DNA from: Calothrix brevissima NIES-22
GTDB lineage: Bacteria > Cyanobacteriota > Cyanobacteriia > Cyanobacteriales > Nostocaceae
DNA length: 64,000 nt
NCBI RefSeq assembly: GCF_002367995.1
Contig: NZ_AP018207.1
Location: 5,011,963 to 5,075,962, forward strand
Direction: 5' to 3'
Of this stretch, positions 1 to 64,000 are shown one piece after another. Both the position numbers and the translations under genes were made by a program. Under the pieces are notes generated by a model. That model had not been told where the DNA came from and ran no database searches. It saw nothing but the letters and a program-made list of their open reading frames with translations. The first letter of the stretch is position 1. Each line of letters starts with the position of its first letter.

Positions 1-177
1 CTACTCAAGGAATATTAGGTGCGATCGCACACACTTAGATGAGCCGCGCCTAATCCACAAAGTGTGGTAAAAATTATCTTTGTAGATACTTACTGAAATC
101 AAACTTATCACTAAATTGCTTCTGTCCGATCGTCAATAAATATGAATATTTTTTTAAAAAGTTTGAAGATAATTGTC

Positions 178-199
178 GGGACGCAAAATCTTGCATCCC
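178..199. repeat. Short imperfect palindrome
   Basis: GGGACGCAA and TTGCATCCC form an 8-of-9 stem around a 4-nt loop. It lies about 40 bases beyond the stop of the minus-strand methyltransferase gene, so it could act as its terminator. Similar GGGA(C/T)GCAA hairpins are common dispersed repeats in cyanobacteria. The rest of bases 1-239 shows one HIP1 octamer and no gene. Confidence 0.45.
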
Positions 200-239
200 T
201 AATTGTATAAGTTATAGCTGAAATATTGCTACTTAACTG

Positions 240-851
240 CTATTTCACGGCAACACCTTTATATAAATATCCTGAGATTTTGGGTATTTTGGGAATATAA
301 AATTGCTCAACAGTCAAATTAGCAAACTGTGCTGCAACTAACTGTCTGATATTGCGGTTGATGTTGCAACCATCACCAATGACTTGACTGAGGGGGTTCA
401 AGCGATGTTGCCAAACTTGAATATTTGCTTCATCACTTAATCCATGTTCTAGAAAAAAGTACCTTCCACCTGGTTTGAGAACTCGATAAATTTCGTTAAT
501 CGCTTGAGAAACGTTGGCAATACTACATAAACAAAAGGTACTGACGACGCTATCAAAAGTGTTATCAGCCATTGGTAAATTCTCACTATTGAGAACTCGA
601 TTATCAACTTGAATCTGAGAAGATTGAATACGTTTTTGCGCTAACTTATTGATTGTAGGATTTGCATCGACTGTAATTAGCTTTTGTAGATGTTCTGGGT
701 AGTAAGACAGGTTTACTCCAGAACCAAAGCCAATTTCTAGCACTTCTCCGGTGACATTGGCTAAAATTTCCCGACGATATGCAGACAATGTAGGACTAGA
801 CATAGCTGCATCTATAAGTCGCGGAGCGATAAAATGTGAATAGAAACCCAT
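240..851 (-). CDS. Class I SAM-dependent methyltransferase (METTL7-like)
   Basis: A 203-residue soluble methyltransferase. The SAM-binding motif I, VLEIGFGSGVNLSYY, is at about residues 36-50. An acidic end of strand 2 (TVDAN) and the motif-IV-like DNTFDSVVSTFCLCSI follow, then RVLKPGGRYFFLEHG. The C-terminal half (EHGLS, then NPLSQVIGDGCNINR and a terminal GYLYKGVAVK) resembles the METTL7/UbiE-related group, which methylates small thiols or lipids in other organisms. The substrate here cannot be read from sequence. The gene is single, with an ATG start giving a full-length domain. The neighbouring acetyltransferase is divergent. Family assignment is firm; specific function is unknown. Confidence 0.85.
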   Translation of the reverse strand: MGFYSHFIAPRLIDAAMSSPTLSAYRREILANVTGEVLEIGFGSGVNLSYYPEHLQKLITVDANPTINKLAQKRIQSSQIQVDNRVLNSENLPMADNTFDSVVSTFCLCSIANVSQAINEIYRVLKPGGRYFFLEHGLSDEANIQVWQHRLNPLSQVIGDGCNINRNIRQLVAAQFANLTVEQFYIPKIPKISGYLYKGVAVK

Positions 852-1058
852 TGACTATACCTTTAATAAAGCGATCGCAATTCACTACAGTGTTAGTTTT
901 ACCTACTGCTGCTGCGCGGTGCTACATCCACAAGAATCACCCAATCAGGTGAATCACTTGGACGAAGTATTTTTATATGCCATAGTCTTACTGTAACAAT
1001 AAGCAACCTAAGCTGCTTATTGGGTTTATAGTTAAACTCGATTTTATTTAATATAAAT

Positions 1059-1580
1059 ATGCAAATTGAAAGTAAGCGTCTACTGTTAGTGCCCATCTCA
1101 CCCGCATATAGAGAAATCATATTTCAGGAATTTACACCAGAAGTAACTGAGTATACTTATGCAGTTCCTTCAGCAAATATTGCTCAAACCGATAAATTTA
1201 TTAAGCAATCAATTCAAGAGATAGAAAACGGTACTGAATTAATATTAGTAATTTTGCTCAAAGAGACAAAAGAATTTATCGGTTGCGCTGGCTTACATGC
1301 TATCAATACAAATACGCCTGAATTAGGAATATGGACAAAAAAATCTGCACATGGCAATTATTATGGCAGAGAAGCAATTTCGGCGCTGAAAGCATGGGCG
1401 GAACAAAATTTAGATTATGAATATTTGCGTTATCCAGTAGATAAACGTAATATCTCTAGTCGGAAAATTCCTGAATCTTTGGGGGGAATAATTGCTACAG
1501 AATATGACAAAATTAATTTAGGTGGCAAGCGTTTACATACAGTTGAATATTGGCTTTATAAATCGATAAAATCTAGCTAA
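1059..1580 (+). CDS. GNAT-family N-acetyltransferase
   Basis: A 173-residue protein of the RimJ/RimL-like acetyltransferase group. It starts with the typical strand MQIESKRLLLVPIS. It has the central EFIGCAGLHAIN strand and an acetyl-CoA-loop region (ELGIWTKKSAHGNYYGREAI), in which the usual Q/R-x-x-G-x-G/A is represented by KKSAHGNYYG. It then ends with YPVDKRNISSRKIPESLGG, the standard 'N..S..v.eklGF' end of the fold. Members acetylate ribosomal protein N-termini, amino acids or antibiotics; no substrate can be inferred. It is monocistronic and faces cpcL across a strong hairpin. Confidence 0.85.
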   Translation: MQIESKRLLLVPISPAYREIIFQEFTPEVTEYTYAVPSANIAQTDKFIKQSIQEIENGTELILVILLKETKEFIGCAGLHAINTNTPELGIWTKKSAHGNYYGREAISALKAWAEQNLDYEYLRYPVDKRNISSRKIPESLGGIIATEYDKINLGGKRLHTVEYWLYKSIKSS

Positions 1581-1687
1581 AATATTGATTTTTGAGCAGC
1601 ACGTTAATATATTCTAGAGGGTATGGTAATGCTATGCCCCTATCATCTGTCGCATTATTTTTGCAAATTGGGATAAATAATTAAAAG

Positions 1688-1737
1688 TTTGTAGTGAGGA
1701 CTTTAGTCCGATTCAAAAAGAAAGTCCTCACTACAAA
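1688..1737. terminator. 17-bp perfect hairpin between convergent genes
   Basis: Arms 1688-1704 and 1721-1737 (TTTGTAGTGAGGACTTT and its exact complement) enclose a 16-nt loop. The hairpin lies between the convergent acetyltransferase and cpcL-like genes and could end both transcripts. The GTAGTGAGGACTTTAGTCC core is a familiar interspersed palindrome of Nostocales, so it may be a repeat element recruited as a terminator. Confidence 0.5.
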
Positions 1738-1775
1738 TACAGCAAGATAAATGTCGTCAAATACTAGCGAATTGC

Positions 1776-2516
1776 TTAGTAGGGGAAAAGTTGGGGGAAT
1801 AAACCAAATAAGGTGAGTAAAGATAGAGCCAGGATCAAAGATGCTCCAGAACCTAAGGTTAATAAAACCAAATCTCTGTTAGGACTGCGTAAGAAGGTTT
1901 GTAAAGTCAATCTTTGAACAGGCTTATAGCCGACGGTTACAAGTGGTAACTTATCGCGATAATCAGTACCATAACGTGCCATTCTCTCAAAAGGTAATTC
2001 GCCTTGAGAACGCTGGGGTAAAACCCGCCGGCGTTGGTAAGGAACTGTATTATCGCCAAAGTTTTCCAGATATTCGTCGCTGTTGAGCAACTCTTGCACA
2101 AAGCCGACTATTCCTTTAGTCGCCAGCACAATAGAAAAAGCGAGTTTTTCGCGATCGCTATAAATTCTCCGTCCTAAAACCCGTTGTACACAGAGTTCGA
2201 CAAAACGGTAATTATTGTTAGCATCGTAATTCAACCGCCGAAACGAATCAGATAAAACTAATCCGCGAATAAACTCTTTAACTGTAATTTGTCCGGCTTT
2301 TAGTTGAGATTCAAGGAAGATTTGGCGATTGCTAGACAGCATCTGCTGTTCGTGGAAAATCTGGCGATAGGCTGCCAAAATCAAAACATCCATTTCTGTA
2401 GCTGACAGCAGGTTATCTGTTGTGTAAATTCTGGGCTGTTCATCACCAGGAATCTCAAAGCCAGTAACACGCTGGTTTTGAGATGAGGGAGCATACTCCA
2501 ACAAAGGAATTGACAT
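1776..2516 (-). CDS. cpcL: Phycobilisome rod linker CpcL (membrane-anchored CpcG2 type)
   Basis: A linker of about 246 residues starting MSIPLLEYAPSSQNQRVTGF, the hallmark N-terminus of CpcG-type rod-core linkers. A phycobilisome linker domain covers about residues 15-165 (IYTTDN, ILAAYRQIFHEQQML, VKEFIRGLVLSDSFRR, RVLGRRIYSDREK). The last 34 residues are strongly hydrophobic (LVLLTLGSGASLILALSLL then LFGLFPQLFPY). Such a tail separates CpcL (CpcG2) from CpcG1. CpcL anchors core-less phycocyanin rods to the thylakoid and passes energy to photosystem I. I chose the internal ATG at 2516 over one 30 bases upstream because AGAGGT sits about 7 bases before it and the product matches the family N-terminus. 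Confidence 0.88.
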   Translation of the reverse strand: MSIPLLEYAPSSQNQRVTGFEIPGDEQPRIYTTDNLLSATEMDVLILAAYRQIFHEQQMLSSNRQIFLESQLKAGQITVKEFIRGLVLSDSFRRLNYDANNNYRFVELCVQRVLGRRIYSDREKLAFSIVLATKGIVGFVQELLNSDEYLENFGDNTVPYQRRRVLPQRSQGELPFERMARYGTDYRDKLPLVTVGYKPVQRLTLQTFLRSPNRDLVLLTLGSGASLILALSLLTLFGLFPQLFPY

Positions 2517-2901
2517 GATAAATACCTCTATGCTGTAAGCTGACATGCAAAATTCCGGCTTTGGTGAATCGAGTTAGTCGCACCCGATCGCCACAGCTTC
2601 TAATTCGCAGTCATTTAACTGCTATCCAGATTCGGAATCTCAAAATACAGAATAAGCCTGTGTCAGAAATTCACCTTGCAAATTGCGGGAGAAAGCAGTA
2701 TTTCTTAACAATCCAGAATAATTGGTAATTCGTGGTTCATAATTCGTAATTAATCTGGAATGCTACAAACAGTCTGACTGTTAAGAGAACTCCAACAAAT
2801 AAATTATTCCGTTAAAGTCGTTGACTGTTGACCGTTGACTGTTAACTGTGAACCGTCAACAGTTAACAATAGCAATGGAATATTTTTTGACTTGGAAGTC
2901 C
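2517..2901. other. Intergenic region with heptamer-type repeats
   Basis: No gene is visible. The part next to 2516 should hold the cpcL promoter. Bases 2820-2868 are repeats of the TTGACTG/ACCGTTGAC type that fold back on each other (CTGTTAACTG with CAACAGTTAAC), typical short tandem repeats of heterocystous cyanobacteria. Confidence 0.5.
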
Positions 2902-3501
2902 CTAATAACTAACTGCTGATTCTCCCCGCCAAAAAGCTAAGGGATTCTGAGTGGGGCGGTAATCAGGATAAAATCGCAGCTGAGATTCCTTAATAGATTC
3001 AGGAGGCGCAATCCCTAATCCTAAGCAGAGGTGAGAGAGCGATCGCGCATATTTTTCGTGGTGTCCTGGGGAACCCGCATGAGCATGAGCATATTCATGG
3101 ATAACTAAGAGCAGCCAGTCAGCTGGTACTACTCTTCCCACATCAATCAGGATGGTAATCGGATTTGTTTGCAGATTGCACAAGCCATCAATACGAAAAG
3201 ACTGCGCAATTGGCGCTGCAAAAATTTGAATCGCAGGTTGTTCCCAAGGATGAAAACAATCGTGGCAAGCCTGAAGATAGTTTTCGAGTTTTGCGTTCAC
3301 CGCCTCAATATGCTCGCCAATCCACACACACAGAGGTTTGCGGTTTTCTGTATCAAAAACCACATCAATCATCTCTGCATCGAGGGCTAGACTCCTCACT
3401 CCATAAAGATAATCTAGCCCTCGTGTAAATGGATCGGTACTGGTGGTGACGATTAATTTACCAACCAAAGAGTGAGAAGTATTCTGTTGATTCGGTCGCA
3501 T
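2902..3501 (-). CDS. Predicted zinc metallopeptidase-like protein (HExxH)
   Basis: A 199-residue protein without a signal peptide. Residues 135-139 read HEYAH within LLVIHEYAHAHAGSPGHHEK, a zincin-type HExxH helix. H147 or H148 could be the third metal ligand, and E136 the general base. I do not recognise a named family; cyanobacterial homologues are annotated as hypothetical. The start codon lies 44 bases inside the upstream cpcS-like gene, so the two are probably co-transcribed and translationally coupled. A TTG or GTG start a dozen codons downstream is possible. The overlap suggests a link to phycobiliprotein maturation or turnover, but nothing in the protein itself shows a substrate. Confidence 0.7.
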   Translation of the reverse strand: MRPNQQNTSHSLVGKLIVTTSTDPFTRGLDYLYGVRSLALDAEMIDVVFDTENRKPLCVWIGEHIEAVNAKLENYLQACHDCFHPWEQPAIQIFAAPIAQSFRIDGLCNLQTNPITILIDVGRVVPADWLLLVIHEYAHAHAGSPGHHEKYARSLSHLCLGLGIAPPESIKESQLRFYPDYRPTQNPLAFWRGESAVSY

Positions 3502-4087
3502 TGCTTATCTGTTCGGGGTTCTGGTTTGAGAGATCAGCCTCATGGGAATTAGAGGCATCTGAAACATCTCCTACTCGGAACTCTGTACAGAAGGTAGCGG
3601 TACTAAAACCACCAAATCTTTTGACTGTACTGGTACGCATCCGGATGCTAGGGCTAACAAACCAGAATCTCTCAATAGAACTCATGGTTTCGTACTCGGT
3701 GATCAGAACTAAAGCGTCCTCATCATCCATTTCATAGCGCCCAGCTACAGGAACGATTTCCGCATAACCCCGTTCGCGCAACAACGAGCCTTGACGGGGG
3801 TTATCGGCATCAGGAATCAGCGAGAAGACAGTCGAACCTTCATGGTTTTCATCTTCCCGATCCCAGCCCATTGCACCTTGCCAAGATACAAAAGCACCAC
3901 CGATAGCCAGCTTGGGGTCAACTTGATGAAGTTCGCAAATTTCAATCACTTTTGGATGATCGGCTCCCAGCGCTTCAACCAAGATATTTGATTCCCCAGC
4001 TTCAGAACGCTTAAAAGCTAAGTGGTGAGTCGTGCGTTGCGATCGCCACTTACCTGTACTTAGTTGAAAAAACTCCATTGCATCCAT
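3458..4087 (-). CDS. cpcS: Phycobiliprotein chromophore lyase, CpcS/CpeS family
   Basis: A 209-residue lyase that attaches phycocyanobilin to cysteine-84-type sites of phycobiliproteins. Family signatures are clear: EFFQLSTGKWRSQRTTHHLA at the N-terminus, then SWQGAMGWDRE, ERGYAEIVPVAGRYEMDDED, LITEYETMSSIERFWFVSP and RTSTVKRFGGFSTATFCTE, all parts of the ten-stranded beta-barrel. A polar tail of about 35 residues after EFRVG is longer than usual. The ATG at 4087 gives MDAMEFF; the ATG three codons later is an alternative start. It overlaps the metallopeptidase-like gene by 44 bases. A CpcS paralogue such as CpcU cannot be excluded, but family membership is firm. Confidence 0.85.
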   Translation of the reverse strand: MDAMEFFQLSTGKWRSQRTTHHLAFKRSEAGESNILVEALGADHPKVIEICELHQVDPKLAIGGAFVSWQGAMGWDREDENHEGSTVFSLIPDADNPRQGSLLRERGYAEIVPVAGRYEMDDEDALVLITEYETMSSIERFWFVSPSIRMRTSTVKRFGGFSTATFCTEFRVGDVSDASNSHEADLSNQNPEQISNATESTEYFSLFGW

Positions 4088-4177
4088 AAATCAAACGCTA
4101 ACTCCAAACAACAAGTTGAGCAACCCAATCATAGTTAATTATAAAACTGCTAGAGCCATCCTGAGTTAGAGATTTTG

Positions 4178-4276
4178 GGCATGGGGCATGGGGCAGGGGG
4201 CAGGGGGCAGGAGGACAAGGGGGACAAGGGGGACAAGGGGGACAAGGGGGACAAATGACAAATGACAAATGACAAA
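4178..4276. repeat. Purine-rich tandem repeats (CATGGGG, GGGGGACAA, AAATGAC)
   Basis: Runs of GGGGCATG and GGGGGCAG are followed by five near-identical AGGGGGACA units and then tandem AAATGAC heptamers. Non-coding; this is the short tandemly repeated sequence class common between genes of heterocystous cyanobacteria. Confidence 0.8.
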
Positions 4277-4322
4277 TTCGTTTATTCGCTAACGTCTAAA
4301 ACTACCCACTTGTCAAGACTAT

Positions 4323-4336
4323 GTAACTTTTGTTAA
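4323..4336 (+). promoter_or_regulatory. Possible NtcA-like site upstream of nblA
   Basis: GTA-N8-TAA matches the NtcA consensus GTA-N8-TAC except for the last base, 58 bases before the chosen nblA ATG. nblA is nitrogen-controlled through NtcA in other cyanobacteria. No convincing -10 box is placed to confirm this site, so it is a tentative suggestion. Confidence 0.3.
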
Positions 4337-4393
4337 CTTAATTTGCAGCAGAATAATCAAACTCATATTTCGACACACCAGAGAGTCAAACCT

Positions 4394-4561
4394 ATGGATA
4401 TGCCGATAGACCTTAATTTAGAACAGAAGTTCAACCTCAAAGTTTACGAAGAACAGATTAAAGCATTAAGCCAGGAAGAATCACAAAAATTGCTTTTAGA
4501 AGTACTACGGCAGTTAATGGTTAAAGACAATATGATTAAGCATCTTCTTAAGCAGTCTTAA
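4394..4561 (+). CDS. nblA: Phycobilisome degradation protein NblA
   Basis: A 55-residue protein, the usual NblA size. It starts MDMPIDLNLEQKFNLKVYEE, matching the conserved 'LsLEQ.F.l..fe.qv' helix. It continues through LSQEESQKLLLEVLRQLMVK, matching the second helix with L..l..QmM.r, and ends KHLLKQS. NblA binds phycobilisomes and delivers them to Clp protease during nitrogen or sulfur starvation. The reading frame is open upstream from a TTG at 4343, but the ATG at 4394 is preceded by AGAGAG at a suitable distance and gives the canonical N-terminus. It is monocistronic, next to a CpcS-type lyase, so antenna assembly and degradation functions are neighbours. Confidence 0.85.
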   Translation: MDMPIDLNLEQKFNLKVYEEQIKALSQEESQKLLLEVLRQLMVKDNMIKHLLKQS

Positions 4562-4754
4562 GTAAGTCAGCGAAATCAAAGCTAACTGGCTGAGGCTGTC
4601 ATTTGTTCTTAGTACAACAATTTCATTAATTCATAGCTCATTCTCTGCGCACCTCAGCGCCTACTTTTGCGCCCCTACCCTACGGTAAGGCGAAGCGCCT
4701 ATGCGTTTGCGTTGAAATTTCCCCCCGCAATCAGCCAGGATTTTATGCAAAGCT
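4562..4754. other. Intergenic, no gene seen
   Basis: The stretch contains a repeat-like sequence rich in GCGCC (about 4655-4710: CGCACCTCAGCGCC, TACCCTACGGTAAGGCG). The same kind of sequence recurs near 51990. No ORF is supported. Confidence 0.4.
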
Positions 4755-4868
4755 TTACTTAGTTAACTTACCGCGATAACCGTGAGCCTTCAAACCGATA
4801 AAGAAAAACCACAAACAAGCACCAGCACTAATCTCGTACCCGAAACCGAAAAAATTCTTTGTCCCCAT
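4755..4868 (-). CDS. Possible small membrane protein
   Basis: A 37-codon frame, MGTKNFFGFGYEISAGACLW then FFFIGLKAHGYRGKLTK. It has one hydrophobic stretch followed by a basic tail, a plausible single-span small protein. The frame is open 26 codons further upstream, but that extension is low in quality and overlaps the AraC remnant on the other strand. No Shine-Dalgarno sequence is evident. I do not recognise it; it could be a chance frame. Confidence 0.3.
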   Translation of the reverse strand: MGTKNFFGFGYEISAGACLWFFFIGLKAHGYRGKLTK

Positions 4869-4927
4869 TGTTTGCGTACAGCGACAAACGGCATTAAATG
4901 TAAGGGAATTTGTGTGGCTGACAGTGA

Positions 4928-5056
4928 CTATTGATTCATATGTCAATAGGATTTTCTGAACCTAGCGCCTTTCATCGTGCCTTTAAACGCTGGACAAAAC
5001 AAACACCCCGCAGTTACCGAGAAAAACAGCGATCGCGCTCTCCAATTTCTTCATAA
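4928..5056 (+). pseudogene. C-terminal remnant of an AraC-family regulator
   Basis: The frame reads IGFSEPSAFHRAFKRWTKQT then PRSYREKQ, the second helix-turn-helix and signature end of AraC/XylS regulators. It is closed upstream by a TGA at 4925-4927 and ends at TAA 5054-5056. No first helix-turn-helix or sensor domain precedes it, so only about 40 codons survive of roughly 300. It lies beside a live HxlR regulator gene, consistent with loss of an older regulator by deletion. Confidence 0.75.
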
Positions 5057-5110
5057 TATCTGCGATCGCTCAACAATATTTTTGACATCCCCCTGCTCCC
5101 TGCCCCGTTA

Positions 5111-5452
5111 CTACTCATCATCAGGAATCCTTGTATCCGAAATATGCTTCAGTCCCCAAGCAATCATGGTTTTCAGTACAGGACGAAGGCTTTTTCCTCG
5201 CTCGGTTAATTGATAGTTCATTCGCCGAGGATGGTTGCTGTAGGGCTGTTTCTCTATTAAACCTGCTTCTTCGAGAAATTTTAGGCGATTTGTCAAAATA
5301 TTGGTAGAAATGCCTTCAGGAGACTCCAAAAACTCGTCAAAGCGTTGTTTTTTAAAGAATAGCATGTCTCTAATAATCAGCAGCGTCCAGCGATCGCCTA
5401 TTAAATCCAGCGAACAAGCAATTGGGCAAGGTGAACGGCGAGATTGAGACAT
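5111..5452 (-). CDS. HxlR-family winged-helix transcriptional regulator
   Basis: A 113-residue DNA-binding protein. It has the HxlR signature CPIACSLDLIGDRWTLLIIR at residues 9-28, including the N-terminal cysteine and the GDRWTLLI helix. The winged helix follows (RFDEFLESPEGISTNILTNR, LKFLEEAGLIEKQPYSNHP, RRMNYQLTERGKSLRPVL). HxlR proteins sense electrophiles, redox state or aldehydes. The gene is divergent from the cupin gene at 5546, and a 9-7-9 palindrome lies in the shared promoter region. It therefore probably controls itself and the cupin gene. Confidence 0.9.
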   Translation of the reverse strand: MSQSRRSPCPIACSLDLIGDRWTLLIIRDMLFFKKQRFDEFLESPEGISTNILTNRLKFLEEAGLIEKQPYSNHPRRMNYQLTERGKSLRPVLKTMIAWGLKHISDTRIPDDE

Positions 5453-5471
5453 TGCTAAAACTACATTTACG

Positions 5472-5496
5472 ACTTACTTGCATTTTACAAGTGAGT
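5472..5496. promoter_or_regulatory. Palindromic operator candidate for the HxlR regulator
   Basis: ACTTACTTG (5472-5480) and CAAGTGAGT (5488-5496) form an 8-of-9 inverted repeat with a 7-base spacer, in the 93-base gap between divergent hxlR and cupin genes. This fits the size and ACTT-rich character of operators of HxlR-family proteins such as YodB. Three further half-sites spaced 7 bases apart (TTGCAAG, TTGCAAG, TTACAAG) follow at 5511-5533, just before the cupin start. Confidence 0.6.
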
Positions 5497-5545
5497 TTTG
5501 CTATATTAGCTTGCAAGTTGCAAGTTACAAGTTAAAGAGATAACA

Positions 5546-6022
5546 ATGACTCAAGTTTCACCAACTGCTAGAACTGGCAAAAACTTTGCTGTGACTGATT
5601 TGGGATCGTTTTCGCAATTACGGCAATTTACCTTTGAAACCCCAAAATTCCCGATCAAAGTAGAGGGTAAGGTATTTCTCAACCAGATACTCGATCTCAC
5701 CAGTGCAGAAATTTCGGTGAACAACCTCGCACCCAAAAAATCAGTACCTTTTTATCACAAGCATCGCCTAAATGAAGAAATTTACATCTTTATTCGCGGG
5801 GAAGGCAAATTTCAAGTTGATGATTTTGTGTTTCCGTTAGGAGAAGGAACTGTTGTGCGAGTAGATCCCGAAGGTGAAAGATGTCTGCGAAATACTTCAG
5901 ATACAGAGGATTTGTGCTGGATTGTGATTCAATCAAGAGTAGGTTCTTTTGAAGACCACACCATTGAAGATGGCTTTAGTGTAAGTAAAAAAGTTACTTG
6001 GGTTGGCAAGCAGCAGATTTAA
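5546..6022 (+). CDS. Cupin-domain protein
   Basis: A 158-residue protein with one conserved beta-barrel cupin at about residues 60-135. Motif 1 is visible as PFYHKHRLNEEIYIFIRGEG with metal-ligand-type histidines and glutamate, and motif 2 as FPLGEGTVVRVDPEGERCLRN. Its divergent partner is an HxlR-type regulator with operator-like repeats between them, which suggests induction by a reactive small molecule. Enzyme or binding activity cannot be decided from the sequence. The ATG at 5546 follows AAAGAGATAACA, an acceptable ribosome-binding site. Confidence 0.8.
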   Translation: MTQVSPTARTGKNFAVTDLGSFSQLRQFTFETPKFPIKVEGKVFLNQILDLTSAEISVNNLAPKKSVPFYHKHRLNEEIYIFIRGEGKFQVDDFVFPLGEGTVVRVDPEGERCLRNTSDTEDLCWIVIQSRVGSFEDHTIEDGFSVSKKVTWVGKQQI

Positions 6023-6031
6023 CTATAGCGC

Positions 6032-6421
6032 TTAATCTATTTCGCCAAAATACTCGCGAATGACGGTTATTTTGTCATCTTGGATATCAAAGGAAATGAC
6101 ATTATTTCCTGTAAACGGCTGATTGTGAATAGTACCCTGAGTTTCAAACTCAACTACCACAGTAGTATCATTACTGATAATACTTTTGGGTGGACTAAAA
6201 ATTAGGCGATCGCCCCTCTCTGCACGCGCCTGGAATCTGGCAATTAGCTGCTGCTTATTCTCATAACCAAAAGGTGTATCTCGCTGCTGACCAACCGGTA
6301 GCCAGAATATCACCTCATCTGCCAGCATCTCAATAAAGGGTTGAAAATTCCCTGTTGCCCATCCTTGAGCCAGGTAGTCAAATGCTTGCTGGGCAGTCTG
6401 CTGAATTTTGATCCCCTCCAT
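6032..6421 (-). CDS. NTF2-like / SnoaL-fold protein
   Basis: A 129-residue single-domain protein of the NTF2-like alpha+beta cone fold. The pattern is TAQQAFDYLAQGWATGNFQP, then FIEMLADEVIFWLPVG, then an NKQQLIARF helix and C-terminal strands (VVVEFETQGTIHNQPFTGNN, VISFDIQDDKITVIREYFGE). Relatives include ketosteroid isomerase-like and stress-associated proteins, so catalysis is uncertain. A good ribosome-binding site (AGGAAGG) precedes the ATG. It points the same way as the mre operon but lies downstream of mreD beyond a hairpin, so it is probably separate. It converges on the cupin gene 9 bases away. Confidence 0.8.
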   Translation of the reverse strand: MEGIKIQQTAQQAFDYLAQGWATGNFQPFIEMLADEVIFWLPVGQQRDTPFGYENKQQLIARFQARAERGDRLIFSPPKSIISNDTTVVVEFETQGTIHNQPFTGNNVISFDIQDDKITVIREYFGEID

Positions 6422-6470
6422 AAGCCTTCCTAAATAAGTACACTTTATGCCAATTATTCTTGAATATACA

Positions 6471-6503
6471 TAAAAATAGCCTGCTTTTGCAGGCTTTGTT
6501 TTG
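6471..6503. terminator. Terminator of the mre operon
   Basis: AGCCTGC (6478-6484), TTTT, GCAGGCT (6489-6495) form a perfect 7-bp stem. T-rich tracts lie on both sides, and on the minus strand the stem is followed by ATTTTTA. It sits 20 bases past the mreD stop. Confidence 0.75.
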
Positions 6504-6521
6504 TGATTAAATCAAGCAATT

Positions 6522-7142
6522 TCAAGGTTGCTCAAATAACTTCATCTCTTGCCACCAACGATTGAGCGGATAATAAACTACAGGTGCCCACAAACTGCTG
6601 AGAATGGCAGAAGCGAGGGCGACACGCTGAAAATATGTCCAAATATATTCAGCTTTGCGATCGCCTGCCCAAGTCAACTCTAAGCCAAAAATAGTCTCGC
6701 AGATAAACGCCATTGCAAACACAATTAAAGCGATGGAAATAAAGTCTTCCTCAATGAAACGCTGCTTTTGCAGCAAACTCGTCAACATACCCACAATCCC
6801 CAGAGATAAAGCATGGGTAGGGTGTGGCGCGGTCATAGCATCTTGAAGTAACCCCATAACTATACCTGCCAATAACCCAGACCATACAGGGCGTTTCACA
6901 CTCCAAGCTACTACCCAAATTAACAACCAATTAGGCCCGATCCCTAATAACTCCATCCCTGGTATACGGGTAGGCAACATTAACAAACATAACAACACAG
7001 ATCCAACTGTCACCCCCCAATCCACAAACTGACGAGTACGCGGATGCCAACGCGCGATCGGCGGAATTTGGATTCGCGATTTTCTCCGCGCAGGTGATTT
7101 TGATTTTTTTGGGCGGCGACCAGTCAATACAGGGATCTTCAT
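6522..7142 (-). CDS. mreD: Rod shape-determining protein MreD
   Basis: A 206-residue inner-membrane protein. After a basic cytoplasmic N-terminus (KIPVLTGRRPKKSKSPARRK) come about five membrane spans, including WGVTVGSVLLCLLMLPTRIP, NWLLIWVVAWSV, GLLAGIVMGLLQDAM, ISIALIVFAMAFICETIFGL and VALASAILSSLWAPVVYYPL. The segment with a conserved LLQD in a span matches MreD. It is third in mreB-mreC-mreD, starting 24 bases after mreC. Its role is to couple cytoplasmic MreB filaments to the periplasmic peptidoglycan synthases. Confidence 0.92.
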   Translation of the reverse strand: MKIPVLTGRRPKKSKSPARRKSRIQIPPIARWHPRTRQFVDWGVTVGSVLLCLLMLPTRIPGMELLGIGPNWLLIWVVAWSVKRPVWSGLLAGIVMGLLQDAMTAPHPTHALSLGIVGMLTSLLQKQRFIEEDFISIALIVFAMAFICETIFGLELTWAGDRKAEYIWTYFQRVALASAILSSLWAPVVYYPLNRWWQEMKLFEQP

Positions 7143-7166
7143 GGTGTTACAAAACTTGGAGGGAAT

Positions 7167-7985
7167 TTAATTCGACTTTTGCGGTTGTGGGTTAGTTGGC
7201 GGTTGGGAATTTTCTGCTTCTGGAATCGGGTCTTCTGGTTTGGGGTAGACAGCCACCCAATCTAAAGACCTAATTGGCGGGAAAAGTTCTACTTTGGCAA
7301 TCGATGCAGGTAGTTTCTTCAAATCTAGAGACTTAATTCTCCCTACTGCTACACCTGAAGGATACCTTTGACTGTAAGTTGATGTAGAGACAAAATCCCC
7401 GACCTTCACATTGGGAACTTTTTCATAAAATTCCAACACAGCCTCAGCTGAAGAATCGCCGCGCAAAACACCTTTAGCCGATGTCCGGCTAATTGTTACA
7501 CCCACTTGACTTTTGAGATCGCTGATCAGTAACACCCGGCTAGTATTCGGCGTCACGCTTTCTACTAAACCGACTAACCCACCTTCCGCTTTGACAATAA
7601 ACCCTGCTTGAATTCCCGAATTACTACCCCGATCTAAGGTAATTTGCTGCCACCAATGATCGGCACTGCGTCCTAATACCCGCGCGGGAATTGGGCGTGA
7701 TGCAACTGGTTCTTTGGTGACATAACCCAACAAGTTTTGTAACTTTTTGTTTTGACTTTCTAAATCTACAATTCGCGCTTGTAGTTCTAATGAACGGGCA
7801 TCTCTGAGGCGTTCTTCAGGGGTTGGCCCGGCTTGTAACATTTGTGCTGGACGAGTAATTACTTGGTACATTTCTAGCAGCAAAGCACCTTGGGTTTCCC
7901 GTAATACCCAAGCGCTACCTAATGCCAAAGCAACTAATCCTAGCTGTAAGCTTTTGCGATCCCACCAACGACGTAGTAACACCAT
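7167..7985 (-). CDS. mreC: Rod shape-determining protein MreC
   Basis: A 272-residue bitopic protein. It has one N-terminal span (SLQLGLVALALGSAWVLRET), then a coiled coil at about residues 60-95 (RLRDARSLELQARIVDLESQ, NKKLQNLLGY). The MreC beta domain follows (ARVLGRSADHWWQQITLDRG, KAEGGLVGLVESVTPNTSRV, VGDFVSTSTYSQRYPSGVAV) with a proline-rich end. It scaffolds the elongation complex in the periplasm. It lies between mreB and mreD, all on the minus strand; the 131-base gap from mreB holds a 14-bp hairpin. Confidence 0.94.
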   Translation of the reverse strand: MVLLRRWWDRKSLQLGLVALALGSAWVLRETQGALLLEMYQVITRPAQMLQAGPTPEERLRDARSLELQARIVDLESQNKKLQNLLGYVTKEPVASRPIPARVLGRSADHWWQQITLDRGSNSGIQAGFIVKAEGGLVGLVESVTPNTSRVLLISDLKSQVGVTISRTSAKGVLRGDSSAEAVLEFYEKVPNVKVGDFVSTSTYSQRYPSGVAVGRIKSLDLKKLPASIAKVELFPPIRSLDWVAVYPKPEDPIPEAENSQPPTNPQPQKSN

Positions 7986-8070
7986 CTATCCATACCTTAA
8001 TTTTTATATGTTTATATAATTTGAGAAATTTTCAGTTTTATTTAGTTGTATCTATATAAAACCCAATATC

Positions 8071-8106
8071 AGATATTGAATTCTAAATATCTAGAATTCA
8101 ATATCT
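8071..8106. promoter_or_regulatory. 14-bp perfect hairpin in the mreB-mreC gap
   Basis: AGATATTGAATTCT (8071-8084) and its exact complement (8093-8106) enclose 8 bases, starting 11 bases beyond the mreB stop codon. No strong U-tract follows on the minus strand. An mRNA-stabilising or attenuating hairpin that sets the mreB:mreC ratio is more likely than a full terminator. Confidence 0.5.
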
Positions 8107-8116
8107 AATATTTTTG

Positions 8117-9160
8117 CTACATGTTTCGAGAACGACCGCTAAATACCCGTTCCAGTTGCTTGAAGTTTTCCAAAACACGACCTGTTCCCAAAACCACACA
8201 ACATAAAGGATCGGCAGCGATGTGTGTAACTATACCTGTCTCATGACTAATCAGCGTATCTATACCTTTGAGTAAAGCACCACCACCAGCCAGCATAATA
8301 CCCCGGTCAATAATATCGGCTGCGAGTTCGGGAGGTGTCCGTTCTAATGTGCGTTTCACCGCTTCAATAATTACTGATAGCGGTTCGAGCATACTTTCAC
8401 GAATTTCCGGGCCTTTAATTGTCACAGTCCGTGGTAGACCAGAAAGTAAATGTAAGCCCCGGACTTCCATCATGGAATCATTATCGTCATTGGTGGGATA
8501 GGCAGAACCAATGCGAATTTTGATGTCCTCAGCAGTCCGTTCTCCAATCACTAAGTTATGAACTTTCTTCATATATTGCAGAATTGCTTCTGTGAGTTCA
8601 TCGCCTGCAATTCTGACTGACTCGCTCAGTACTGTACCTTGGAGACTGAGTACTGCAACTTCTGTAGTACCACCACCAATATCAATAATCATGTTACCAG
8701 TTGGTTCGGCTACTGGTAATCCTGCACCAATGGCTGCGGCGACTGGTTCATCAATTAAATAAACTTCTCTGGCTCCAGCTTGGGAAGCTGCATCCATGAC
8801 AGCTCTTCTTTCTACCCCTGTGACACCACTGGGAATACCAATGACAATTCGTGGTAGAATCAATGACCTACCTTCATTAACACGTTGAATAAAACTCTTT
8901 AACATCAGCTCGGCTGTGTCAAAGTCAGCGATTACCCCATCGCGCAAAGGACGAAGAGCAACCACATTTCCTGGTGTTCTACCGAGCATTTTTTTAGCAT
9001 CTTCACCCACAGCTAGTGCAATCTTTTCGTTTTGATCGATAGCTACTACCGAAGGTTCTTGGAGTACAATACCTTTACCTGATACATAAACGAGGGTATT
9101 AGCAGTACCGAGGTCGATACCCATATCCCACGATGAGCGAAAGTTCCTGAAAAGACCCAC
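8117..9160 (-). CDS. mreB: Rod shape-determining protein MreB
   Basis: A 347-residue bacterial actin. Phosphate-binding motifs are present: DLGTANTLVYV at residues 17-27, the connect and phosphate-2 region (GNMIIDIGGGTTEVAVLSL), and the adenosine motif (GIMLAGGGALLKGID). Length is normal. The frame starts at a GTG (9160) preceded by AGGACGC; an in-frame ATG giving MGIDLGTANT is too far inside. MreB polymerises under the membrane and directs lateral wall synthesis. It is the first gene of mreBCD and is divergent from ssb across 332 bases, which must hold both promoters. Confidence 0.96.
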   Translation of the reverse strand: MGLFRNFRSSWDMGIDLGTANTLVYVSGKGIVLQEPSVVAIDQNEKIALAVGEDAKKMLGRTPGNVVALRPLRDGVIADFDTAELMLKSFIQRVNEGRSLILPRIVIGIPSGVTGVERRAVMDAASQAGAREVYLIDEPVAAAIGAGLPVAEPTGNMIIDIGGGTTEVAVLSLQGTVLSESVRIAGDELTEAILQYMKKVHNLVIGERTAEDIKIRIGSAYPTNDDNDSMMEVRGLHLLSGLPRTVTIKGPEIRESMLEPLSVIIEAVKRTLERTPPELAADIIDRGIMLAGGGALLKGIDTLISHETGIVTHIAADPLCCVVLGTGRVLENFKQLERVFSGRSRNM

Positions 9161-9492
9161 GCGTCCTACGCCCCCTATTTGCGATACTTGATGACTACGA
9201 CGGTTAGAGTTAATCGTGCTGGATTTTATTACGTTTTTGTTCTTTAGTCCAGTAAAGATAGCTATTTTTTGAGAGATTTTTTGAGAATCTTTACTGGCTT
9301 TGAGCCTAATATTTTTCGATCTTCTTTGAGTGCAACAATATATCCGTATAGTTTTCTACTTTCTCTCTAGTATTTTGTATCATTTTTCGATACAAGTTTA
9401 TTGCTAAATCTTTAACATATTTTCAATAGTTTCACAATTCGCTATGATGGAATTCAAGATAGATAAGTACGTATGTACTGAAAGGGAAACCC
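9161..9492. other. Divergent promoter region mreB / ssb
   Basis: A gene-free, AT-rich stretch with long T/A tracts. It must carry the promoters for mreB (left) and ssb (right). No operator could be named. Confidence 0.5.
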
Positions 9493-9855
9493 ATGAGTAT
9501 TAATATTGTCACCCTTGTTGGTCGTGTAGGCGGCGACCCAGATATTAAATATTTTGAGTCAGGTAGTGTGAAGTGTCGATTGACACTAGCAGTAAATCGG
9601 CGATCGCGAAATCGAGATGAGCCTGATTGGTTCACCTTAGAATTGTGGGATAAAACAGCAGAAATTGCGGGTAATTATGTACGCAAAGGTAGCTTAATTG
9701 GCATTAAAGGCTCACTCAAGTTTGACACATGGAGCGATCGCCAAACCGGAGCCAGCCGTTCTATGCCCGTCATTCGAGTAGACCAGCTAGAATTATTAGG
9801 TTCCAAGCGCGATAATGAAGGGGGCGGAGGAGATTTTTCGCCAGAAAATTTCTAA
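9493..9855 (+). CDS. ssb: Single-stranded DNA-binding protein
   Basis: A 120-residue OB-fold protein. The start MSINIVTLVGRVGGDPDIKY matches SSB strand 1, with KCRLTLAVNRRSR, EPDWFTLELWDKTAEIAGNY and VRKGSLIGIKGSLKFDTWSD through the fold at about residues 4-105. The tail is very short (GGGGDFSPENF). It lacks the long disordered linker and DDDIPF tip that recruit partners in Escherichia coli, although an acidic residue and a terminal Phe remain. Such short SSBs are usual in cyanobacteria. Role: protects single strands in replication and repair. The ATG follows GAAAGGGAAACCC. Confidence 0.92.
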   Translation: MSINIVTLVGRVGGDPDIKYFESGSVKCRLTLAVNRRSRNRDEPDWFTLELWDKTAEIAGNYVRKGSLIGIKGSLKFDTWSDRQTGASRSMPVIRVDQLELLGSKRDNEGGGGDFSPENF

Positions 9856-9862
9856 ATATTTA

Positions 9863-9893
9863 GTCAACAGTCAACAGTCAACAGTCAACAGTC
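9863..9893. repeat. TCAACAG heptamer tandem repeat
   Basis: Four head-to-tail copies of GTCAACA directly after ssb, followed by degenerate TTGACTA units up to the SIMPL gene stop. Classic short tandemly repeated repetitive sequence of heterocystous cyanobacteria. Confidence 0.85.
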
Positions 9894-9933
9894 TGATGCT
9901 ATTGACTATTGACTATTGACCTTGGACTATTGA

Positions 9934-10683
9934 CTAATAACTAATTTGCAAAGTTACCGATGCTTCTACTTGCTGTTCGCCACCAATTATCGGGGTAGAG
10001 ACATCTGCACTATTACCTTTGAAAGCTTCAGAACGCATTAATACAGGTGAAGGTGGTGGGGCGCTAGCACCGTTGATTTGAATACTTACCACTTCCTTAG
10101 AATTCAAACCTAAGCTACTAAACACAGCTTGAGCTTGAGCTTGGGCGTCTTGGGTGGCTTCTTTGAGTGCTTGCTTTTGAGCAGATGCGATCGCTTCATC
10201 AGTAGCCACAAAACTAATACCATTAATTTGTGTTGCTCCAGCCTTTACCGCATCGTCTAATAATGTACCGGCTTTATCTGTAGCAATCCGAAAACTGACA
10301 ATATTGCTAGCCGCATAACCAGTAATTCGCTGCACATTATTCGTATAACTATAAACTGGATTCAAGCGGATACCAGTAGTTTGCAACTTTTCCACATTCC
10401 GGCTCTTAAGTAAAGCTACCACGGCTGCTGACCGACGGGCGGCTTCCTCTTGTACTTCTTGGGCTGTTTTACCTTGAATTTCTACACCCAAACTGACTAA
10501 AGATAAAGTAGTCGGAATTGATTCCATACCCCTACCGCTAACAGTAAGTGTGCGCCATAATTTTTCTTTTTCTTGTGCCAATCCAGGCTGCATAAAAGTT
10601 ACACAGACAAGCATTGCTAAAGGTAAAGTTTGCCAAAATTTACCAATACGAAATTGGGAACCGGATAAAGCGGCTCTAGACAT
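9934..10683 (-). CDS. SIMPL (DUF541) domain periplasmic protein
   Basis: A 249-residue exported protein. A hydrophobic signal (FWQTLPLAMLVCVTFMQPGL, cleavage near A-Q) is followed by the SIMPL domain at about residues 42-248. Typical elements are TLTVSGRGMESIPTTLSLVS, a helix with RRSAAVVALLKSRNVEKLQT, a GIRLNPVYSY strand and GYAASNIVSFRI. The family (BP26/YggE-like) forms oligomeric channel-like rings in some bacteria and is linked to oxidative-stress tolerance. It is monocistronic. Function in this organism is not known. Confidence 0.88.
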   Translation of the reverse strand: MSRAALSGSQFRIGKFWQTLPLAMLVCVTFMQPGLAQEKEKLWRTLTVSGRGMESIPTTLSLVSLGVEIQGKTAQEVQEEAARRSAAVVALLKSRNVEKLQTTGIRLNPVYSYTNNVQRITGYAASNIVSFRIATDKAGTLLDDAVKAGATQINGISFVATDEAIASAQKQALKEATQDAQAQAQAVFSSLGLNSKEVVSIQINGASAPPPSPVLMRSEAFKGNSADVSTPIIGGEQQVEASVTLQISY

Positions 10684-11164
10684 AAGATGTGCACTCCTCG
10701 GAATAATTAATTAGAGATGTTTGTCATGGTATATCTAAGCAATTGTCATTGAACGGTCAACTGTTAATAGTTAACCGCCATCAAGAGATTTGCACAATTC
10801 TCCCGAATTGACACCAATTGAATAGATACGATTTGTGTATTCCTACTGTGACATTGCTCAAGTCAAAAATACAGATGGTTACATTTTTGGAAACTGAAAA
10901 AATTGGGCATTGGGGAGCCACTGCATTGGGCGGGTTTCCCGACTTGTTCGCTGGAAGCGTTCCCCCAGGGTAGCAAGTGGCGTCATTGGGTATTGGGCAT
11001 TGGTTCTTAGGTGGGAAATATCTGCATTTAGTTGGGTAACACCTAATGCGGTTGACAAATAGCACCAATTAATATCTCGATTTCATGGCAATTTCGCAAA
11101 AATCTCCAAAAAGTTACGTTGGATAAAAGGGTAAAAATTAAAGAGAAGGATTTTCACAGAACCA
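10684..11164. other. Intergenic region with repeats
   Basis: No believable gene. It includes GTTAATAGTTAACCG-type heptamers (10755-10780) and ATTGGGCATTGG repeats with a GGGAACGCTTCC-type inverted segment (10905-11010). The antiporter promoter should lie in the last 100 bases. Confidence 0.45.
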
Positions 11165-12607
11165 ATGCAGCTTTTAAATGCAATCAACTTCTCTTTTCCT
11201 CTGCTGGCAAGCACAACAGAAACAGCAGATAGCTCAATGGTAGTCGCAGCAGTACTATTGAGCTTAGTAGTCATCTACCTCGCTAGCAAAGTTGGTGGGG
11301 AGTTATCCAATCGAGTTGGTTTACCGCCTGTTTTAGGCGAACTCGTTGGTGGTGTAATCGTTGGTATTTCTGTCTTACACCTTTTGGTATTTCCTGAAGC
11401 TGGTACAGATAGTTCTAGTTCCTTAATTATTTCTTTCTTGCAAAGCACTGCTGGATTAAGCCCACAAGCGGCTGATAGCGTATTTACAGCGCAATCAGAG
11501 GTAATTTCGGTTTTAGCAGAATTGGGCGTGATCATCCTGCTATTTGAGATTGGTTTGGAGTCCAACTTAAAAGATCTAATGGCAGTTGGCATCCAAGCTA
11601 CTATTGTGGCGGTAGTAGGGGTAGTAGCACCCTTTGCTGCGGGTACTGTTGGATTAATGACTTTATTTGGTGTGGGTGCTGTACCAGCAATTTTTGCTGG
11701 GGCGGCTTTGACGGCTACGAGTATTGGTATTACTTCCAAGGTACTTTCAGAAATTGGTCGTCTCAATTCTAAAGAAGGACAGATTATTCTCGGTGCGGCG
11801 GTAATTGATGACGTACTGGGAATTATTGTGTTAGCAGTGGTGGCGAGTTTGGCGAAAGATGGTGAAGTAGATGTAACTAAAGTCATTTATCTCATTATTA
11901 GTGCCACTGCTTTTTTACTGGGTGCGATTCTACTGGGCAATGTTTTTAATAAGTCTTTTGTCGCCATTGTCGATCGCCTCAAAACCAGAGGTGAATTGAT
12001 TATCCCAGCATTTATCTTTGCCTTTGTAATGGCATATCTGGCGGCGGTGATTCAATTAGAAGCAATTCTCGGTGCTTTTGCTGCTGGTTTGGTTTTGGAA
12101 GAAACAGATAAGCGCAAAGAACTGCAAAAGCAAGTGATTCCTGTCGCTGATATGTTAGTCCCCATTTTCTTTGTTGTCGTTGGGGCAAAAACAGATTTAA
12201 GCGTATTAAACCCAGCTATTCCTAGCAATCGTGAAGGTTTGGTGATGGCAACTTTCCTGATTTTAGTCGCCATTCTCGGTAAAGTGATTACGGGCTTAAC
12301 GGTGTTTGGTCAACCACAAATCAACAGGTTGGCAATTGGTGTGGGGATGATTCCCAGAGGTGAAGTTGGATTAGTATTTGCTGGTGTTGGTGCGGCTAGT
12401 GGCGTCCTCTCTAAACCGCTAGGTGCAGCAATTATCATGATGGTAATCTTGACAACCTTTTTAGCGCCTCCCTTGTTACGGTTTGTCTTTCCAGACACAG
12501 ACACAGCAACAGACTCAGAGAATCTAATTTTAGATGGTGCTGCACCATCTTTAACCATAGAAAAACCTGCGTTGCTGGAGTCGGAAACTGATTTACGCGA
12601 AAGTTAA
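11165..12607 (+). CDS. Cation:proton antiporter (CPA2 family)
   Basis: A 480-residue membrane protein with about 12 spans. Family features are GGELSNRVGLPPVLGELVGG near residues 44-63, VISVLAELGVIILLFEIGLE, a span pair with TATSIGITSKVLSE, the conserved acidic pair AAVIDDVLGIIVLA (ion-binding Asp residues), and AIGVGMIPRGEVGLVFAGVG near the C-terminus. A short cytoplasmic acidic tail follows with no NAD-binding domain, so it resembles NapA/KefB-like transporters without the RCK domain. It exchanges Na+ or K+ for H+; the ion cannot be told from sequence. It is monocistronic and ends at a strong hairpin. Confidence 0.9.
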   Translation: MQLLNAINFSFPLLASTTETADSSMVVAAVLLSLVVIYLASKVGGELSNRVGLPPVLGELVGGVIVGISVLHLLVFPEAGTDSSSSLIISFLQSTAGLSPQAADSVFTAQSEVISVLAELGVIILLFEIGLESNLKDLMAVGIQATIVAVVGVVAPFAAGTVGLMTLFGVGAVPAIFAGAALTATSIGITSKVLSEIGRLNSKEGQIILGAAVIDDVLGIIVLAVVASLAKDGEVDVTKVIYLIISATAFLLGAILLGNVFNKSFVAIVDRLKTRGELIIPAFIFAFVMAYLAAVIQLEAILGAFAAGLVLEETDKRKELQKQVIPVADMLVPIFFVVVGAKTDLSVLNPAIPSNREGLVMATFLILVAILGKVITGLTVFGQPQINRLAIGVGMIPRGEVGLVFAGVGAASGVLSKPLGAAIIMMVILTTFLAPPLLRFVFPDTDTATDSENLILDGAAPSLTIEKPALLESETDLRES

Positions 12608-12660
12608 CGATCCGCCTTGGGTAGAAACCCCCTGTTGATTTTACCTTGAGGTAGATTAAG

Positions 12661-12695
12661 ACTGAGTTCTGAATCATTATTGCTCAGAACTCAGT
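12661..12695 (+). terminator. 12-bp hairpin terminator after the antiporter gene
   Basis: ACTGAGTTCTGA (12661-12672) and TCAGAACTCAGT (12684-12695) pair perfectly around 11 bases, 54 bases past the stop. The following T content is modest (TACTAATT). Confidence 0.6.
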
Positions 12696-13171
12696 TACTA
12701 ATTGCGATCGCTAACAGATTGGTTGTTGAGCATTCTGTGTCAGTATTCTCCGAAGTATCTAGGGATTTAGCGGCGATACTAGGAAACTTCTCACTCGCTG
12801 ACGCCGTCCCCTAAGATTGTCAATTTTAGTTTTTTATGATGACAATCAACCTTCGGAATGCGATCGGTTTCCAGGTTGTTGCGATTTTATTGTGCCACTT
12901 TCGGCAAGTTTCGCCCAATTAGGGATTACCCAGCACCCGCCGGAAAAAATCAGTTTTTTCTTGCCTGAACCAAGAGAATATATTCATGGCGTTTCCTGAC
13001 AACTAACAAGCGCAGCGCCATAAACGTGTAAACTTATACATTGTTAACCATGTTGTGCTGATGGCGCTAAACTTTCAGCAGGCAACAACAGCTAAATTTT
13101 GGTGGTGAAAGTGTGACAATTTGCCAATATCTTGAAATATTGACTATTCCCATGAATGCGAATTAGGAGAA
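12696..13171. other. Leader region of the first amidase gene
   Basis: A gene-free stretch ending in TAGGAG, three bases before the amidase ATG. A 60-codon plus-strand frame at 12817-12999 exists but has no start signal or recognisable content. The same AATTAGGAGAAA leader motif precedes the second amidase, so these regions share ancestry. Confidence 0.4.
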
Positions 13172-15013
13172 ATGGCTGTAAAACTACACTGGTTACTACC
13201 TAGTACTTTGGGGACTATCTGCTTGCTATCGTCACCAACCTTAGCAGCAAGGCTAGAATCTTGGCGTTTTGATAGCGACCAAAATCAACTAGAAATTAAT
13301 ACGGCTGGTGGTGTCCAACCAAAGGCACAACTTATATTCAATCCCACTCGCTTGGTGATTGATTTGCCACAAACTGTATTTGGGCGTCCCCAGGTAACCC
13401 AAACAGTAGGTGGGGCGATTCGGTCGATTCGTGTGGGTCAATTTGACTCCGAAACAACTCGCATAGTGATTGAAATCACGCCTGGTTATACCATAGACCC
13501 CCAAAAGGTAAAATTTACGGGTCTTAGTGCTAGTCGGTGGCTAGTGCAATTACCTAGACCAGAAGTAGTGAAATCACAACCACCTACCAATAATGTTTAC
13601 AACGCCGTTACAACCAATCCGGGTAATAGACCTAAACCTGAATTTACCCCAGTTGTCAACACTGCTACTGGGATAACTCAAATTGAGAACTTACGAGTGA
13701 CAGGTGATGGGTTTTTCATTCGCACTAGCGGTGGTAACCCAAAAATTCAAGTTAATCGCACAAGCGATCGCCAAGCAATTAATATCGACATCTCCGGCGC
13801 AGCTTTATCTCCCAAACTAGAGCAGCGCGATATCTCGATTAACCGCTATGGTGTCAATCGCATCACCTTTAGCCAATTGCAATCACAACCACCTGTGGTA
13901 CGGATGACCATGCAGGTAAATAGCGATAGCCCCGATTGGCGAGCAAGCGGCAGCAGCGTGGGCGGGTTTGTGGTTCTGCCCAACAAGGGTATAGTCAGAT
14001 TACCGGAAAATAATCAATTTCCAGAAAATTCTCATACCGACTCACCAGCAACAATTCAATCCATAGAACTTGGTGGTGATGGTAGCCAACTGTTGATTCG
14101 CGCCGACCAAGCTTTATCAGCCACATCTGGGTGGGATAGAACAAGCGGTCTATTTCGGATCACCATTAATAATGCCAAACTAGCGCCTAGAGTCACTGGG
14201 CCAACATTGAATGCTAATAGCTCAGTATTACGGGTAAGAGTGCAACCCCAAGAATCAAATACTGTAGTTGTTTTCATCCAACCTGCTGCGGGAGTGCGAA
14301 TTGGCGAACTCAACCAAAATAACGGGTTTTTGGCACTGCAATTACAGCGTTCTTCCCAAGTTAGACCTCCAATAGGGTTACCACCCTTGCCATCACCTGG
14401 GAACACATTGCCAGATCCCAGCATTCCTAATCCGCCACCTGGATCTCAGCCTGGTACCCGTCCCAGAAATTTTGGCCGCGCTGTAGTTATTATTGACCCC
14501 GGTCACGGTGGTAAAGACTCAGGAGCGATTGGCATTGGTGGAGTGCGGGAGAAAGATATCATCCTACCCATTGGTAGAAGAGTGGCAGAAATTCTGCAAC
14601 AAAATGGCGTGCAAGTAATTATGACCAGAAACTCTGACTATTTTGTCAGCCTACAAGGGCGGGTAGAAATGTCTGAGAGAGCAAACGCCAGTGTATTTGT
14701 GAGTATTCATGCCAATTCCGCCGGTGCGGGGCGTCCCGAAGTCAGTGGTTTAGAAACCTACTACTATGACAACGGTTTAGGTTTAGCTCGCATCGTTCAT
14801 CACAGCATTCTCCAAAGCCTGAATGTCAGAGACCGAAATGTCAGACGAGCCAGATTTTATGTGCTGAGAAAAAGTTCTATGCCCTCGATTTTGGTAGAAA
14901 CCGGCTATTTAACGGGTCGGGAAGATGTTGCCAATTTAAAAACTTCAAGTTATCAAAATCAAATGGCAGAAGCGATCGCTCGCGGTATTCTCCAGTACTT
15001 ACGACAAAGATAA
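13172..15013 (+). CDS. amiC1: N-acetylmuramoyl-L-alanine amidase with AMIN domains (first copy)
   Basis: A 613-residue periplasmic amidase. A signal peptide (LLPSTLGTICLLSSPTLAAR) is followed by a first AMIN domain at about residues 25-130 (RLVIDLPQTVFGRPQ). AMIN-like repeats come next (IENLRVTGDGFFIRTSGGNP; IELGGDGSQLLIRADQALSA), then a proline-rich linker and an Amidase_3 domain at about 430-610. Zinc-site motifs are VIIDPGHGGKDSGA, the GVREKDI glutamate, and SIHANS; the catalytic Glu is in SILVETGYLTG. AMIN targets the septum. Orthologues in Nostoc and Anabaena (AmiC1/AmiC2) drill septal nanopores needed for cell-cell communication and heterocysts. It is followed by a 67% or more similar paralogue (judged by eye). 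Confidence 0.9.
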   Translation: MAVKLHWLLPSTLGTICLLSSPTLAARLESWRFDSDQNQLEINTAGGVQPKAQLIFNPTRLVIDLPQTVFGRPQVTQTVGGAIRSIRVGQFDSETTRIVIEITPGYTIDPQKVKFTGLSASRWLVQLPRPEVVKSQPPTNNVYNAVTTNPGNRPKPEFTPVVNTATGITQIENLRVTGDGFFIRTSGGNPKIQVNRTSDRQAINIDISGAALSPKLEQRDISINRYGVNRITFSQLQSQPPVVRMTMQVNSDSPDWRASGSSVGGFVVLPNKGIVRLPENNQFPENSHTDSPATIQSIELGGDGSQLLIRADQALSATSGWDRTSGLFRITINNAKLAPRVTGPTLNANSSVLRVRVQPQESNTVVVFIQPAAGVRIGELNQNNGFLALQLQRSSQVRPPIGLPPLPSPGNTLPDPSIPNPPPGSQPGTRPRNFGRAVVIIDPGHGGKDSGAIGIGGVREKDIILPIGRRVAEILQQNGVQVIMTRNSDYFVSLQGRVEMSERANASVFVSIHANSAGAGRPEVSGLETYYYDNGLGLARIVHHSILQSLNVRDRNVRRARFYVLRKSSMPSILVETGYLTGREDVANLKTSSYQNQMAEAIARGILQYLRQR

Positions 15014-15066
15014 GAAAATAAGTAGTAACTTTTGAGTAATTTCACTTAAAGGTTACTTATTTTCTT
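15013..15066 (+). terminator. Hairpin after the first amidase gene
   Basis: GAAAATAAGTA(gt)AAC pairs with GTTACTTATTTTC across a loop of about 20 bases, immediately after the stop. TTCTTCC follows. This suggests the two amidase genes are transcribed separately. Confidence 0.5.
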
Positions 15067-15723
15067 CCACATCAGGGTTCATCAAATCATCAGTAAATTA
15101 CCCAGTAAAATTATGAAAATAGATGTTTTTAGTCAGTAGTCAGTAGTCAGTGGTCAGTGGTCAGTAGTCAAGGGTTAATAGTTAAGACTGATTTTTCTTC
15201 CTTCCCTTGTCTTCCTTCCAATTCTCAATGCCCCATGCCCAATGCCCAATGCCCCACAACATTATTGCTGCAAAAAAATTATAAAATACAGCCTCTATTT
15301 CAGAGGAAATTAATCTCATCTGTACTGCTCGGCACACCCATTCATCAATATTTTTCTAAATATTAAAGAGTAGCTGTCACCAACCTAAAAAACCTAGTTG
15401 ATAATAGTTTTATTTTTACACTCGGTGCATTAACTACTAGCAATCAAAACAAATTAACAGCAATTTTGGATTGATTACATCAGCTTAATTTTAGTGATTT
15501 TTTTGGTGTACCTTGACAATTTCTTCGCTAAAAATTAGCAATGCTTGCAGCATGGCAGAATTACAAAGATATGTTAAAATCTTACGCCATTAGCTGTGTA
15601 TTTAATCCCAGCGAGAAATGTTTTGCTGCATTCCATCTCTAGTGTGGGCGGTGACGGTGTGAGGAACAAACGACATTTTAATAGCCGAAAGGCTGCCATA
15701 AATACGAATTAGGAGAAAAAATT
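15067..15723. other. Gap between the two amidase genes
   Basis: No gene is seen. Contents are AGTCAGTGGTC-type tandem repeats (15130-15170), CCCCATGCCCAATG repeats (15228-15255), an AT-rich stretch, and the leader of the second amidase ending in TAGGAGAAAAAATT. The second gene therefore has room for its own promoter. Confidence 0.5.
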
Positions 15724-17649
15724 GTGAAATTACACTGGTTACTACCCGGTACTTTTGGAACGATCCTCATATTGTCGTCGCCGGTTTTTGCAGCGAGACT
15801 AGAATCTTGGCGTTTTGACGCCAATCAAAATGTATTAGAAATCAACACCGCAGGTGGCGTGCAACCTAAAGCACAGCTCATCTTCAACCCCACTCGCTTG
15901 GTAATTGATTTACCACAAACTGTATTTGGGCGTCCTCAAGTCAGCCAGTCTATAGGTGGTGCGATTCGCTCAGTGCGTGTCGGTCAATTTGACCCAGAAA
16001 CAACCCGCATTGTGGTTGAACTAGCTCCCGGTTATACCCTAGACCCGGAACAGGTAAAATTTACAGGTCTTAGCGCCAGCCGTTGGTCAGTAAAATTACC
16101 CAATCCCAAACCTGAGCAGGTAGCAGTCTTAGCTGATGCTAACAGGCCACAACCAGATAGATCGGGGGTGGTAGTTCCTTCTAATACATCGCCAATCCCA
16201 CCAGATAATGTCTATAACAACGTAGTTAAAACCGGGCCGATTACCCCTATCAATGACCGCACCGCAGTTAACACAGCTACTGGGGCAACACAAATTGAGA
16301 ACTTACGGGTAACAGGTGATGGATTTTTCATCCGCACTAGCGGTGGTACCCCGAAAATTCAAGTCAATCGCACAAGCGATCGCAAAGCTATTAATGTTGA
16401 TATTACAGGCGCTTCTTTATCCCCACAACTACAGCAGCGTGATGTCTTGATTAACCGCTATGGTGTCAATCGGATTATCTTTAGCCAATTGTCATCACAA
16501 ACCCCTGTAGTACGCATGACCATGCGGGTAGACAGCAATAGCCCCGATTGGCGTGCTCTTAGCAGTACTATGGGGGGTTTTGTGCTTTTACCCAACAGTG
16601 GTGTGGTGCGATTACCAGGAAATAATAATCAGGAACCTGTAAATTCTAATACCGACTCTCCAGCCACAATTCAAGCCATCGAACTCGGTGGAAATGGGAC
16701 TCAACTGTTGATTCGTGCCGATCAACAGTTATCAGCTACAGGTGGATGGGATAGAACAAGTGGTCTATTTCGCATCACCATTAACAATGCTAAATTGTCT
16801 CCCAGAGTCACCGGGCCAGCCTTAGACGCTAGTAGCCCTATTCTGAGGGTGAGACTGCAACCCCAAGAACCGAATACTGTAGTTGTTTACGTTCAACCAG
16901 CAGCTGGGGTACAAGTTGGCGAACTCAACCAAGTTGGTAGTCAGCTAATAGCTCTACAATTACAACGATCGCGTCCAGTTACAGCGCCTAGAACTCCCCC
17001 TGTAGTTTTACCGCCACTACCACTACCAAATCAAGGACAATTACCAGACCCCGTCACAGACAATCCTCCGATTGTATCCCAGCCAGGCCCCAGCCCAACA
17101 GTACCCAGAGGTAAATTATTAGTAGTGATTGACCCTGGACATGGTGGTAAAGACTCTGGCGCACCGGGTTTAGGTGGTTTGCTAGAAAAAGATGTAGTTT
17201 TACCGATTGGAATTCAAGTTGCGAGAATTTTAGAACGGAATGGCGTACAAGTTGTCCTCACCAGAGATGCTGACTTTTTTGTCGAACTTCAGGGAAGGGT
17301 AGATATAGCCGAGCGAGTCAATGCGACTGCGTTTGTCAGCATTCACGCCAATTCTGTTGATAACCGTTCTGATGTCAATGGTCTAGAAGTATATTATTAC
17401 GACAGTGGTTATGCTTTAGCTGAAACAGTCCGCAATACAATTCTCAACAGTATCAGTACCATCAAAGACCGAGGAACCCGTAAAGCCAGATTTTACGTCC
17501 TCAGAAAAAGCTCTATGCCCTCAATTTTGGTAGAAACTGGCTATATGACTGGTCGAGAAGACAATCCGAGATTAGGTAATCCAGCATACCAAAGTCGCAT
17601 GGCTGAAGCGATCGCCAATGGTATTCTCAAATACCTCAAACGGATATAA
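15724..17649 (+). CDS. amiC2: N-acetylmuramoyl-L-alanine amidase with AMIN domains (second copy)
   Basis: A 641-residue paralogue of the preceding amidase with the same plan. It has a signal peptide (LLPGTFGTILILSSPVFAAR), an AMIN domain (residues 22-125), two further AMIN-like segments, a proline-rich linker (about 420-460) and Amidase_3 (about 465-640) with IDPGHGGKDSGAPG, the LLEKD glutamate, SIHANS and SILVETGYMTG. The linker after the first AMIN is about 25 residues longer than in copy 1. The start is GTG (15724) after TAGGAG. The position matches AmiC2/HcwA of Anabaena, required for septal nanopores and heterocyst maturation; that assignment rests on remembered synteny. Confidence 0.9.
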   Translation: MKLHWLLPGTFGTILILSSPVFAARLESWRFDANQNVLEINTAGGVQPKAQLIFNPTRLVIDLPQTVFGRPQVSQSIGGAIRSVRVGQFDPETTRIVVELAPGYTLDPEQVKFTGLSASRWSVKLPNPKPEQVAVLADANRPQPDRSGVVVPSNTSPIPPDNVYNNVVKTGPITPINDRTAVNTATGATQIENLRVTGDGFFIRTSGGTPKIQVNRTSDRKAINVDITGASLSPQLQQRDVLINRYGVNRIIFSQLSSQTPVVRMTMRVDSNSPDWRALSSTMGGFVLLPNSGVVRLPGNNNQEPVNSNTDSPATIQAIELGGNGTQLLIRADQQLSATGGWDRTSGLFRITINNAKLSPRVTGPALDASSPILRVRLQPQEPNTVVVYVQPAAGVQVGELNQVGSQLIALQLQRSRPVTAPRTPPVVLPPLPLPNQGQLPDPVTDNPPIVSQPGPSPTVPRGKLLVVIDPGHGGKDSGAPGLGGLLEKDVVLPIGIQVARILERNGVQVVLTRDADFFVELQGRVDIAERVNATAFVSIHANSVDNRSDVNGLEVYYYDSGYALAETVRNTILNSISTIKDRGTRKARFYVLRKSSMPSILVETGYMTGREDNPRLGNPAYQSRMAEAIANGILKYLKRI

Positions 17650-17914
17650 ATAGTCGGGAGAGGAGGATAACTGTATGGGCGGGTTTACAGATATTCTCTC
17701 CGATAAATGGCGATCGCGCATAAACCCGCCCCTACTGACATCTAAAGTATCAATTCAAAATTCAAAATTCACCCATTAATCATCCAGACAGAATAAGGCT
17801 TTGGAAATTCTTTTTTATACTGATATTTAATCTCACAAATAACTAATGACCAATGACCATTGACCATTAACCCACTAAATCCTGTATCTTAGTTCAAAAA
17901 ACCTCAACCCATAT

Positions 17915-18784
17915 TTGCCCGTGTATTCATCTTCCATTTTTGAAGGCAATCTTGATAATTTTTCTGGACAAGAACCCCAACGCGCGCCTATTGGGATCTT
18001 TGATAGCGGCGTTGGTGGTTTGACGGTATTACGACAAGTTTATCGGCAACTTCCTAAGGAATCTGTTATTTATTTTGGAGATACAGCTCGATTACCCTAT
18101 GGCATTCGTTCTCAAGCAGAAATTTTACAGTATGTCCGCGAAATTCTGACCTGGATGCAACAGCAACAGGTCAAAATGGTGATTATGGCTTGTAACACCA
18201 GTTCTGCTTTAGCCTTAGATATCGTTCGCGAGGAATTTGACTTACCAATTCTGGGTGTGATTCTCCCTGGTGCAAAAGCGGCTGTAGAACAAGGTAAGCG
18301 GATTGGGGTGATTGCTACTCCAGCCACAGCTAAAAGTAATGCCTATAAGCAAGCCATACTAGAAATCGATCCTCATGTTCAAGTTTGGCAGGTAGGTTGT
18401 CCCGAATTTGTGCCTTTAATTGAACAAAACCGAATTCATGACCCTTATACTATGGAAGTAGCACGTTCTTACCTAGAGCCGTTACTCCAGCAACAAATCG
18501 ATACATTAGTTTACGGCTGTACCCATTATCCCCACTTAGCACCTGTACTGCGATCGCTTCTTCCTGCTCATGTTAAACTCGTAGATCCGGCGGTGAATGT
18601 TGTCGTGGCTTGTGCTCAAGATTTAGACATCCTGGGTTTAAGAAATACCCATCCGCCATTACCCACTCGCTTTGCTGTTAGCGGCTGCGGTCAGCAATTT
18701 GCTCAATCAGGATTGCAGTGGTTAGGCTATACTCCCCTTGTAGAAGAAGTTTGCTTCACCGACGCTAAAGTCTCCCACCTCTAA
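17915..18784 (+). CDS. murI: Glutamate racemase
   Basis: A 289-residue cytoplasmic enzyme making D-glutamate for peptidoglycan. The substrate loop PIGIFDSGVGGLTVLRQVYR is at about residues 26-45. YFGDTARLPYG follows, the first catalytic Cys is in MACNTSSALA, and the second is in LVYGCTHYPHL. The open frame begins at TTG (17915); GTG at 17921 is an equally likely start because the extra residues precede the conserved fold. No strong ribosome-binding site separates them. It sits downstream of two wall amidases, giving a peptidoglycan cluster. Confidence 0.92.
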   Translation: MPVYSSSIFEGNLDNFSGQEPQRAPIGIFDSGVGGLTVLRQVYRQLPKESVIYFGDTARLPYGIRSQAEILQYVREILTWMQQQQVKMVIMACNTSSALALDIVREEFDLPILGVILPGAKAAVEQGKRIGVIATPATAKSNAYKQAILEIDPHVQVWQVGCPEFVPLIEQNRIHDPYTMEVARSYLEPLLQQQIDTLVYGCTHYPHLAPVLRSLLPAHVKLVDPAVNVVVACAQDLDILGLRNTHPPLPTRFAVSGCGQQFAQSGLQWLGYTPLVEEVCFTDAKVSHL

Positions 18785-18877
18785 CAAGAATTTTTGGGAT
18801 AACCAACCATAAATCAAGAGTCAACAGTCAGTTAAGTCTTGACTGTTGACTCTTGCGCATTGAATATTCATCATTGA

Positions 18878-19075
18878 CTATTGACTATTAACAGCCTCAC
18901 TCACCTTTGGTGCTACTGATAACTCTTGTTCGTGTTTTCCCTTAGAGGAAAAAGAAATATTTGTAGTCTCAGTATTTTTACCTGTACGCTTTGCTAATGC
19001 TAACAGTAGGTAGACAGTGAACAAATATCCAGCAGCTAACATAAAAATCATCATAGGCATGTTTCCGTACATCAT
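18878..19075 (-). CDS. Small single-span membrane protein, unknown
   Basis: A 65-residue frame with an N-terminal transmembrane helix (MMIFMLAAGYLFTVYLLLAL), then a basic stop-transfer patch (AKRTGK) and a polar tail. I do not recognise the family. The topology and residue composition look like a real small thylakoid or plasma-membrane protein. The gene stands alone, opposite in strand to murI and sds. Confidence 0.5.
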   Translation of the reverse strand: MMYGNMPMMIFMLAAGYLFTVYLLLALAKRTGKNTETTNISFSSKGKHEQELSVAPKVSEAVNSQ

Positions 19076-20201
19076 CGTTCTACCAGCACCTTTATCTAAC
19101 GAATATGCAATTTCATAACCCCAGCAAAACCTTTGCCAAACAAGCTCATTGTTGTTGGCTGTGATTTGCTATGCTAGACTACGCCGTAGAGTGACAACGC
19201 TCGACGGCTAACGGATTCTATTATGGAAATTATTGGCGCAGACTATACATTTCAGAGCAAGCTAAATTGCCAAATAGCAATCCCTTGCTGCGCTCCTCAG
19301 CATTCTACCTAGTCCGCGTTTGGCTGCGAATACAAAATTTAGAAAAGCAACGCCAACGCTCAATGTCAAGACAAAACGAGCATTTCCCCGAAGGATAGCG
19401 CCTAGCTCCTACCAAAAAGTTTCGCAGGTCGCCGGTATAAATTCAGGAATTACTTCCTTGATTTGACAGCGACTATGTATTGACTCACAACTGCTGTATG
19501 CTAAATCACCTATTGGCAATTTAACTTTGGCGAGTGAATATCTGAAAAATTTAAAATCCCTAGATCTTAGCGTAACACAAGGTTCCTGACTTTTAAGCCA
19601 TCTTCGCAGCTAAATTTGAAATTTTCTCAAGGACTTAACTGAACTCGCAAAAATTAGTCACCCTGAGATAAATACTTAGTTATTAATTGGTTAAATGACT
19701 AAAAATTATACATAAGTTTTAATGTAATAAAAATCACAAAATATATTTTATGGAAATTGATGTTTTGTAGCTAAAACCTTTCTAAAAGCTAAGAAATCAA
19801 TGAAACTAGAGATTAATAGCTTGTTACAAACAATACATTTAATATACTTAATTATCGTTACCTAAGTATTTTCCCTGATAGTTGTTAACTAGACTCAGCA
19901 AATGAATGCCAACGAGCTAGCAAATACAACTTTATGAGTAAAAATACTTAAAAAATTTAGATTTAAATAATTAGATTATTTTCAGTAACTTACAATACAT
20001 TTTAATTATAAAAATAGTTAATCAAGTATGACACAAAAAATATCATTTTTGTCAAAATCTCTGGAAAAGCCTCAAGCCTTGGGGTATGGGCTTGAGAGAT
20101 TGAGGGATTCCCCGATCGAGACTTTGCGCTGAACCTGGGTTATCTTAAAATGAGTATAGGATATGTAAACTTTCTTAATCTAAGCCAGAGTCCGCCCATC
20201 C
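19076..20201. other. 1.1-kb region without a recognisable gene
   Basis: Bases 19100-19450 have coding-like composition but every frame is interrupted; no family could be recognised. Bases 19640-20060 are AT-rich. A hairpin at 20071-20096 (CTCAAGCC ... GGCTTGAG) lies in the sds leader, about 105 bases before its ATG. Confidence 0.4.
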
Positions 20202-21173
20202 ATGACCCCAGCCACCTCCCTGTTTACCCCTGTGGAAGCAGACCTGCGAATACTAGCAGATAATCTCAAACAGCTAGTTGGAAATCGCCACCCCATACTT
20301 TATGCAGCAGCCGAACATTTATTTGGAGCTGGGGGAAAGCGTATTAGACCAGCGATCGTTCTGCTCATAGCGCGAGCCACCATGCTAGAACAAGACATTA
20401 CCCCGCGTCACCGAAGGTTAGCGGAGATTACAGAAATGATCCACACCGCCAGCTTGGTGCATGACGATGTAGTGGACGAATCTCAGATGCGTCGTGGCGT
20501 GCCAACCGTTCACAGCTTGTTTGGTAACCGAATTGCCGTATTAGCCGGAGATTTTTTGTTTGCCCAATCTTCTTGGTATTTGGCAAACTTGGACAACTTG
20601 GAAGTGGTAAAATTACTCTCAGAAGTAATTATGGATTTGGCTGCCGGAGAAATCCAGCAGGGACTAAATCGCTTTGATGCGAATACTTCCATTGAGACTT
20701 ATCTCAACAAAAGCTATTACAAAACTGCCTCATTAATTGCCAATAGTTCTAAAGCAGCCGGGTTATTGAGCGAAGTCTCCCCAGAAGATGCCCAGCATTT
20801 GTATAACTATGGACGCCATCTGGGTTTAGCATTCCAGATAGTCGATGATATTTTAGATTTCACTAGTTCTACAGATACATTGGGTAAACCAGCCGGATCT
20901 GACTTGAAAAGTGGTAATCTCACCGCCCCAGTTTTATTTGCCTTAAAGGAAAAACCATATTTAGAAGTGCTAATTGAACGGGAATTTGCCCAAGAAGGAG
21001 ATTTAGAACAAGCACTTTTATTAGTTCAAGAAAGTCAAGGCATCCAAAAAGCGCGAGAATTAGCCGCCCACCATGCCAAACTAGCAACAGAGCATATGAC
21101 AGTTCTCCCACACTCAGAACCGCGTCAAGCCTTAATTAACATGGCTGACTATGTTTTAAGTCGGCTGTATTAG
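20202..21173 (+). CDS. sds: Solanesyl (long-chain polyprenyl) diphosphate synthase
   Basis: A 323-residue trans-prenyltransferase. The first aspartate-rich motif is HTASLVHDDVVDESQMRRG at about residues 86-104. The second is GLAFQIVDDILDFTSSTDTL near 210-230, with GGKRIRPAIVLL upstream. The residues before the first motif are small, consistent with long-chain products such as the C45 side chain of plastoquinone. From memory, cyanobacterial orthologues carry the name solanesyl diphosphate synthase. It is monocistronic, upstream of the hetZ-patU locus. Confidence 0.9.
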   Translation: MTPATSLFTPVEADLRILADNLKQLVGNRHPILYAAAEHLFGAGGKRIRPAIVLLIARATMLEQDITPRHRRLAEITEMIHTASLVHDDVVDESQMRRGVPTVHSLFGNRIAVLAGDFLFAQSSWYLANLDNLEVVKLLSEVIMDLAAGEIQQGLNRFDANTSIETYLNKSYYKTASLIANSSKAAGLLSEVSPEDAQHLYNYGRHLGLAFQIVDDILDFTSSTDTLGKPAGSDLKSGNLTAPVLFALKEKPYLEVLIEREFAQEGDLEQALLLVQESQGIQKARELAAHHAKLATEHMTVLPHSEPRQALINMADYVLSRLY

Positions 21174-21182
21174 GGACTAGGA

Positions 21183-21260
21183 ATTTTAGATTTTAGATTT
21201 TGGATTTTAGATTTTAGATTCAAATACAATCCAAAATCGCAAATCCAAAATCTAAAATTG
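21183..21260. repeat. ATTTTAG-type tandem repeat with inverted arms
   Basis: GATTTTAGATTTT units are followed about 40 bases later by CCAAAATC/AAAATCTAAAA, giving a long fold-back structure between sds and the next minus-strand gene. Likely a short tandem repeat region that could serve as a terminator. Confidence 0.6.
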
Positions 21261-21295
21261 TTTTTAATGCCCCATGCCCCATGCCCCATGCTCCA

Positions 21296-21769
21296 TTACG
21301 CAATGTCAGGGGGAAGTTGATTTGGCGATCGCTTTTTTTGTAAATGTTTCTGAATTTGCTTTTGTAAGTCAGCGCGTGACACCTCGACGGCATTTTTAGT
21401 TGTGCCAGGAGTCTCAAAAAAAACTATACTGTCTACTGGTTCTAATGCCATTAGTTGGAACAAAATATGAGTCACAGGAATAGCAATTGCTGTTATCTGC
21501 GCCTCAACTCCAGCATTAGCAGTAGCTGTGGCATCTTGTAAGCTAGGAAAAGCGTAAACCACCCGCTTTGCTAATTTACGGTTGGCGCGATTGCTCAATG
21601 TAGTTAAAACCCACTCTGAATCCAAACTTTGGAGAATATAATACTGAGGGTGACGTAACTGATGAGCGATCGCCTGCAAAACAGGGGCAATTGCTGCCAC
21701 AATTTGTGGTGTTATAACATCTTGGGGTGCATTATCAATCAACAATTGAATTTGTGCGTCTATATCCAT
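21296..21769 (-). CDS. Conserved cyanobacterial protein of unknown function
   Basis: A 157-residue soluble protein, rich in Ala, Gln and Val. It begins MDIDAQIQLLIDNAPQDVIT and has two helical segments (PQIVAAIAPVLQAIAHQL). A central beta segment follows (QYYILQSLDSEWVLTTLSNR; KRVVYAFPSLQDA), and a basic end (LQKQIQKHLQKKRS). No known catalytic motif is visible. From memory, a similar hypothetical gene sits at this place between sds and hetZ in other Nostocales. It is divergent from hetZ, so both promoters share 205 bases. Confidence 0.65.
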   Translation of the reverse strand: MDIDAQIQLLIDNAPQDVITPQIVAAIAPVLQAIAHQLRHPQYYILQSLDSEWVLTTLSNRANRKLAKRVVYAFPSLQDATATANAGVEAQITAIAIPVTHILFQLMALEPVDSIVFFETPGTTKNAVEVSRADLQKQIQKHLQKKRSPNQLPPDIA

Positions 21770-21974
21770 ATAACTTGTCCACGGCTTTTGGGTAATGGCT
21801 ATAACATTAAGACCAAGTGTGAATAATCCCGTTCCAAATGGGAATAATAAACTTAGCTCACATCCTGAATGCAGGATTGTATGCGTTTAGCTTATACGCA
21901 AAATTCATCCAGCCAACACCCACGGTCGTACAGGTTGTGTTTAAGTATGTTAGGGTCTTTTAAAAACAGAGACT
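21770..21974 (+). promoter_or_regulatory. hetZ promoter region
   Basis: The gap between divergent genes. It holds two small inverted repeats: TCCC-N9-GGGA around 21825-21843, and ATCCTG-AATG-CAGGAT at about 21862-21877. hetZ is a HetR target in Anabaena, but I see no confident HetR palindrome here, so no site is claimed. Confidence 0.4.
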
Positions 21975-23165
21975 ATGAATTCAGCCGCAACCGCAACTAT
22001 TCAGGGAGAGAATTCTATCGGCGTGGAGGTGATATTTCAACTCCTATTTAAGGAGCTTCAGCAATCAACCAAAGCTTCGGAACAAAATTGCCACGATGTG
22101 GCAACACGTATTGCTGCCGAAGTCTACCGGATTTGCCAAGAAAGCAAACGCATCCAAGCATCCGGTTCTGTGGAAAACTCAGCCATGACTTTAGCCAAAC
22201 ATCGGCTACAGCAGTGTCTGAGATATTATCAGCTGGGTTCCAATCGGGGTAGGGTAGAACTACATAGCACCTTAAGCGCGATTATCTACCGTTATATCAA
22301 TCCTCCCCAGAGGCAATTGAGTTATCAAGGGCGGTTGACGATCATTGAAGATTTCCTGCAAGGTTTTTATTTGGAAGCCTTAAATGCTTTCCGCCGGGAA
22401 AATCAACTGCCGATGGCCTATCGCCCCCAATCTCTGCTGGAATTGGCAGAATATATGGCATTTACGGAACGCTATGGTAAGCGGCGCATTCCCTTACCTG
22501 GGCGTCAGCAGCAGCTGATTATCCTGCGAGCGCAAACTTTCTCGCAACAACAACCTCCAGAAACGACTGTAGATATTGAACAAGCGGCAGAAGGTAGTGC
22601 CAACGAACCTGATGGTTCCTGGGAAGAGCCAGCCGTACAACAATTGCGTTCGGCAATGGCGACGCAAGCAGAACCAGAGCCAGAAGAAGACACCTTGCGC
22701 TCTGTCGTAATTACAGAATTATTAAATTATTTAGAACAGCGCCAACAAACCGATTGTGCCGATTACTTTACTCTGCGCTTACAAGATCTTTCCGCACAGG
22801 AAATTGAATCCATTTTAGGTTTAACCCCTCGTCAGAGGGATTACTTACAACAGAGGTTTAAATATCATTTAATTCGGTTTGCCTTGTTGCATCGTTGGGA
22901 ACTAGTCCATGAATGGTTGGAAGCTTCCTTACCGACGAATTTAGGCTTAACCCCGCAACAGTGGCAAGCTTATACAGCAGAACTAGACGATAAACAGCGA
23001 TCGCTACTGGATCTGAAGCAACAAGGACAACCTGATGAAAAAATCGCTAAAACTTTAGGTTTGTCTATGGCACAATTACAAAAACGATGGTTCAAAATTC
23101 TTGAACAAGCTTGGGAAATTCGTAACTCTTTAGTGTCCGGATCGGGTGCATCTACTCATGAATAG
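21975..23165 (+). CDS. hetZ: Heterocyst differentiation protein HetZ
   Basis: A 396-residue protein that I recognise as HetZ, conserved in filamentous cyanobacteria. It acts early in heterocyst commitment, with HetR and HetP. N-terminal features are GVEVIFQLLFKELQQSTKAS and AAEVYRICQESKRIQASG. The C-terminal half has DNA-binding-like helices (LSAQEIESILGLTPRQRDYL; QPDEKIAKTLGLSMAQLQKR) reminiscent of sigma-factor region 4. An acidic low-complexity linker (about residues 195-235) separates the parts. It is followed immediately, with an 8-base overlap, by patU, so the two should be translationally coupled. Confidence 0.88.
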   Translation: MNSAATATIQGENSIGVEVIFQLLFKELQQSTKASEQNCHDVATRIAAEVYRICQESKRIQASGSVENSAMTLAKHRLQQCLRYYQLGSNRGRVELHSTLSAIIYRYINPPQRQLSYQGRLTIIEDFLQGFYLEALNAFRRENQLPMAYRPQSLLELAEYMAFTERYGKRRIPLPGRQQQLIILRAQTFSQQQPPETTVDIEQAAEGSANEPDGSWEEPAVQQLRSAMATQAEPEPEEDTLRSVVITELLNYLEQRQQTDCADYFTLRLQDLSAQEIESILGLTPRQRDYLQQRFKYHLIRFALLHRWELVHEWLEASLPTNLGLTPQQWQAYTAELDDKQRSLLDLKQQGQPDEKIAKTLGLSMAQLQKRWFKILEQAWEIRNSLVSGSGASTHE

Positions 23166-24138
23166 TGACTCAGAATCCTTTCATCACCAATTACTATCTT
23201 GGGTGTTGGCAGATAATGCCATCACCTTTGAGTCGTCCTCGGTAGATCGTCAGGAAATTGACGGGGTAGACAACCCTCTCAAACAAGCTACCACCTCAAC
23301 TAGTGGTGAGCTAGAGTCGGGAGTAAAACCCCAAACCTTTCAACTGGGAGAAATTCCTACTGTGCAAGAACGTTTTCAAGCTGTCCTCAAACGTCGTTTA
23401 CAACTCCAAATTCAGAATCAGCCGCCTTTATTTCCTTGGGAAACCCAATTACTAGACTATCCCGATTACGCCGACGAGCAATCGCTAGTATTAGTTCCCG
23501 CCTGGGGATGGGTGGCGCAACAGTCTAAATTGAATTTACCAATCGCTCTGCCGGAAAGCATTTTCCGTCAATTGCTGGAAAAGTGTCAAGTTTTGTTGAC
23601 ATCTTCCTTGCCCTTGGGAGCCAAATTAGTCCAAGTAGTAGAGGACTTATTCCCTAACGAGGGTCAAGCTTTAAATGACATAGCTGGATTGGTGCTGAGA
23701 ACAACTGTTCGATCTCCAGAAACCTTGGAAACTATGCCCGATCTTCAGCGCGATTACGCCAATTTAGAACAAAGTCAACAAATGGCGTTATCCCTAATAG
23801 CAGCTAAACAACTATTAGATAACTTGACAATACCAGTTTCCCTGGCTAATCCAGTGGTGGAAAGAGAATGGCTGACTAGTGCAGGTGTGCTGCAACTCAA
23901 AGTAGAGTATCAGTCTCAGGGACAAACAGGTAAGCTCCGCGTCGCAGGTAAATTACCCACACAAGGAGTTTTCACCCTCAAAGGACAAGGTACCAGAGCA
24001 GTCGGTCAATCGGCTAATTCAGGCGACCTAAGTGTAGAATTACACTGCCAGCAATTCAATCAAACTTATACCTTAGAAGTGGATTTCCCAGAAATTGAAC
24101 AACAGCCCCTGGTGTTTTTAATTACCCCAACAACATAG
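23158..24138 (+). CDS. patU: Heterocyst patterning protein PatU
   Basis: A protein of about 326 residues starting MNSDSESFHHQLLSWVLADN; the ATG at 23158 overlaps the hetZ stop by 8 bases. It has no known catalytic motif. The N-terminal third is Ser/Thr/Gly-rich, then come the conserved FPWETQLLDYPDYADE and VPAWGWVAQQSKLNLPIALP, and a C-terminal beta-rich domain (VLQLKVEYQSQGQTGKLRVA). In Anabaena PCC 7120 the locus is split into patU5 and patU3; here it is one intact frame as in Nostoc punctiforme. In Anabaena, patU3 affects heterocyst spacing. Assignment is by hetZ linkage and sequence recall. Confidence 0.82.
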   Translation: MNSDSESFHHQLLSWVLADNAITFESSSVDRQEIDGVDNPLKQATTSTSGELESGVKPQTFQLGEIPTVQERFQAVLKRRLQLQIQNQPPLFPWETQLLDYPDYADEQSLVLVPAWGWVAQQSKLNLPIALPESIFRQLLEKCQVLLTSSLPLGAKLVQVVEDLFPNEGQALNDIAGLVLRTTVRSPETLETMPDLQRDYANLEQSQQMALSLIAAKQLLDNLTIPVSLANPVVEREWLTSAGVLQLKVEYQSQGQTGKLRVAGKLPTQGVFTLKGQGTRAVGQSANSGDLSVELHCQQFNQTYTLEVDFPEIEQQPLVFLITPTT

Positions 24139-24456
24139 GCCGCAATATCAGCACATCATCACTGCTAGCACTATATATTGAGAAACGCCGATAGATAATT
24201 AATGATTTCCTGGTTTTGAAACTTATCTTTTTTTTTCGACAAGCGGTATTGAGGAAGCCTACGCAAATATATATTGATTGGTAGAACCTAGCACAAGACA
24301 AGTAGATTCCCGTAGGCATATTGTTAATTAATTACTATGCTCCTCAGGGAATTCCCCTTCGCTAAAGGCGTTTCCATAGAGTAGGGTAGGGTAGTTGGTT
24401 TCCATCTCCAACATTGTTTCCTTCGCCTCTACATCATCGCTGTGCTCGTACTTTAA
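24139..24456. other. Intergenic, nothing recognised
   Basis: AT-rich sequence with no supported gene. A GGGTAGGGTAG run lies near 24380. The leader of the next gene is at the end. Confidence 0.4.
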
Positions 24457-26787
24457 ATGTTTAACTTATCCAGGATCAATCAGTTTTGGCGTCTACCTGT
24501 AGCAGAGAACTACCGGCGACAAAATCAGCAGGGTTCGCCGCTTTTAGCAGTGGAAGATTCAATTTCCCTACGAGTGCTAGTGCTAGCTTTAGTAATTATG
24601 GGAATTGTGGCGACAGATATTGCAGGCGAGACTCAATTTAGTCTGTGGGCGATACCTGTAAGTTTCATGGGTGCAATTTGGAGTTACCGCAGTCGCCGCG
24701 ATCGCAATACTAGTGTGAAATTTTGCATTGCCATTGGCATGTTAATTGCACTGGGTGCTTTTTTTGCTCGCTTGATAGGGGAATTAAATGATACCAGGCT
24801 GGGTTTGGCAGAATTATTGATTCAACTGCAAATCCTTCATAGCTTTGATACGCCCCGTCGTAAAGATTTGGGCTATTCAATTGTCATTGGGTTAATTTTA
24901 CTAGGAGTGGCAGCAACCCTGAGCCAAACTTTAGCATTTGCGCCTGTGCTACTGTTATTTTTGGCGATCGCGCTGCCAACTTTAGTATTAGACTACCGAT
25001 CCAGACTGGGCTTGGAGAAGTTAAACTTTAAACGACAAAAGGTAAAAGGGAAACAATTGTCTTCTCTTTTACCTTTTTATTGTTTATTGTTTGCTGTTAT
25101 CGTGGCGCTGGGATTGGCAATTTTTGCTGTCATGCCAAGATTACCTGGCTATCAATTACGCACCTTTCCCATGAGTTCTAACATTAACGTGAAAGGGGAC
25201 TTTACCGGACGTAGTATTATTAATCCTGGTTATGTGCGTCAAGGTAATAATCAAGGTCAAGGTGGTAGCGGTACTGCTAATGGCCAAGGTGGTAATGGCG
25301 AACCAGGAACTATAGATAGTAATTTTTATTATGGCTTTAATAGCCAGATGAACCAAAACCTGCGGGGAGCAATGAAACCCAAGGTGGTGATGCGAGTGCG
25401 ATCGCAGGCTGCGGGTTTTTGGCGAGTCTTGGCATTTGACCAGTATACAGGTAAAGGCTGGAAAATTTCTCGTAATGAAGATGTTACCACCCTGAGGCGA
25501 TCGCCTTGGAATGGGCAAATCAATCTCAACACGCCGTTAATTGATAGCAAAAGCCAAGAGATAGTACAAACTTATACAGTAGTTGCAGATTTACCGAATT
25601 TGATTCCGGCGCTGTCTTATCCTAAAGAAATTTACTTTCCCACACCGATGATCGCTGTGGATCAAGAGAATGGATTGCGATCGCCTGTGGAATTAGTAGA
25701 GGGACTCACCTATACAGTAGTTTCCGACGTTCCATATCGCGATCGCACAGCTTTAGGAAAAGCTGCGACTAAATATCCTCAGTCTATTAAAAAATATTAT
25801 CTGCAAATCCCGCCAGAGATTGCCGATAAAGTCAGACAACGTACCGAAGAAATTCTCGCTAACTACAATCGAGAACGGGTAGCCAAGTCATTGAAAAGCC
25901 TAGATTCACCTTATGAAAAGGCTTTGTATCTGGCGCAATATTTAAAACAAAACTACTTTACCCCCGAAAATCCCTTAGATTTGCCCTACCTTGGTGAGAA
26001 AGAGGACTTGGTAGAAGCTTTTTTATTCAAACATAAAGGCGGTTACCCCGATCATTATTCCACAGTACTCACAGTCATGCTGCGTTCCATCGGGATTCCC
26101 GCGCGGTTAGTAGCGGGATTCAGCCCTGGTGAGTTTAATCCCTTTACGGGGATGTATGTGGTAAAGAACACAGATGCCTACGCCATGACCGAAGTATACT
26201 TTCCTAAATATGGCTGGTTTGCCTTCGATCCAATTCCCAATCATCCCTTGATACCCCCTTCCATTGAAGATATCGAGACATTTGGCGTTTTGCGTCAATT
26301 TTGGCAATGGGTAGCCGGTTGGGTTCCCTCACCGATTCGCGGTTGGTTTGATTATGTTTTGGGTACAATTTTGAGAGGAATTTTTAGAGCGATCGCTTGG
26401 TTTTTTGCTTTATTCTCTCAAGGTTGGCTAGGTGTATTAACTGGCTTAATTCTGTCAACTACCACAGCTTTCTTTTGTTGGTTAGGTTGGGAACAGTGGC
26501 GCGAATGGCTAAACCGTCGCTGGTTGAAAAAACTATCACCAATGGAAAGCCTATATCAACAAATGCTGCAATGGACAGCTAAAAAAGGTTTAGGCAAACA
26601 TCCAGCACAAACACCCCTAGAATATGCCAGAGTCGCTTATCAACATCATTCACCAGCCAATGCAGAAATCATAGATGAAATCTGCCAAGCCTATGTTAGC
26701 TGGCGTTATGGGGGTTACAGTCCTAATATGCAGCAATTAAGAGAGAAATGGCGTAAATTTCAAGCTGCTACTAATGCACGGAATTAA
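24457..26787 (+). CDS. TgpA-like membrane protein with a degenerate transglutaminase domain
   Basis: A 776-residue protein with the TgpA plan. An N-terminal multi-span DUF3488 region covers about residues 30-225. An extracytoplasmic transglutaminase-like domain spans about 280-600, followed by a late span (GVLTGLILSTTTAFFCWLGW) and a C-terminal DUF4129-type tail (QTPLEYARVAY, SWRYGG). The usual catalytic Cys (GYC-H) is Pro531 in GGYPDHYST. The usual His (DAHAW) is Tyr575 in DAYAMTEV. The Asp is kept (D591 in WFAFDPIP). It is therefore probably not a transglutaminase or protease, but a structural or binding protein of the envelope. A Gly/Asn/Gln-rich loop is at about 258-285. Confidence 0.85.
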   Translation: MFNLSRINQFWRLPVAENYRRQNQQGSPLLAVEDSISLRVLVLALVIMGIVATDIAGETQFSLWAIPVSFMGAIWSYRSRRDRNTSVKFCIAIGMLIALGAFFARLIGELNDTRLGLAELLIQLQILHSFDTPRRKDLGYSIVIGLILLGVAATLSQTLAFAPVLLLFLAIALPTLVLDYRSRLGLEKLNFKRQKVKGKQLSSLLPFYCLLFAVIVALGLAIFAVMPRLPGYQLRTFPMSSNINVKGDFTGRSIINPGYVRQGNNQGQGGSGTANGQGGNGEPGTIDSNFYYGFNSQMNQNLRGAMKPKVVMRVRSQAAGFWRVLAFDQYTGKGWKISRNEDVTTLRRSPWNGQINLNTPLIDSKSQEIVQTYTVVADLPNLIPALSYPKEIYFPTPMIAVDQENGLRSPVELVEGLTYTVVSDVPYRDRTALGKAATKYPQSIKKYYLQIPPEIADKVRQRTEEILANYNRERVAKSLKSLDSPYEKALYLAQYLKQNYFTPENPLDLPYLGEKEDLVEAFLFKHKGGYPDHYSTVLTVMLRSIGIPARLVAGFSPGEFNPFTGMYVVKNTDAYAMTEVYFPKYGWFAFDPIPNHPLIPPSIEDIETFGVLRQFWQWVAGWVPSPIRGWFDYVLGTILRGIFRAIAWFFALFSQGWLGVLTGLILSTTTAFFCWLGWEQWREWLNRRWLKKLSPMESLYQQMLQWTAKKGLGKHPAQTPLEYARVAYQHHSPANAEIIDEICQAYVSWRYGGYSPNMQQLREKWRKFQAATNARN

Positions 26788-26845
26788 AAATTGAATAGTT
26801 CACAAGTTGATCCATGAGGCTCGGCAAATATTTAAGATAATTTGG

Positions 26846-26880
26846 GTAAGAGAAAAATATTTTTCTCTTACTTTTTTGTT
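26846..26880 (+). terminator. Strong intrinsic terminator
   Basis: GTAAGAGAAAAAT and its exact complement ATTTTTCTCTTAC (26846-26871) are followed by TTTTTTGTTTTT. It lies 59 bases after the TgpA-like gene. Confidence 0.85.
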
Positions 26881-26937
26881 TTTATTCAACATAAAAAATG
26901 CTCTATATTATACCAATTGGAAAAAATAATGCGCCAG

Positions 26938-26966
26938 ATTGTAGGGGCACTGGCACTGCCATGCCC
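26938..26966 (+). repeat. 29-bp dispersed repeat, copy A
   Basis: Runs from ATTGTAGGGGCACTGG to CACTGCCATGCCC, with internal palindromic character. An identical copy is at 31791-31819 in the same orientation, and an inverted identical copy is at 27498-27526. Confidence 0.85.
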
Positions 26967-26980
26967 TCTAATATTTTGAT

Positions 26981-27481
26981 GTGTCGCAAAGATTATTTAA
27001 ATTGGCATTACAAGACTCTACAAGAGAATTTTACTTAATTTTTTTGGTATTTATACTATTACTGATATTTTTTATTTTTCTTAAAATTAAATATATATTG
27101 AATGCTATTGTTAGCCTTATGTTTACAAATGTGAAACAAGATTTACAAAATCATTTAAAAGACTTTGCTACCTTGAAATCTAAATACCAAGCTACTAAGT
27201 ATCCAGATTCATCACTATCGAGTCTTCTATTATTAAATAAATTAAATAAAGATGAAAATATAATTGAGCCAGAATATAAATGGTTGGAACAGCAAGGACT
27301 TACTGAAACAATTGCTATTGCTCAAAATTTAGAAAAAACTAGAGAATTTAAAACCTTAAAATCTCAATATAAAGCAACTCAATATGATGATTCTTCGCCT
27401 AATAGCCATTTATATAAACTTCTTAAGCGACTTAATCTAGGAAATCAGTTAAGCGAACAAGATATTAACTTTCTCAAGTAA
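26981..27481 (+). CDS. Membrane protein with two internal repeats, unknown
   Basis: A 166-residue protein starting at GTG. Residues 15-45 are a strong transmembrane segment (FYLIFLVFILLLIFFIFLKI). The soluble part holds two copies of one motif: LKSKYQATKYPDSSLSSLLL then WLEQQGL, and LKSQYKATQYDDSSPNSHLY then LSEQDINFLK. Such 'LKSKYKATKY-DSSP...WL' repeats occur in assorted cyanobacterial proteins, probably as interaction modules. The gene is enclosed by inverted copies of the 29-bp repeat, and its AT content is higher than its neighbours. Function unknown. Confidence 0.6.
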   Translation: MSQRLFKLALQDSTREFYLIFLVFILLLIFFIFLKIKYILNAIVSLMFTNVKQDLQNHLKDFATLKSKYQATKYPDSSLSSLLLLNKLNKDENIIEPEYKWLEQQGLTETIAIAQNLEKTREFKTLKSQYKATQYDDSSPNSHLYKLLKRLNLGNQLSEQDINFLK

Positions 27482-27497
27482 ATAAGTACGCGCTTCG

Positions 27498-27526
27498 GGG
27501 CATGGCAGTGCCAGTGCCCCTACAAT
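27498..27526 (-). repeat. 29-bp dispersed repeat, copy B (inverted)
   Basis: The exact reverse complement of the copy at 26938-26966, located 16 bases after the stop of the intervening gene. Confidence 0.85.
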
Positions 27527-27588
27527 CAAATATCGTTTCTACCTCAGCAACTGGCAATCTGCTGTATTATTTTTGCAGGAAGACGACT

Positions 27589-28056
27589 TTAAAAGGCGAC
27601 ATATTTAGCTGTACCAACCAAAGGGGTAACTGTGTATGTCTGTCTCTGTCCTTGATTAAAGGCTGGTATTGTTGAAAAAAGGTTCACAGTTGTGATACCT
27701 TTGGTTTCTATTTTGGCTTGCTTGCTTGTCCCTAAGTTAACAGCAGGTAAAAGCAAGCTAAATGTTACAGAACCAGTATCTACAGTTTTAGTAATAGTCA
27801 CTGTTACCAGGGTACCAATTTCTGTTTCTGTAGTTCGGATTTGGTCTCCAGAAAAGTTTAATGTTTGTTTTCTGTCCTGATAGTTTAGATAAGGCTTACC
27901 AACCAAGCTACCTTTTGAATAAATAACCTTGATCAGTGGACTTTGCAGTTCATACAAGTTTGGTGTTATTGTTTCTTGGGCTTGAGATGACATTACAGGT
28001 ACGGTTGTTAATGTCAGACCCAATGTTAATAATGAGGCTAAATATTTTTTTTGCAT
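27589..28056 (-). CDS. Secreted protein of unknown function
   Basis: A 155-residue protein with a Sec signal peptide (YLASLLTLGLTLTTVPVMSS, cut near A-Q-A|Q). The mature part, about 125 residues, is beta-rich and low in charge (VTVTITKTVDTGSVTFSLLL, ETKGITTVNLFSTIPAF). No catalytic motif or cysteine is visible. I recognise no family. Probably a periplasmic or extracellular beta-sandwich protein. Monocistronic. Confidence 0.65.
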   Translation of the reverse strand: MQKKYLASLLTLGLTLTTVPVMSSQAQETITPNLYELQSPLIKVIYSKGSLVGKPYLNYQDRKQTLNFSGDQIRTTETEIGTLVTVTITKTVDTGSVTFSLLLPAVNLGTSKQAKIETKGITTVNLFSTIPAFNQGQRQTYTVTPLVGTAKYVAF

Positions 28057-28442
28057 GTTTCAAAAAAGAATTGTGGACTGAACAAAAATATGCTCCTGAT
28101 GACCGAAAATAAGATATATGCAGGCTCTTGAAAAGCATCCAAGAGTAGGCTATTTTGAGCCAGCTTAATTTATTGATGAAAAAAGGAAAGAATATTGGAA
28201 CCGAGTTTTATGAAACCAGGTACAAAATTTGTACGGGTAGATGGTTCGCACCTTGTTTAAAGCTGCTAAATTTAATCTATGGAAGACAATTTCCTAAGAT
28301 ACAATGCTCCAAGAAATGCCAAACATCTAGATTGATGTTTAATCTCTGGGCTGTACTCAGTTGTAAAATGCTGTAGTTAATCTTTGGTGAAGATCACAAT
28401 GCTGGTTGATTTTACATAGATTTCTAGATACTAGAGGCATGA
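28057..28442. other. Intergenic, no supported gene
   Basis: Two overlapping low-quality frames exist but neither has start signals or recognisable content. Confidence 0.35.
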
Positions 28443-28604
28443 TTTATCAGCATACCACCACTGGCGGAAAAATACCCAGAGCAAATGATACAAAAAATCA
28501 ATAATCGCGACTCTATAGTGGATTTTCGCCAAGGAGGAGGACTAGTGGTGGAAAAAGGGCAAAAATTATGGTTCCACCTGGAAACATACCCATACATTCA
28601 CTAG
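28443..28604 (+). pseudogene. Orphan 53-codon coding-like fragment
   Basis: The frame reads PPLAEKYPEQMIQKINNRDS then IVDFRQGGGLVVEKGQKLWF and HLETYPYIH, with protein-like composition. It is closed upstream by TGA (28440-28442) and ends at TAG (28602-28604). There is no start codon before an internal ATG. It looks like the 3' end of a lost gene; the family is not recognised. Confidence 0.35.
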
Positions 28605-28797
28605 TTAAATATACTTTCAATGATTCAACGGTGGAATTTTACGGAAATTAGAAAAATTAATATATCAATTAATTCAATAATTTGGCTGGCTGCGTAGCAA
28701 ATTTTGCTGAAATAAGTAATATTTATAGAGTGGCGTGAAAGAGCGATCGCTTAACAGTCCACAACAAATCATCACAATATTTTCAAGGGTAGTATTA

Positions 28798-29052
28798 ATG
28801 GATTTTGTGACATTCTTAGGATTAGTGGCTGCTTCTATAACTACGTTTTCATTCATACCGCAATTGATGAAAATATGGCAGACTAAATCTGCAAAAGATG
28901 TCTCGTTTATTATGTTAATTTGTTTCAATACGGGTATATTTTTATGGTTAATATATGGAATTATTCTCCAACAATTGCCGATTATTTTGGCTAATGCTGT
29001 GACATTATTTTTTAATTTGATAATTCTCTGGCTTAAAATTAAATATAAATGA
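28798..29052 (+). CDS. SemiSWEET family transporter
   Basis: An 84-residue protein with three transmembrane helices, one triple-helix bundle of the SWEET/MtN3 family that works as a dimer moving sugars. Motifs are FLGLVAASITTFSFIPQLMK with the conserved PQ, KSAKDVSFIMLICFNTG, and WLIYGIILQQLPIILAN. The frame is open for 21 codons upstream, but ATG 28798, preceded by AAGGG, gives the canonical length. Monocistronic. Confidence 0.88.
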   Translation: MDFVTFLGLVAASITTFSFIPQLMKIWQTKSAKDVSFIMLICFNTGIFLWLIYGIILQQLPIILANAVTLFFNLIILWLKIKYK

Positions 29053-29235
29053 GGTTAGGAGATAGGTGCAGTTTTGGGGAAAGTTGTGGGGTGTTGAGGG
29101 GGGAATTTTAAACGCAGAGGGACGCAAAGGTATACGCAGAGGTACGCGGAGGATTTTATGAAATACTATATAAGGGTGAGGAATTAGGGGATAGGAATGA
29201 GAGATAAAGAACAAATAACAAATAACAAATAACAA

Positions 29236-30882
29236 ATGACTATTGATAAATTTTCGGCTGAACGACTGTTATTTAATCCCGCTACTCCCAATACTGATGC
29301 TATTCCGCTCATTTTCGCTTTTCCGAATGAGTATAGTGTGGGAATTACTAGCTTGGGATATCAGGTAGTATGGGCAAATTTGGCGATGCGTGATGATGTA
29401 CAAGTTAGTCGCTTGTTTACTGATATTCACGAACAACTTCCCAGAAATTCGGAAATTGTGGGATTTTCGATTTCTTGGGAGTTAGATTATGTCAATATTT
29501 TAAATTTACTGGAATTTTTAGAAGTTCCGATTCGCGCATCTTTGCGAGAAGATAACCATCCGCTAGTTTTTGGTGGAGGGCCAGTTTTAACTGCAAATCC
29601 TGAACCTTTTGCAGATTTTTTTGATGTGATTTTATTAGGTGATGGGGAAAATCTGCTAGGAGATTTTATCGCTGCTTACAAGGAAGTAAGACACGCTTCT
29701 CGCCAAACTCAGCTTCAAGCACTTGCGCAAGTACCAGGGATTTATGTTCCGAGTTTGTATACGGTGGAATATCACAGCCAAGATGGTGCAGTAAAGTCGA
29801 TTAATCCCATATCTGGGGAAATTCCCGCTATAGTGCAAAAGCAAACTTATCGGGGAAATGTTCTCTCAGCTTCAACTGTGGTGACAGAAAAAGCTGCATG
29901 GGAAAATATTTATATGGTGGAAGTGGTGCGCAGTTGTCCAGAAATGTGCCGCTTTTGTTTAGCGAGTTATCTTACTTTACCATTTAGAACTGCGAGTTTA
30001 GAAGGTTCGTTAATTCCAGGCATTGAGAGAGGTTTAAAAGTTACCAAGCGGTTAGGTTTATTAGGCGCTTCTGTGACTCAGCACCCAGAGTTTGAGACGT
30101 TGCTGGATTATATCAGTCAACCTGAATATGATGATGTGCGGTTAAGTATTGCTTCAGTACGTACCAATACAGTTACCGTACAGTTAGCGCAAACTTTAGC
30201 CAAACGCGACACGCGATCGCTTACCATTGCTGTAGAAAGTGGTTCGGAAAAATTACGCCGCATCATCAACAAAAAGTTGCATAACGACGAAATCATTCAA
30301 GCCGCAATCAACGCTAAAGCTGGTGGTTTGACGAGTTTGAAACTCTACGGGATGGTAGGAATTCCCGGTGAGGAAGCGGAAGATTTAGAGCAAACTGTAT
30401 CGATGATGCGTACTGTTAAAAAAGCTGCGCCAGGATTGCGGTTAACACTAGGATGTAGCACCTTTGTACCTAAGTCCCATACTCCTTTTCAATGGTTTGG
30501 CGTCAATAAACAATCAGAGAAGCGGTTGCAGATGTTACAAAAACAGCTAAAACCCCAGGGTATAGAATTTCGCCCGGAAAGCTATAATTGGTCTATTATC
30601 CAAGCTTTGTTATCGAGAGGCGATCGCAGACTCTCCCACTTACTAGAACTTACTCGTAACTTTGGCGATTCTTTAGGTAGTTACAAACGCGCTTTTAAGC
30701 AGCTAAAAGGACAAATTCCCGACTTAGATTTTTATGTCCATGCCAATTGGTCAACCGAGCAAATTTTACCTTGGAATCACTTGCAAGGGCCGCTACCACA
30801 GTCTACACTACTGAAACACTTGGCTGAAGCTAAAAGCTATTTTGACTCATCGCCAAAAGAACTTCAGCCATTAAATTCCTAG
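29236..30882 (+). CDS. B12-binding-domain radical SAM protein
   Basis: A 548-residue protein. An N-terminal cobalamin-binding-type Rossmann domain is at about residues 20-150 (FAFPNEYSVGITSLGYQVVW, HPLVFGGGPVLTANPEPFAD). A radical SAM domain follows, with the 4Fe-4S motif C234-x3-C238-x2-C241 in RSCPEMCRFC. Barrel elements are TIAVESGSEKLRRIINKKLH and KLYGMVGIPGEEAEDLEQTV. The C-terminus is a helical extension. The reaction is not known; relatives methylate or rearrange unactivated carbons. It is followed 11 bases later by a small cysteine-rich protein gene, so the two are probably one operon. Confidence 0.87.
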   Translation: MTIDKFSAERLLFNPATPNTDAIPLIFAFPNEYSVGITSLGYQVVWANLAMRDDVQVSRLFTDIHEQLPRNSEIVGFSISWELDYVNILNLLEFLEVPIRASLREDNHPLVFGGGPVLTANPEPFADFFDVILLGDGENLLGDFIAAYKEVRHASRQTQLQALAQVPGIYVPSLYTVEYHSQDGAVKSINPISGEIPAIVQKQTYRGNVLSASTVVTEKAAWENIYMVEVVRSCPEMCRFCLASYLTLPFRTASLEGSLIPGIERGLKVTKRLGLLGASVTQHPEFETLLDYISQPEYDDVRLSIASVRTNTVTVQLAQTLAKRDTRSLTIAVESGSEKLRRIINKKLHNDEIIQAAINAKAGGLTSLKLYGMVGIPGEEAEDLEQTVSMMRTVKKAAPGLRLTLGCSTFVPKSHTPFQWFGVNKQSEKRLQMLQKQLKPQGIEFRPESYNWSIIQALLSRGDRRLSHLLELTRNFGDSLGSYKRAFKQLKGQIPDLDFYVHANWSTEQILPWNHLQGPLPQSTLLKHLAEAKSYFDSSPKELQPLNS

Positions 30883-30893
30883 CTTACAGATTA

Positions 30894-31082
30894 ATGCAAA
30901 CAACAGCTGAGTATTACTGCGCTTATTGCGGTGAACCAAACTTAACCTTTGTAGATTTTAGCGCCGGCGGACAACAATCTTATGTAGAAGATTGTCAAGT
31001 TTGCTGTAACCCAAATATTTTGTATGTGCGAATTGATGAAGATACTTTGGATATTGAAATTGACAGCGAACCCGAAGCTTAA
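30894..31082 (+). CDS. CPXCG-type small cysteine-rich protein
   Basis: A 62-residue protein with two zinc-knuckle pairs, YYCAYCGEPN (C-x2-C) and DCQVCCNPN, and an acidic tail. Matches the CPXCG-motif family, which probably binds one zinc or an iron-sulfur centre. It starts 11 bases after the radical SAM gene; functional coupling is possible but unproven. Confidence 0.8.
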   Translation: MQTTAEYYCAYCGEPNLTFVDFSAGGQQSYVEDCQVCCNPNILYVRIDEDTLDIEIDSEPEA

Positions 31083-31214
31083 CAATTCGTAAATACTTGA
31101 TAGCAACTACACCAATTATCAAGTTGTGACTTAATATAACTTTGGGATGCTATCAGTTTGTAATTACGAATTACGAATTAGTAATTATTTGTTGAATTTT
31201 AGGTTTCTGTTTCC

Positions 31215-31679
31215 ATGCTGCACTTTAAACATACCTCTGTGATTAATGCACCACCAGACGTAGTGTGGAGATTTCACGAAAGAACAGACATTTTACAAAT
31301 GCTAACTCCACCTTGGCAACCAGTGCAAGTTGTGCGTCGAGAAGGAGGACTAGAGATAGGTGCGATTACAGAATTTCGTCTTTTTCTCGGCCCCTTACCC
31401 TTGACTTGGTTAGCGCGTCACACTCAATGTGAAAAAAATCACCTATTTGTTGATGAACAAATATCTGGCCCTTTTGAAAGTTGGATACACAGACATGAAT
31501 TTGTCGATGAAAATGGTAAAACTCGGTTAACTGATGACATTTCTTTTGCTATGCCTGGTGGACAAGGATTAGAATTATTCAGTGGTTGGTTAGTTCAAGC
31601 ACAACTCGAAGCGATGTTTCGCTATCGTCATTATGTAACAAAAAGAGAGTGCGAAAATATGTCTAATCATCCGCGTTGA
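31215..31679 (+). CDS. SRPBCC (START-like) family protein
   Basis: A 154-residue protein starting LHFKHTSVINAPPDVVWRFH, the typical first strand and helix of polyketide cyclase/dehydrase-like START folds. It continues with VRREGGLEIGAITEFRLFLG and ends in a long amphipathic helix (LFSGWLVQAQLEAMFRYRHY). This fold encloses hydrophobic ligands such as lipids or pigments; the ligand is unknown. Monocistronic. Confidence 0.82.
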   Translation: MLHFKHTSVINAPPDVVWRFHERTDILQMLTPPWQPVQVVRREGGLEIGAITEFRLFLGPLPLTWLARHTQCEKNHLFVDEQISGPFESWIHRHEFVDENGKTRLTDDISFAMPGGQGLELFSGWLVQAQLEAMFRYRHYVTKRECENMSNHPR

Positions 31680-31703
31680 GTTGTGGATTTTTTGGTGAAG
31701 GTT

Positions 31704-31750
31704 GTCATTTGTCATTTGTCATTTGTCATTTGTCATTTGTCATTTGTCAT
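31704..31750. repeat. GTCATTT heptamer tandem repeat
   Basis: Six and two-thirds perfect head-to-tail copies, non-coding, just after the SRPBCC gene. Confidence 0.9.
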
Positions 31751-31790
31751 CGCTTATTTGTGATACCAATTTGCATAAATAATACGATAT

Positions 31791-31819
31791 ATTGTAGGGG
31801 CACTGGCACTGCCATGCCC
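31791..31819 (+). repeat. 29-bp dispersed repeat, copy C
   Basis: Identical to the copy at 26938-26966 and embedded in the same wider context (TACCAATT ... AATAAT upstream). It is close to the menH stop and may act in termination. Confidence 0.85.
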
Positions 31820-31829
31820 TCTATGCAAT

Positions 31830-32639
31830 TTATCCGAAAAACATTTTCACATTTTTGACAAATTCGCTGGTATTTTCAAAATGAATATTATGTCCAGAAT
31901 TAGAAATTATTTTTAACTCAGCAGATGGACAAATTGCCGCCATTTTTTGATTGATATCGATAAATTTTTTATCTAAATCCCCAACTAATAACAGCAAAGG
32001 ATTCTGGAGATTATTCAGTTTATCCCACAAAGAAGGTTGATATCCAGTCCCCATAAAGCGTAGAGATTTATCCAATTCTAAAGGATAATTTTGCAAGCGA
32101 CTTTCGAGCATGAATTCATATTTGGGATGATTTTTAATATCACCAAAAATTGGTTGACTATACCAATTTCCTAAAAATTCTGCAAAATCCTCTGGTTCCA
32201 AACTTCTGATTAACTTTCTACCAATTTGATAATCTTGTTGAATTCGTGCTAATCTTTCTGCTTCTGTTGGTAATCCGGGACAAGCAGATTCTAATACAAT
32301 TTTAGAAAAACGTTCGGGGAAATGTAGGCTGAGATATAACGCTAATCTTCCACCCATTGAATAACCAACTAAAAAGCAAGTCTTAATTTGTAATTCATCT
32401 AATAAATTAATTAAAGCTTGAGCAGTGTATGGCATTGTATAGCATTCATCACTACCCAAAACTTGAGTTTGACCATGTCCAGGCAGGTCAATGGTTAAAT
32501 AAGAATATTCACCAGATAAAAGTGCGATCGCTTCATCAAATTCATCAATTTTACCCATGAAGCCATGTAAAAACAGAATTACTGGCTGATTGGCGTTCTT
32601 AATTAAAGAGTAGTTAAATTGATAGTTCGCTAAAGACAT
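31830..32639 (-). CDS. menH: SHCHC synthase MenH (alpha/beta hydrolase)
   Basis: A 269-residue alpha/beta hydrolase. The oxyanion region is ILFLHGFMGKIDEFDEAIAL, the nucleophile elbow is CFLVGYSMGGRLALYLSLHF (G-Y-S-M-G-G as in MenH), the Asp is in LLLVGDLDKKFIDI and the His in IISNSGHNIHFENTSEF. The GYSMGGR elbow and LxLxxPER segment fit 2-succinyl-6-hydroxy-2,4-cyclohexadiene-1-carboxylate synthase, a step of phylloquinone (menaquinone-type) synthesis for photosystem I. No other men genes are nearby, so a general hydrolase remains possible. Confidence 0.75.
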   Translation of the reverse strand: MSLANYQFNYSLIKNANQPVILFLHGFMGKIDEFDEAIALLSGEYSYLTIDLPGHGQTQVLGSDECYTMPYTAQALINLLDELQIKTCFLVGYSMGGRLALYLSLHFPERFSKIVLESACPGLPTEAERLARIQQDYQIGRKLIRSLEPEDFAEFLGNWYSQPIFGDIKNHPKYEFMLESRLQNYPLELDKSLRFMGTGYQPSLWDKLNNLQNPLLLLVGDLDKKFIDINQKMAAICPSAELKIISNSGHNIHFENTSEFVKNVKMFFG

Positions 32640-32726
32640 TTTTTATGCATACTCAATAACCCTGATAAGTATAAATTACCAGAGATGTAGTATAAATGTG
32701 TCATTTTGAAAATAGAGCAATATTTT

Positions 32727-33122
32727 CTAAGGTAAAAACCGATCTAAAGCTGCTTTGAGTTGTTCAATTTCCGTATCAATATTACCTTCTTTCGCAGCTC
32801 TGGCAATACACTCAGTTAGATGTTCATCTAAGACAATTCGCGCTACCCGATCTAATGCACCTCTGACTGCGGCGATTTGCAATAAAACATCAGGACAAGG
32901 GCTATTTTGCTGCACCATTGTCTTAATCCCGCGAATGTGTCCTTCTATACGCGATAGCCGATTCACAATCCGCCGTAAAGACTCTTCGCTATGAACGTGA
33001 GGATGAGTTGAGTCTTCATGTTCAGAATGAAGATGTTCGCTATCTGCGCTGTGATTGTGGGAATGTTCCCCTGGTTGGGTGGTAGTCAAGGATTTTTTCG
33101 GTGATTTGTTTAATCCATTCAT
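32727..33122 (-). CDS. CsoR/RcnR-family metal-sensing repressor (InrS-like)
   Basis: A 131-residue all-helical repressor. The core SLRRIVNRLSRIEGHIRGIK is followed by metal-ligand positions C76 (SPCPD), H101 and C105 (DEHLTEC). The C-25-H-4-C spacing equals that of the nickel sensor InrS of Synechocystis and copper sensor CsoR. The first 45 residues are unusually His-rich (11 His, for example HSHNHS and HLHSEHEDSTHPHVH), as in nickel- or cobalt-handling proteins. It most likely represses a metal exporter, but no exporter gene lies beside it. Confidence 0.85.
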   Translation of the reverse strand: MNGLNKSPKKSLTTTQPGEHSHNHSADSEHLHSEHEDSTHPHVHSEESLRRIVNRLSRIEGHIRGIKTMVQQNSPCPDVLLQIAAVRGALDRVARIVLDEHLTECIARAAKEGNIDTEIEQLKAALDRFLP

Positions 33123-33537
33123 GGGTTATGAGAATGTTGGTCTAACTAAGATACTAGCCTAGAAGGGAAGGGAGACAAGGGAGATGGGGGACAAGGGAAG
33201 GGGGACAAGGAAGACAAGGGAGACAACTGACAACTAACAACTGACCACTGACCACTGACCACTGACAATGTGGCGTGAAATCCGAACCTGGCTATGGGGA
33301 ATGTCCATAATAGCTTTTGAGCTAAATATACAATTAATTTGATTACAGGTAGTTGCTGCTACGTCCCAATTTAAGAATTGAGGATTGGGTATAGCAAGGG
33401 TGACAACAGATAGGTGATATTTATTACTTCTTCTCTAGTCCCTAGCCTCTAGCCCCTAGTCCCTCATCAATTCTGTAAAAATAAGTTTAAGTAGATTTGT
33501 CACGACTAAGTAACAATTACGCTTCTAGATTTAGGTT
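33123..33537. other. Intergenic repeats and HtrA promoter region
   Basis: GGGAGACAAGG-type and CTGACCACTGACC tandem repeats fill 33160-33268. The remainder is AT-rich with a CTAGCCCCTAGTCC repeat near 33440. No gene is seen. Confidence 0.5.
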
Positions 33538-33543
33538 GTGATT

Positions 33544-34758
33544 ATGAGATTTGCCAAACTCCGTCTGTCTATACGTCAACTAAGTTCCTATGTTTTAGCC
33601 ATATTTCTAGGAGTTGTTTTAAGTTTTAGTACTCTGCGAGTATTACCCTCAGAAGCTGAACCAGCACCAAAGCTGACAACAGAAAATCCACCAGAATTAC
33701 TGGCGCAACGTCCAGCACCAGCTACAGCAGCGATTGGTAGCAGTAGTTTTGTGACAGCAGCTGTCAATCGTGTAGGGCCAGCAGTGGTGCGGATTGATAC
33801 AGAGCGCACTATTACTCGTCGCAACGATCCGTTTTTGGAAGACCCCTTTTTCCGCCAGTTTTTTGGCGATGGTTTCTCGCAACAACCATCTAGAGAGCAA
33901 TTGCGCGGTCTTGGCTCTGGTTTTATTCTTGACAAGAGTGGCTTAGTGCTGACGAATGCTCACGTAGTTGATAAAGCCGATCGCGTGACGGTGAGACTTA
34001 AAGATGGTCGCACCTTTGACGGCAAAGTTCAAGGTATTGATGAAGTTACAGATTTGGCGGTAGTTAAAATTAATGCTGGAAACGATTTACCAGTTGCGCC
34101 TTTAGGTTCTTCTAGTAATGTACAAGTAGGAGATTGGGCGATCGCAGTTGGTAATCCTTTAGGTTTTGATAATACCGTGACTTTAGGGATTGTCAGCACC
34201 CTCAAGCGTTCTAGCGCTCAAGTAGGGATTACAGATAAACGCTTAGAATTTATTCAAACTGACGCCGCTATTAACCCTGGTAACTCTGGCGGGCCTTTAT
34301 TAAATGGCGCAGGTGAGGTAATTGGGATTAATACTGCTATTCGTGCTGACGCGATGGGGATTGGTTTTGCAATTCCCATTGATAAAGCAAAAGCGATCGC
34401 CGCACAACTGCAACGCGATGGTAAAGTTGCTCACCCTTATTTAGGTGTGCAAATGGTAACTTTAACATCAGAGCTAGCTAAACAAAACAATACAGACCCT
34501 AACTCATCCATTCAACTTCCGGAAGTTAACGGAGTTTTGGTGATGCGAGTTATACCTAACTCTCCGGCTGCATCTGCGGGTATCCGTCGCGGTGATGTAA
34601 TTGTGCAAATTGATGGACAAGCCGTTTCCACTGCGGAACAGTTGCAAAATGTGGTGGAAAATAGCCGCCTCGGTCAAGTTTTGCAGGTGAAAGTACAACG
34701 GGGTAACCAAACACAACAGCTATCAGTCCGCACGGCTGAATTACAAAACGCTTCCTAA
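33544..34758 (+). CDS. HtrA/Deg-family serine protease
   Basis: A 404-residue envelope protease. It has an N-terminal uncleaved anchor or signal ([20 protein letters not shown]) and a trypsin-like domain at about residues 70-290. The triad is H140 ([12 protein letters not shown]), D170 ([11 protein letters not shown]) and S248 (GNSGGPLLN). One PDZ domain follows at about 300-400 ([32 protein letters not shown]). One PDZ domain matches cyanobacterial HhoA/HhoB/HtrA; which of the three cannot be stated. It degrades or refolds damaged periplasmic proteins under light and heat stress. The ATG at 33544 is preferred to the GTG six bases upstream. Confidence 0.92.
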
Positions 34759-34770
34759 TTAGGCTGAAGC

Positions 34771-34970
34771 TGTTGAAGAAGGCAGAAGGCAGAGGGCAGA
34801 GGGCAGAAGGTTTTGTTTAGAAGGGGATTCTGACCCCTCCTAAACAAGAGCCACCAAATTTTCAATTTGGTGGGGGTCTTAAACCCTTACTCCCTTCGGT
34901 CGTGGCAGAGGGCAGGAATCAGAATTCCCTTCTGCCTTCTGCCTCCTGCCCTCTGCCTTTCTTGATAAAA
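34771..34970 (+). repeat. 200-bp repeat, left copy of a perfect inverted pair
   Basis: The reverse complement of 46034-46233 with no mismatch found on reading both in full. Each copy contains AAGGCAGAAGGCAGAGGGCA arrays at one end, the mirrored CTTCTGCC runs at the other, and an inner hairpin CCACCAAATTTTCAATTTGGTGG. It looks like a non-coding, palindromic MITE-like element. Confidence 0.92.
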
Positions 34971-34977
34971 TCCTTTA

Positions 34978-35008
34978 AAACTCCCCTGTTGATGAAATGG
35001 GGGAGTTT
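34978..35008 (+). terminator. Hairpin terminator downstream of the protease gene
   Basis: AAACTCCCC (34978-34986) pairs perfectly with GGGGAGTTT (35000-35008), followed by CAATATTTTAATT. It lies beyond the 200-bp repeat. Confidence 0.55.
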
Positions 35009-35040
35009 CAATATTTTAATTATTGAATACGTATATAATT

Positions 35041-35099
35041 TAGCCTGCGCAGGCAGGCTTTGTCATGATAGCCCCAGGCTTCCAGCCTGAGGGCGTTAA
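35041..35099. repeat. Two adjacent GC-rich hairpins
   Basis: AGCCTGCGCAGGCAGGCT and CCCCAGGCTTCCAGCCTGAGGG each fold on themselves. The first resembles a widespread cyanobacterial 'TAGCCTGCGCAGGCAGGCTT' repeat. Confidence 0.5.
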
Positions 35100-35204
35100 T
35101 GTGCAGCCTCACATAAAATTGGTCTCAAAAGCTTGTCTTCAGCAAATTTTTTCGCCGCAAGTTGTGAAGCAGGCGATAATAGATATAGAGATCAAATTAT
35201 TTAT

Positions 35205-35399
35205 ATGTCCTCTACACCATGCCCTAGTTGTGTAGTTGCCCTCAATCAACAACAGGAACAAAACATCTCTCATCACAAGCAATGTCAAGATATTGCCGAT
35301 AAGCACAGTAAAAATGTCAGCAAAAATTGTACTGTGGTTGAAAATGGTCGGGTTGTCGTTAAACCATTACCAGAAGTAAATACTGAGACAGCTGATTAA
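35205..35399 (+). CDS. Small cysteine-containing protein, unknown
   Basis: A 64-codon frame beginning MSSTPCPSCVVALNQQQEQN. It has a CPSC pair near the N-terminus, two further cysteines (C28 and C42), a His-rich stretch (ISHHKQCQ), and a VVENGRVVVKPLPE end. The frame is open upstream to a TTG at 35133, but the ATG at 35205 gives a cleaner protein. The pairs could bind zinc. Not recognised. Confidence 0.45.
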   Translation: MSSTPCPSCVVALNQQQEQNISHHKQCQDIADKHSKNVSKNCTVVENGRVVVKPLPEVNTETAD

Positions 35400-35402
35400 A
35401 AT

Positions 35403-36335
35403 TTAACCTTCTTCCTCTAACGCATCGAGAGCTAAGATGTCGTGAAACCCTTCGTAATCAATATAGCGATGTCCATCCTCTGTCTCGTGCATAATATTCA
35501 CAAACTCATAATTCCAAAGAATTTGGCTAGCACTATAGGTATGACGGGCATAAACAACCTGTGCTACTGTTTCATCAATTCCACTGAGAGAAATCACAAC
35601 AGAAGTATGTGCTTTCGCTAAGGCTTCAGGTGTCATCCCATACAAAGGGCTAAATTCATCGATGTGATGTATTGCTAACCAAGTTAATGTAAAGCTGGGT
35701 GATTGATTCCGTCGCAGTTTGAGATCGTAAATTCGGCGGATTTTGTGTCCCTCAGCTGTGACTTCATCGCGCATCAGGTAAGCGCGCATCTGTGCTTCTA
35801 TAATTTGGTTGCGCCGTTGATTGGCTGTGCGAAACATCAAAGTTGGTTCGCCTTCATGGGGTGTAATCACGGCTACACGGCTAAAAACTACGCGCGCTGT
35901 AGGACGAGAGAATCGCGCAAAGGCTAATCCTGTCATTACAGCAATACCCATCAATCCAGCGATCGCTTCAATGGTGACAATTGTATTGGCATAAAGTGTT
36001 TTCGGATACATCGCCCCGTAGCCAATCGAGGCTAGCGTCTGCACGCTGAAAAAGAATACATCTACAAAAGAACCAGGTCGAGCATTTTCAATACAGTCTC
36101 CGCCTGCTAAATAAGCTACAGCAAATATGGCATTAATCGCCAAATATGCTACGGCAATTAGCAACAAAAAGCCAGTCCAAGGAATTGTCAATAAAAGATG
36201 ATACGGGTCGCGCCAGTAAGAATACCAAGCACCCAAGCCTACAATGTTAAATTGTCCGTCCCGAATTTTGATGTATACTCGCTGGAGTCGATGTGAATCT
36301 TGTTTGCGAAATAGTTTTTGCAATCGAAATTTCAT
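35403..36335 (-). CDS. Inward-rectifier-type potassium channel (KirBac)
   Basis: A channel of about 310 residues starting MKFRLQKLFRKQD; an ATG five codons upstream is an alternative. An amphipathic slide helix precedes the first span (ISYW-like WYSYWRDPYHLLLTIPWTGF). A pore helix with selectivity filter TLASIGYGAMYP comes next, then the second span (VTIEAIAGLMGIAVMTGLAF). A cytoplasmic immunoglobulin-like Kir domain covers about 140-300 (PTARVVFSRVAVITPHEGEP, MFRTANQRRNQIIEAQMRAY). It conducts K+ across the plasma membrane or thylakoid. It is divergent from the MFS gene. Confidence 0.92.
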   Translation of the reverse strand: MKFRLQKLFRKQDSHRLQRVYIKIRDGQFNIVGLGAWYSYWRDPYHLLLTIPWTGFLLLIAVAYLAINAIFAVAYLAGGDCIENARPGSFVDVFFFSVQTLASIGYGAMYPKTLYANTIVTIEAIAGLMGIAVMTGLAFARFSRPTARVVFSRVAVITPHEGEPTLMFRTANQRRNQIIEAQMRAYLMRDEVTAEGHKIRRIYDLKLRRNQSPSFTLTWLAIHHIDEFSPLYGMTPEALAKAHTSVVISLSGIDETVAQVVYARHTYSASQILWNYEFVNIMHETEDGHRYIDYEGFHDILALDALEEEG

Positions 36336-36388
36336 TGGAAGTGACCACAAGAATTAACTAATTACAACCAGGTGCTAATCTATCGTTT

Positions 36389-37567
36389 ATGAATCGATAT
36401 TTTTGGATTACTGCTTTAATCGCCTTTATTAATTCTCTCAGTTTTACGATTTTAATTCCTATTATCTATCTCTATGGCAAACAATTTGAATTGAGTGATT
36501 TGCAAACTAGTTTATTATTTTCGATTTATTCTATCTCACAGTTTTTTGCAACTCCAGTCATTGGTAAACTCTCCGATCGCTTTGGGAGAAAGCCGTTATT
36601 GATTATTAGTTTAGCGGGAACTGCGATCGCTAATATCATCGCTGGCACAGCCCCAACAGCCGCGATTCTCTTTTTCGGGCGCTTTCTCGATGGAATTACA
36701 GGCGGGAATGCTTCGGTAGCTCAAGCGATTATTTCGGATATCACTACGCCGGAGAATCGTGCTAAAGGTTTTGGGATTTATGGCGCAGCTTTAGGGCTAG
36801 GCTTTGTTTTAGGGCCTGCTACAAGTTTATTAGCACAGCAAATTTCTTTAGGTGCTGGGTTTGTGGTTTCTGGTTTAGTGGCATTTGTAGCTTTGTTAAT
36901 GACAATTTTCTTGTTACCAGAAACTCTCAAAAATAAGGCAGAAAAAGCCCATAATATTTTTGATATTGGTTTAGGGAATTTAGTTAAAGGTCTGTTTATG
37001 CCCAAAATCAATATTTTATTAATTATTAACTTTTTTATTGGCACGACTTTTACTATTTTTACCTACGCTTTTCAACCATATTTTTTGAAAGTATTAGGGC
37101 AAAATAATCAAACTTTGACGCTGATGTTTCTCTGGTTTGGCTTAGTGGGCGTGATCATGCAGACTTGGGGCGTGTCAATTCTCACGCGCAAATTTAATTT
37201 AGCAAAAATATTATTTTTGGGTTTATTTATCCGTAGTCTTTCATTTAGTTTAATGCCAGTTTGGCAAAATCTGATTTATTTTGTGGCTGTCTGTTGCCTA
37301 TTTTCTCTATTTAATTCTCTGGTTCAGCCAATGGTAAATGCGCTCATTTCTTTGAATGCTGAACCTCAACAACAGGGGACAGCGATGGGATTAAATGCAT
37401 CTTATTTAAGCATTGCTAATGGTATCGGGCCTGTAATTGCAGCGATGCTTGTTAACCAATCAAACCCGATCACCTATGGCTATCCTTTGTATTTAGCGGG
37501 AATGCTGACATTTTTAGTTTTGTTTTTAGCGATCGCTACTCAGCAAATATATACACCAAAAAATTAG
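36389..37567 (+). CDS. Major facilitator superfamily transporter (TetA-like)
   Basis: A 392-residue protein with 12 predicted spans. The family loop 2-3 motif is GKLSDRFGRKPLLIISLAGT at about residues 59-78. RFLDGITGGNASVAQAIISD, typical of span 4 and motif C of DHA1 drug-proton antiporters, is at about 98-117, with GLGFVLGP in span 5. Substrate unknown; TetA-like homologues export drugs. It is divergent from the potassium channel gene across about 50 bases and convergent with the PRC-barrel gene. Confidence 0.9.
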   Translation: MNRYFWITALIAFINSLSFTILIPIIYLYGKQFELSDLQTSLLFSIYSISQFFATPVIGKLSDRFGRKPLLIISLAGTAIANIIAGTAPTAAILFFGRFLDGITGGNASVAQAIISDITTPENRAKGFGIYGAALGLGFVLGPATSLLAQQISLGAGFVVSGLVAFVALLMTIFLLPETLKNKAEKAHNIFDIGLGNLVKGLFMPKINILLIINFFIGTTFTIFTYAFQPYFLKVLGQNNQTLTLMFLWFGLVGVIMQTWGVSILTRKFNLAKILFLGLFIRSLSFSLMPVWQNLIYFVAVCCLFSLFNSLVQPMVNALISLNAEPQQQGTAMGLNASYLSIANGIGPVIAAMLVNQSNPITYGYPLYLAGMLTFLVLFLAIATQQIYTPKN

Positions 37568-37640
37568 GGCGAGCAATGCTCACCCTATAACTAGCTGACT
37601 GTTGACGGTTGACTGTTGACGGTTGACTGAGAAATCTGGA

Positions 37641-38555
37641 CTAGGCTTTTGGTGCTGGATTTTGAGAACAGCGATCGAACCATTCCTGGTATTTTTGGCG
37701 GTATTCCTCGTTGTCAACCACAATCGAGACTCGTACCTGCTGACAACCGGGTTGCTTTTCGAGAGCGATCGCATTTAAAAGCAAGCTAGCAATTTTCGCC
37801 GAACTAAACAAGCCGCTAACAGTTAAACCATTATTTAAACCATTATCTAAATTGGTAATTTCTGGTATCTGTTGTTGCGCCAACTCAATACCAGCTATTT
37901 CCTCTGTGCCTAAATCAATTTCTGCTAGCTGTTTAGTTTCTGCTCCCACTTGTTCAACAATTAATTTCTCACGCCGCACCGGAACTTGTACCATCCGCGT
38001 TTCAATTTCTTTGCGAACAATGATATCCCCAATTTTACGTTTGCTACTATTAACAATTAATCTTTCTTCTAATAATTTAATAATCTCTTCTTCTTGAATC
38101 TCCGAGTTATTTGTGGTTACTAAATTTGGTTCTAGATTACTATTTAGAGTTTGGTTATTAGATACTTGTCCATTTAAGCCATCTGACATGATCTGCCCGC
38201 CTTGTTTATTCGCTGAGAAATTTTCTGGTAGATTTACTATTTCTGATTTATCTAAATCTACGAAAATTGATTGAGTAGGACTGTCAATGCTCTTAATTCT
38301 TTTACTGCGTAATTTTAACGATTTATATCCATTTGTTAACTCTTGACTGTGAGCTACTCGTTGAGAGATAACTAAGTTGAGGCGATTATCAGCATCTAAA
38401 GTTAAATTTTTGACTTCGCCTATGAGTTTACCATTTTTATCTAGTACGGCAAAATTTTTGACTTTACTACTCAAATTATTTATCAGTTTATTAACTCTTT
38501 GAGTCGGACTTATTGAATTAATTAGTTCCGGTTTATTTAGTAGAATTTGGCTCAT
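37641..38555 (-). CDS. PRC-barrel / YsnF-AvaK (DUF2382) protein 1
   Basis: A 304-residue protein, the most divergent of three paralogues here. The N-terminal PRC-barrel-like domain (KVKNFAVLDKNGKLIGEVKN then LTLDADNRLNLVIS) is at about residues 32-110. The DUF2382/YsnF-AvaK domain is at about 155-290 (KLLEERLIVNSSKRKIGDII, TRMVQVPVRREKLIVEQVG). AvaK of Anabaena variabilis is an akinete marker; other members are stress-induced. Its middle linker is Asn/Gln-rich. It is separated from gene 2 by heptamer repeats. Confidence 0.85.
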   Translation of the reverse strand: MSQILLNKPELINSISPTQRVNKLINNLSSKVKNFAVLDKNGKLIGEVKNLTLDADNRLNLVISQRVAHSQELTNGYKSLKLRSKRIKSIDSPTQSIFVDLDKSEIVNLPENFSANKQGGQIMSDGLNGQVSNNQTLNSNLEPNLVTTNNSEIQEEEIIKLLEERLIVNSSKRKIGDIIVRKEIETRMVQVPVRREKLIVEQVGAETKQLAEIDLGTEEIAGIELAQQQIPEITNLDNGLNNGLTVSGLFSSAKIASLLLNAIALEKQPGCQQVRVSIVVDNEEYRQKYQEWFDRCSQNPAPKA

Positions 38556-38704
38556 GATGTGGCAAATTTATTTTACTAACTTTGGATAATTCAATTCAAA
38601 AATGATTTTTATAATTTACACAAATAGGATTATATGTAGGGTGAGCAATGCCTACCATATTGATACTTCAATAGATTGATACTCACCCTCATACTCAACA
38701 TCTT

Positions 38705-38745
38705 GTCAACAGTCAACAGTCAACAATCAACAGTCAACAGTTAAC
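38705..38745. repeat. GTCAACA heptamer repeats
   Basis: Five degenerate GTCAACA/ATCAACA units, non-coding, directly after the stop of the second PRC-barrel gene. Confidence 0.8.
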
Positions 38746-38761
38746 AATCCATCTATGTTGA

Positions 38762-39646
38762 TTAACGTTCTTCAATTGGTAGACCACCAGTAGTATCTAC
38801 ATCCAATTCTTCACGGCGAATAGTAGCTTGAGCTTCAGAAGTTTCTTGTTCTACAACTTTTGTTACTCTTACTTCTTCGCGAACAACTGCTTCTTTGCGA
38901 ATATCAGGAGTTTCTTCATAAATTTCTACGCGAGCTACTTCACCTTCGCGGAAATTAGCTTCGCCAGGCGCAACAGGATGGCCTGCATCTGTGGGGGTGA
39001 CGCGCTCAATTACTACACGTTCTTTTTCTAAAGGTATTTCTATCCTTGCGGTTTCTGTTTCTACACGTTTACCAATTGCTACTTCACCAGCTTTTTGGCG
39101 TTTTTTATTAGCAATTAGTCTTTCTTCGTACAATTTCAAAGTTTGATTATCACGCTCATTGAGGTTGTACAAAGCTGGTTCTTGGGTGTAATTGTATGTA
39201 TCGCGGTTATAATTAGGTTGATAACCTGTATCTAAAGACGCAGAAGCATCTAAAGGTTGTGATGTATCAACAGCAGATGTTGCATCTACAGGATTACGAT
39301 AAACTCCACGTACCCGTTCTTCATAATCGTAATCAACTGTTGAACGTTCGTTGAATTCTGGTAAATTTTCAGCTTGTTCTCTGGTCATACCAATTACATA
39401 AACGCGATCAACGTTATAATCAATGCGCGCGCGTCCAATGGGTAGCAATACTTTTTTGCCAAAAATCCAAAAGCCTAAGTCAACAACTAAATAACGAAAA
39501 TGTCCTTCGTCATCTACTAAAACATCGCTGACTGTACCAATTTTTTCATCTCTACCATCTGCATATACACCAAGTCCTTTAATATCATCTCCTTGGAAAG
39601 TATCGTGATAATTGGGGTCAAAATCTTGTAATTTATAAAGCGCCAT
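38762..39646 (-). CDS. PRC-barrel / YsnF-AvaK (DUF2382) protein 2
   Basis: A 294-residue protein. The PRC-barrel is at residues 1-110 (MALYKLQDFDPNYHDTFQGD, GVYADGRDEKIGTVSDVLVD, FRYLVVDLGFWIFGKKVLLP). The YsnF/AvaK domain is at about 165-285 (LKLYEERLIANKKRQKAGEV, ARIEIPLEKERVVIERV, REEVRVTKVVEQETSEAQAT). Its start has the ribosome-binding site AAGGAGAAATAAA-ATG. The first 23 codons plus the whole leader are repeated four more times upstream as 301-bp units. Probable stress or resting-cell protein at the cytoplasmic side of membranes or chromatin; role unproven. Confidence 0.9.
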   Translation of the reverse strand: MALYKLQDFDPNYHDTFQGDDIKGLGVYADGRDEKIGTVSDVLVDDEGHFRYLVVDLGFWIFGKKVLLPIGRARIDYNVDRVYVIGMTREQAENLPEFNERSTVDYDYEERVRGVYRNPVDATSAVDTSQPLDASASLDTGYQPNYNRDTYNYTQEPALYNLNERDNQTLKLYEERLIANKKRQKAGEVAIGKRVETETARIEIPLEKERVVIERVTPTDAGHPVAPGEANFREGEVARVEIYEETPDIRKEAVVREEVRVTKVVEQETSEAQATIRREELDVDTTGGLPIEER

Positions 39647-39842
39647 TTTATTTCTCCTTCAGGTTTTTACTTTTCATTGGCTATTATCTAAACTAATTCA
39701 ATGTAATTTTTTATTCCTCTTTCCCTTGGCTGAATTACATATCATCTTCAGATATATATTTTTTGATATTGACGATCAGATCCCCGACTTCTTAAAGAAG
39801 TCGGGGATCTAGCTAATTATCGATAATATGCTTTATTTGCAC

Positions 39843-39947
39843 TTATTGAAATGAGAATTTCTGGTAGATACAGTAAATTTTAATATCATCTCCTTGGAAA
39901 GTATCGTGATAGTTGGGGTCAAAATCTTGTAATTTATAAAGCGCCAT
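39843..39947 (-). pseudogene. Truncated AvaK-like mini-ORF in unit 2
   Basis: 34 codons: MALYKLQDFDPNYHDTFQGD, DIK, then the out-of-family tail IYCIYQKFSFQ and TAA. Ribosome-binding site intact. It could be translated as a short peptide. Confidence 0.7.
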
Positions 39948-40143
39948 TTTATTTCTCCTTCAGGTTTTTACTTTTCATTGGCTATTATCTAAATCAATTC
40001 AATGTAATTTTTTATTCCTCTTTCCCTTGGCTGAATTACATATCATCTTCAGATATATATTTTTTGATATTGACAATCAGATCCCCGACTTCTTAAAGAA
40101 GTCGGGGATCTAGCTAATTATCGATAATATGCTTTATTTGCAC

Positions 40144-40248
40144 TTATTGAAATGAGAATTTCTGGTAGATACAGTAAATTTTAATATCATCTCCTTGGAA
40201 AGTATCGTGATAGTTGGGGTCAAAATCTTGTAATTTATAAAGCGCCAT
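40144..40248 (-). pseudogene. Truncated AvaK-like mini-ORF in unit 3
   Basis: Same 34-codon product as unit 2. In this unit the hairpin loop 130 bases upstream in the mini-ORF's direction (40381-40411) reads CTTTAAG instead of CTTAAAG. Confidence 0.7.
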
Positions 40249-40444
40249 TTTATTTCTCCTTCAGGTTTTTACTTTTCATTGGCTATTATCTAAATCAATT
40301 CAATGTAATTTTTTATTCCTCTTTCCCTTGGCTGAATTACATATCATCTTCAGATATATATTTTTTGATATTGACAATCAGATCCCCGACTTCTTTAAGA
40401 AGTCGGGGATCTAGCTAATTATCGATAATATGCTTTATTTGCAC

Positions 40445-40549
40445 TTATTGAAATGAGAATTTCTGGTAGATACAGTAAATTTTAATATCATCTCCTTGGA
40501 AAGTATCGTGATAGTTGGGGTCAAAATCTTGTAATTTATAAAGCGCCAT
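40445..40549 (-). pseudogene. Truncated AvaK-like mini-ORF in unit 4
   Basis: Identical coding content to units 2 and 3, with intact AAGGAG ribosome-binding site and ATG. Confidence 0.7.
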
Positions 40550-40745
40550 TTTATTTCTCCTTCAGGTTTTTACTTTTCATTGGCTATTATCTAAATCAAT
40601 TCAATGTAATTTTTTATTCCTCTTTCCCTTGGCTGAATTACATATCATCTTCAGATATATATTTTTTGATATTGACAATCAGATCCCCGACTTCTTAAAG
40701 AAGTCGGGGATCTAGCTAATTATCGATAATATGCTTTATTTGCAC

Positions 40746-40850
40746 TTATTGAAATGAGAATTTCTGGTAGATACAGTAAATTTTAATATCATCTCCTTGG
40801 AAAGTATCGCGGTAGTTGGGGTCAAAATCTTGTAATTTATAAAGCGCCAT
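40746..40850 (-). pseudogene. Truncated AvaK-like mini-ORF in unit 5
   Basis: As the others, but codon 14 is Arg instead of His. Its leader differs at several bases (AATTTGATGTGA in place of AATTCAATGTAA). It is the outermost unit and joins the unique sequence at about 41085. Confidence 0.7.
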
Positions 40851-41097
40851 TTTATTTCTCCTTCAGGTTTTTACTTTTCATTGGCTATTATCTAAATCAA
40901 TTTGATGTGATTTTTTATTCCTCTTTCCCTTGGCTGAATTACATATCATCTTCAGATATATATTTTTTGATATTAACGATCAGATCCCCGACTTCTTAAA
41001 GAAGTCGGGGATCTAGCTAATTATCGATAATCTACTTTACCTGCACTATTGCAATGATAATTTCCAGTAGATACAGTAAATCAAAATGGGAATTTAC

Positions 41098-41934
41098 TTA
41101 AATAGCTGTATCTCTAGGCTTATTTGTTTCGTTGACATCGAGATTACCGGAAGCATCAATATCTAACTCTTCACGGCGAATTGTTTCTTGTGCTTCTACT
41201 ATGTTGCTATCTACTACTTTTGTGACTCGAACTTCTTCGCGAACAAAAGTTTCTTTACGAATTTCGGGTGTTTCTTCGTAAACTTCTATGCGTGCTATTT
41301 CTCCTTCTTGGAAGTTTACATTTTGGCTATCTACTACGGTTTCGGAGGTGGGATTTACTCTTTCAATAACAACGCGCTCTTTTTGTAAGGGTACAGAAAC
41401 TTGTGCGGTTTCTGTTTCTATGCGCTTACCAACGGAAACTTCGCCGGCTTTGACGCGATTTTTATTTGCTATTAATCGTTCTTCGTATAGTTTAAAGGTT
41501 TGTTGATCCTGGGCGTTTAATTCATATAACTCAGGCGCAAGGTAATTAGATGTTTCCTGTGTGTTAGCTAGTTGGCTGTCAGGTGAACGATAAACATTAC
41601 GAACATTTTTTTCGTAATCTTCGTTAACAACAAGGTTTTCGCGATATTCAGGTAAACGTGTCACCTGTTCTTTGCTCAATCCATCAACATAGACTCGGTT
41701 TTCGGCATAATGAATATGCGCTAGACCGATAGGTAGTAATATTTTTTTGTTACCACTATCCCAACTGGTGTCGATTACCAGATAACGAAAGCGTCCATTG
41801 TCGTCAACTAAAGCATCAGCAACAGAACCTACTCTGACACCACCTTCAGTATAGAGTTCTAAGGCTTTAACGTCTTCACCACCAAAAACTTCGCGGTAGT
41901 TAGGCTCAAAATCTTCGAGTTTATGTAGAGGCAT
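41098..41934 (-). CDS. PRC-barrel / YsnF-AvaK (DUF2382) protein 3
   Basis: A 278-residue paralogue of the 294-residue protein. PRC-barrel residues are 1-105 (MPLHKLEDFEPNYREVFGGE, GSVADALVDDNGRFRYLVID, KKILLPIGLAHIHYAENRVY). The YsnF/AvaK domain is about 150-265 (FKLYEERLIANKNRVKAGEV, TAQVSVPLQKERVVIERVNP, REEVRVTKVVDSNIVEAQET). It lies just upstream of the 301-bp array, so the array sits between two paralogues. Its own 5' end is not part of the array. All three paralogues point the same way and may respond to the same stress. Confidence 0.88.
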   Translation of the reverse strand: MPLHKLEDFEPNYREVFGGEDVKALELYTEGGVRVGSVADALVDDNGRFRYLVIDTSWDSGNKKILLPIGLAHIHYAENRVYVDGLSKEQVTRLPEYRENLVVNEDYEKNVRNVYRSPDSQLANTQETSNYLAPELYELNAQDQQTFKLYEERLIANKNRVKAGEVSVGKRIETETAQVSVPLQKERVVIERVNPTSETVVDSQNVNFQEGEIARIEVYEETPEIRKETFVREEVRVTKVVDSNIVEAQETIRREELDIDASGNLDVNETNKPRDTAI

Positions 41935-42470
41935 AAATTTTATAAAAGTAGCTGCAAATATCTATACATAAATATAGAAATTAGAGAATTTCTTTGCCTC
42001 TGGCTGGCGACTGAATTTATTGGTGAGAGTGGTGGTATTTACTTCATTCTGAAGCACCGAAAAGTACAAAATAAAAGCTCTATTATCTAGGATGCTTAAT
42101 TTATGTATAACTATAGTTATATATAAATATATTTTATTAATTAACAGTATTTCTGGAGGATGAGAGACGTTAGCAGAAAGTGGCAATATGAAAATAGTGT
42201 AAAGATTTTTATCAACTTTATAACTGTAATTTTTAAATCAACTGGCTGTGGACTGTTTGGTAAATGGAATACAAATTTAGCTTTATATAAATCAAATGGG
42301 GATAAGACTATAAGAAGAAATGATGAAATAATATTGACTTGTTTGCGAAAAATTAAATAAGAGTTGTGTAGACTACCAAAGTTATGATGATTTATTTCCA
42401 GTTTTTGATTTAATTAATAGTTGGTTTAGAGTAAAGATAAAACCTCACTCATCAAAATGGCAAAGTTTGT

Positions 42471-42668
42471 ATGTGGAAAACTGTGTTGTTTACGCTCATC
42501 TTCATGATTGCGTCGGTGCTGCTGATTGCGGAAGCGACTTTGGCGACGCCTTGGTTGGAAGGTAATTCCTGGTTAGCTGAGAATGCTGTGAATACAGTTT
42601 CGCCGGAGGTAACGCGATCGCTTGAATTACCCCAAACCCAAGTTGAAGCATCTCTCAGCGATAACTAA
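42471..42668 (+). CDS. Small exported or membrane protein, unknown
   Basis: A 65-residue frame with an N-terminal signal or anchor (LFTLIFMIASVLLIAEATLA) followed by a polar segment of about 40 residues (WLEGNSWLAENAVNTVSPEV). No cysteine or known motif. A hairpin at 42683-42712 (TACCCCC ... GGGGGTA) follows. Probably real, function unknown. Confidence 0.5.
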   Translation: MWKTVLFTLIFMIASVLLIAEATLATPWLEGNSWLAENAVNTVSPEVTRSLELPQTQVEASLSDN

Positions 42669-42682
42669 GAATACATCTTTTC

Positions 42683-42712
42683 TACCCCCTTTGTAATCTA
42701 GATGCGGGGGTA
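42683..42712 (+). terminator. Hairpin after the small exported-protein gene
   Basis: TACCCCC and GGGGGTA pair with a 16-base loop, 15 bases after the stop; there is no T-tract. Confidence 0.4.
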
Positions 42713-42860
42713 AGCCGTGGCGATAGAGTAGTTGTAAATCAACCAGATGTATGTGGAGTGGATTTACCCAATCGCTTCTAGGGTTGATCAATTTTCAAAT
42801 TTTCACATCATCTGGTTGCAGATTAGCAATCAGGTAATGGGCGGCGAATGGGCGGCAAAT

Positions 42861-42879
42861 GGGCGGGGAAACCCCGCCC
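42861..42879. repeat. GGGCGGGG-AAA-CCCCGCCC hairpin
   Basis: A perfect 8-bp stem with a 3-base loop, preceded by GGGCGGCAAAT repeats. This is a common cyanobacterial interspersed motif. Confidence 0.6.
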
Positions 42880-42910
42880 CTACGGGGTGTATTTGTTGCA
42901 TTTTTGTTTT

Positions 42911-43099
42911 CAGGCGTTACATTAACAATGTCAGGCGTTACATTAACAATGTAAGTCGATACATTAACAATGTCAGGCGTTACATTAACAATGTAAGTCG
43001 ATACATTAACAATGTCAGGCGTTACATTAACAATGTAAGTCGATACATTAACAATGTCAGGCGTTACATTAACAATGTCAGGCGTTACATTAACAATGT
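42911..43099. repeat. Nine tandem 21-bp palindromic repeats
   Basis: Units are CAGGCGTTACATTAACAATG-T (six) and AAGTCGATACATTAACAATG-T (three), in the order AABABABAA. Each contains the inverted repeat ACATT-AAC-AATGT. Because 21 is divisible by 3, frames on both strands stay open (RRYINNV and SRYINNV repeats on plus), but no start signals support coding. The even spacing, about two helix turns, resembles an iteron or protein-binding array. Confidence 0.9.
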
Positions 43100-43144
43100 C
43101 AGGCGATGCGTAGACATCGCAAAGGAAACCCCCAAACATCAGTT

Positions 43145-43227
43145 CACCGTCAACCGTCAACCGTCAACCGTCAACCGTCAACCGTCAACACTTCGACAAG
43201 CTCAGTGCGGAGCCGTCAACCGTCAAC
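43145..43227. repeat. ACCGTCA heptamer repeats with an inserted motif
   Basis: Six ACCGTCA units, then CTTCGACAAGCTCAGTGCGG, then two more units. They end two bases before the stop of the Hsp70-like gene. Confidence 0.9.
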
Positions 43228-43228
43228 C

Positions 43229-44827
43229 TTAACTCAATTGGGCGACAAGTTGATTTTCTAATACGGTGTCGTTGGTTAATAAGTCTTCAACGGTGATCCG
43301 CAGAAAGCGCTGTTCGTCAACTTGAAATTGAATTTTAATGCGATCGCTTCCGGGGAATCCTGGGGGTGATAGTTGGGCGATGCTTCGCGCACCTTCTTTA
43401 TCGTTCAAGGGTTTGACACTAGTTGCGCCAGTATCGAGACGCCGGGTAATTAAGCGATCGCCATCGAAATAAACTTCTGTACCGCCTGTTTCTGCACCCA
43501 GTTCGCCCATGATTAACTCGATGCTGGGCTGATTTTCTAAGGATGCGCCTAGTACTAATTCTACTGGTTGGCTCATGGGATAAGCTTGTCCGGCTTTAAT
43601 AATCGGATGCCAATTGTGGCGTTGGTTGCGTCTATCCCAGTAGCGCACGCCATAGCTATGATAGAGAAAGTCTTTAATTTCGATTCCTTGGGTAATCTGT
43701 AACGCACCTTGCGCGATCGCTTCAAAAGGACGTTCGCAGCGAATTTTCTCGGCGTCAAAATATTGTTTTACCCATGTCTGCACCGCAGGTAACTGCACTG
43801 TACCGCCAACTAACAATACGGCGTTAATATCAGCTAGTTCGATTCCCTGTCTTCGCGCTTGCTGTAACAGACTCGTCATCGACTCATCAAGTCTGTCAAA
43901 AAATGCATGTTCTCTGAGAATAGTTTCTAAAGTCTCCCGGTTAAGTTCGAGTTCGTAACTTTCAAAACTTTCATCGTCAAAATACACTTCACTAGCTTGG
44001 GTTTGCGTTGACAGTTGAATTTTGACTCGTTCTGCTAATCTTGTAGTTAAAGGACTTACGGCTAAATCTTGCGTTTTGGCGAAATAATCGACAATCCAAG
44101 TATCAATATCCGTTCCGCCTAAATTTTGTCCGGCTTTTGCAAGTACGCGGGCGGTTTTGACTTTTTGCTTGGAATCTTCCGCTAAAGATTTATTACCCCA
44201 TTTCAGCAGAAATCCCACAGGTTTAGTATTAGCTTGGGCGCTGCGATCCAACCGTACCAAAGATAAATCTAAGGTACCACCGCCAAAATCAATCACTAAG
44301 AGAATGTCTTGATCTCCTAAACCATAACCTAAAGCTGCGGCTGTCGGTTCATCGATCATCCGCACTTGTTCCACGGGAAGGGCTTGACAAACTTGCCCTA
44401 ACCAGTGACGGTAGGTTTCAAAACTATCTACAGGTACGGTTAAGACGAGAGAATCTAAACCGCCTTGTAATGGTGCTAATTCTGCAATTACCTGATTGAG
44501 AAACCAGTTACCGACTTTCTCAAAGGTGACGATTTCTCCGTCTAATTCCGGTAAGAAACCTTGAATATCTGCACCAATACCACGTTTAAAACTGCGGAAA
44601 AAACGCGATTCGCCTTTCAAGTCAAAACCGCGATCGCGTACTTGTTGCCCTACTAATACTTTACCTTGGCTAGCGTCTTCCACATACACCAAGCTGGGAA
44701 TTAAGGGCGGATTGAGACTTTGTTGTATTGATAAACCAGGGAGACTAAGGGTTTCTGGCTGCTGGGTGACTGGGTTCCAACGAGCAATGACTGTGTTGCT
44801 AGTACCAAAATCGATTGCGATCGCCAT
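43229..44827 (-). CDS. Hsp70-family protein (DnaK-like)
   Basis: A 532-residue actin-fold ATPase. Phosphate 1 is AIDFGTSNTVIARW at residues 4-17. DEPTAAALGYGLGDQDILLV then IDFGGGTLDLSLVRL gives phosphate 2, LLVGGTVQLPAV the adenosine motif, and there is a shortened beta substrate region at about 410-530. It lacks the DnaK C-terminal lid (DnaK is about 640 residues), so it belongs to the short Hsp70-like group in cyanobacteria and is not the main chaperone. It lies 69 bases downstream of the UV endonuclease gene on the same strand, possibly one operon. Confidence 0.88.
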   Translation of the reverse strand: MAIAIDFGTSNTVIARWNPVTQQPETLSLPGLSIQQSLNPPLIPSLVYVEDASQGKVLVGQQVRDRGFDLKGESRFFRSFKRGIGADIQGFLPELDGEIVTFEKVGNWFLNQVIAELAPLQGGLDSLVLTVPVDSFETYRHWLGQVCQALPVEQVRMIDEPTAAALGYGLGDQDILLVIDFGGGTLDLSLVRLDRSAQANTKPVGFLLKWGNKSLAEDSKQKVKTARVLAKAGQNLGGTDIDTWIVDYFAKTQDLAVSPLTTRLAERVKIQLSTQTQASEVYFDDESFESYELELNRETLETILREHAFFDRLDESMTSLLQQARRQGIELADINAVLLVGGTVQLPAVQTWVKQYFDAEKIRCERPFEAIAQGALQITQGIEIKDFLYHSYGVRYWDRRNQRHNWHPIIKAGQAYPMSQPVELVLGASLENQPSIELIMGELGAETGGTEVYFDGDRLITRRLDTGATSVKPLNDKEGARSIAQLSPPGFPGSDRIKIQFQVDEQRFLRITVEDLLTNDTVLENQLVAQLS

Positions 44828-44896
44828 ATTTTATAATTATTACTTCGCGCCAAGACCAGGACAATTCCCGGTGAAACTGTCCTGTGAACAAACTAC

Positions 44897-45859
44897 TCAT
44901 TTGAGATTATTCTCTATTAACCACCATGAGCGCAAATTAGCGATCGCTACTTCTTTGTGTTTGGCTTCAACTTCGATCCAAGGTGCTTGATAATAAACAT
45001 TAGGCATGGCAATTATCATATCGCTGTGTTTTCTATCTCTAAAAGCTGTTTCACCGTTGGAAATATGGACTAATTGCCAATCTGGATTTTCCCAGGTTTC
45101 TCTAGCAGCGTAAAACATCTCCGCCACGCTAGGATCGTCGTAACTATCGAGATTTTCGTGACAAACATGATGGTGCGCATCAAAAACCATTGGTACGCCT
45201 GTTTGCTGACAGACTGTTAAAATCTCGCTAGCGCTGTAGGCGTATTCGTCATTCTCAAAAGTTAAGCGGCTTTTAATGGCTTCTGGTAATTGCGAGATTA
45301 CCTTTACCAGTTGTGGGATACGTTGCGATTTACCGCCATGAATATTCATCAACGAAAAAGGCGATCGCGGTAAGTTTAATAAATCTAACGTGCGGGCGTG
45401 TCGTTCTAAAATTTTGATACTAGTTTGTAACACTTGCGGGGAATCAGAACTCAAGACGACAAATTGATCGGGATGCAGCACCATGCGAATATTTAAAGAC
45501 TGAGCGCGATCGCCAATTTTGCCTAAATCAGCACTCATTCCTTCTAAAATCTGCGCGCCAATCTCATCTTCCATATCGCTGAGAGGAAACAACGCCGAAG
45601 ACATGCGATACAAACGGATATTATTACTCTCGCAAAAATATAATGCATCATGCAAGCGCTGCAAATTATTTTGATAAAGTTCTCTCAGCGCGCTTTCCTG
45701 TTGTTCCCTTGTCAGTTTTAAATAGCGCGTGCGCGTCATCGTCCGAAACCGCACTTGTTTATCAAAGGTAATGCAAACCAGCCCTAACTCTGGTACAAAA
45801 CCTTGTGCTTGGGGAAAATGCGGTAAATTTTGGTACTGGATTGCAGTCATTGATGTCAT
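44897..45859 (-). CDS. uvsE: UV damage endonuclease UvdE/UvsE
   Basis: A 320-residue TIM-barrel nuclease that nicks DNA 5' of UV photoproducts. Signatures are RYLKLTREQQESALRELYQN, then IRLYRMSSALFPLSDMEDEI, RMVLHPDQFVVLSSDSPQVL, NIHGGKSQRIPQLV, RLTFENDEYAYSASEIL, VFDAHHHVC and HSDMIIAMPNVYYQAPWIEV, with His, Glu and Asp residues that form the metal cluster. Length is normal. It provides light-independent repair of UV lesions, useful for an exposed phototroph. It is upstream of the Hsp70-like gene on the same strand. Confidence 0.92.
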   Translation of the reverse strand: MTSMTAIQYQNLPHFPQAQGFVPELGLVCITFDKQVRFRTMTRTRYLKLTREQQESALRELYQNNLQRLHDALYFCESNNIRLYRMSSALFPLSDMEDEIGAQILEGMSADLGKIGDRAQSLNIRMVLHPDQFVVLSSDSPQVLQTSIKILERHARTLDLLNLPRSPFSLMNIHGGKSQRIPQLVKVISQLPEAIKSRLTFENDEYAYSASEILTVCQQTGVPMVFDAHHHVCHENLDSYDDPSVAEMFYAARETWENPDWQLVHISNGETAFRDRKHSDMIIAMPNVYYQAPWIEVEAKHKEVAIANLRSWWLIENNLK

Positions 45860-46033
45860 TGCTCAAATCTTGGCGCTTCTTTGATTTAACTAAGTTCTGT
45901 CTTCAGGCGCTCAGTATCTAAAGACAGAACTCTGAAACTTGAGAGATGAAGACAGCAAGCAACAGCTATCTATATTTTGTGTACTTGCTGCATCGTTAAT
46001 TTTTTCTCTGACACATCTATCTGTTGAGGCATG

Positions 46034-46233
46034 TTTTATCAAGAAAGGCAGAGGGCAGGAGGCAGAAGGCAGAAGGGAATTCTGATTCCTGCCCTCTGCC
46101 ACGACCGAAGGGAGTAAGGGTTTAAGACCCCCACCAAATTGAAAATTTGGTGGCTCTTGTTTAGGAGGGGTCAGAATCCCCTTCTAAACAAAACCTTCTG
46201 CCCTCTGCCCTCTGCCTTCTGCCTTCTTCAACA
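46034..46233 (-). repeat. 200-bp repeat, right copy of a perfect inverted pair
   Basis: The exact reverse complement of 34771-34970. It lies in the gap after the uvsE start, between divergent genes. The two copies bound 11,063 bases. Confidence 0.92.
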
Positions 46234-46481
46234 AGAAATTTAAATTTTTATATAGTTATTGTAGAGATATTGTAATAATTTTACACCATTCATAACTTGA
46301 CAAGCCTGACCACTCAAGCATTTGCCCTATTTTTCCCATAAAAAGGCCATGAGGAGGAATGTCAAAGACTGGATATGTATCTTTTGGCAGTTTAGTCAAT
46401 AGCCTGAAATATTTATTAATATAGATATAGATTCACCGTTGAGGTGAAACCACAAATTCTTCACCAACGGAGTAGAAGAAC
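46234..46481. other. Upstream region of a small membrane-protein gene
   Basis: An AT-rich region with no gene. It presumably contains the promoter of the gene at 46482. Confidence 0.35.
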
Positions 46482-46700
46482 ATGGAAGAGCAAAAACCAT
46501 TAGACTCTAGAGATGCTCTAGGATACTTTAAGAATGGAATTTGGCTATTTGGCCTTTCATCTTGGGTATTTGGGATTACCGATCGCAGTATTGCATCCTT
46601 TGCGGATGGTTATTTATCAGCTTTAGATTTAACGCAACTATTTACAGCTGCGACATTTTTTGTGGCTTGGCTATTTTTAAAACCAGTATCTAAAGCTTGA
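46482..46700 (+). CDS. Small two-span membrane protein, unknown
   Basis: A 72-residue protein. A polar N-terminus (MEEQKPLDSRDALGYFKN) is followed by two hydrophobic stretches, GIWLFGLSSWVFGI and LFTAATFFVAWLFLKPV. No family recognised. The ATG follows GGAGTAGAAGAAC, a good ribosome-binding site, which supports a real gene. Confidence 0.6.
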   Translation: MEEQKPLDSRDALGYFKNGIWLFGLSSWVFGITDRSIASFADGYLSALDLTQLFTAATFFVAWLFLKPVSKA

Positions 46701-47324
46701 TTGTCTAATTAGTAATTCTGTAGCACTTCAGTGCTTGAGAAAAGGTAGAACTGAATATTATTGGCTGATTTCCTCAAAAATCACAAGGTGCGTTATGTGA
46801 GAGAGAACACTTTTTACGATCATCGGTATGTCAATCAGAGATGGCGGTTAAGGCGAATACACAACAAGCAAATACAGTTATATTTATCAATATAGAGGTA
46901 ATTCTCAAAGATTGTAGAATTACCCCTATTTTTAATGGAATTTTTTATATAAATTCTCTGCTGAGATGCAGGTAATTTGAATAAATGAACCGCCAAGACG
47001 CCAAGTACGCCAAGGAAATACTAATTAGGTTATTAGAGAAATGAAAGGATTAGAGAATTTGAGAGAATAATCATTAGCTATGTATAATGCACTTTACAAT
47101 TTAGCGTTTCCTGCTTTCTCTCTCTTTCTCTTTCTCTATCTACCTGATTCTATGTTAAATTTCTTCTTGGCGTTCTTGGCGTCTTCTCTGCGAGACGCTG
47201 CGCGAAGGCGGTTCATTAATTAATATTTTTACGTAAATCCTGAGCTATATAAATCGTCACATTTACTAGAAACTTTTACCCAAATACATCTGTCTGGTGA
47301 TATAAAGTATCCAAATACTCATCA
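46701..47324. other. 624-bp gap, no gene
   Basis: A small hairpin AGCACTTCAGTGCT (46731-46744). A 9-bp terminator-like hairpin GGTAATTCT ... AGAATTACC (46899-46925) followed by CCTATTTTT. Repeat-like GCCAAGACGCCAAG and its inverted GGCGTTCTTGGCGTC (about 46991-47185). The last 150 bases should hold the next promoter. Confidence 0.5.
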
Positions 47325-48719
47325 ATGAATCCTTCTGCTCAAGGTATCCCCGGATTACCCGATTTAACGCATCCCCAAGAGCTGATACAATTTGGTACGC
47401 AAGCCCTTAAAGGTTCGCTCTTAATTGTATTTTTAGTGATAGCCTTAGGAATAGCGATCGCACTTATCAGTTTCTCCTTACGCCGACATCCCACAGCACA
47501 AACAGTTTTCTTCAATGAATGGGCGATTAATTACGCACAAATTCTTAAAGGACTACAGCATTTAGCTTTAATTATCATACTTTTAATTCCCGGATTTTTT
47601 CTCTGTTCCACATTAAGCAATCGTTACCATCACTGGGAACAAGCTAGAGTTGCACAAGTTGCAGAAACCGTTGCTGGCGATAAGTTAGAACAAACAGCGC
47701 CACAAATACGCTACGTAGTAAAAGAACCATACACTTATACAACTACAGTTAAAGATAAAATAGTTAAAGTTAACGATACGCAACAAGTAAATCGCTATTT
47801 AACATTAGCTGGCTCGCAAATTCAAGTAAAGCTGAATCAAGATGTAGATGTGAAAGGACGCAGTTCTATTTATAAAGTAGATTACACTGCCGAATACAAA
47901 GTAAATAATACACTCACAGATATTAATAACTTTTTCTTTGAAGCACCACCGCCCAATGGTTACTCATTACTAGCTAGATATAAAGTAGAGCGAGACGGAA
48001 CGCAATTACAACAAAAAAGTCCTGGCGATTATGGTTTTCCATTTCGCTTAGAACCTGGCGCAGAAACTACCTTAAAAGTTACCTATCAAGCCCAAGGAGG
48101 GCCGCGTTGGGTTTATGATGCTTCTGGACAGTTACTATCTAAATTTCGTTTAACTACAATTGCCAACTTTAGCCCAGTTGATTTTGCTAGCGGTATTGTT
48201 CCTACTAATAAAAAAACCGAAAAAGGTAGCACTGTATTTACTTGGGTATTTGATGATAATGTATCTGTAAAAAATCCCTTTGGCGTATTTACCAACACTG
48301 AACCAGTTCGCAATACAGGGATTATCCCGCGTTTATTATTGCTAGCGCCAGCCGTATTTATTTGGTGGATTATCTTGCTTTATTTATCGCTACCAATGAG
48401 CTTAAAAAATGTAGCGATCGCCGCCGGAATATTCTTTGCTTGTATATTGACTCTCACCTATTTAGGACGCTTAATTAGTCCTGTGTTAGTTTGGACAATG
48501 ATTTCCCTCATCTTACTCAGCTTAATGTGGGGATTGGGAGGAAACCGTCGTGCTTCCCTCGCTGCGATCCTATGTACAATTGCTGGATCTGTCATACCAG
48601 TATTGGGATTATTAGTACCATATAGCGGCCTTACTCTCAGCCTAGCTGGGCTACTTTCAGCAGTTTGCCTAGCAGTCAGACATTGGTATAGTTGGCAAAC
48701 TGTACCAACAGAGCATTGA
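47325..48719 (+). CDS. Large membrane protein with a periplasmic domain, unknown
   Basis: A 464-residue protein. There are two spans near residues 30-52 (SLLIVFLVIALGIAIALISF) and 82-100 (ALIIILLIPGFFLC). A non-cytoplasmic beta-rich domain follows at about 105-335 (YTYTTTVKDKIVKVNDTQQV; FFFEAPPPNGYSLLARYKVE; PGAETTLKVTYQAQGG), then about five C-terminal spans. The domain resembles membrane stress- or signal-sensing ectodomains, but I recognise no family. It is followed by another membrane protein gene on the same strand after a 15-bp hairpin. Confidence 0.65.
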   Translation: MNPSAQGIPGLPDLTHPQELIQFGTQALKGSLLIVFLVIALGIAIALISFSLRRHPTAQTVFFNEWAINYAQILKGLQHLALIIILLIPGFFLCSTLSNRYHHWEQARVAQVAETVAGDKLEQTAPQIRYVVKEPYTYTTTVKDKIVKVNDTQQVNRYLTLAGSQIQVKLNQDVDVKGRSSIYKVDYTAEYKVNNTLTDINNFFFEAPPPNGYSLLARYKVERDGTQLQQKSPGDYGFPFRLEPGAETTLKVTYQAQGGPRWVYDASGQLLSKFRLTTIANFSPVDFASGIVPTNKKTEKGSTVFTWVFDDNVSVKNPFGVFTNTEPVRNTGIIPRLLLLAPAVFIWWIILLYLSLPMSLKNVAIAAGIFFACILTLTYLGRLISPVLVWTMISLILLSLMWGLGGNRRASLAAILCTIAGSVIPVLGLLVPYSGLTLSLAGLLSAVCLAVRHWYSWQTVPTEH

Positions 48720-48765
48720 CAAGTATCTGTTAAATAAATAACATTCGGCTATCGCTGTAATTTTC

Positions 48766-48807
48766 ATAAATTAGTAGTCAAAACTGAAGTAATGACTACT
48801 AATTTAT
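48766..48807 (+). terminator. 15-bp perfect hairpin between two membrane-protein genes
   Basis: ATAAATTAGTAGTCA (48766-48780) and its exact complement (48793-48807) with a 12-base loop, followed by CTATTCTTT. It could be a terminator or an attenuator, because the next ATG is only 24 bases on. Confidence 0.6.
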
Positions 48808-48831
48808 CTATTCTTTATGTAAAAAAATAAA

Positions 48832-50070
48832 ATGTTCGCTAGAATTCGCCGTCTATTCAATCAAATATTTCGTAAATCAAGGACAATCAACAACCAACCT
48901 TTAAATACAGTCAGTTTGATTGTCATTATCTTGATTGATATTTTTATCTTAGTTAATGTTTTCACAGGTTTAGATGATATCAGTAGATGGCATCTCAGCC
49001 CCGCTCAAACTTACCCATGTTATACAGAATGGCAAAATTACCGCACGAAAACTAATCAAAGTAAAGACTATGAAATTATTCGTGCAGCATTACCATACGA
49101 TTTAAATCAGCCGAGTTTTCAGCAAATCTATCAACAAGCTGAAACCGGACATTTAGGTAAAGTATCTCCGACTTGCTTACAATATGCTGATGCCAAAGAT
49201 AAAATTAAAAATACTGCAAATCAACAAATTATTAAAACTATCGATGGGCAGCAAAATAAAATCAGTAATCTAGAGCAAAAAAATCGCAATATTCGCGATC
49301 AATACGACTCCACTCTGTTAGAAAAAATTGCTGGGCAGTCTCGCGAACAGTCAATTAATGAAGTGGCTGCAGAAAAAGCTAAACAGAATTTAGAGGAAAA
49401 TAACCGCCAAATCGCAACGCTGAAAGCTGAAATTACTAATCTCAAAAATCAATTATTAGCGAAAGCTGAAAGTGTTAATTATCTAGCTTTTCTCAAAGAT
49501 GAAAATAAATTCACTGAAGTTGAAAAAGGCTACAAACAAGCAGCATTTTGGTATCCTAGCATTCAACTAAGCTTCCAATCTTTCTTTTTACTGCCACTAA
49601 TTCTGATTGCGTTCTTAGTTCACAGCTATGCACAACGCCGCAGATATGGATTAATTGCTTTAATTAGCTGGCATTTATTAATTATCTTTTTTATTCCCCT
49701 AATTCTCAAAATATTTGAATTCCTGCAAGTAGGTGCATTATTTACATTCCTGTTTGATATCATTAACGCGATTTTTGGCGGCTTATTATTCCTCATCAGT
49801 TACATTTACATCTTGCTGATTCCCCTGGTAGGATTTCTCATCATCAAGTTCTTTCAGCAATTTGTTTTCAACCCCAAATTACAAGCAGCTAATCGAGTCC
49901 AAAACTCGCGCTGTATCAACTGTGCTAAAAAAATTCGCCGTGGCGATCGCCATTGTCCCCACTGCGGTTATTATCAATATATGGAGTGTCAAAATTGTCA
50001 CGAGTTAACTTACAAACATTTACCGCATTGTAAACATTGCGGTCATGTGCAAGATTTAAGTAATTTGTAA
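48832..50070 (+). CDS. Membrane protein with coiled coil and C-terminal zinc ribbons
   Basis: A 412-residue protein. One span is near residues 23-45 (VSLIVIILIDIFILVNVFTG). A predicted coiled coil is at about 125-215 (QQNKISNLEQKNRNIRDQYD; EENNRQIATLKAEITNLKNQ). Three to four spans follow at about 245-345. A double zinc ribbon lies at about 360-410: CINCAKKIRRGDRHCPHCGY and CQNCHELTYKHLPHCKHCGH, four C-x2-C knuckles. Zinc-ribbon ends often contact nucleic acid or protein partners in the cytoplasm. Family unknown. It is co-directional with the preceding 464-residue membrane protein. Confidence 0.7.
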   Translation: MFARIRRLFNQIFRKSRTINNQPLNTVSLIVIILIDIFILVNVFTGLDDISRWHLSPAQTYPCYTEWQNYRTKTNQSKDYEIIRAALPYDLNQPSFQQIYQQAETGHLGKVSPTCLQYADAKDKIKNTANQQIIKTIDGQQNKISNLEQKNRNIRDQYDSTLLEKIAGQSREQSINEVAAEKAKQNLEENNRQIATLKAEITNLKNQLLAKAESVNYLAFLKDENKFTEVEKGYKQAAFWYPSIQLSFQSFFLLPLILIAFLVHSYAQRRRYGLIALISWHLLIIFFIPLILKIFEFLQVGALFTFLFDIINAIFGGLLFLISYIYILLIPLVGFLIIKFFQQFVFNPKLQAANRVQNSRCINCAKKIRRGDRHCPHCGYYQYMECQNCHELTYKHLPHCKHCGHVQDLSNL

Positions 50071-50089
50071 ATAAAGCTCATTTTGAGTC

Positions 50090-50122
50090 AGATCCCCGAC
50101 TTCTTGAAGAAGTCGGGGATCT
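50090..50122. repeat. GATCCCCGACTTCTT palindrome
   Basis: AGATCCCCGACTTCTTGAAG continuing to the mirrored end AAGTCGGGGATCT. It lies between the convergent zinc-ribbon and rsmG genes, so it can terminate both. Same family as the hairpin in each 301-bp unit and the one at 54369. Confidence 0.8.
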
Positions 50123-50164
50123 AGTCGGTATCTAGCCAAAAAATATCTTGAATTTTGAATGATT

Positions 50165-50896
50165 TTAAAGCGGCTTTTGTGTCGGTACGCCAACAGCGCG
50201 AGGGAAAATAGCAGGAGTAGCGGCTATCTTGCGCAAGTACACACAATGACGAATGCTTTGACTTAAAGGCGTGGTAAATTGAGCGATCGCTTCCACCTTA
50301 CCACCTAACTGACTGACTGCCTTTTTTAAAGCTGCGGTTTCTTCCTCAGCCCAATTACCACGATAAATCACCGCTAAACCGCCACGTTTCAGCAATGGTA
50401 AAGTATATTCCGCACAAGCAGATGGCGATCCCACAGCACGAATTACAGCCACATCATAACTTTGGCGATGCTGAATTTCCTGTCCGATTTCTTCGACTCT
50501 CCCCACCAAAGTTTTGGCATTATCTAAAGCCATTTCAGTCAAGACTTTGTCAATAAAATTAATCTTCTTCCGCGTCGAATCCAACAGTGTAACTTGCCAA
50601 TTAGGCGCTGCGATCGCTATTGGAATTCCCGGAAACCCTGCACCTGTGCCAATATCAATCACAGATGCACCCTCATCAACAGACGAAATAAATTGCTGTT
50701 CTAAGAAAATTCCCCGCAGAGAATCCCACAAATGCTTTTCCCAAAACTCCCGCGATTCAGTAATACGAGTTAAATTTAACTGACGATTCCCTTCAACAAT
50801 TAATTCATAAAGCTGCTGAAATTTTAATTGCTGCTGCGCGCTAGGTTGCCAATTTAGAGTTTCTTGCCAGATTTCTAGGAAATTGTCATTTGTCAT
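50165..50896 (-). CDS. rsmG: 16S rRNA guanine-N7 methyltransferase RsmG
   Basis: A 243-residue SAM-dependent methyltransferase of the GidB/RsmG family, which makes m7G527 in 16S rRNA. Motifs are QLNLTRITESREFWEKHLWD, then SVIDIGTGAGFPGIPIAIAA (SAM site), VTLLDSTRKKINFIDKVLTE and DVAVIRAVGSP. Length is normal. The start ATG is followed by NDNFLEIWQETLNWQPSAQQ. CATTTGT/TCATTGG heptamers and GTCAACTGTCAAC repeats lie upstream (50885-50965). Confidence 0.93.
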   Translation of the reverse strand: MTNDNFLEIWQETLNWQPSAQQQLKFQQLYELIVEGNRQLNLTRITESREFWEKHLWDSLRGIFLEQQFISSVDEGASVIDIGTGAGFPGIPIAIAAPNWQVTLLDSTRKKINFIDKVLTEMALDNAKTLVGRVEEIGQEIQHRQSYDVAVIRAVGSPSACAEYTLPLLKRGGLAVIYRGNWAEEETAALKKAVSQLGGKVEAIAQFTTPLSQSIRHCVYLRKIAATPAIFPRAVGVPTQKPL

Positions 50897-50970
50897 TTGT
50901 CATTGGTCATTAGTCATTGGTCATTAGTTAACAGTCAACTGTCAACAGTCAACTGTCAACAGTCAACCAA

Positions 50971-51645
50971 TTACACCGCAGGTTGTGGTTCTTGCACTTT
51001 CGCCTTCAATACCATTGGATCGACTGATTTTAATTCACCATGATTCAGCGTCCAACAACAATCTGCGATCGCTAACATATCCCCCGCATCATGGGTGACT
51101 ACTAACAAAGTCCAATCTTGTTTTAGTTTCGCTAATAAGTTTACCAACTGACGACGCATTGACCAATCCAAGCCGGCTGTCGGTTCATCGAGTAACAGTA
51201 AATTTGGCTGGCGAATTAACTGTACCGCCAAAGCTAAACGTCGCTGTTGTCCCCCACTCAAAGCATGAGGTTGTGTAGATAGCGATAAATGCTCTAATCC
51301 TACCTCACTCAGCGCATCTCTCACTCGCTCCGATCCTAACTCCGGATGCCCTAAGCGTAATTCTTCTAAAATCGAACCACCACAGAAATGTCGTTCGGGA
51401 AACTGAAAGACTAACCCCGCCAATTGTTGCAACTGTTCAGCAATCAATTCTTGTTCGCGCCAAAAGACTGCGCCGGAGGTAGGTTCAGCTAATCCAGATA
51501 AAATTTCTAATAATGTACTTTTACCAGAACCACTAGGCCCAATAATCAAACCTAGCTGTTGCGGTGCTAATTCTAAGTTAATTGTTTTCAGAATCGCTGT
51601 TGGGCAGGCTGTGGGATGATAAACCAGATTTCTAAGATAGAGCAT
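50971..51645 (-). CDS. ABC transporter ATP-binding protein (ECF/CbiO-like)
   Basis: A 224-residue ATPase. Walker A is LGLIIGPSGSGKSTLLEILS, the Q-loop is LVFQFPERHFCGGSILEELR, the signature LSGGQQRRLALAVQLI, Walker B LLLLDEPTAGLD, and the switch His is in LLVVTHDAGDMLAI. The FPERHF-type Q-loop and single-domain size resemble energy-coupling factor (EcfA/CbiO) ATPases. No membrane or substrate-binding component is adjacent, so the cargo is unknown. It lies upstream of rsmG, same strand, with heptamer repeats between. Confidence 0.88.
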   Translation of the reverse strand: MLYLRNLVYHPTACPTAILKTINLELAPQQLGLIIGPSGSGKSTLLEILSGLAEPTSGAVFWREQELIAEQLQQLAGLVFQFPERHFCGGSILEELRLGHPELGSERVRDALSEVGLEHLSLSTQPHALSGGQQRRLALAVQLIRQPNLLLLDEPTAGLDWSMRRQLVNLLAKLKQDWTLLVVTHDAGDMLAIADCCWTLNHGELKSVDPMVLKAKVQEPQPAV

Positions 51646-51951
51646 TTGTTAAAATTACCAAAGAGTTGCCGAATATACTGAATCAACTAGGCTTAACTAC
51701 AACAAGAGCATTCAGGAAATTCTCAAAAATTCCGCAAAAATTCATAAGTCTAACCTGCTTTCCAACCTTAATCTAACAGCTAGAATCCTTGATTGAAACC
51801 GGCGAGACACTTAATCCTTTGATGAGTGGAAAAGCACAGTACCCCAACGCTTTAAGCTTTGAGCTTTAAACTTTAGGCTTGAATAATTCATTCCCCACGC
51901 CCAATGCCCCATGCCCAACTTTCCCATTGTGCCAGACTTACGCCCAAGCAA
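51646..51951. other. Intergenic, no gene
   Basis: TTTAAGCTTTGAGCTTTAAA-type repeats (51850-51880) and a CCCAATGCCCCATGCCC run (51900-51915). Nothing coding. Confidence 0.4.
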
Positions 51952-52090
51952 TAGACCTCTTGCACAAGTCCTAATTTTCGCGTTCTTCTTTGCGCCTTTG
52001 CGCCTACCCTGCGGGAAGCCGCTCCGCGTCTATGCGTGAGCTTTTCAAATGATTAATCAACAACGCCAAAATATTTATGCAAGAAGTCTA
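51952..52090. mobile_element. 139-bp MITE-like element
   Basis: The ends are terminal inverted repeats: TAGACCTCTTGCACAAGT at the left and the complement of TAGACTTCTTGCATAAAT at the right, 15 of 18 matching. The interior is non-coding and includes GCGCCTTTGCGCCTACC. There is no transposase frame. TIRs of this type suit an element mobilised in trans by a full IS elsewhere. Confidence 0.55.
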
Positions 52091-52254
52091 ATGCTTACAA
52101 CCGATAGGGAACCTGCAACAATTACAAAAGTCGATCTCTGTAGGCAATTTTGACCAAGAAAGGCAGAAGGTTAAGAAAAAGATTTTTTCGCATTCTAAGT
52201 GACATAAGCAACTAGAAACAGAAAACAGTAACCGCAATTACTCTGAGGGTGACA
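52091..52254. other. Leader region of the TPR-protein gene
   Basis: Between the MITE-like element and the TPR start. It ends in GAGGGTGACA before the ATG. Confidence 0.35.
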
Positions 52255-53187
52255 ATGACTAAATGGCTTTCGGCTCCTCAATCAATTATGCTAGCGAGAA
52301 TCACCAGCCTAGCTCAAGCAACTTTCAGCGCCGCGATCGCATTTCAGCTAGCGATGAATCCGGCTGTTGCTGGCGATCCCTTCCGCGATAATAACCCTCG
52401 CGCCATTGGTGACAAAACAGAAGCAGCTTTTAGAGCAGTTTTTCAAAAAGGTAACTATCCTGAAGCGGAAAATTACCTCAAACAAGCCCTAGCTAATGAA
52501 CCTAACGAACCCTTAGCCTATGCTATGCGGGCATCTTTAGCTTATACCAATAACGATGTGGCTACATTAGCTACATACAGTACCAAAACCCTGGAAGCTG
52601 GACAAAAATTAATTGCCACCGATCCATTACGCGGTAATTTATACACAGCCGTAGGCACTTTTTTAGAAGGCGCAGTAATTATTACCCGTGAAGGTGCAGG
52701 CGGTGCAGCTCAAGCTTTAGGTAAGCTGCGACAAGTCTATCAATATTTAGATAAAGCCGAAGCCATTTCCGCCAACGATCCAGAATTGAACCTAATTAAA
52801 GGTTATATGGATTTACTGTTAGCGGTAAATCTCCCATTTACTAACCCAGACGAAGCCATTCAACGCCTAGAAAAAAGTGCTTCACCCCAATATTTAGTAG
52901 ATCGGGGTATCGCCATTGCTTACCGTGACTTAAAAAATTACTCCCAAGCCTTAGATTATGCCAATCGTGCGGTAAAAGCCACAGCAGATAACCCAGAGGT
53001 ATATTATCTAAAAGCGCAAATTCTCCACGAACAAGGGAGACAACAAAACAGTCGCCAACTACTCCAAGATGCGATCGCCAATTTTGACATAGCCTTAAGC
53101 AAAAAATCCCAACTCCCCGCCGATTTAGTCAAACAAATCCAATCCGAACGCAGCCGCGCCAACGATACCCTCAAAAGTTTGGGTTAG
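52255..53187 (+). CDS. Tetratricopeptide-repeat protein, exported
   Basis: A protein of about 310 residues. An N-terminal signal-like stretch (SLAQATFSAAIAFQLAMNPA) is followed by helical TPR pairs: EAAFRAVFQKGNYPEAENYL then KQALANEPNEPLAYAMRASL; LDKAEAISANDPELNLIKGY; RDLKNYSQALDYANRAVKAT then PEVYYLKAQILHEQGRQQNS. TPRs form protein-docking surfaces. ATG 52255 is chosen over GTG 52249 because GAGG sits 7 bases before it. The partner is unknown. Confidence 0.8.
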   Translation: MTKWLSAPQSIMLARITSLAQATFSAAIAFQLAMNPAVAGDPFRDNNPRAIGDKTEAAFRAVFQKGNYPEAENYLKQALANEPNEPLAYAMRASLAYTNNDVATLATYSTKTLEAGQKLIATDPLRGNLYTAVGTFLEGAVIITREGAGGAAQALGKLRQVYQYLDKAEAISANDPELNLIKGYMDLLLAVNLPFTNPDEAIQRLEKSASPQYLVDRGIAIAYRDLKNYSQALDYANRAVKATADNPEVYYLKAQILHEQGRQQNSRQLLQDAIANFDIALSKKSQLPADLVKQIQSERSRANDTLKSLG

Positions 53188-53433
53188 TCATACCATTTTG
53201 GATTTTAGATTTTAGATTTTGGATTGTGAAACATCTATTAGATAAGCGTTTCAGATTTCCATCTGTCGCAATCATTTTTCAAATTGGTATCAGTTGTCAA
53301 TAGTCATTTGTCCTCCTTGTCCCCCTTGTCTTCCTTGTCCCCCTTCCCTAGCCCCTAGCCCCTAGCCCCTAATCCCTACCCCCTCCCCTCAGCTGCTATG
53401 CTTATTCTCAGATGATGGAGATATATACCAAAA

Positions 53434-53886
53434 ATGCACATTCAGTTTCGCGAATTTAATCCTTTTGATGTTTGGATTTGGCTCAGGTTCACCACTATTC
53501 CCTCAGCACGAGAAAGACAATATGTAGAAGAAGTTTTCAATTCCTGGTTTTACCTGGGTAAATTAGGCGCATTTAACGCCGAAAATCTCCAGGTACAGGA
53601 AACCGGGTTAGAAATCAGCTACATGAATTATGACGCCCAAGGTTATGACAAAAGCTTACTAGCCCTAATGCATAACATGGGTGAATTTGAGTATGAAGGT
53701 GAATGGGGGCGTTGCTGGTTTGATTTGGGAACTAGTGATGCGATCGCAATAGATATCTTAATTAACGCCCTCACCCAACTTAGTGAAGAATATGTGACTA
53801 TTGAAGCATTGTATATTGGCGGTGAAAACGAAGATTGGCCCGTCGAAGATAGTGATAGCCGGGCTTACTCTATCTACGATAATTAG
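53434..53886 (+). CDS. DUF3531-family protein
   Basis: A 150-residue protein starting MHIQFREFNPFDVWIWLRFT, matching DUF3531, found in cyanobacteria and plant plastids. Other conserved parts are ERQYVEEVFNSWFYLGKLGA, then DYDAQGYDKSLLA-like YMNYDAQGYDKSLLALMHNM and GEWGRCWFDLGTSDAIAIDI. Function unknown. A NUDIX gene starts 17 bases after its stop, so they may be co-transcribed. Confidence 0.85.
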   Translation: MHIQFREFNPFDVWIWLRFTTIPSARERQYVEEVFNSWFYLGKLGAFNAENLQVQETGLEISYMNYDAQGYDKSLLALMHNMGEFEYEGEWGRCWFDLGTSDAIAIDILINALTQLSEEYVTIEALYIGGENEDWPVEDSDSRAYSIYDN

Positions 53887-53903
53887 TTAATTAAGAGACT
53901 AAA

Positions 53904-54335
53904 ATGGGCAAATCAGGGGAAATCAGGGTATTAGCCTTAGGACTAATCCGAGATGGCGAGCGTATCTTTGTCTCCGAAGGCTACGACCCTGTAAAGCAAT
54001 CTACATTTTATCGCGCGTTGGGAGGCGGTGTGGACTTTGGCGAGTCTAGCATTTTAGCCTTACAACGAGAATTCCAAGAAGAAATTCAAGCAGAATTAAC
54101 TAATATTCACTATTTAGGTTGTTTAGAAAATATCTTTATCTTCAACGGTAGACAAGGACATGAAATCATTCAACTTTATCAATGCGATTTTGTCGATCCT
54201 AAATTTTATCAGTTAGATAGTTTAATCTTCTCTGAATCAGAAAACCATCAACATCGCGCAATCTGGATTAACATTGAGTGCTTTACATCCGGCGAATTAA
54301 GACTAGTTCCCGCAGAATTTTTCAATTATTTATAG
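53904..54335 (+). CDS. NUDIX hydrolase
   Basis: A 143-residue pyrophosphohydrolase. The Nudix box, GGGVDFGESSILALQREFQE, is followed by EIQAEL, with the REFQEEI metal-binding glutamates at about residues 52-58. The remainder is the usual beta-alpha-beta sandwich. The substrate is a nucleoside diphosphate linked to some other group; the sequence does not say which. It is 17 bases downstream of the DUF3531 gene. Confidence 0.88.
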   Translation: MGKSGEIRVLALGLIRDGERIFVSEGYDPVKQSTFYRALGGGVDFGESSILALQREFQEEIQAELTNIHYLGCLENIFIFNGRQGHEIIQLYQCDFVDPKFYQLDSLIFSESENHQHRAIWINIECFTSGELRLVPAEFFNYL

Positions 54336-55048
54336 ATTAGTCTGCAGTCACACCTCAACTAGCTGCACGATCCCCGACTTCTTCAAGAAGTTGGGGATAT
54401 GTTTCATTGCATCTTTTAATTTCTGTCTCCGTATATACTGAGAAATTACCACACCAAAAGCTACAAACTAATGGTTACAAAAATGTACTTTTTGAACCGA
54501 ATGTGTTTACCTAATTCCAAGTATTATATGAGCTTATATGAGCGCGAACTCAGCAAAAGTTAATTTCTTAGTACAGTAGATAAATTTTATATTAATTTTT
54601 GTAATAAAAATAACAAATAACCAGATATTTGCCCCCTAAGAACTGATGAATTATCTAGCCTAATCCCCAGGAAATCTGGCTAGAGTAAGAGGAAAACATC
54701 GCTTGTATAGATATAAGTCCATCTCAGGATACTATGCATTTTCTTAACTAGAGATTTAGACTTAATATATAAGTTTGGTATGGGGAATATAAGTAATCAA
54801 TAACTTTAAACTATACCAGCTTTATAATTTCTTTGTTATTTTGTATTTAACTGGACAGTTCTCCAGTGAATGGTGCGTTTAAATAATGATTAGTTGCACT
54901 ATTTGCTAGCAGCTATCTCGCCAAGTAGCTGGTTGTACTTGCAGTATTTCTATTGCCAAGGACAATATCAAATTACCTAGTTAGAACTTCTAGCTATAAA
55001 TTCTCTTGATCATTGGTTCATCTACAACAAAAAAAGTGACTCAGAAAT
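54336..55048. other. 713-bp gap with one palindrome
   Basis: Apart from the GATCCCCGACTTCTT-type hairpin at 54369-54398, I see only AT-rich sequence. The latter part should hold the promoter of the nitrogenase-associated gene. Confidence 0.45.
54369..54398. repeat. GATCCCCGACTTCTT palindrome, variant
   Basis: GATCCCCGACTTCTTCAAGA then AGTTGGGGAT, one mismatch from the copies at 50090 and in the 301-bp array. It sits 34 bases after the NUDIX stop and could end that transcript. Confidence 0.7.
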
Positions 55049-55381
55049 ATGATTAAAACAACTAATCAACCTATTATTTTCTCCGCATTTGTTAGCCCCG
55101 TTAGCAACACAGAACAACCAAAATTTGATTTATTGCAACCACTACGTCAATGGTTGGATAATCTAGAAATTCAAAACCCAAAATTAGCCAAATTTATTGC
55201 TAAACTAATCCCGGCTCAATGTCCCTTTGAGCGCGATGTTGTAGTATTTGGGCGCAAAATTGCTCACATTCCCCCCATGTGCAAGCTCAATCCCCTATAC
55301 GATCAATTTGTTGGCTTGCGTTTTCGCGCTCTATGCTATTTAGTAGATAAATGTGGAGAAGATATCCAATCTTATTGCTAA
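55049..55381 (+). CDS. Nitrogenase-associated domain protein (Mo-nitro_C)
   Basis: A 110-residue protein of the 'Mo-dependent nitrogenase C-terminus' family. Its conserved core is LLQPLRQWLDNLEIQNPKLA, KFIAKLIPAQCPFERDV, GRKIAHIPPMCKLNPLYDQF and VGLRFRALCYLVDKCGED. The name derives from presence beside nitrogenase genes, but the domain occurs as single proteins in many cyanobacteria and its role is not established. Three cysteines are conserved-looking (CPFER, MCKLNP, DKCGED). No nif gene is in the window. It is followed 17 bases on by a small cupin gene. Confidence 0.8.
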   Translation: MIKTTNQPIIFSAFVSPVSNTEQPKFDLLQPLRQWLDNLEIQNPKLAKFIAKLIPAQCPFERDVVVFGRKIAHIPPMCKLNPLYDQFVGLRFRALCYLVDKCGEDIQSYC

Positions 55382-55398
55382 ACTAGATAGATAGCCGC

Positions 55399-55671
55399 AT
55401 GGAAATTAAAATTGAGCATCAACCAAGTCAAGAACGCCTTCAACAGTTAGGAGTAGCAAACTGGGGTATATGGGAAAAAGAAGTGTCCAAATTCCCCTGG
55501 ACTTATGATACTCAAGAAACTTGCTACTTCTTGACAGGTGATGTTATTGTAACGCCCGATGGTGGACAGCCAGTGCAAATGGGTAAAGGAGATTTAGTCA
55601 CCTTTCCGGCTGGAATGTCCTGTACGTGGGAAATTATCAGCGATGTCAAAAAACATTATTACTTTGACTAA
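55399..55671 (+). CDS. Small cupin-domain protein (cupin_3/DUF861 type)
   Basis: A 90-residue single cupin. The conserved parts are GVANWGIWEKEVSKFPWTYD, the motif TQETCYFLTGDVIVTPDGGQ, and KGDLVTFPAGMSCTWEI near the end. Fits the small cupin_3/DUF861 group related to plant and bacterial pathway proteins. It is probably co-transcribed with the preceding nitrogenase-associated gene. Activity unknown. Confidence 0.82.
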   Translation: MEIKIEHQPSQERLQQLGVANWGIWEKEVSKFPWTYDTQETCYFLTGDVIVTPDGGQPVQMGKGDLVTFPAGMSCTWEIISDVKKHYYFD

Positions 55672-55869
55672 ACACAAAATCATACTACTAGCCTTCATCT
55701 CCTCACAAATTCAGAACGCACCTCTTCTCATCTTCAATACACCACTTAATTAATTTATAGCGACGCCAGAGAAACACTCAGCGTAACTTTGCGCAAACCT
55801 CCGCGTAACTCTGCGTTTAAAAATTCCCCAATTACACCAAGCAGTATTTAAAATTAATCAATTCTCATT

Positions 55870-56424
55870 TCAATTGTCTGGAGATTCGCAACGACTGTTA
55901 TAAGATAACGTCGCGGAATCTGTAAATTGCTTGTATCCATATCTCATAAAATTCGTTGCAACTCCATCACCTAAACAATATTCATAAAAATAAACTGTTT
56001 CATTACCACTAAACTTGCTTGAAAGTTCCTGCCAAATTGGTGGCTGATAGCCAAATATATAGTTATAAAACTTCGACGCTTGCGCTTTATCGTAGTTGTA
56101 ATCTCCAGGATATTGAAAAAAATCACCGTTAAAATTTAAGTTGATATATTTTGCTCGATTATTCACAAAAGTAATCGAAAAATTACTTTTAGGGAATTGC
56201 GGAAATAACCTGCGGAAGCTTTGAGGAGCATAGGTATAAGTAACTTGCTCCCCATCAATTTTTTTGCTATTGTAACGCCCAAAATAACCCGCAATTGTTT
56301 GCGGCGTTTGGTTGAAAATATAACGTCCAGCCACAGCCGGAAGAGTCAGCAAACTATTAATAACCAAAGATCCCAGCGTTAACCCGGTAAAACTGGCGGA
56401 CAAATGACAAAATTTCATAGCCAT
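55870..56424 (-). CDS. Exported protein of unknown function
   Basis: A protein of about 184 residues with a Sec signal peptide (SASFTGLTLGSLVINSLLTL, cut near AVA). The mature part is Tyr/Asn/Phe-rich (RYIFNQTPQTIAGYFGRYNS, SITFVNNRAKYINLNFNGDF) and has two cysteines late (EYCLGD, SRCESPDN) that could pair. The start ATG 56424 has GGAGGT seven bases upstream; the open frame extends three codons further to a GTG. Family not recognised. It is divergent from the creatininase-like gene. Confidence 0.65.
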   Translation of the reverse strand: MAMKFCHLSASFTGLTLGSLVINSLLTLPAVAGRYIFNQTPQTIAGYFGRYNSKKIDGEQVTYTYAPQSFRRLFPQFPKSNFSITFVNNRAKYINLNFNGDFFQYPGDYNYDKAQASKFYNYIFGYQPPIWQELSSKFSGNETVYFYEYCLGDGVATNFMRYGYKQFTDSATLSYNSRCESPDN

Positions 56425-56545
56425 AACCTCCACCTCCCACTCAGGGAGTTCATAATCGTGTTAGTGGAAGGCTAATTATTCATGATGCTACTTAGTAGAA
56501 AAATGTTTCTTTCCACAGCAATTTTGATGAGGACGTTAATTAAAA

Positions 56546-57292
56546 ATGCTACTACATTTAAGTACCTGGCCTGAAGTTGAAACTTACTTACAACAGTCTA
56601 AAGGTATTATTCTGCCGATTGGTTCCACAGAACAACATGGCCCCACTGGATTAATTGGTACAGATGCTATTTGTGCAGAAGCGATCGCCCGTGGTGTGGG
56701 TGAAGCCACTCAAGCAATGGTAGGGCCTACAATCAATGTAGGCATGGCACTACATCACACCGCTTTCCCTGGTACTATAAGTCTGCGTCCCAGTACTTTA
56801 ATTCAAGTAGTACGAGACTATGTCACTTGTTTGAGTAAAGCAGGTTTTAGCAAATTCTACTTTATCAACGGACATGGCGGTAACATCGCCACCCTCAAAG
56901 CCGCTTTCTCTGAAACCTATGCCCATTTAGAAGACTTGCAAATTCACAATGCACATCAGGTACAATGTCAAGTTGCTAACTGGTTTATGTGCAGTTCAGT
57001 ATATAAACTCGCTAAGGAATTGTACGGCGATCAAGAAGGCTCCCATGCTACCCCTAGCGAAGTAGCCGTTACCCAATTCGTATATCCCGAAGCCATCAAG
57101 CAAGCACCCCTCTCCCCAGAAGTCGCCAAAGGACACAGAATTTACAGCGCAGCCGATTTTCGCTTGCATTACCCAGATGGACGTATGGGTTCCAATCCCG
57201 CCTTAGCTACCCCAGAACATGGTAAGCAGTTTTACGACGCAGCAGTTAAAGAACTCAGTAACAGCTACTTAGAATTTGTGAACGCAGAATAA
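56546..57292 (+). CDS. Creatininase-family amidohydrolase
   Basis: A 248-residue metal-dependent hydrolase. Conserved features are IILPIGSTEQHGPTGLIGTD near residues 20-39, with Glu-x-His ligands, then MALHHTAFPGTISLRPSTLI and FYFINGHGGNIATLKAAFSE (GHGGN). Relatives act on creatinine, cyclic or formamide substrates, and MftE on a mycofactocin peptide; the substrate cannot be told here. It is convergent with the malic enzyme gene across a perfect hairpin. Confidence 0.87.
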   Translation: MLLHLSTWPEVETYLQQSKGIILPIGSTEQHGPTGLIGTDAICAEAIARGVGEATQAMVGPTINVGMALHHTAFPGTISLRPSTLIQVVRDYVTCLSKAGFSKFYFINGHGGNIATLKAAFSETYAHLEDLQIHNAHQVQCQVANWFMCSSVYKLAKELYGDQEGSHATPSEVAVTQFVYPEAIKQAPLSPEVAKGHRIYSAADFRLHYPDGRMGSNPALATPEHGKQFYDAAVKELSNSYLEFVNAE

Positions 57293-57298
57293 ACATTT

Positions 57299-57324
57299 GG
57301 GGATGGGCTAATCATCCCATCCCC
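57299..57324. terminator. Bidirectional terminator between convergent genes
   Basis: GGGGATGGG (57299-57307), CTAATCAT, CCCATCCCC (57316-57324), a perfect 9-bp stem lying in the 39-base gap between the creatininase-family and malic enzyme stops. Confidence 0.75.
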
Positions 57325-57331
57325 TGATTAA

Positions 57332-58723
57332 TCAACTCTGCGCAATCCCTTCTAGACGGGCTGCTTGTTGTACCGCCGCAGAGACAGCAGTGACAACGCG
57401 ATCGTCAAAGACTGAAGGAATAATATGTTCCCGATCCAAATCTGAAGGCTTAACTAAAGACGCGATCGCACTCGCTGCTTCCAGATACATTGTGGCGGTA
57501 ATTGTCGGCGCTTGACAATCTAAAGCACCACGAAATACTCCGGGAAAAGCCAGTACGTTATTAATTTGATTCGGGTAATCGCTGCGCCCAGTCGCCATCA
57601 CAGCCACATTTTTAGTCACTAACTCCGGCTGAATTTCCGGGATCGGATTTGCCATTGCAAACACGATCGCATCTTTTGCCATTGCTTGCAGCATCTCTGG
57701 AGTCAAAACTCCGGGTACACTCACACCAATAAACACATCTGCGCCTTGCAATGCACCAGCTAGGGTACCTTGAGCCTTAACTGCAAATTCCTGCTTTTCC
57801 TCTGTTAAGTCAGTCCGACTCAGGGAGAGAATACCTTTGGAATCGCACATCCAAATTTTTTCAGCCCCAGCTTTACGCAGTAATCGCGCGATCGCTACTC
57901 CCGCCGCCCCAGCACCGTTAATTACAATCCGCACTTCTGCAAGTGACTTGTTAACCAGTTTCAACGCATTAAATAACGCTGCGAGGGTAACAATTGCTGT
58001 ACCATGCTGGTCATCATGAAACACGGGGATATTTAACTCACGCCGCAGTCTCGCTTCAATCTCAAAGCAGCGCGGGGCGGCGATATCTTCCAAATTTACG
58101 CCACCAAACACCGGCGCAATATTTTTCACTGTACGGACAATCTCATCTGTATCTTGAGTTGCCAAGCAGATGGGGAAAGCATCGATACCTGCAAATTCTT
58201 TAAACAGCATCGCTTTACCTTCCATTACTGGTAAAGCCGCATCTGGCCCCAGATTTCCCAAACCTAAAACGGCGCTACCATCAGTAACAATGGCTACCGT
58301 ATTCTTTTTGATGGTTAAGTTATACACCTCTTCGGGATTTTGGGCGATCGCTGTACAAATCCGCCCTACCCCTGGAGTGTAAGCCATAGCTAAATCGGAA
58401 ACACTTCTGAGGGGAATGCGGCTAGCAATGCTGATTTTACCGCCACGATGTAAATTAAAAGTGCGATCGTACACATTCACGATTTGAATGTGAGGTAATG
58501 CTTTTACCGCTTGCACTATAGTTTCCGCGTGTTCCGTGCTAGCTGCATCCACAGTAATATCGCGGGTAGACTCTTTGCGGCTTTGCTCGATTAAATCAAT
58601 TTGTCCTAATAGTCCCCCATTAGCAGCGATCGCCTGGGTAACAGAAGCCAGCATCCCCACACGATTGGGAATCTGTAAGCGGAGCGTCAAACTAAAACTA
58701 GAATTAGGAGTGAGGTTGGTCAT
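57332..58723 (-). CDS. NAD(P)-dependent malic enzyme with N-terminal ACT domain
   Basis: A 463-residue enzyme that oxidatively decarboxylates malate to pyruvate. An ACT-type regulatory domain is at about residues 8-90 ([20 protein letters not shown]). The malic N-domain follows ([60 protein letters not shown] with the metal-ligand Glu-Asp). An NAD-binding domain is at about 235-440 ([36 protein letters not shown]). The ACT domain suggests control by a small ligand. It is monocistronic, on the minus strand. Confidence 0.93.
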
Positions 58724-58949
58724 TGTGATTTGAGAATTTAAATTTCACATCTTATATTGAATTGCTGATTAAAATTCCTTTGAAATAGCAAATGTCATAT
58801 TTTACTAATCTAAGCTAGTGACAATTTCCGAAATGTACTCAGCAACACCAGATGCGATCGCTGTCCCAGATTATTCATCACTCAGCATCATCCGAGTAAT
58901 TCCTGTGCCTACAGCGTTCCTTGCTCTGACTGGATCTGTGATTCCACGA
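58724..58949. other. Malic enzyme promoter side, no gene
   Basis: A gap with one HIP1-type site and no recognisable coding fragment; an open plus-strand stretch near 58825-58950 matches nothing I know. Confidence 0.35.
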
Positions 58950-58976
58950 AAAAAGCGCCCTCTAATCAGAGAGCGC
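58949..58976 (-). terminator. Intrinsic terminator following the psbA fragment
   Basis: On the minus strand GCGCTCTCT, GATT, AGAGGGCGC form an 8-of-9 stem followed by TTTTTT. Its orientation and place, 37 bases beyond the fragment's stop, suggest it is the original psbA terminator. Confidence 0.75.
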
Positions 58977-59012
58977 CGTTAAATTATATTAACCGAATAT
59001 TAACCCTGAATC

Positions 59013-59153
59013 TCAGCATCTACCTTGACCAATTGGGTAAATTAAGAATACAGAAGTCGCAGCCGCTACAGGTGCCGAGTAAGCCACGCAAATCCACGGA
59101 CGCATACCTAGACGATAGCTTAACTCCCATTGCCGACCCAACCAACAGAAAAT
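59013..59153 (-). pseudogene. psbA (photosystem II D1) internal fragment
   Basis: Translates to [20 protein letters not shown] then [20 protein letters not shown] and PIGQG, clearly D1 around the second-to-third membrane helices (normal residues near 120-165). After GQG the frame gives RC and a stop. About 45 of some 360 codons remain, with the 5' part missing and a deletion running to just before the native terminator. Its protein sequence is nearly intact, so the loss is recent or gene conversion keeps it similar. It is not functional. Confidence 0.88.
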
Positions 59154-59592
59154 GCCATTTTTTTGTAATTATCAACAATATTTTCATAAAGTTTCATTGC
59201 AACTATTTTTTTGGATTCTTCAATATCAAAATTTTAAATATTCTAGTAAAAACTTTAAGTGATTTTTGAAAAACACTTTCTTCTTAATCGTAAAATCACT
59301 GAAAAATCATCAAAAAATCTCAGATACATAGTATCTAAGCTAGTTTGCGTCGCATCTAGTGGGATTACTCAAGCTATTAATTCCAGTTAGTAATACTATG
59401 ATTCATACATTGATTTTCTCTTGATTTTGATTGATGTATTTAAATTATTACTGATAAATAAAGTTAAAAATAATACCAAGTAGCCTAATAAAAAAGTTCT
59501 CTGTACTGAAAACAATTAAGGGATGCACTGCCACAGATTTGAAAAGGTTACTGCTGATTACTCTGAGTATTTCCAGTTCAACATTTGGTTAT
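59154..59592. other. AT-rich leader of the NRPS gene
   Basis: 439 bases without a gene, very AT-rich (runs of A and T near 59155-59300 and 59440-59510). No clear Shine-Dalgarno precedes the first ATG of the NRPS. Confidence 0.45.
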
Positions 59593-62500
59593 ATGGAAAA
59601 ATCCATGCTTCGTAATGTAAAAAATGTTTCCATTCATCAACTAGTGGAACTTCAAGTATCACAAACCCCTGATGCTGTAGCAGTCGTTTTTGAAAATGAG
59701 CAACTGACATATCAACAGCTAAATCAAAAAGCTAATCAATTAGCACAATACCTAAGAACTCTAGGGGTAAAACCAGAGACTTTAGTAGGGGTTTGTCTAG
59801 AGCGATCGCTCGAAATGTTCATAGGGTTGCTAGGCATACTCAAAGCTGGCGGAGCTTATATCCCTCTCGATCCTAGCTATCCCCAAGAACGCCTAGAATT
59901 CATGGCAGAAGATTCTCAGATGCCAATACTCATCACTCAAAAGCATCTGATAGAGCAATTACCACAGATGAAAAATGTCAAGGTCGTATGCATAGATACA
60001 GATTGGCCCGCGATCGCCTCATACGAACAAAAAAACCTTGACAGTAGAGTAAGCGGCAAGAATTTAGCTTATATCATCTATACTTCAGGTTCTACAGGTC
60101 AACCAAAGGGCGTTCAGATTACACACCAATCAGTAGTTAACCTCCTCAATTCCCTGCGGAGGGAGCCAGGATTAACAGCAGAAGACACACTGCTAGCAAT
60201 CACGACCATTTCCTTTGATATGGCAGTCCCCGACCTATACCTACCTTTGATTGTAGGTGCTCGGATTAAGCTGATTGAACGACAAGTAGCATCAGATGCG
60301 GTTGCGCTAGCAAAGGTTTTATCAGAGCCAGAAGTCACATTTGTACAAGCCACTCCAGCTACTTGGCAATTAGTTCTCGCAGCAGGTTGGCAAGGGAATA
60401 AAAAATTAAAAATATTATGTGGTGGAGAAGCCTTAACCAGATCCCTCGCTAATCAGTTGCTCAACAAAGGAGGTTCTCTTTGGCACATGTATGGGCCAAC
60501 AGAGACTACTGTCTGGTCAATGGTTTACAAAGTAGAACCAGGGATAAATGCTATACCTCTTGGTCGTCCTATTGCTAACACACAAATATATCTGTTAGAG
60601 CAACCAGCACGCCGAAAAAACGATCCAATTAAAATAGCTCCTGTTGGTGTTCCAGGAGAAATATATATTGGTGGAGATGGAGTCGCACGAGGTTACTTAA
60701 ATCGTCCAGCGTTAAATCGTGACAGGTTTGTCTATCACCCCTTCAGTAATGAACCAGAAGCACGTCTTTACAAAACTGGAGATTTAGCTCGTTATTTACC
60801 AGATGGAAATATTGAGTTTATTGGCCGAATTGACAATCAAGTCAAAATCCGTGGCTTTCGTGTGGAATTAGGAGATATTGAAACAGTCTTGAGCCAACAT
60901 TCAGATATCAGAGAAGCTGCTGTGATTGCCAAAGAAGATAATTTTGGCAATAAACGTCTGGTAGCCTATGTTGTTCCTAAGGCTTACCATGAGAAATTAG
61001 TAGCATCAAAACAAATAGAAAATTTATATACTGAGCAGCTTCAGCAGTGGGAAAATATTTGGAGCAATACTTATAGTCAGCTATCTGAAGATTGGGCGGG
61101 TTGGAATGATAGTTTTACTGGTCTACCCATACCAGCAGAGGAAGTACGTGAATGGGTAGATAATACAGTTGAGCGAATTCTTTCTTTACGTCCCCAACGA
61201 GTATTAGAAATTGGATGTGGAAAGGGACTACTCCTATTTCGCATTGCTCCTTACTGTAGTCACTATGTGGGTACGGATATTTCCCCAGAAGCAATTCATC
61301 ATATAGAGCAGAAATTAAAAAATAATCCCCAAAATTGGTCACATGTTGAGGTGTTTGAAGCAGCAGCCCATGAAATTGAGGGATTAGAGACACATAGTTT
61401 TGATACAGTCATCATCAACTCGGTAATTCAATATTTCCCTGATGTAGATTATCTATTGCAGGTTCTCCAGAAAACCGTCAAATTAATCAAACCAGGAGGA
61501 AAAATCTTCCTTGGTGATGTTCGGAGTTTACCATTACTAGAAACATTTCATGCTGCAGTTCAACTTAGCCAAGCTATTTCTTCTCTTTCCACCTATAAAC
61601 TCCAACAGCTAATTAGACAAAGAGTTTTCAACGAAAGAGAATTAGTCCTTCATCCAGATTTTTTCTTGGCTGTCAAGCAGCACATACCCCGCATCAGTCA
61701 TGTTCAAACCTTGCTCAAGCAGGGTCAGTCTCAAAATGAACTGATGCGGTTTCGCTCTGATATCGTCCTTCATGTGGATACTGATATCCATATAGATGGA
61801 GAGCCTTTATGTTGGGATTGGCAGCAACAGGATCTATCACTAGCGATCGTTAAGCAATTCCTGCAAGTCAAAAAACCAAAAACTCTCAAGATTATCAATG
61901 TACCGAATTCCCGTGTGTTTCTGGATGTCAAGGCAGTGGAATTATTAAGCAGTGTTAACGTACCAGAAACTGTAGGGCAGCTAAAAGCAACTCTCTCGCA
62001 AATTAGCGAACAGTCAGCAGTACATCCTGATGAATTTTGGAATATTGGTCAATATTTACCTTATTACACTCATATTACTTGGTCTGGGTTAAATAATCCT
62101 AGTACTTATGACGTTTTGCTACAATATAACCTAGATACAAAACAGCAAAAGCCTGTTTTTTTCCCAGCAGAACGAACACCAGAGTTAAAACCATTAACGG
62201 CTTATGCTAATAACCCTCTTAAAGCCAACGAGAAAAGCAACTTAATTCCCCAACTGCGTACTTACACTAGGGAAAAACTACCTGATTACATGCTTCCTGC
62301 AACATTTGTAGTTATGGAAAGTCTACCATTGACACCAAATGGGAAAATCGATCGGCGATCGCTACCTGAACCTAAAAAAGAGCGACCTATGTTAACACAA
62401 GCATACGTTGCGCCCTCTACTGTACTAGAACAGCAAATCGCAGAAATTTGGTCTCAGATTCTCGAAATAGAACAAATTGGCATTTACGATAACTTTTTTG

Positions 62501-64000
62501 AACTTGGAGGACATTCGCTGCTAATAGTCCAACTACTTGCTCAATTAGAAGACGCTATTCACATAAAACTACCTTTGTTTTACCTTCTTAAAGAGCCAAC
62601 GATAGCTGGGTTAATCAAATCGATAAATCTGTTACAAAATTTCGATTCAGCCAAACCTTCTGAGGAATTTACAAAGGTAGACTTAGTAGCTGAAGCGGTC
62701 TTAGACGCAACCATTTTTCCAGAAGAACCATTTATTGAATCGACAACCGAACCAGAGCATATCTTTTTGACAGGTGCAACCGGGTTTTTAGGTGCTTTTC
62801 TCTTACATGAACTTCTGCAACAAACATCGGCTAAGATTTACTGTCTTGTTCGTGCTTCTAATATTCAAGAAGGTCAGTACAAAATTCAAACTAATCTAGA
62901 GCGTTACATGCTCTGGAGTGGTGAATTAAATCCCAGGATAGTTCCCATTTTAGGCGATTTATCAATGCCTTTTTTGGGTTTGAATTATCAGAAATTTCAA
63001 GAATTAGCTAGTAAGCTCGACCTCATTTATCACGCGGGAGCTTTCGTTAACCTAATTTATCCTTATAATGCACTGCGAGCTACTAATGTTTTAGGAACTC
63101 AGGAAATTATTAGGTTAGCCAGTATCGGCAAAGTTACCCCCGTTCACATTATCTCAACGATTGATGTACTTAAGCCACTAATTTTTTGCGCTCCACAGCC
63201 AATCAAAGAAGATGAAATATTGGTAGATGGTGAAGGATTAACTAGAGGTTATACCCAAACTAAATGGGTTGCTGAACAGTTAGCAATAGCAGCCCAATCT
63301 CGGGGAATTCCTACTTGCATCTATAGACCAGGAATGCTCTCTGGTCATAGTCAAACAGGTGCTTATCACACGAGCGATTTAATGGGCAGAATTATCAAAG
63401 GAATAATTCAACTAGGAACTGCTCCTGATTTAGAACAATGGATAAATATAACTCCTGTAGACTATGCCAGTAAAGCGATTGTGCATTTATCAAGACAACG
63501 AGAATCTCGAGGTAAGTCCTTCCATATCATTAATCATCAAGCCTTACCTTGGAAACATCTGATAAATGAAATTCGTAGTTTCGGCTACTCAATTAAATTG
63601 CTACCATATGAAAAATGGCAAGCAGAATTACTGCAATTAGATAGTTACAGTGAAAATGTTTTAAATCCGATTAAATCGCTATTCACTGATAAGCATCCCC
63701 AAATGCAAATGACCTATTTAGAAACATTTCTATTAACAGCTCAAGTCTTTGGCTGCCAAAATACCCTAAATGGTCTGGCGAATACTTCTATTGTCTGCCC
63801 ACCAGGCGATCGTAAACTTTTAAGTACATACCTTTCCTACTTTATCAGGTGTGGTTTTTTGACCAACTCTACTGACAATACTGAAGAAAATATATTAGTA
63901 AATCAGAGAGCGGAGGAAATTACAAATCAATGGGATAACTTTAGCAAAATATCTGAATCTAACAACTGTTACCCATTTTCACTATCAACCTTAAATGAGT
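59593..64000 (+). CDS. Nonribosomal peptide synthetase, A-MT-PCP-R (3' end outside window)
   Basis: An open frame of at least 1,469 codons from ATG 59593 (MEKSMLRNVKNVSIHQLVEL; ATG 59605 is an alternative) to the window edge. No condensation domain precedes the adenylation domain (residues about 15-470), with A3 YTSGSTGQPKG, A5 MYGPTETT and A8 GRIDNQVKIRGFRVELGDIE. A SAM methyltransferase (about 475-870; VLEIGCGKG near 537) is inserted between A8 and A9, followed by LPDYMLP and PNGKIDRRSLP. The carrier is DNFFELGGHSLL with Ser975. A thioester reductase follows from about 1050 (FLTGATGFLGAFLL; Y1220-x3-K1224), so the product should leave as an aldehyde or alcohol. A hand-aligned specificity code reads D-M-P-Q-L-G-M-V-W-K, similar to glycine-type codes. 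Methyl acceptor (N, O or C) is unknown. Confidence 0.92.
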   Translation, partial: MEKSMLRNVKNVSIHQLVELQVSQTPDAVAVVFENEQLTYQQLNQKANQLAQYLRTLGVKPETLVGVCLERSLEMFIGLLGILKAGGAYIPLDPSYPQERLEFMAEDSQMPILITQKHLIEQLPQMKNVKVVCIDTDWPAIASYEQKNLDSRVSGKNLAYIIYTSGSTGQPKGVQITHQSVVNLLNSLRREPGLTAEDTLLAITTISFDMAVPDLYLPLIVGARIKLIERQVASDAVALAKVLSEPEVTFVQATPATWQLVLAAGWQGNKKLKILCGGEALTRSLANQLLNKGGSLWHMYGPTETTVWSMVYKVEPGINAIPLGRPIANTQIYLLEQPARRKNDPIKIAPVGVPGEIYIGGDGVARGYLNRPALNRDRFVYHPFSNEPEARLYKTGDLARYLPDGNIEFIGRIDNQVKIRGFRVELGDIETVLSQHSDIREAAVIAKEDNFGNKRLVAYVVPKAYHEKLVASKQIENLYTEQLQQWENIWSNTYSQLSEDWAGWNDSFTGLPIPAEEVREWVDNTVERILSLRPQRVLEIGCGKGLLLFRIAPYCSHYVGTDISPEAIHHIEQKLKNNPQNWSHVEVFEAAAHEIEGLETHSFDTVIINSVIQYFPDVDYLLQVLQKTVKLIKPGGKIFLGDVRSLPLLETFHAAVQLSQAISSLSTYKLQQLIRQRVFNERELVLHPDFFLAVKQHIPRISHVQTLLKQGQSQNELMRFRSDIVLHVDTDIHIDGEPLCWDWQQQDLSLAIVKQFLQVKKPKTLKIINVPNSRVFLDVKAVELLSSVNVPETVGQLKATLSQISEQSAVHPDEFWNIGQYLPYYTHITWSGLNNPSTYDVLLQYNLDTKQQKPVFFPAERTPELKPLTAYANNPLKANEKSNLIPQLRTYTREKLPDYMLPATFVVMESLPLTPNGKIDRRSLPEPKKERPMLTQAYVAPSTVLEQQIAEIWSQILEIEQIGIYDNFFELGGHSLLIVQLLAQLEDAIHIKLPLFYLLKEPTIAGLIKSINLLQNFDSAKPSEEFTKVDLVAEAVLDATIFPEEPFIESTTEPEHIFLTGATGFLGAFLLHELLQQTSAKIYCLVRASNIQEGQYKIQTNLERYMLWSGELNPRIVPILGDLSMPFLGLNYQKFQELASKLDLIYHAGAFVNLIYPYNALRATNVLGTQEIIRLASIGKVTPVHIISTIDVLKPLIFCAPQPIKEDEILVDGEGLTRGYTQTKWVAEQLAIAAQSRGIPTCIYRPGMLSGHSQTGAYHTSDLMGRIIKGIIQLGTAPDLEQWINITPVDYASKAIVHLSRQRESRGKSFHIINHQALPWKHLINEIRSFGYSIKLLPYEKWQAELLQLDSYSENVLNPIKSLFTDKHPQMQMTYLETFLLTAQVFGCQNTLNGLANTSIVCPPGDRKLLSTYLSYFIRCGFLTNSTDNTEENILVNQRAEEITNQWDNFSKISESNNCYPFSLSTLNE

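Follow-up and report, generated by a model that had tools for sequence, protein, structure and literature searches.

Extra promoters are predicted to be dead or weak in a 301-bp tandem array repeating the start of an avaK-like gene in Calothrix brevissima NIES-22

Tandem duplications within promoters can raise the expression of the adjacent gene, as in the case of TR34 before cyp51A of Aspergillus fumigatus. Repeats of the TR34 type are short, are located within the promoter and add activity. For cyanobacteria, the sections of PMC9045159 dealing with NsiR1 describe an array located before hetF of Nostoc sp. PCC 7120, consisting of 12 tandem copies of an RNA of about 60 nt with individual promoters containing the DIF1 motif, for which targets have been shown; the central copies of this array are identical and the peripheral ones divergent. 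AvaK is described in PMC7660261, in the parts concerned with this protein, as containing a PRC barrel. There, the gene from Nostoc punctiforme is Npun_F5452, with Npun_F5451 as its upstream neighbour and a further neighbour downstream, and the genes of this cluster were reported to be induced together in an alkane-overproducing strain. The literature searched yielded papers on NsiR1 and AvaK; no array multiplying a gene start was found in it, and one could still be in print.

The window analysed here is the whole stretch of 64,000 nucleotides, which lies on contig C1 (8.5 Mb) of a 9.26-Mb genome. All positions are those of the window, and the cluster genes, units, mini-ORFs and promoter elements are on the minus strand; the palindrome is given without strand. 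In the window, a cluster of three PRC-barrel/DUF2382 genes was identified, of which the middle one, designated avaK-like (38762 to 39646), codes for a protein of 294 amino acids with a PRC barrel (PF05239) followed by DUF2382 (PF09557), both above the curated Pfam cut-off. The upstream paralog (41098 to 41934, 278 amino acids) contains a PRC barrel and DUF2382 in Pfam as well, and for the downstream gene of the cluster (37641 to 38555) Pfam identified DUF2382 only. The name avaK-like is a designation suggested by domain content and place in the cluster, AvaK itself presumably carrying both the PRC barrel and DUF2382. Among the best 80 of 347 relatives compared by the avaK-like gene, the closest named records are Tolypothrix sp. 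FACHB-123, Nostoc sp. 106C, Calothrix membranacea and Nostoc carneum. Residue 14 of the avaK-like protein is His, a residue present in two of these 80 relatives, with Arg in 57, Lys in 11 and Gln in 10, and with Arg in all seven congeners. The arrangement resembles the AvaK cluster of N. punctiforme, as far as it is outlined in PMC7660261, in that three family genes are adjacent and the middle one, AvaK, is preceded by a paralog. A 301-bp tandem array in front of the gene, found in none of the 80 related loci examined, would set it apart from that cluster.

The array extends from 39578 to 41081 and was identified by TRF with a period of 301 bp, 5.0 copies, 98% match and a score of 2861, which is not due to chance. 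Five ATGs are present at exactly this distance from each other, at positions 39646, 39947, 40248, 40549 and 40850. The repeated segment measures 301 bp; it begins 16 bp past the stop codon of the paralog upstream and ends with codon 23 of the avaK-like gene. Each unit contains a dispersed palindrome and a conserved promoter region, followed by the ribosome-binding site and 23 codons. Unit 1 (39578 to 39878) adjoins the gene and contains the palindrome, a promoter with intact -10 element, the ribosome-binding site and the first 23 codons that belong to the gene itself. It is followed by unit 2 (39879 to 40179), unit 3 (40180 to 40480), unit 4 (40481 to 40781) and the outermost unit 5 (40782 to 41081), which with 300 bp is one base shorter and at its 5' edge keeps AGTGCAGGTAAAG, common to the comparison locus L064. 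A preliminary description of this DNA had reported five 301-bp units, each with a hairpin, leader, ribosome-binding site and the first 23 codons, and this is borne out by TRF and the ATG spacing; its span of 39581 to 41085 deviates slightly from the bounds given by TRF. It had also called units 2 to 4 nearly identical, and indeed no base distinguishes unit 2 from unit 4, and unit 3 has a single deviating base, located in the palindrome. Compared to these, unit 1 differs by four bases in the unit comparison. With NsiR1 the array has in common that direct tandem repeats stand upstream of a gene, alike in the centre and divergent at the edge; unlike the NsiR1 copies covered in PMC9045159, the units here are 301 bp long, contain a ribosome-binding site and codons, and were observed in one lineage only.

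To compare the array with the genome background, 40 stretches with 800,000 bases (418 of them N) were analysed by TRF for periods of at least 60. This sample gave 67 rows in 17 of the 40 stretches, 38 of which are located fully inside an open frame and have a period divisible by three. The other 29 rows are distributed over L152, L172 and L180 (24 rows) and L159, L163 and L183 (five rows). The arrays at L152:16600-19896, L172:3542-5018 and L180:399-1097 consist of a constant repeat with varying spacers, of the CRISPR kind. At L159:14744-16355, 12.8 copies of a 126-bp repeat are present, in which the frame changes within the array and an open frame covers 53%; this is perhaps a repeat-protein gene broken by a frameshift. 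The only background row with a match of at least 95% is L183:11985-12189, a 62-bp repeat in 3.3 copies with 97% match, which is the most regular long-period array of the sample and across which no ORF of at least 40 residues is listed. In the ORF listing around L159, L183 and part of L152, no repeated gene start was seen. Within the window itself, a 21-bp tandem repeat of 9.3 copies with 89% match (42910 to 43105) is open both in a plus-strand ORF, repeating RRYINNV, and in a minus-strand ORF, and many short arrays of 7-base units are present, for example at 31702 to 31750 and 43146 to 43189. Among the arrays seen, the 301-bp array would stand out by its repeated gene start, its period not divisible by three and its high identity.

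For the distribution among relatives, the best 80 of 347 related loci were kept, and TRF was applied to 2 kb upstream of the gene in these loci and to 860 nt upstream in seven congeners. An array before the avaK-like gene was found in none of the 80 loci and in none of the seven congeners. The two samples overlap, since at least three congeners, G001, G004 and G006, are the same as L063, L062 and L061; in addition, L104 and L105 are one strain, and 79 of the 80 leaders are distinct. The surroundings of the 80 related loci, with 830,310 bases, gave ten TRF rows with a period of at least 60, and none of these rows lies within 2 kb upstream of the gene. The possibility that the gene start recurs in the relatives was also considered and rejected: self-BLAST with the gene start mostly gave one weak copy about 0.9 to 1.6 kb upstream, which fits the start of the paralog, in addition to three short stray matches in L104, L105 and L123. 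The search for similar arrays before PRC-barrel genes in other genomes, proposed in the preliminary description, gave no case in these loci, and the absence of the array from the relatives implies that it arose in this lineage. Between all neighbouring units one and the same junction is present, at which no shared bases were seen by direct reading of the sequence; such a common junction, together with the lack of an array in the relatives, is the pattern of a tandem duplication expanded by unequal exchange.

The palindrome of about 31 bp, GATCCCCGACTTCTT..AAGAAGTCGGGGATC, is near-perfect and a dispersed repeat. In unit 1 it is located at 39779 to 39809, it is present in the other four units too, and for the unit 1 copy at least 39 further places outside the array were identified in the genome (40 of 163 candidates scored). 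Of the other genomic loci with palindromes, L006, L007 and L030 contain long-period arrays, all of them in open frames. Within 600 nt before the gene, an arm of the palindrome was identified in three of the 80 relatives and in none of the seven congeners. In L064, G005 and G006, a hairpin of 13 to 16 bp follows the upstream gene. Here, by reading, unit 5 keeps only the left arm of this hairpin, and the palindrome is located close to the site of the relatives' hairpin, which places the start of the units just after the upstream gene. The unit 1 sequence folds with a z-score of -2.63, two of 100 shuffles being as good, and the palindrome would explain this.

Alignment of the 80 leaders revealed conservation from about -118 to the ATG, with seven bases, -87T, -82C, -77G, -73G, -72A, -49T and -48A, invariant in all 80. 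Five of these are located in an upstream box, which in unit 1 is TTCAGCCAAGGGAAAGAGG (39716 to 39734), and the other two are the TA of a TANNNT -10 element, which in unit 1 is TAGTTT (39690 to 39695), 20 nt past the box. The motif of the upstream paralog (41971 to 42014) has the same box and the same 20-nt spacing, with TATATT as -10. As an independent test of the -10 element, sequences were anchored on the upstream box alone, with the -10 left out and no gaps allowed. In the stretch of the paralog, 700 to 1900 nt upstream, one box was identified in 56 of the 80 loci and none in 24, and all 56 had T, A and T at positions 21, 22 and 26 after the box. One box was present in 69 of the 80 avaK leaders, with T at position 21 in 65, A at position 22 in 57 and T at position 26 in 63. 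Twelve of these 69 ungapped leaders have T at position 22, which a one-base shift would produce; the invariance of -48A in 80 of 80 leaders therefore leans on the gapped alignment. The full motif occurs in 59 avaK leaders and 56 paralog stretches, out of 80 each, compared to none of 80 in each of the two antisense controls, and within the window it has two matches, the leader of the paralog and unit 1. On the basis of these comparisons, avaK-type leaders appear to carry a TANNNT -10 element at a nearly fixed distance of 20 nt from the box.

Two other routes to the control region were less productive. A consensus sigma-70 promoter scan gave six hits compared to 10.9 expected and was not informative, the -10 element being taken from the comparison of relatives. 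The promoter pattern with one mismatch allowed matched a single place genome-wide, the upstream paralog, and as it missed unit 1 itself, it was too stringent to serve as a regulon test. A structured RNA leader was also considered and rejected, as no Rfam family reached the gathering score within the window and no consensus pair was obtained in the alignment of 28 leaders. The lack of a conserved RNA fold in these leaders fits promoter DNA.

In the four extra units, the -10 element is changed. Units 2 (39991 to 39996), 3 (40292 to 40297), 4 (40593 to 40598) and 5 (40894 to 40899) contain TGATTT in place of TANNNT, so that position -48, which is A in unit 1, in all 80 relatives in the gapped alignment and in all seven congeners, is G in units 2 to 5. 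All extra units retain the remaining six invariant bases, and no TANNNT is present 16 to 25 nt past the box in units 2 to 5. In bacterial sigma-70-type promoters, opening depends most on the second base of the -10 element. With TG for TA, the promoters of the four extra units are therefore predicted to be dead or weak. GATAAT is found 7 nt further down in all five units and is a possible substitute -10, though its spacing to the box differs. An adjacent double change at random would touch one of the seven invariant columns of the 118 in about one case in ten, a rough estimate, so that its position is no more than suggestive. The change is common to all extra units and may possibly be a single event spread by homogenisation.

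These observations bear on the question whether each unit fires toward the gene, the array having been selected for raising avaK-like expression. This had been raised in the preliminary description, in which multiple promoters were suggested as a dosage device. In its favour, each unit contains the whole conserved leader with six of the seven invariant bases, as well as GATAAT. The predicted loss of the extra promoters speaks against it, since precisely the -10 A that is aligned unchanged in all relatives and congeners is lost in four of five units; moreover, transcripts from the outer units would have to cross palindrome hairpins, of which that of unit 1 was folded. Promoter dosage is thus disfavoured and considered unlikely. 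The array resembles TR34 before cyp51A in that a segment of a control region is repeated before one gene, but here the extra units also contain codons and a broken -10 element. In the same way it would depart from the NsiR1 array, for which the relevant sections of PMC9045159 describe a promoter for each copy, while here the -10 A is lost in four of five units and the promoter is predicted to be dead.

Each of the four extra units has an intact ribosome-binding site and an intact ATG. These ATGs open four ORFs of 34 residues, at 39843 to 39947, 40144 to 40248, 40445 to 40549 and 40746 to 40850. Each consists of 23 codons of the avaK-like gene and 11 junction codons followed by a stop, and they are identical except for residue 14, which is Arg instead of His in the outermost. 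The four short peptide ORFs with translation signals had been noted before and were found as described; the common 11-codon tail, then regarded as foreign, really results from in-frame reading across the junction into the 5' end of the following unit. Such ORFs could serve in a leader device, in which read-through from the paralog produces a long leader whose four translated mini-ORFs, or short RNAs, tune or buffer translation or act as decoys. Since the promoters of the extra units themselves look dead, decoy sites or peptides from a long leader would need this read-through from upstream, and it is conceivable here, as the right arm of the hairpin following the upstream gene is missing and a scan of 39400 to 42100 identified no intrinsic terminator. 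On the other hand, no array was found in the 80 loci and seven congeners, and the palindrome may itself end or cut transcripts. The sameness of the mini-ORFs gives no signal of constraint either, because the units are homogenised, and the differences among the mini-peptides are too few for a selection test. A leader device is therefore regarded as improbable.

The differences between the units give some indication of their history. Between unit 5 and unit 2, 17 of 302 alignment columns differ, 10 of them in the first 60 columns and seven in the other 242 (Fisher p = 0.0003). Of the 10, one is an end column and another an internal 1-base gap; p is 0.0009 without the end column and 0.003 when the internal gap is left out too. 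By comparison with L064, the old state has been retained by unit 5 at the outer edge and codons 13-14 (TAC CGC) and by unit 1 at the -10 element, and units 2 to 4 have the new state at all three sites. For -48 and codons 13-14, all four combinations of old and new are thus found among the units and L064, which would fit recombination among units, as is suggested here, or repeated mutation. The divergence of the outer unit and the mixed site patterns show that the array is not brand new. Of the recent, unstable amplification proposed earlier, recency is supported in part by the lack of an array in relatives and the near-identity of the central units, and a brand-new origin is not.

The identity of units 2 and 4, with unit 3 one base off, might also point to an assembly artefact in the number of units. 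This is very unlikely, since units 1, 3 and 5 have differences of their own, which a simple assembler duplication would not give, and unit 5 keeps at its outer edge the bases common to L064; the doubt concerns mainly the count of central units. It is equally far-fetched, in our estimation, that the array is a recombination reservoir, in which units 2 to 5 are near-perfect copies of the control region with a dead -10, and exchange with unit 1 would move this -10 beside the gene and switch it off, while the many chromosome copies would leave live ones for restoring it. If this were true, a stress gene would differ from filament to filament, through conversion of its promoter by silent leader cassettes.

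The account which we consider probable, judged from sequence comparison, combines tandem duplication, unequal exchange and silent extra copies, with the gene driven by unit 1. The 301-bp segment would have been duplicated in tandem in this lineage, the structure being observed and the mechanism presumed, and would then have grown to five units by unequal exchange. Unit 1 alone, with the upstream box and the TAGTTT -10 element of the comparative architecture, would drive the gene. The four extra units with TGATTT would be mostly silent, contributing little promoter dosage and little peptide. Homogenisation would preserve the likeness of the central units, with divergence at the outer edge. The array may be tolerated as it is silent, or the silent version may have been favoured over one firing truncated messages.

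The array is a natural example of the multiplication of an entire gene start, with promoter, ribosome site and 23 codons, beside the working gene. The additional promoters seem to have been lost jointly, through one base that the working copy has retained. Should the extra units be active, they would represent a new kind of leader array in cyanobacteria. As a by-product, the comparison provides a directly testable promoter architecture for AvaK-type genes of Nostocales.
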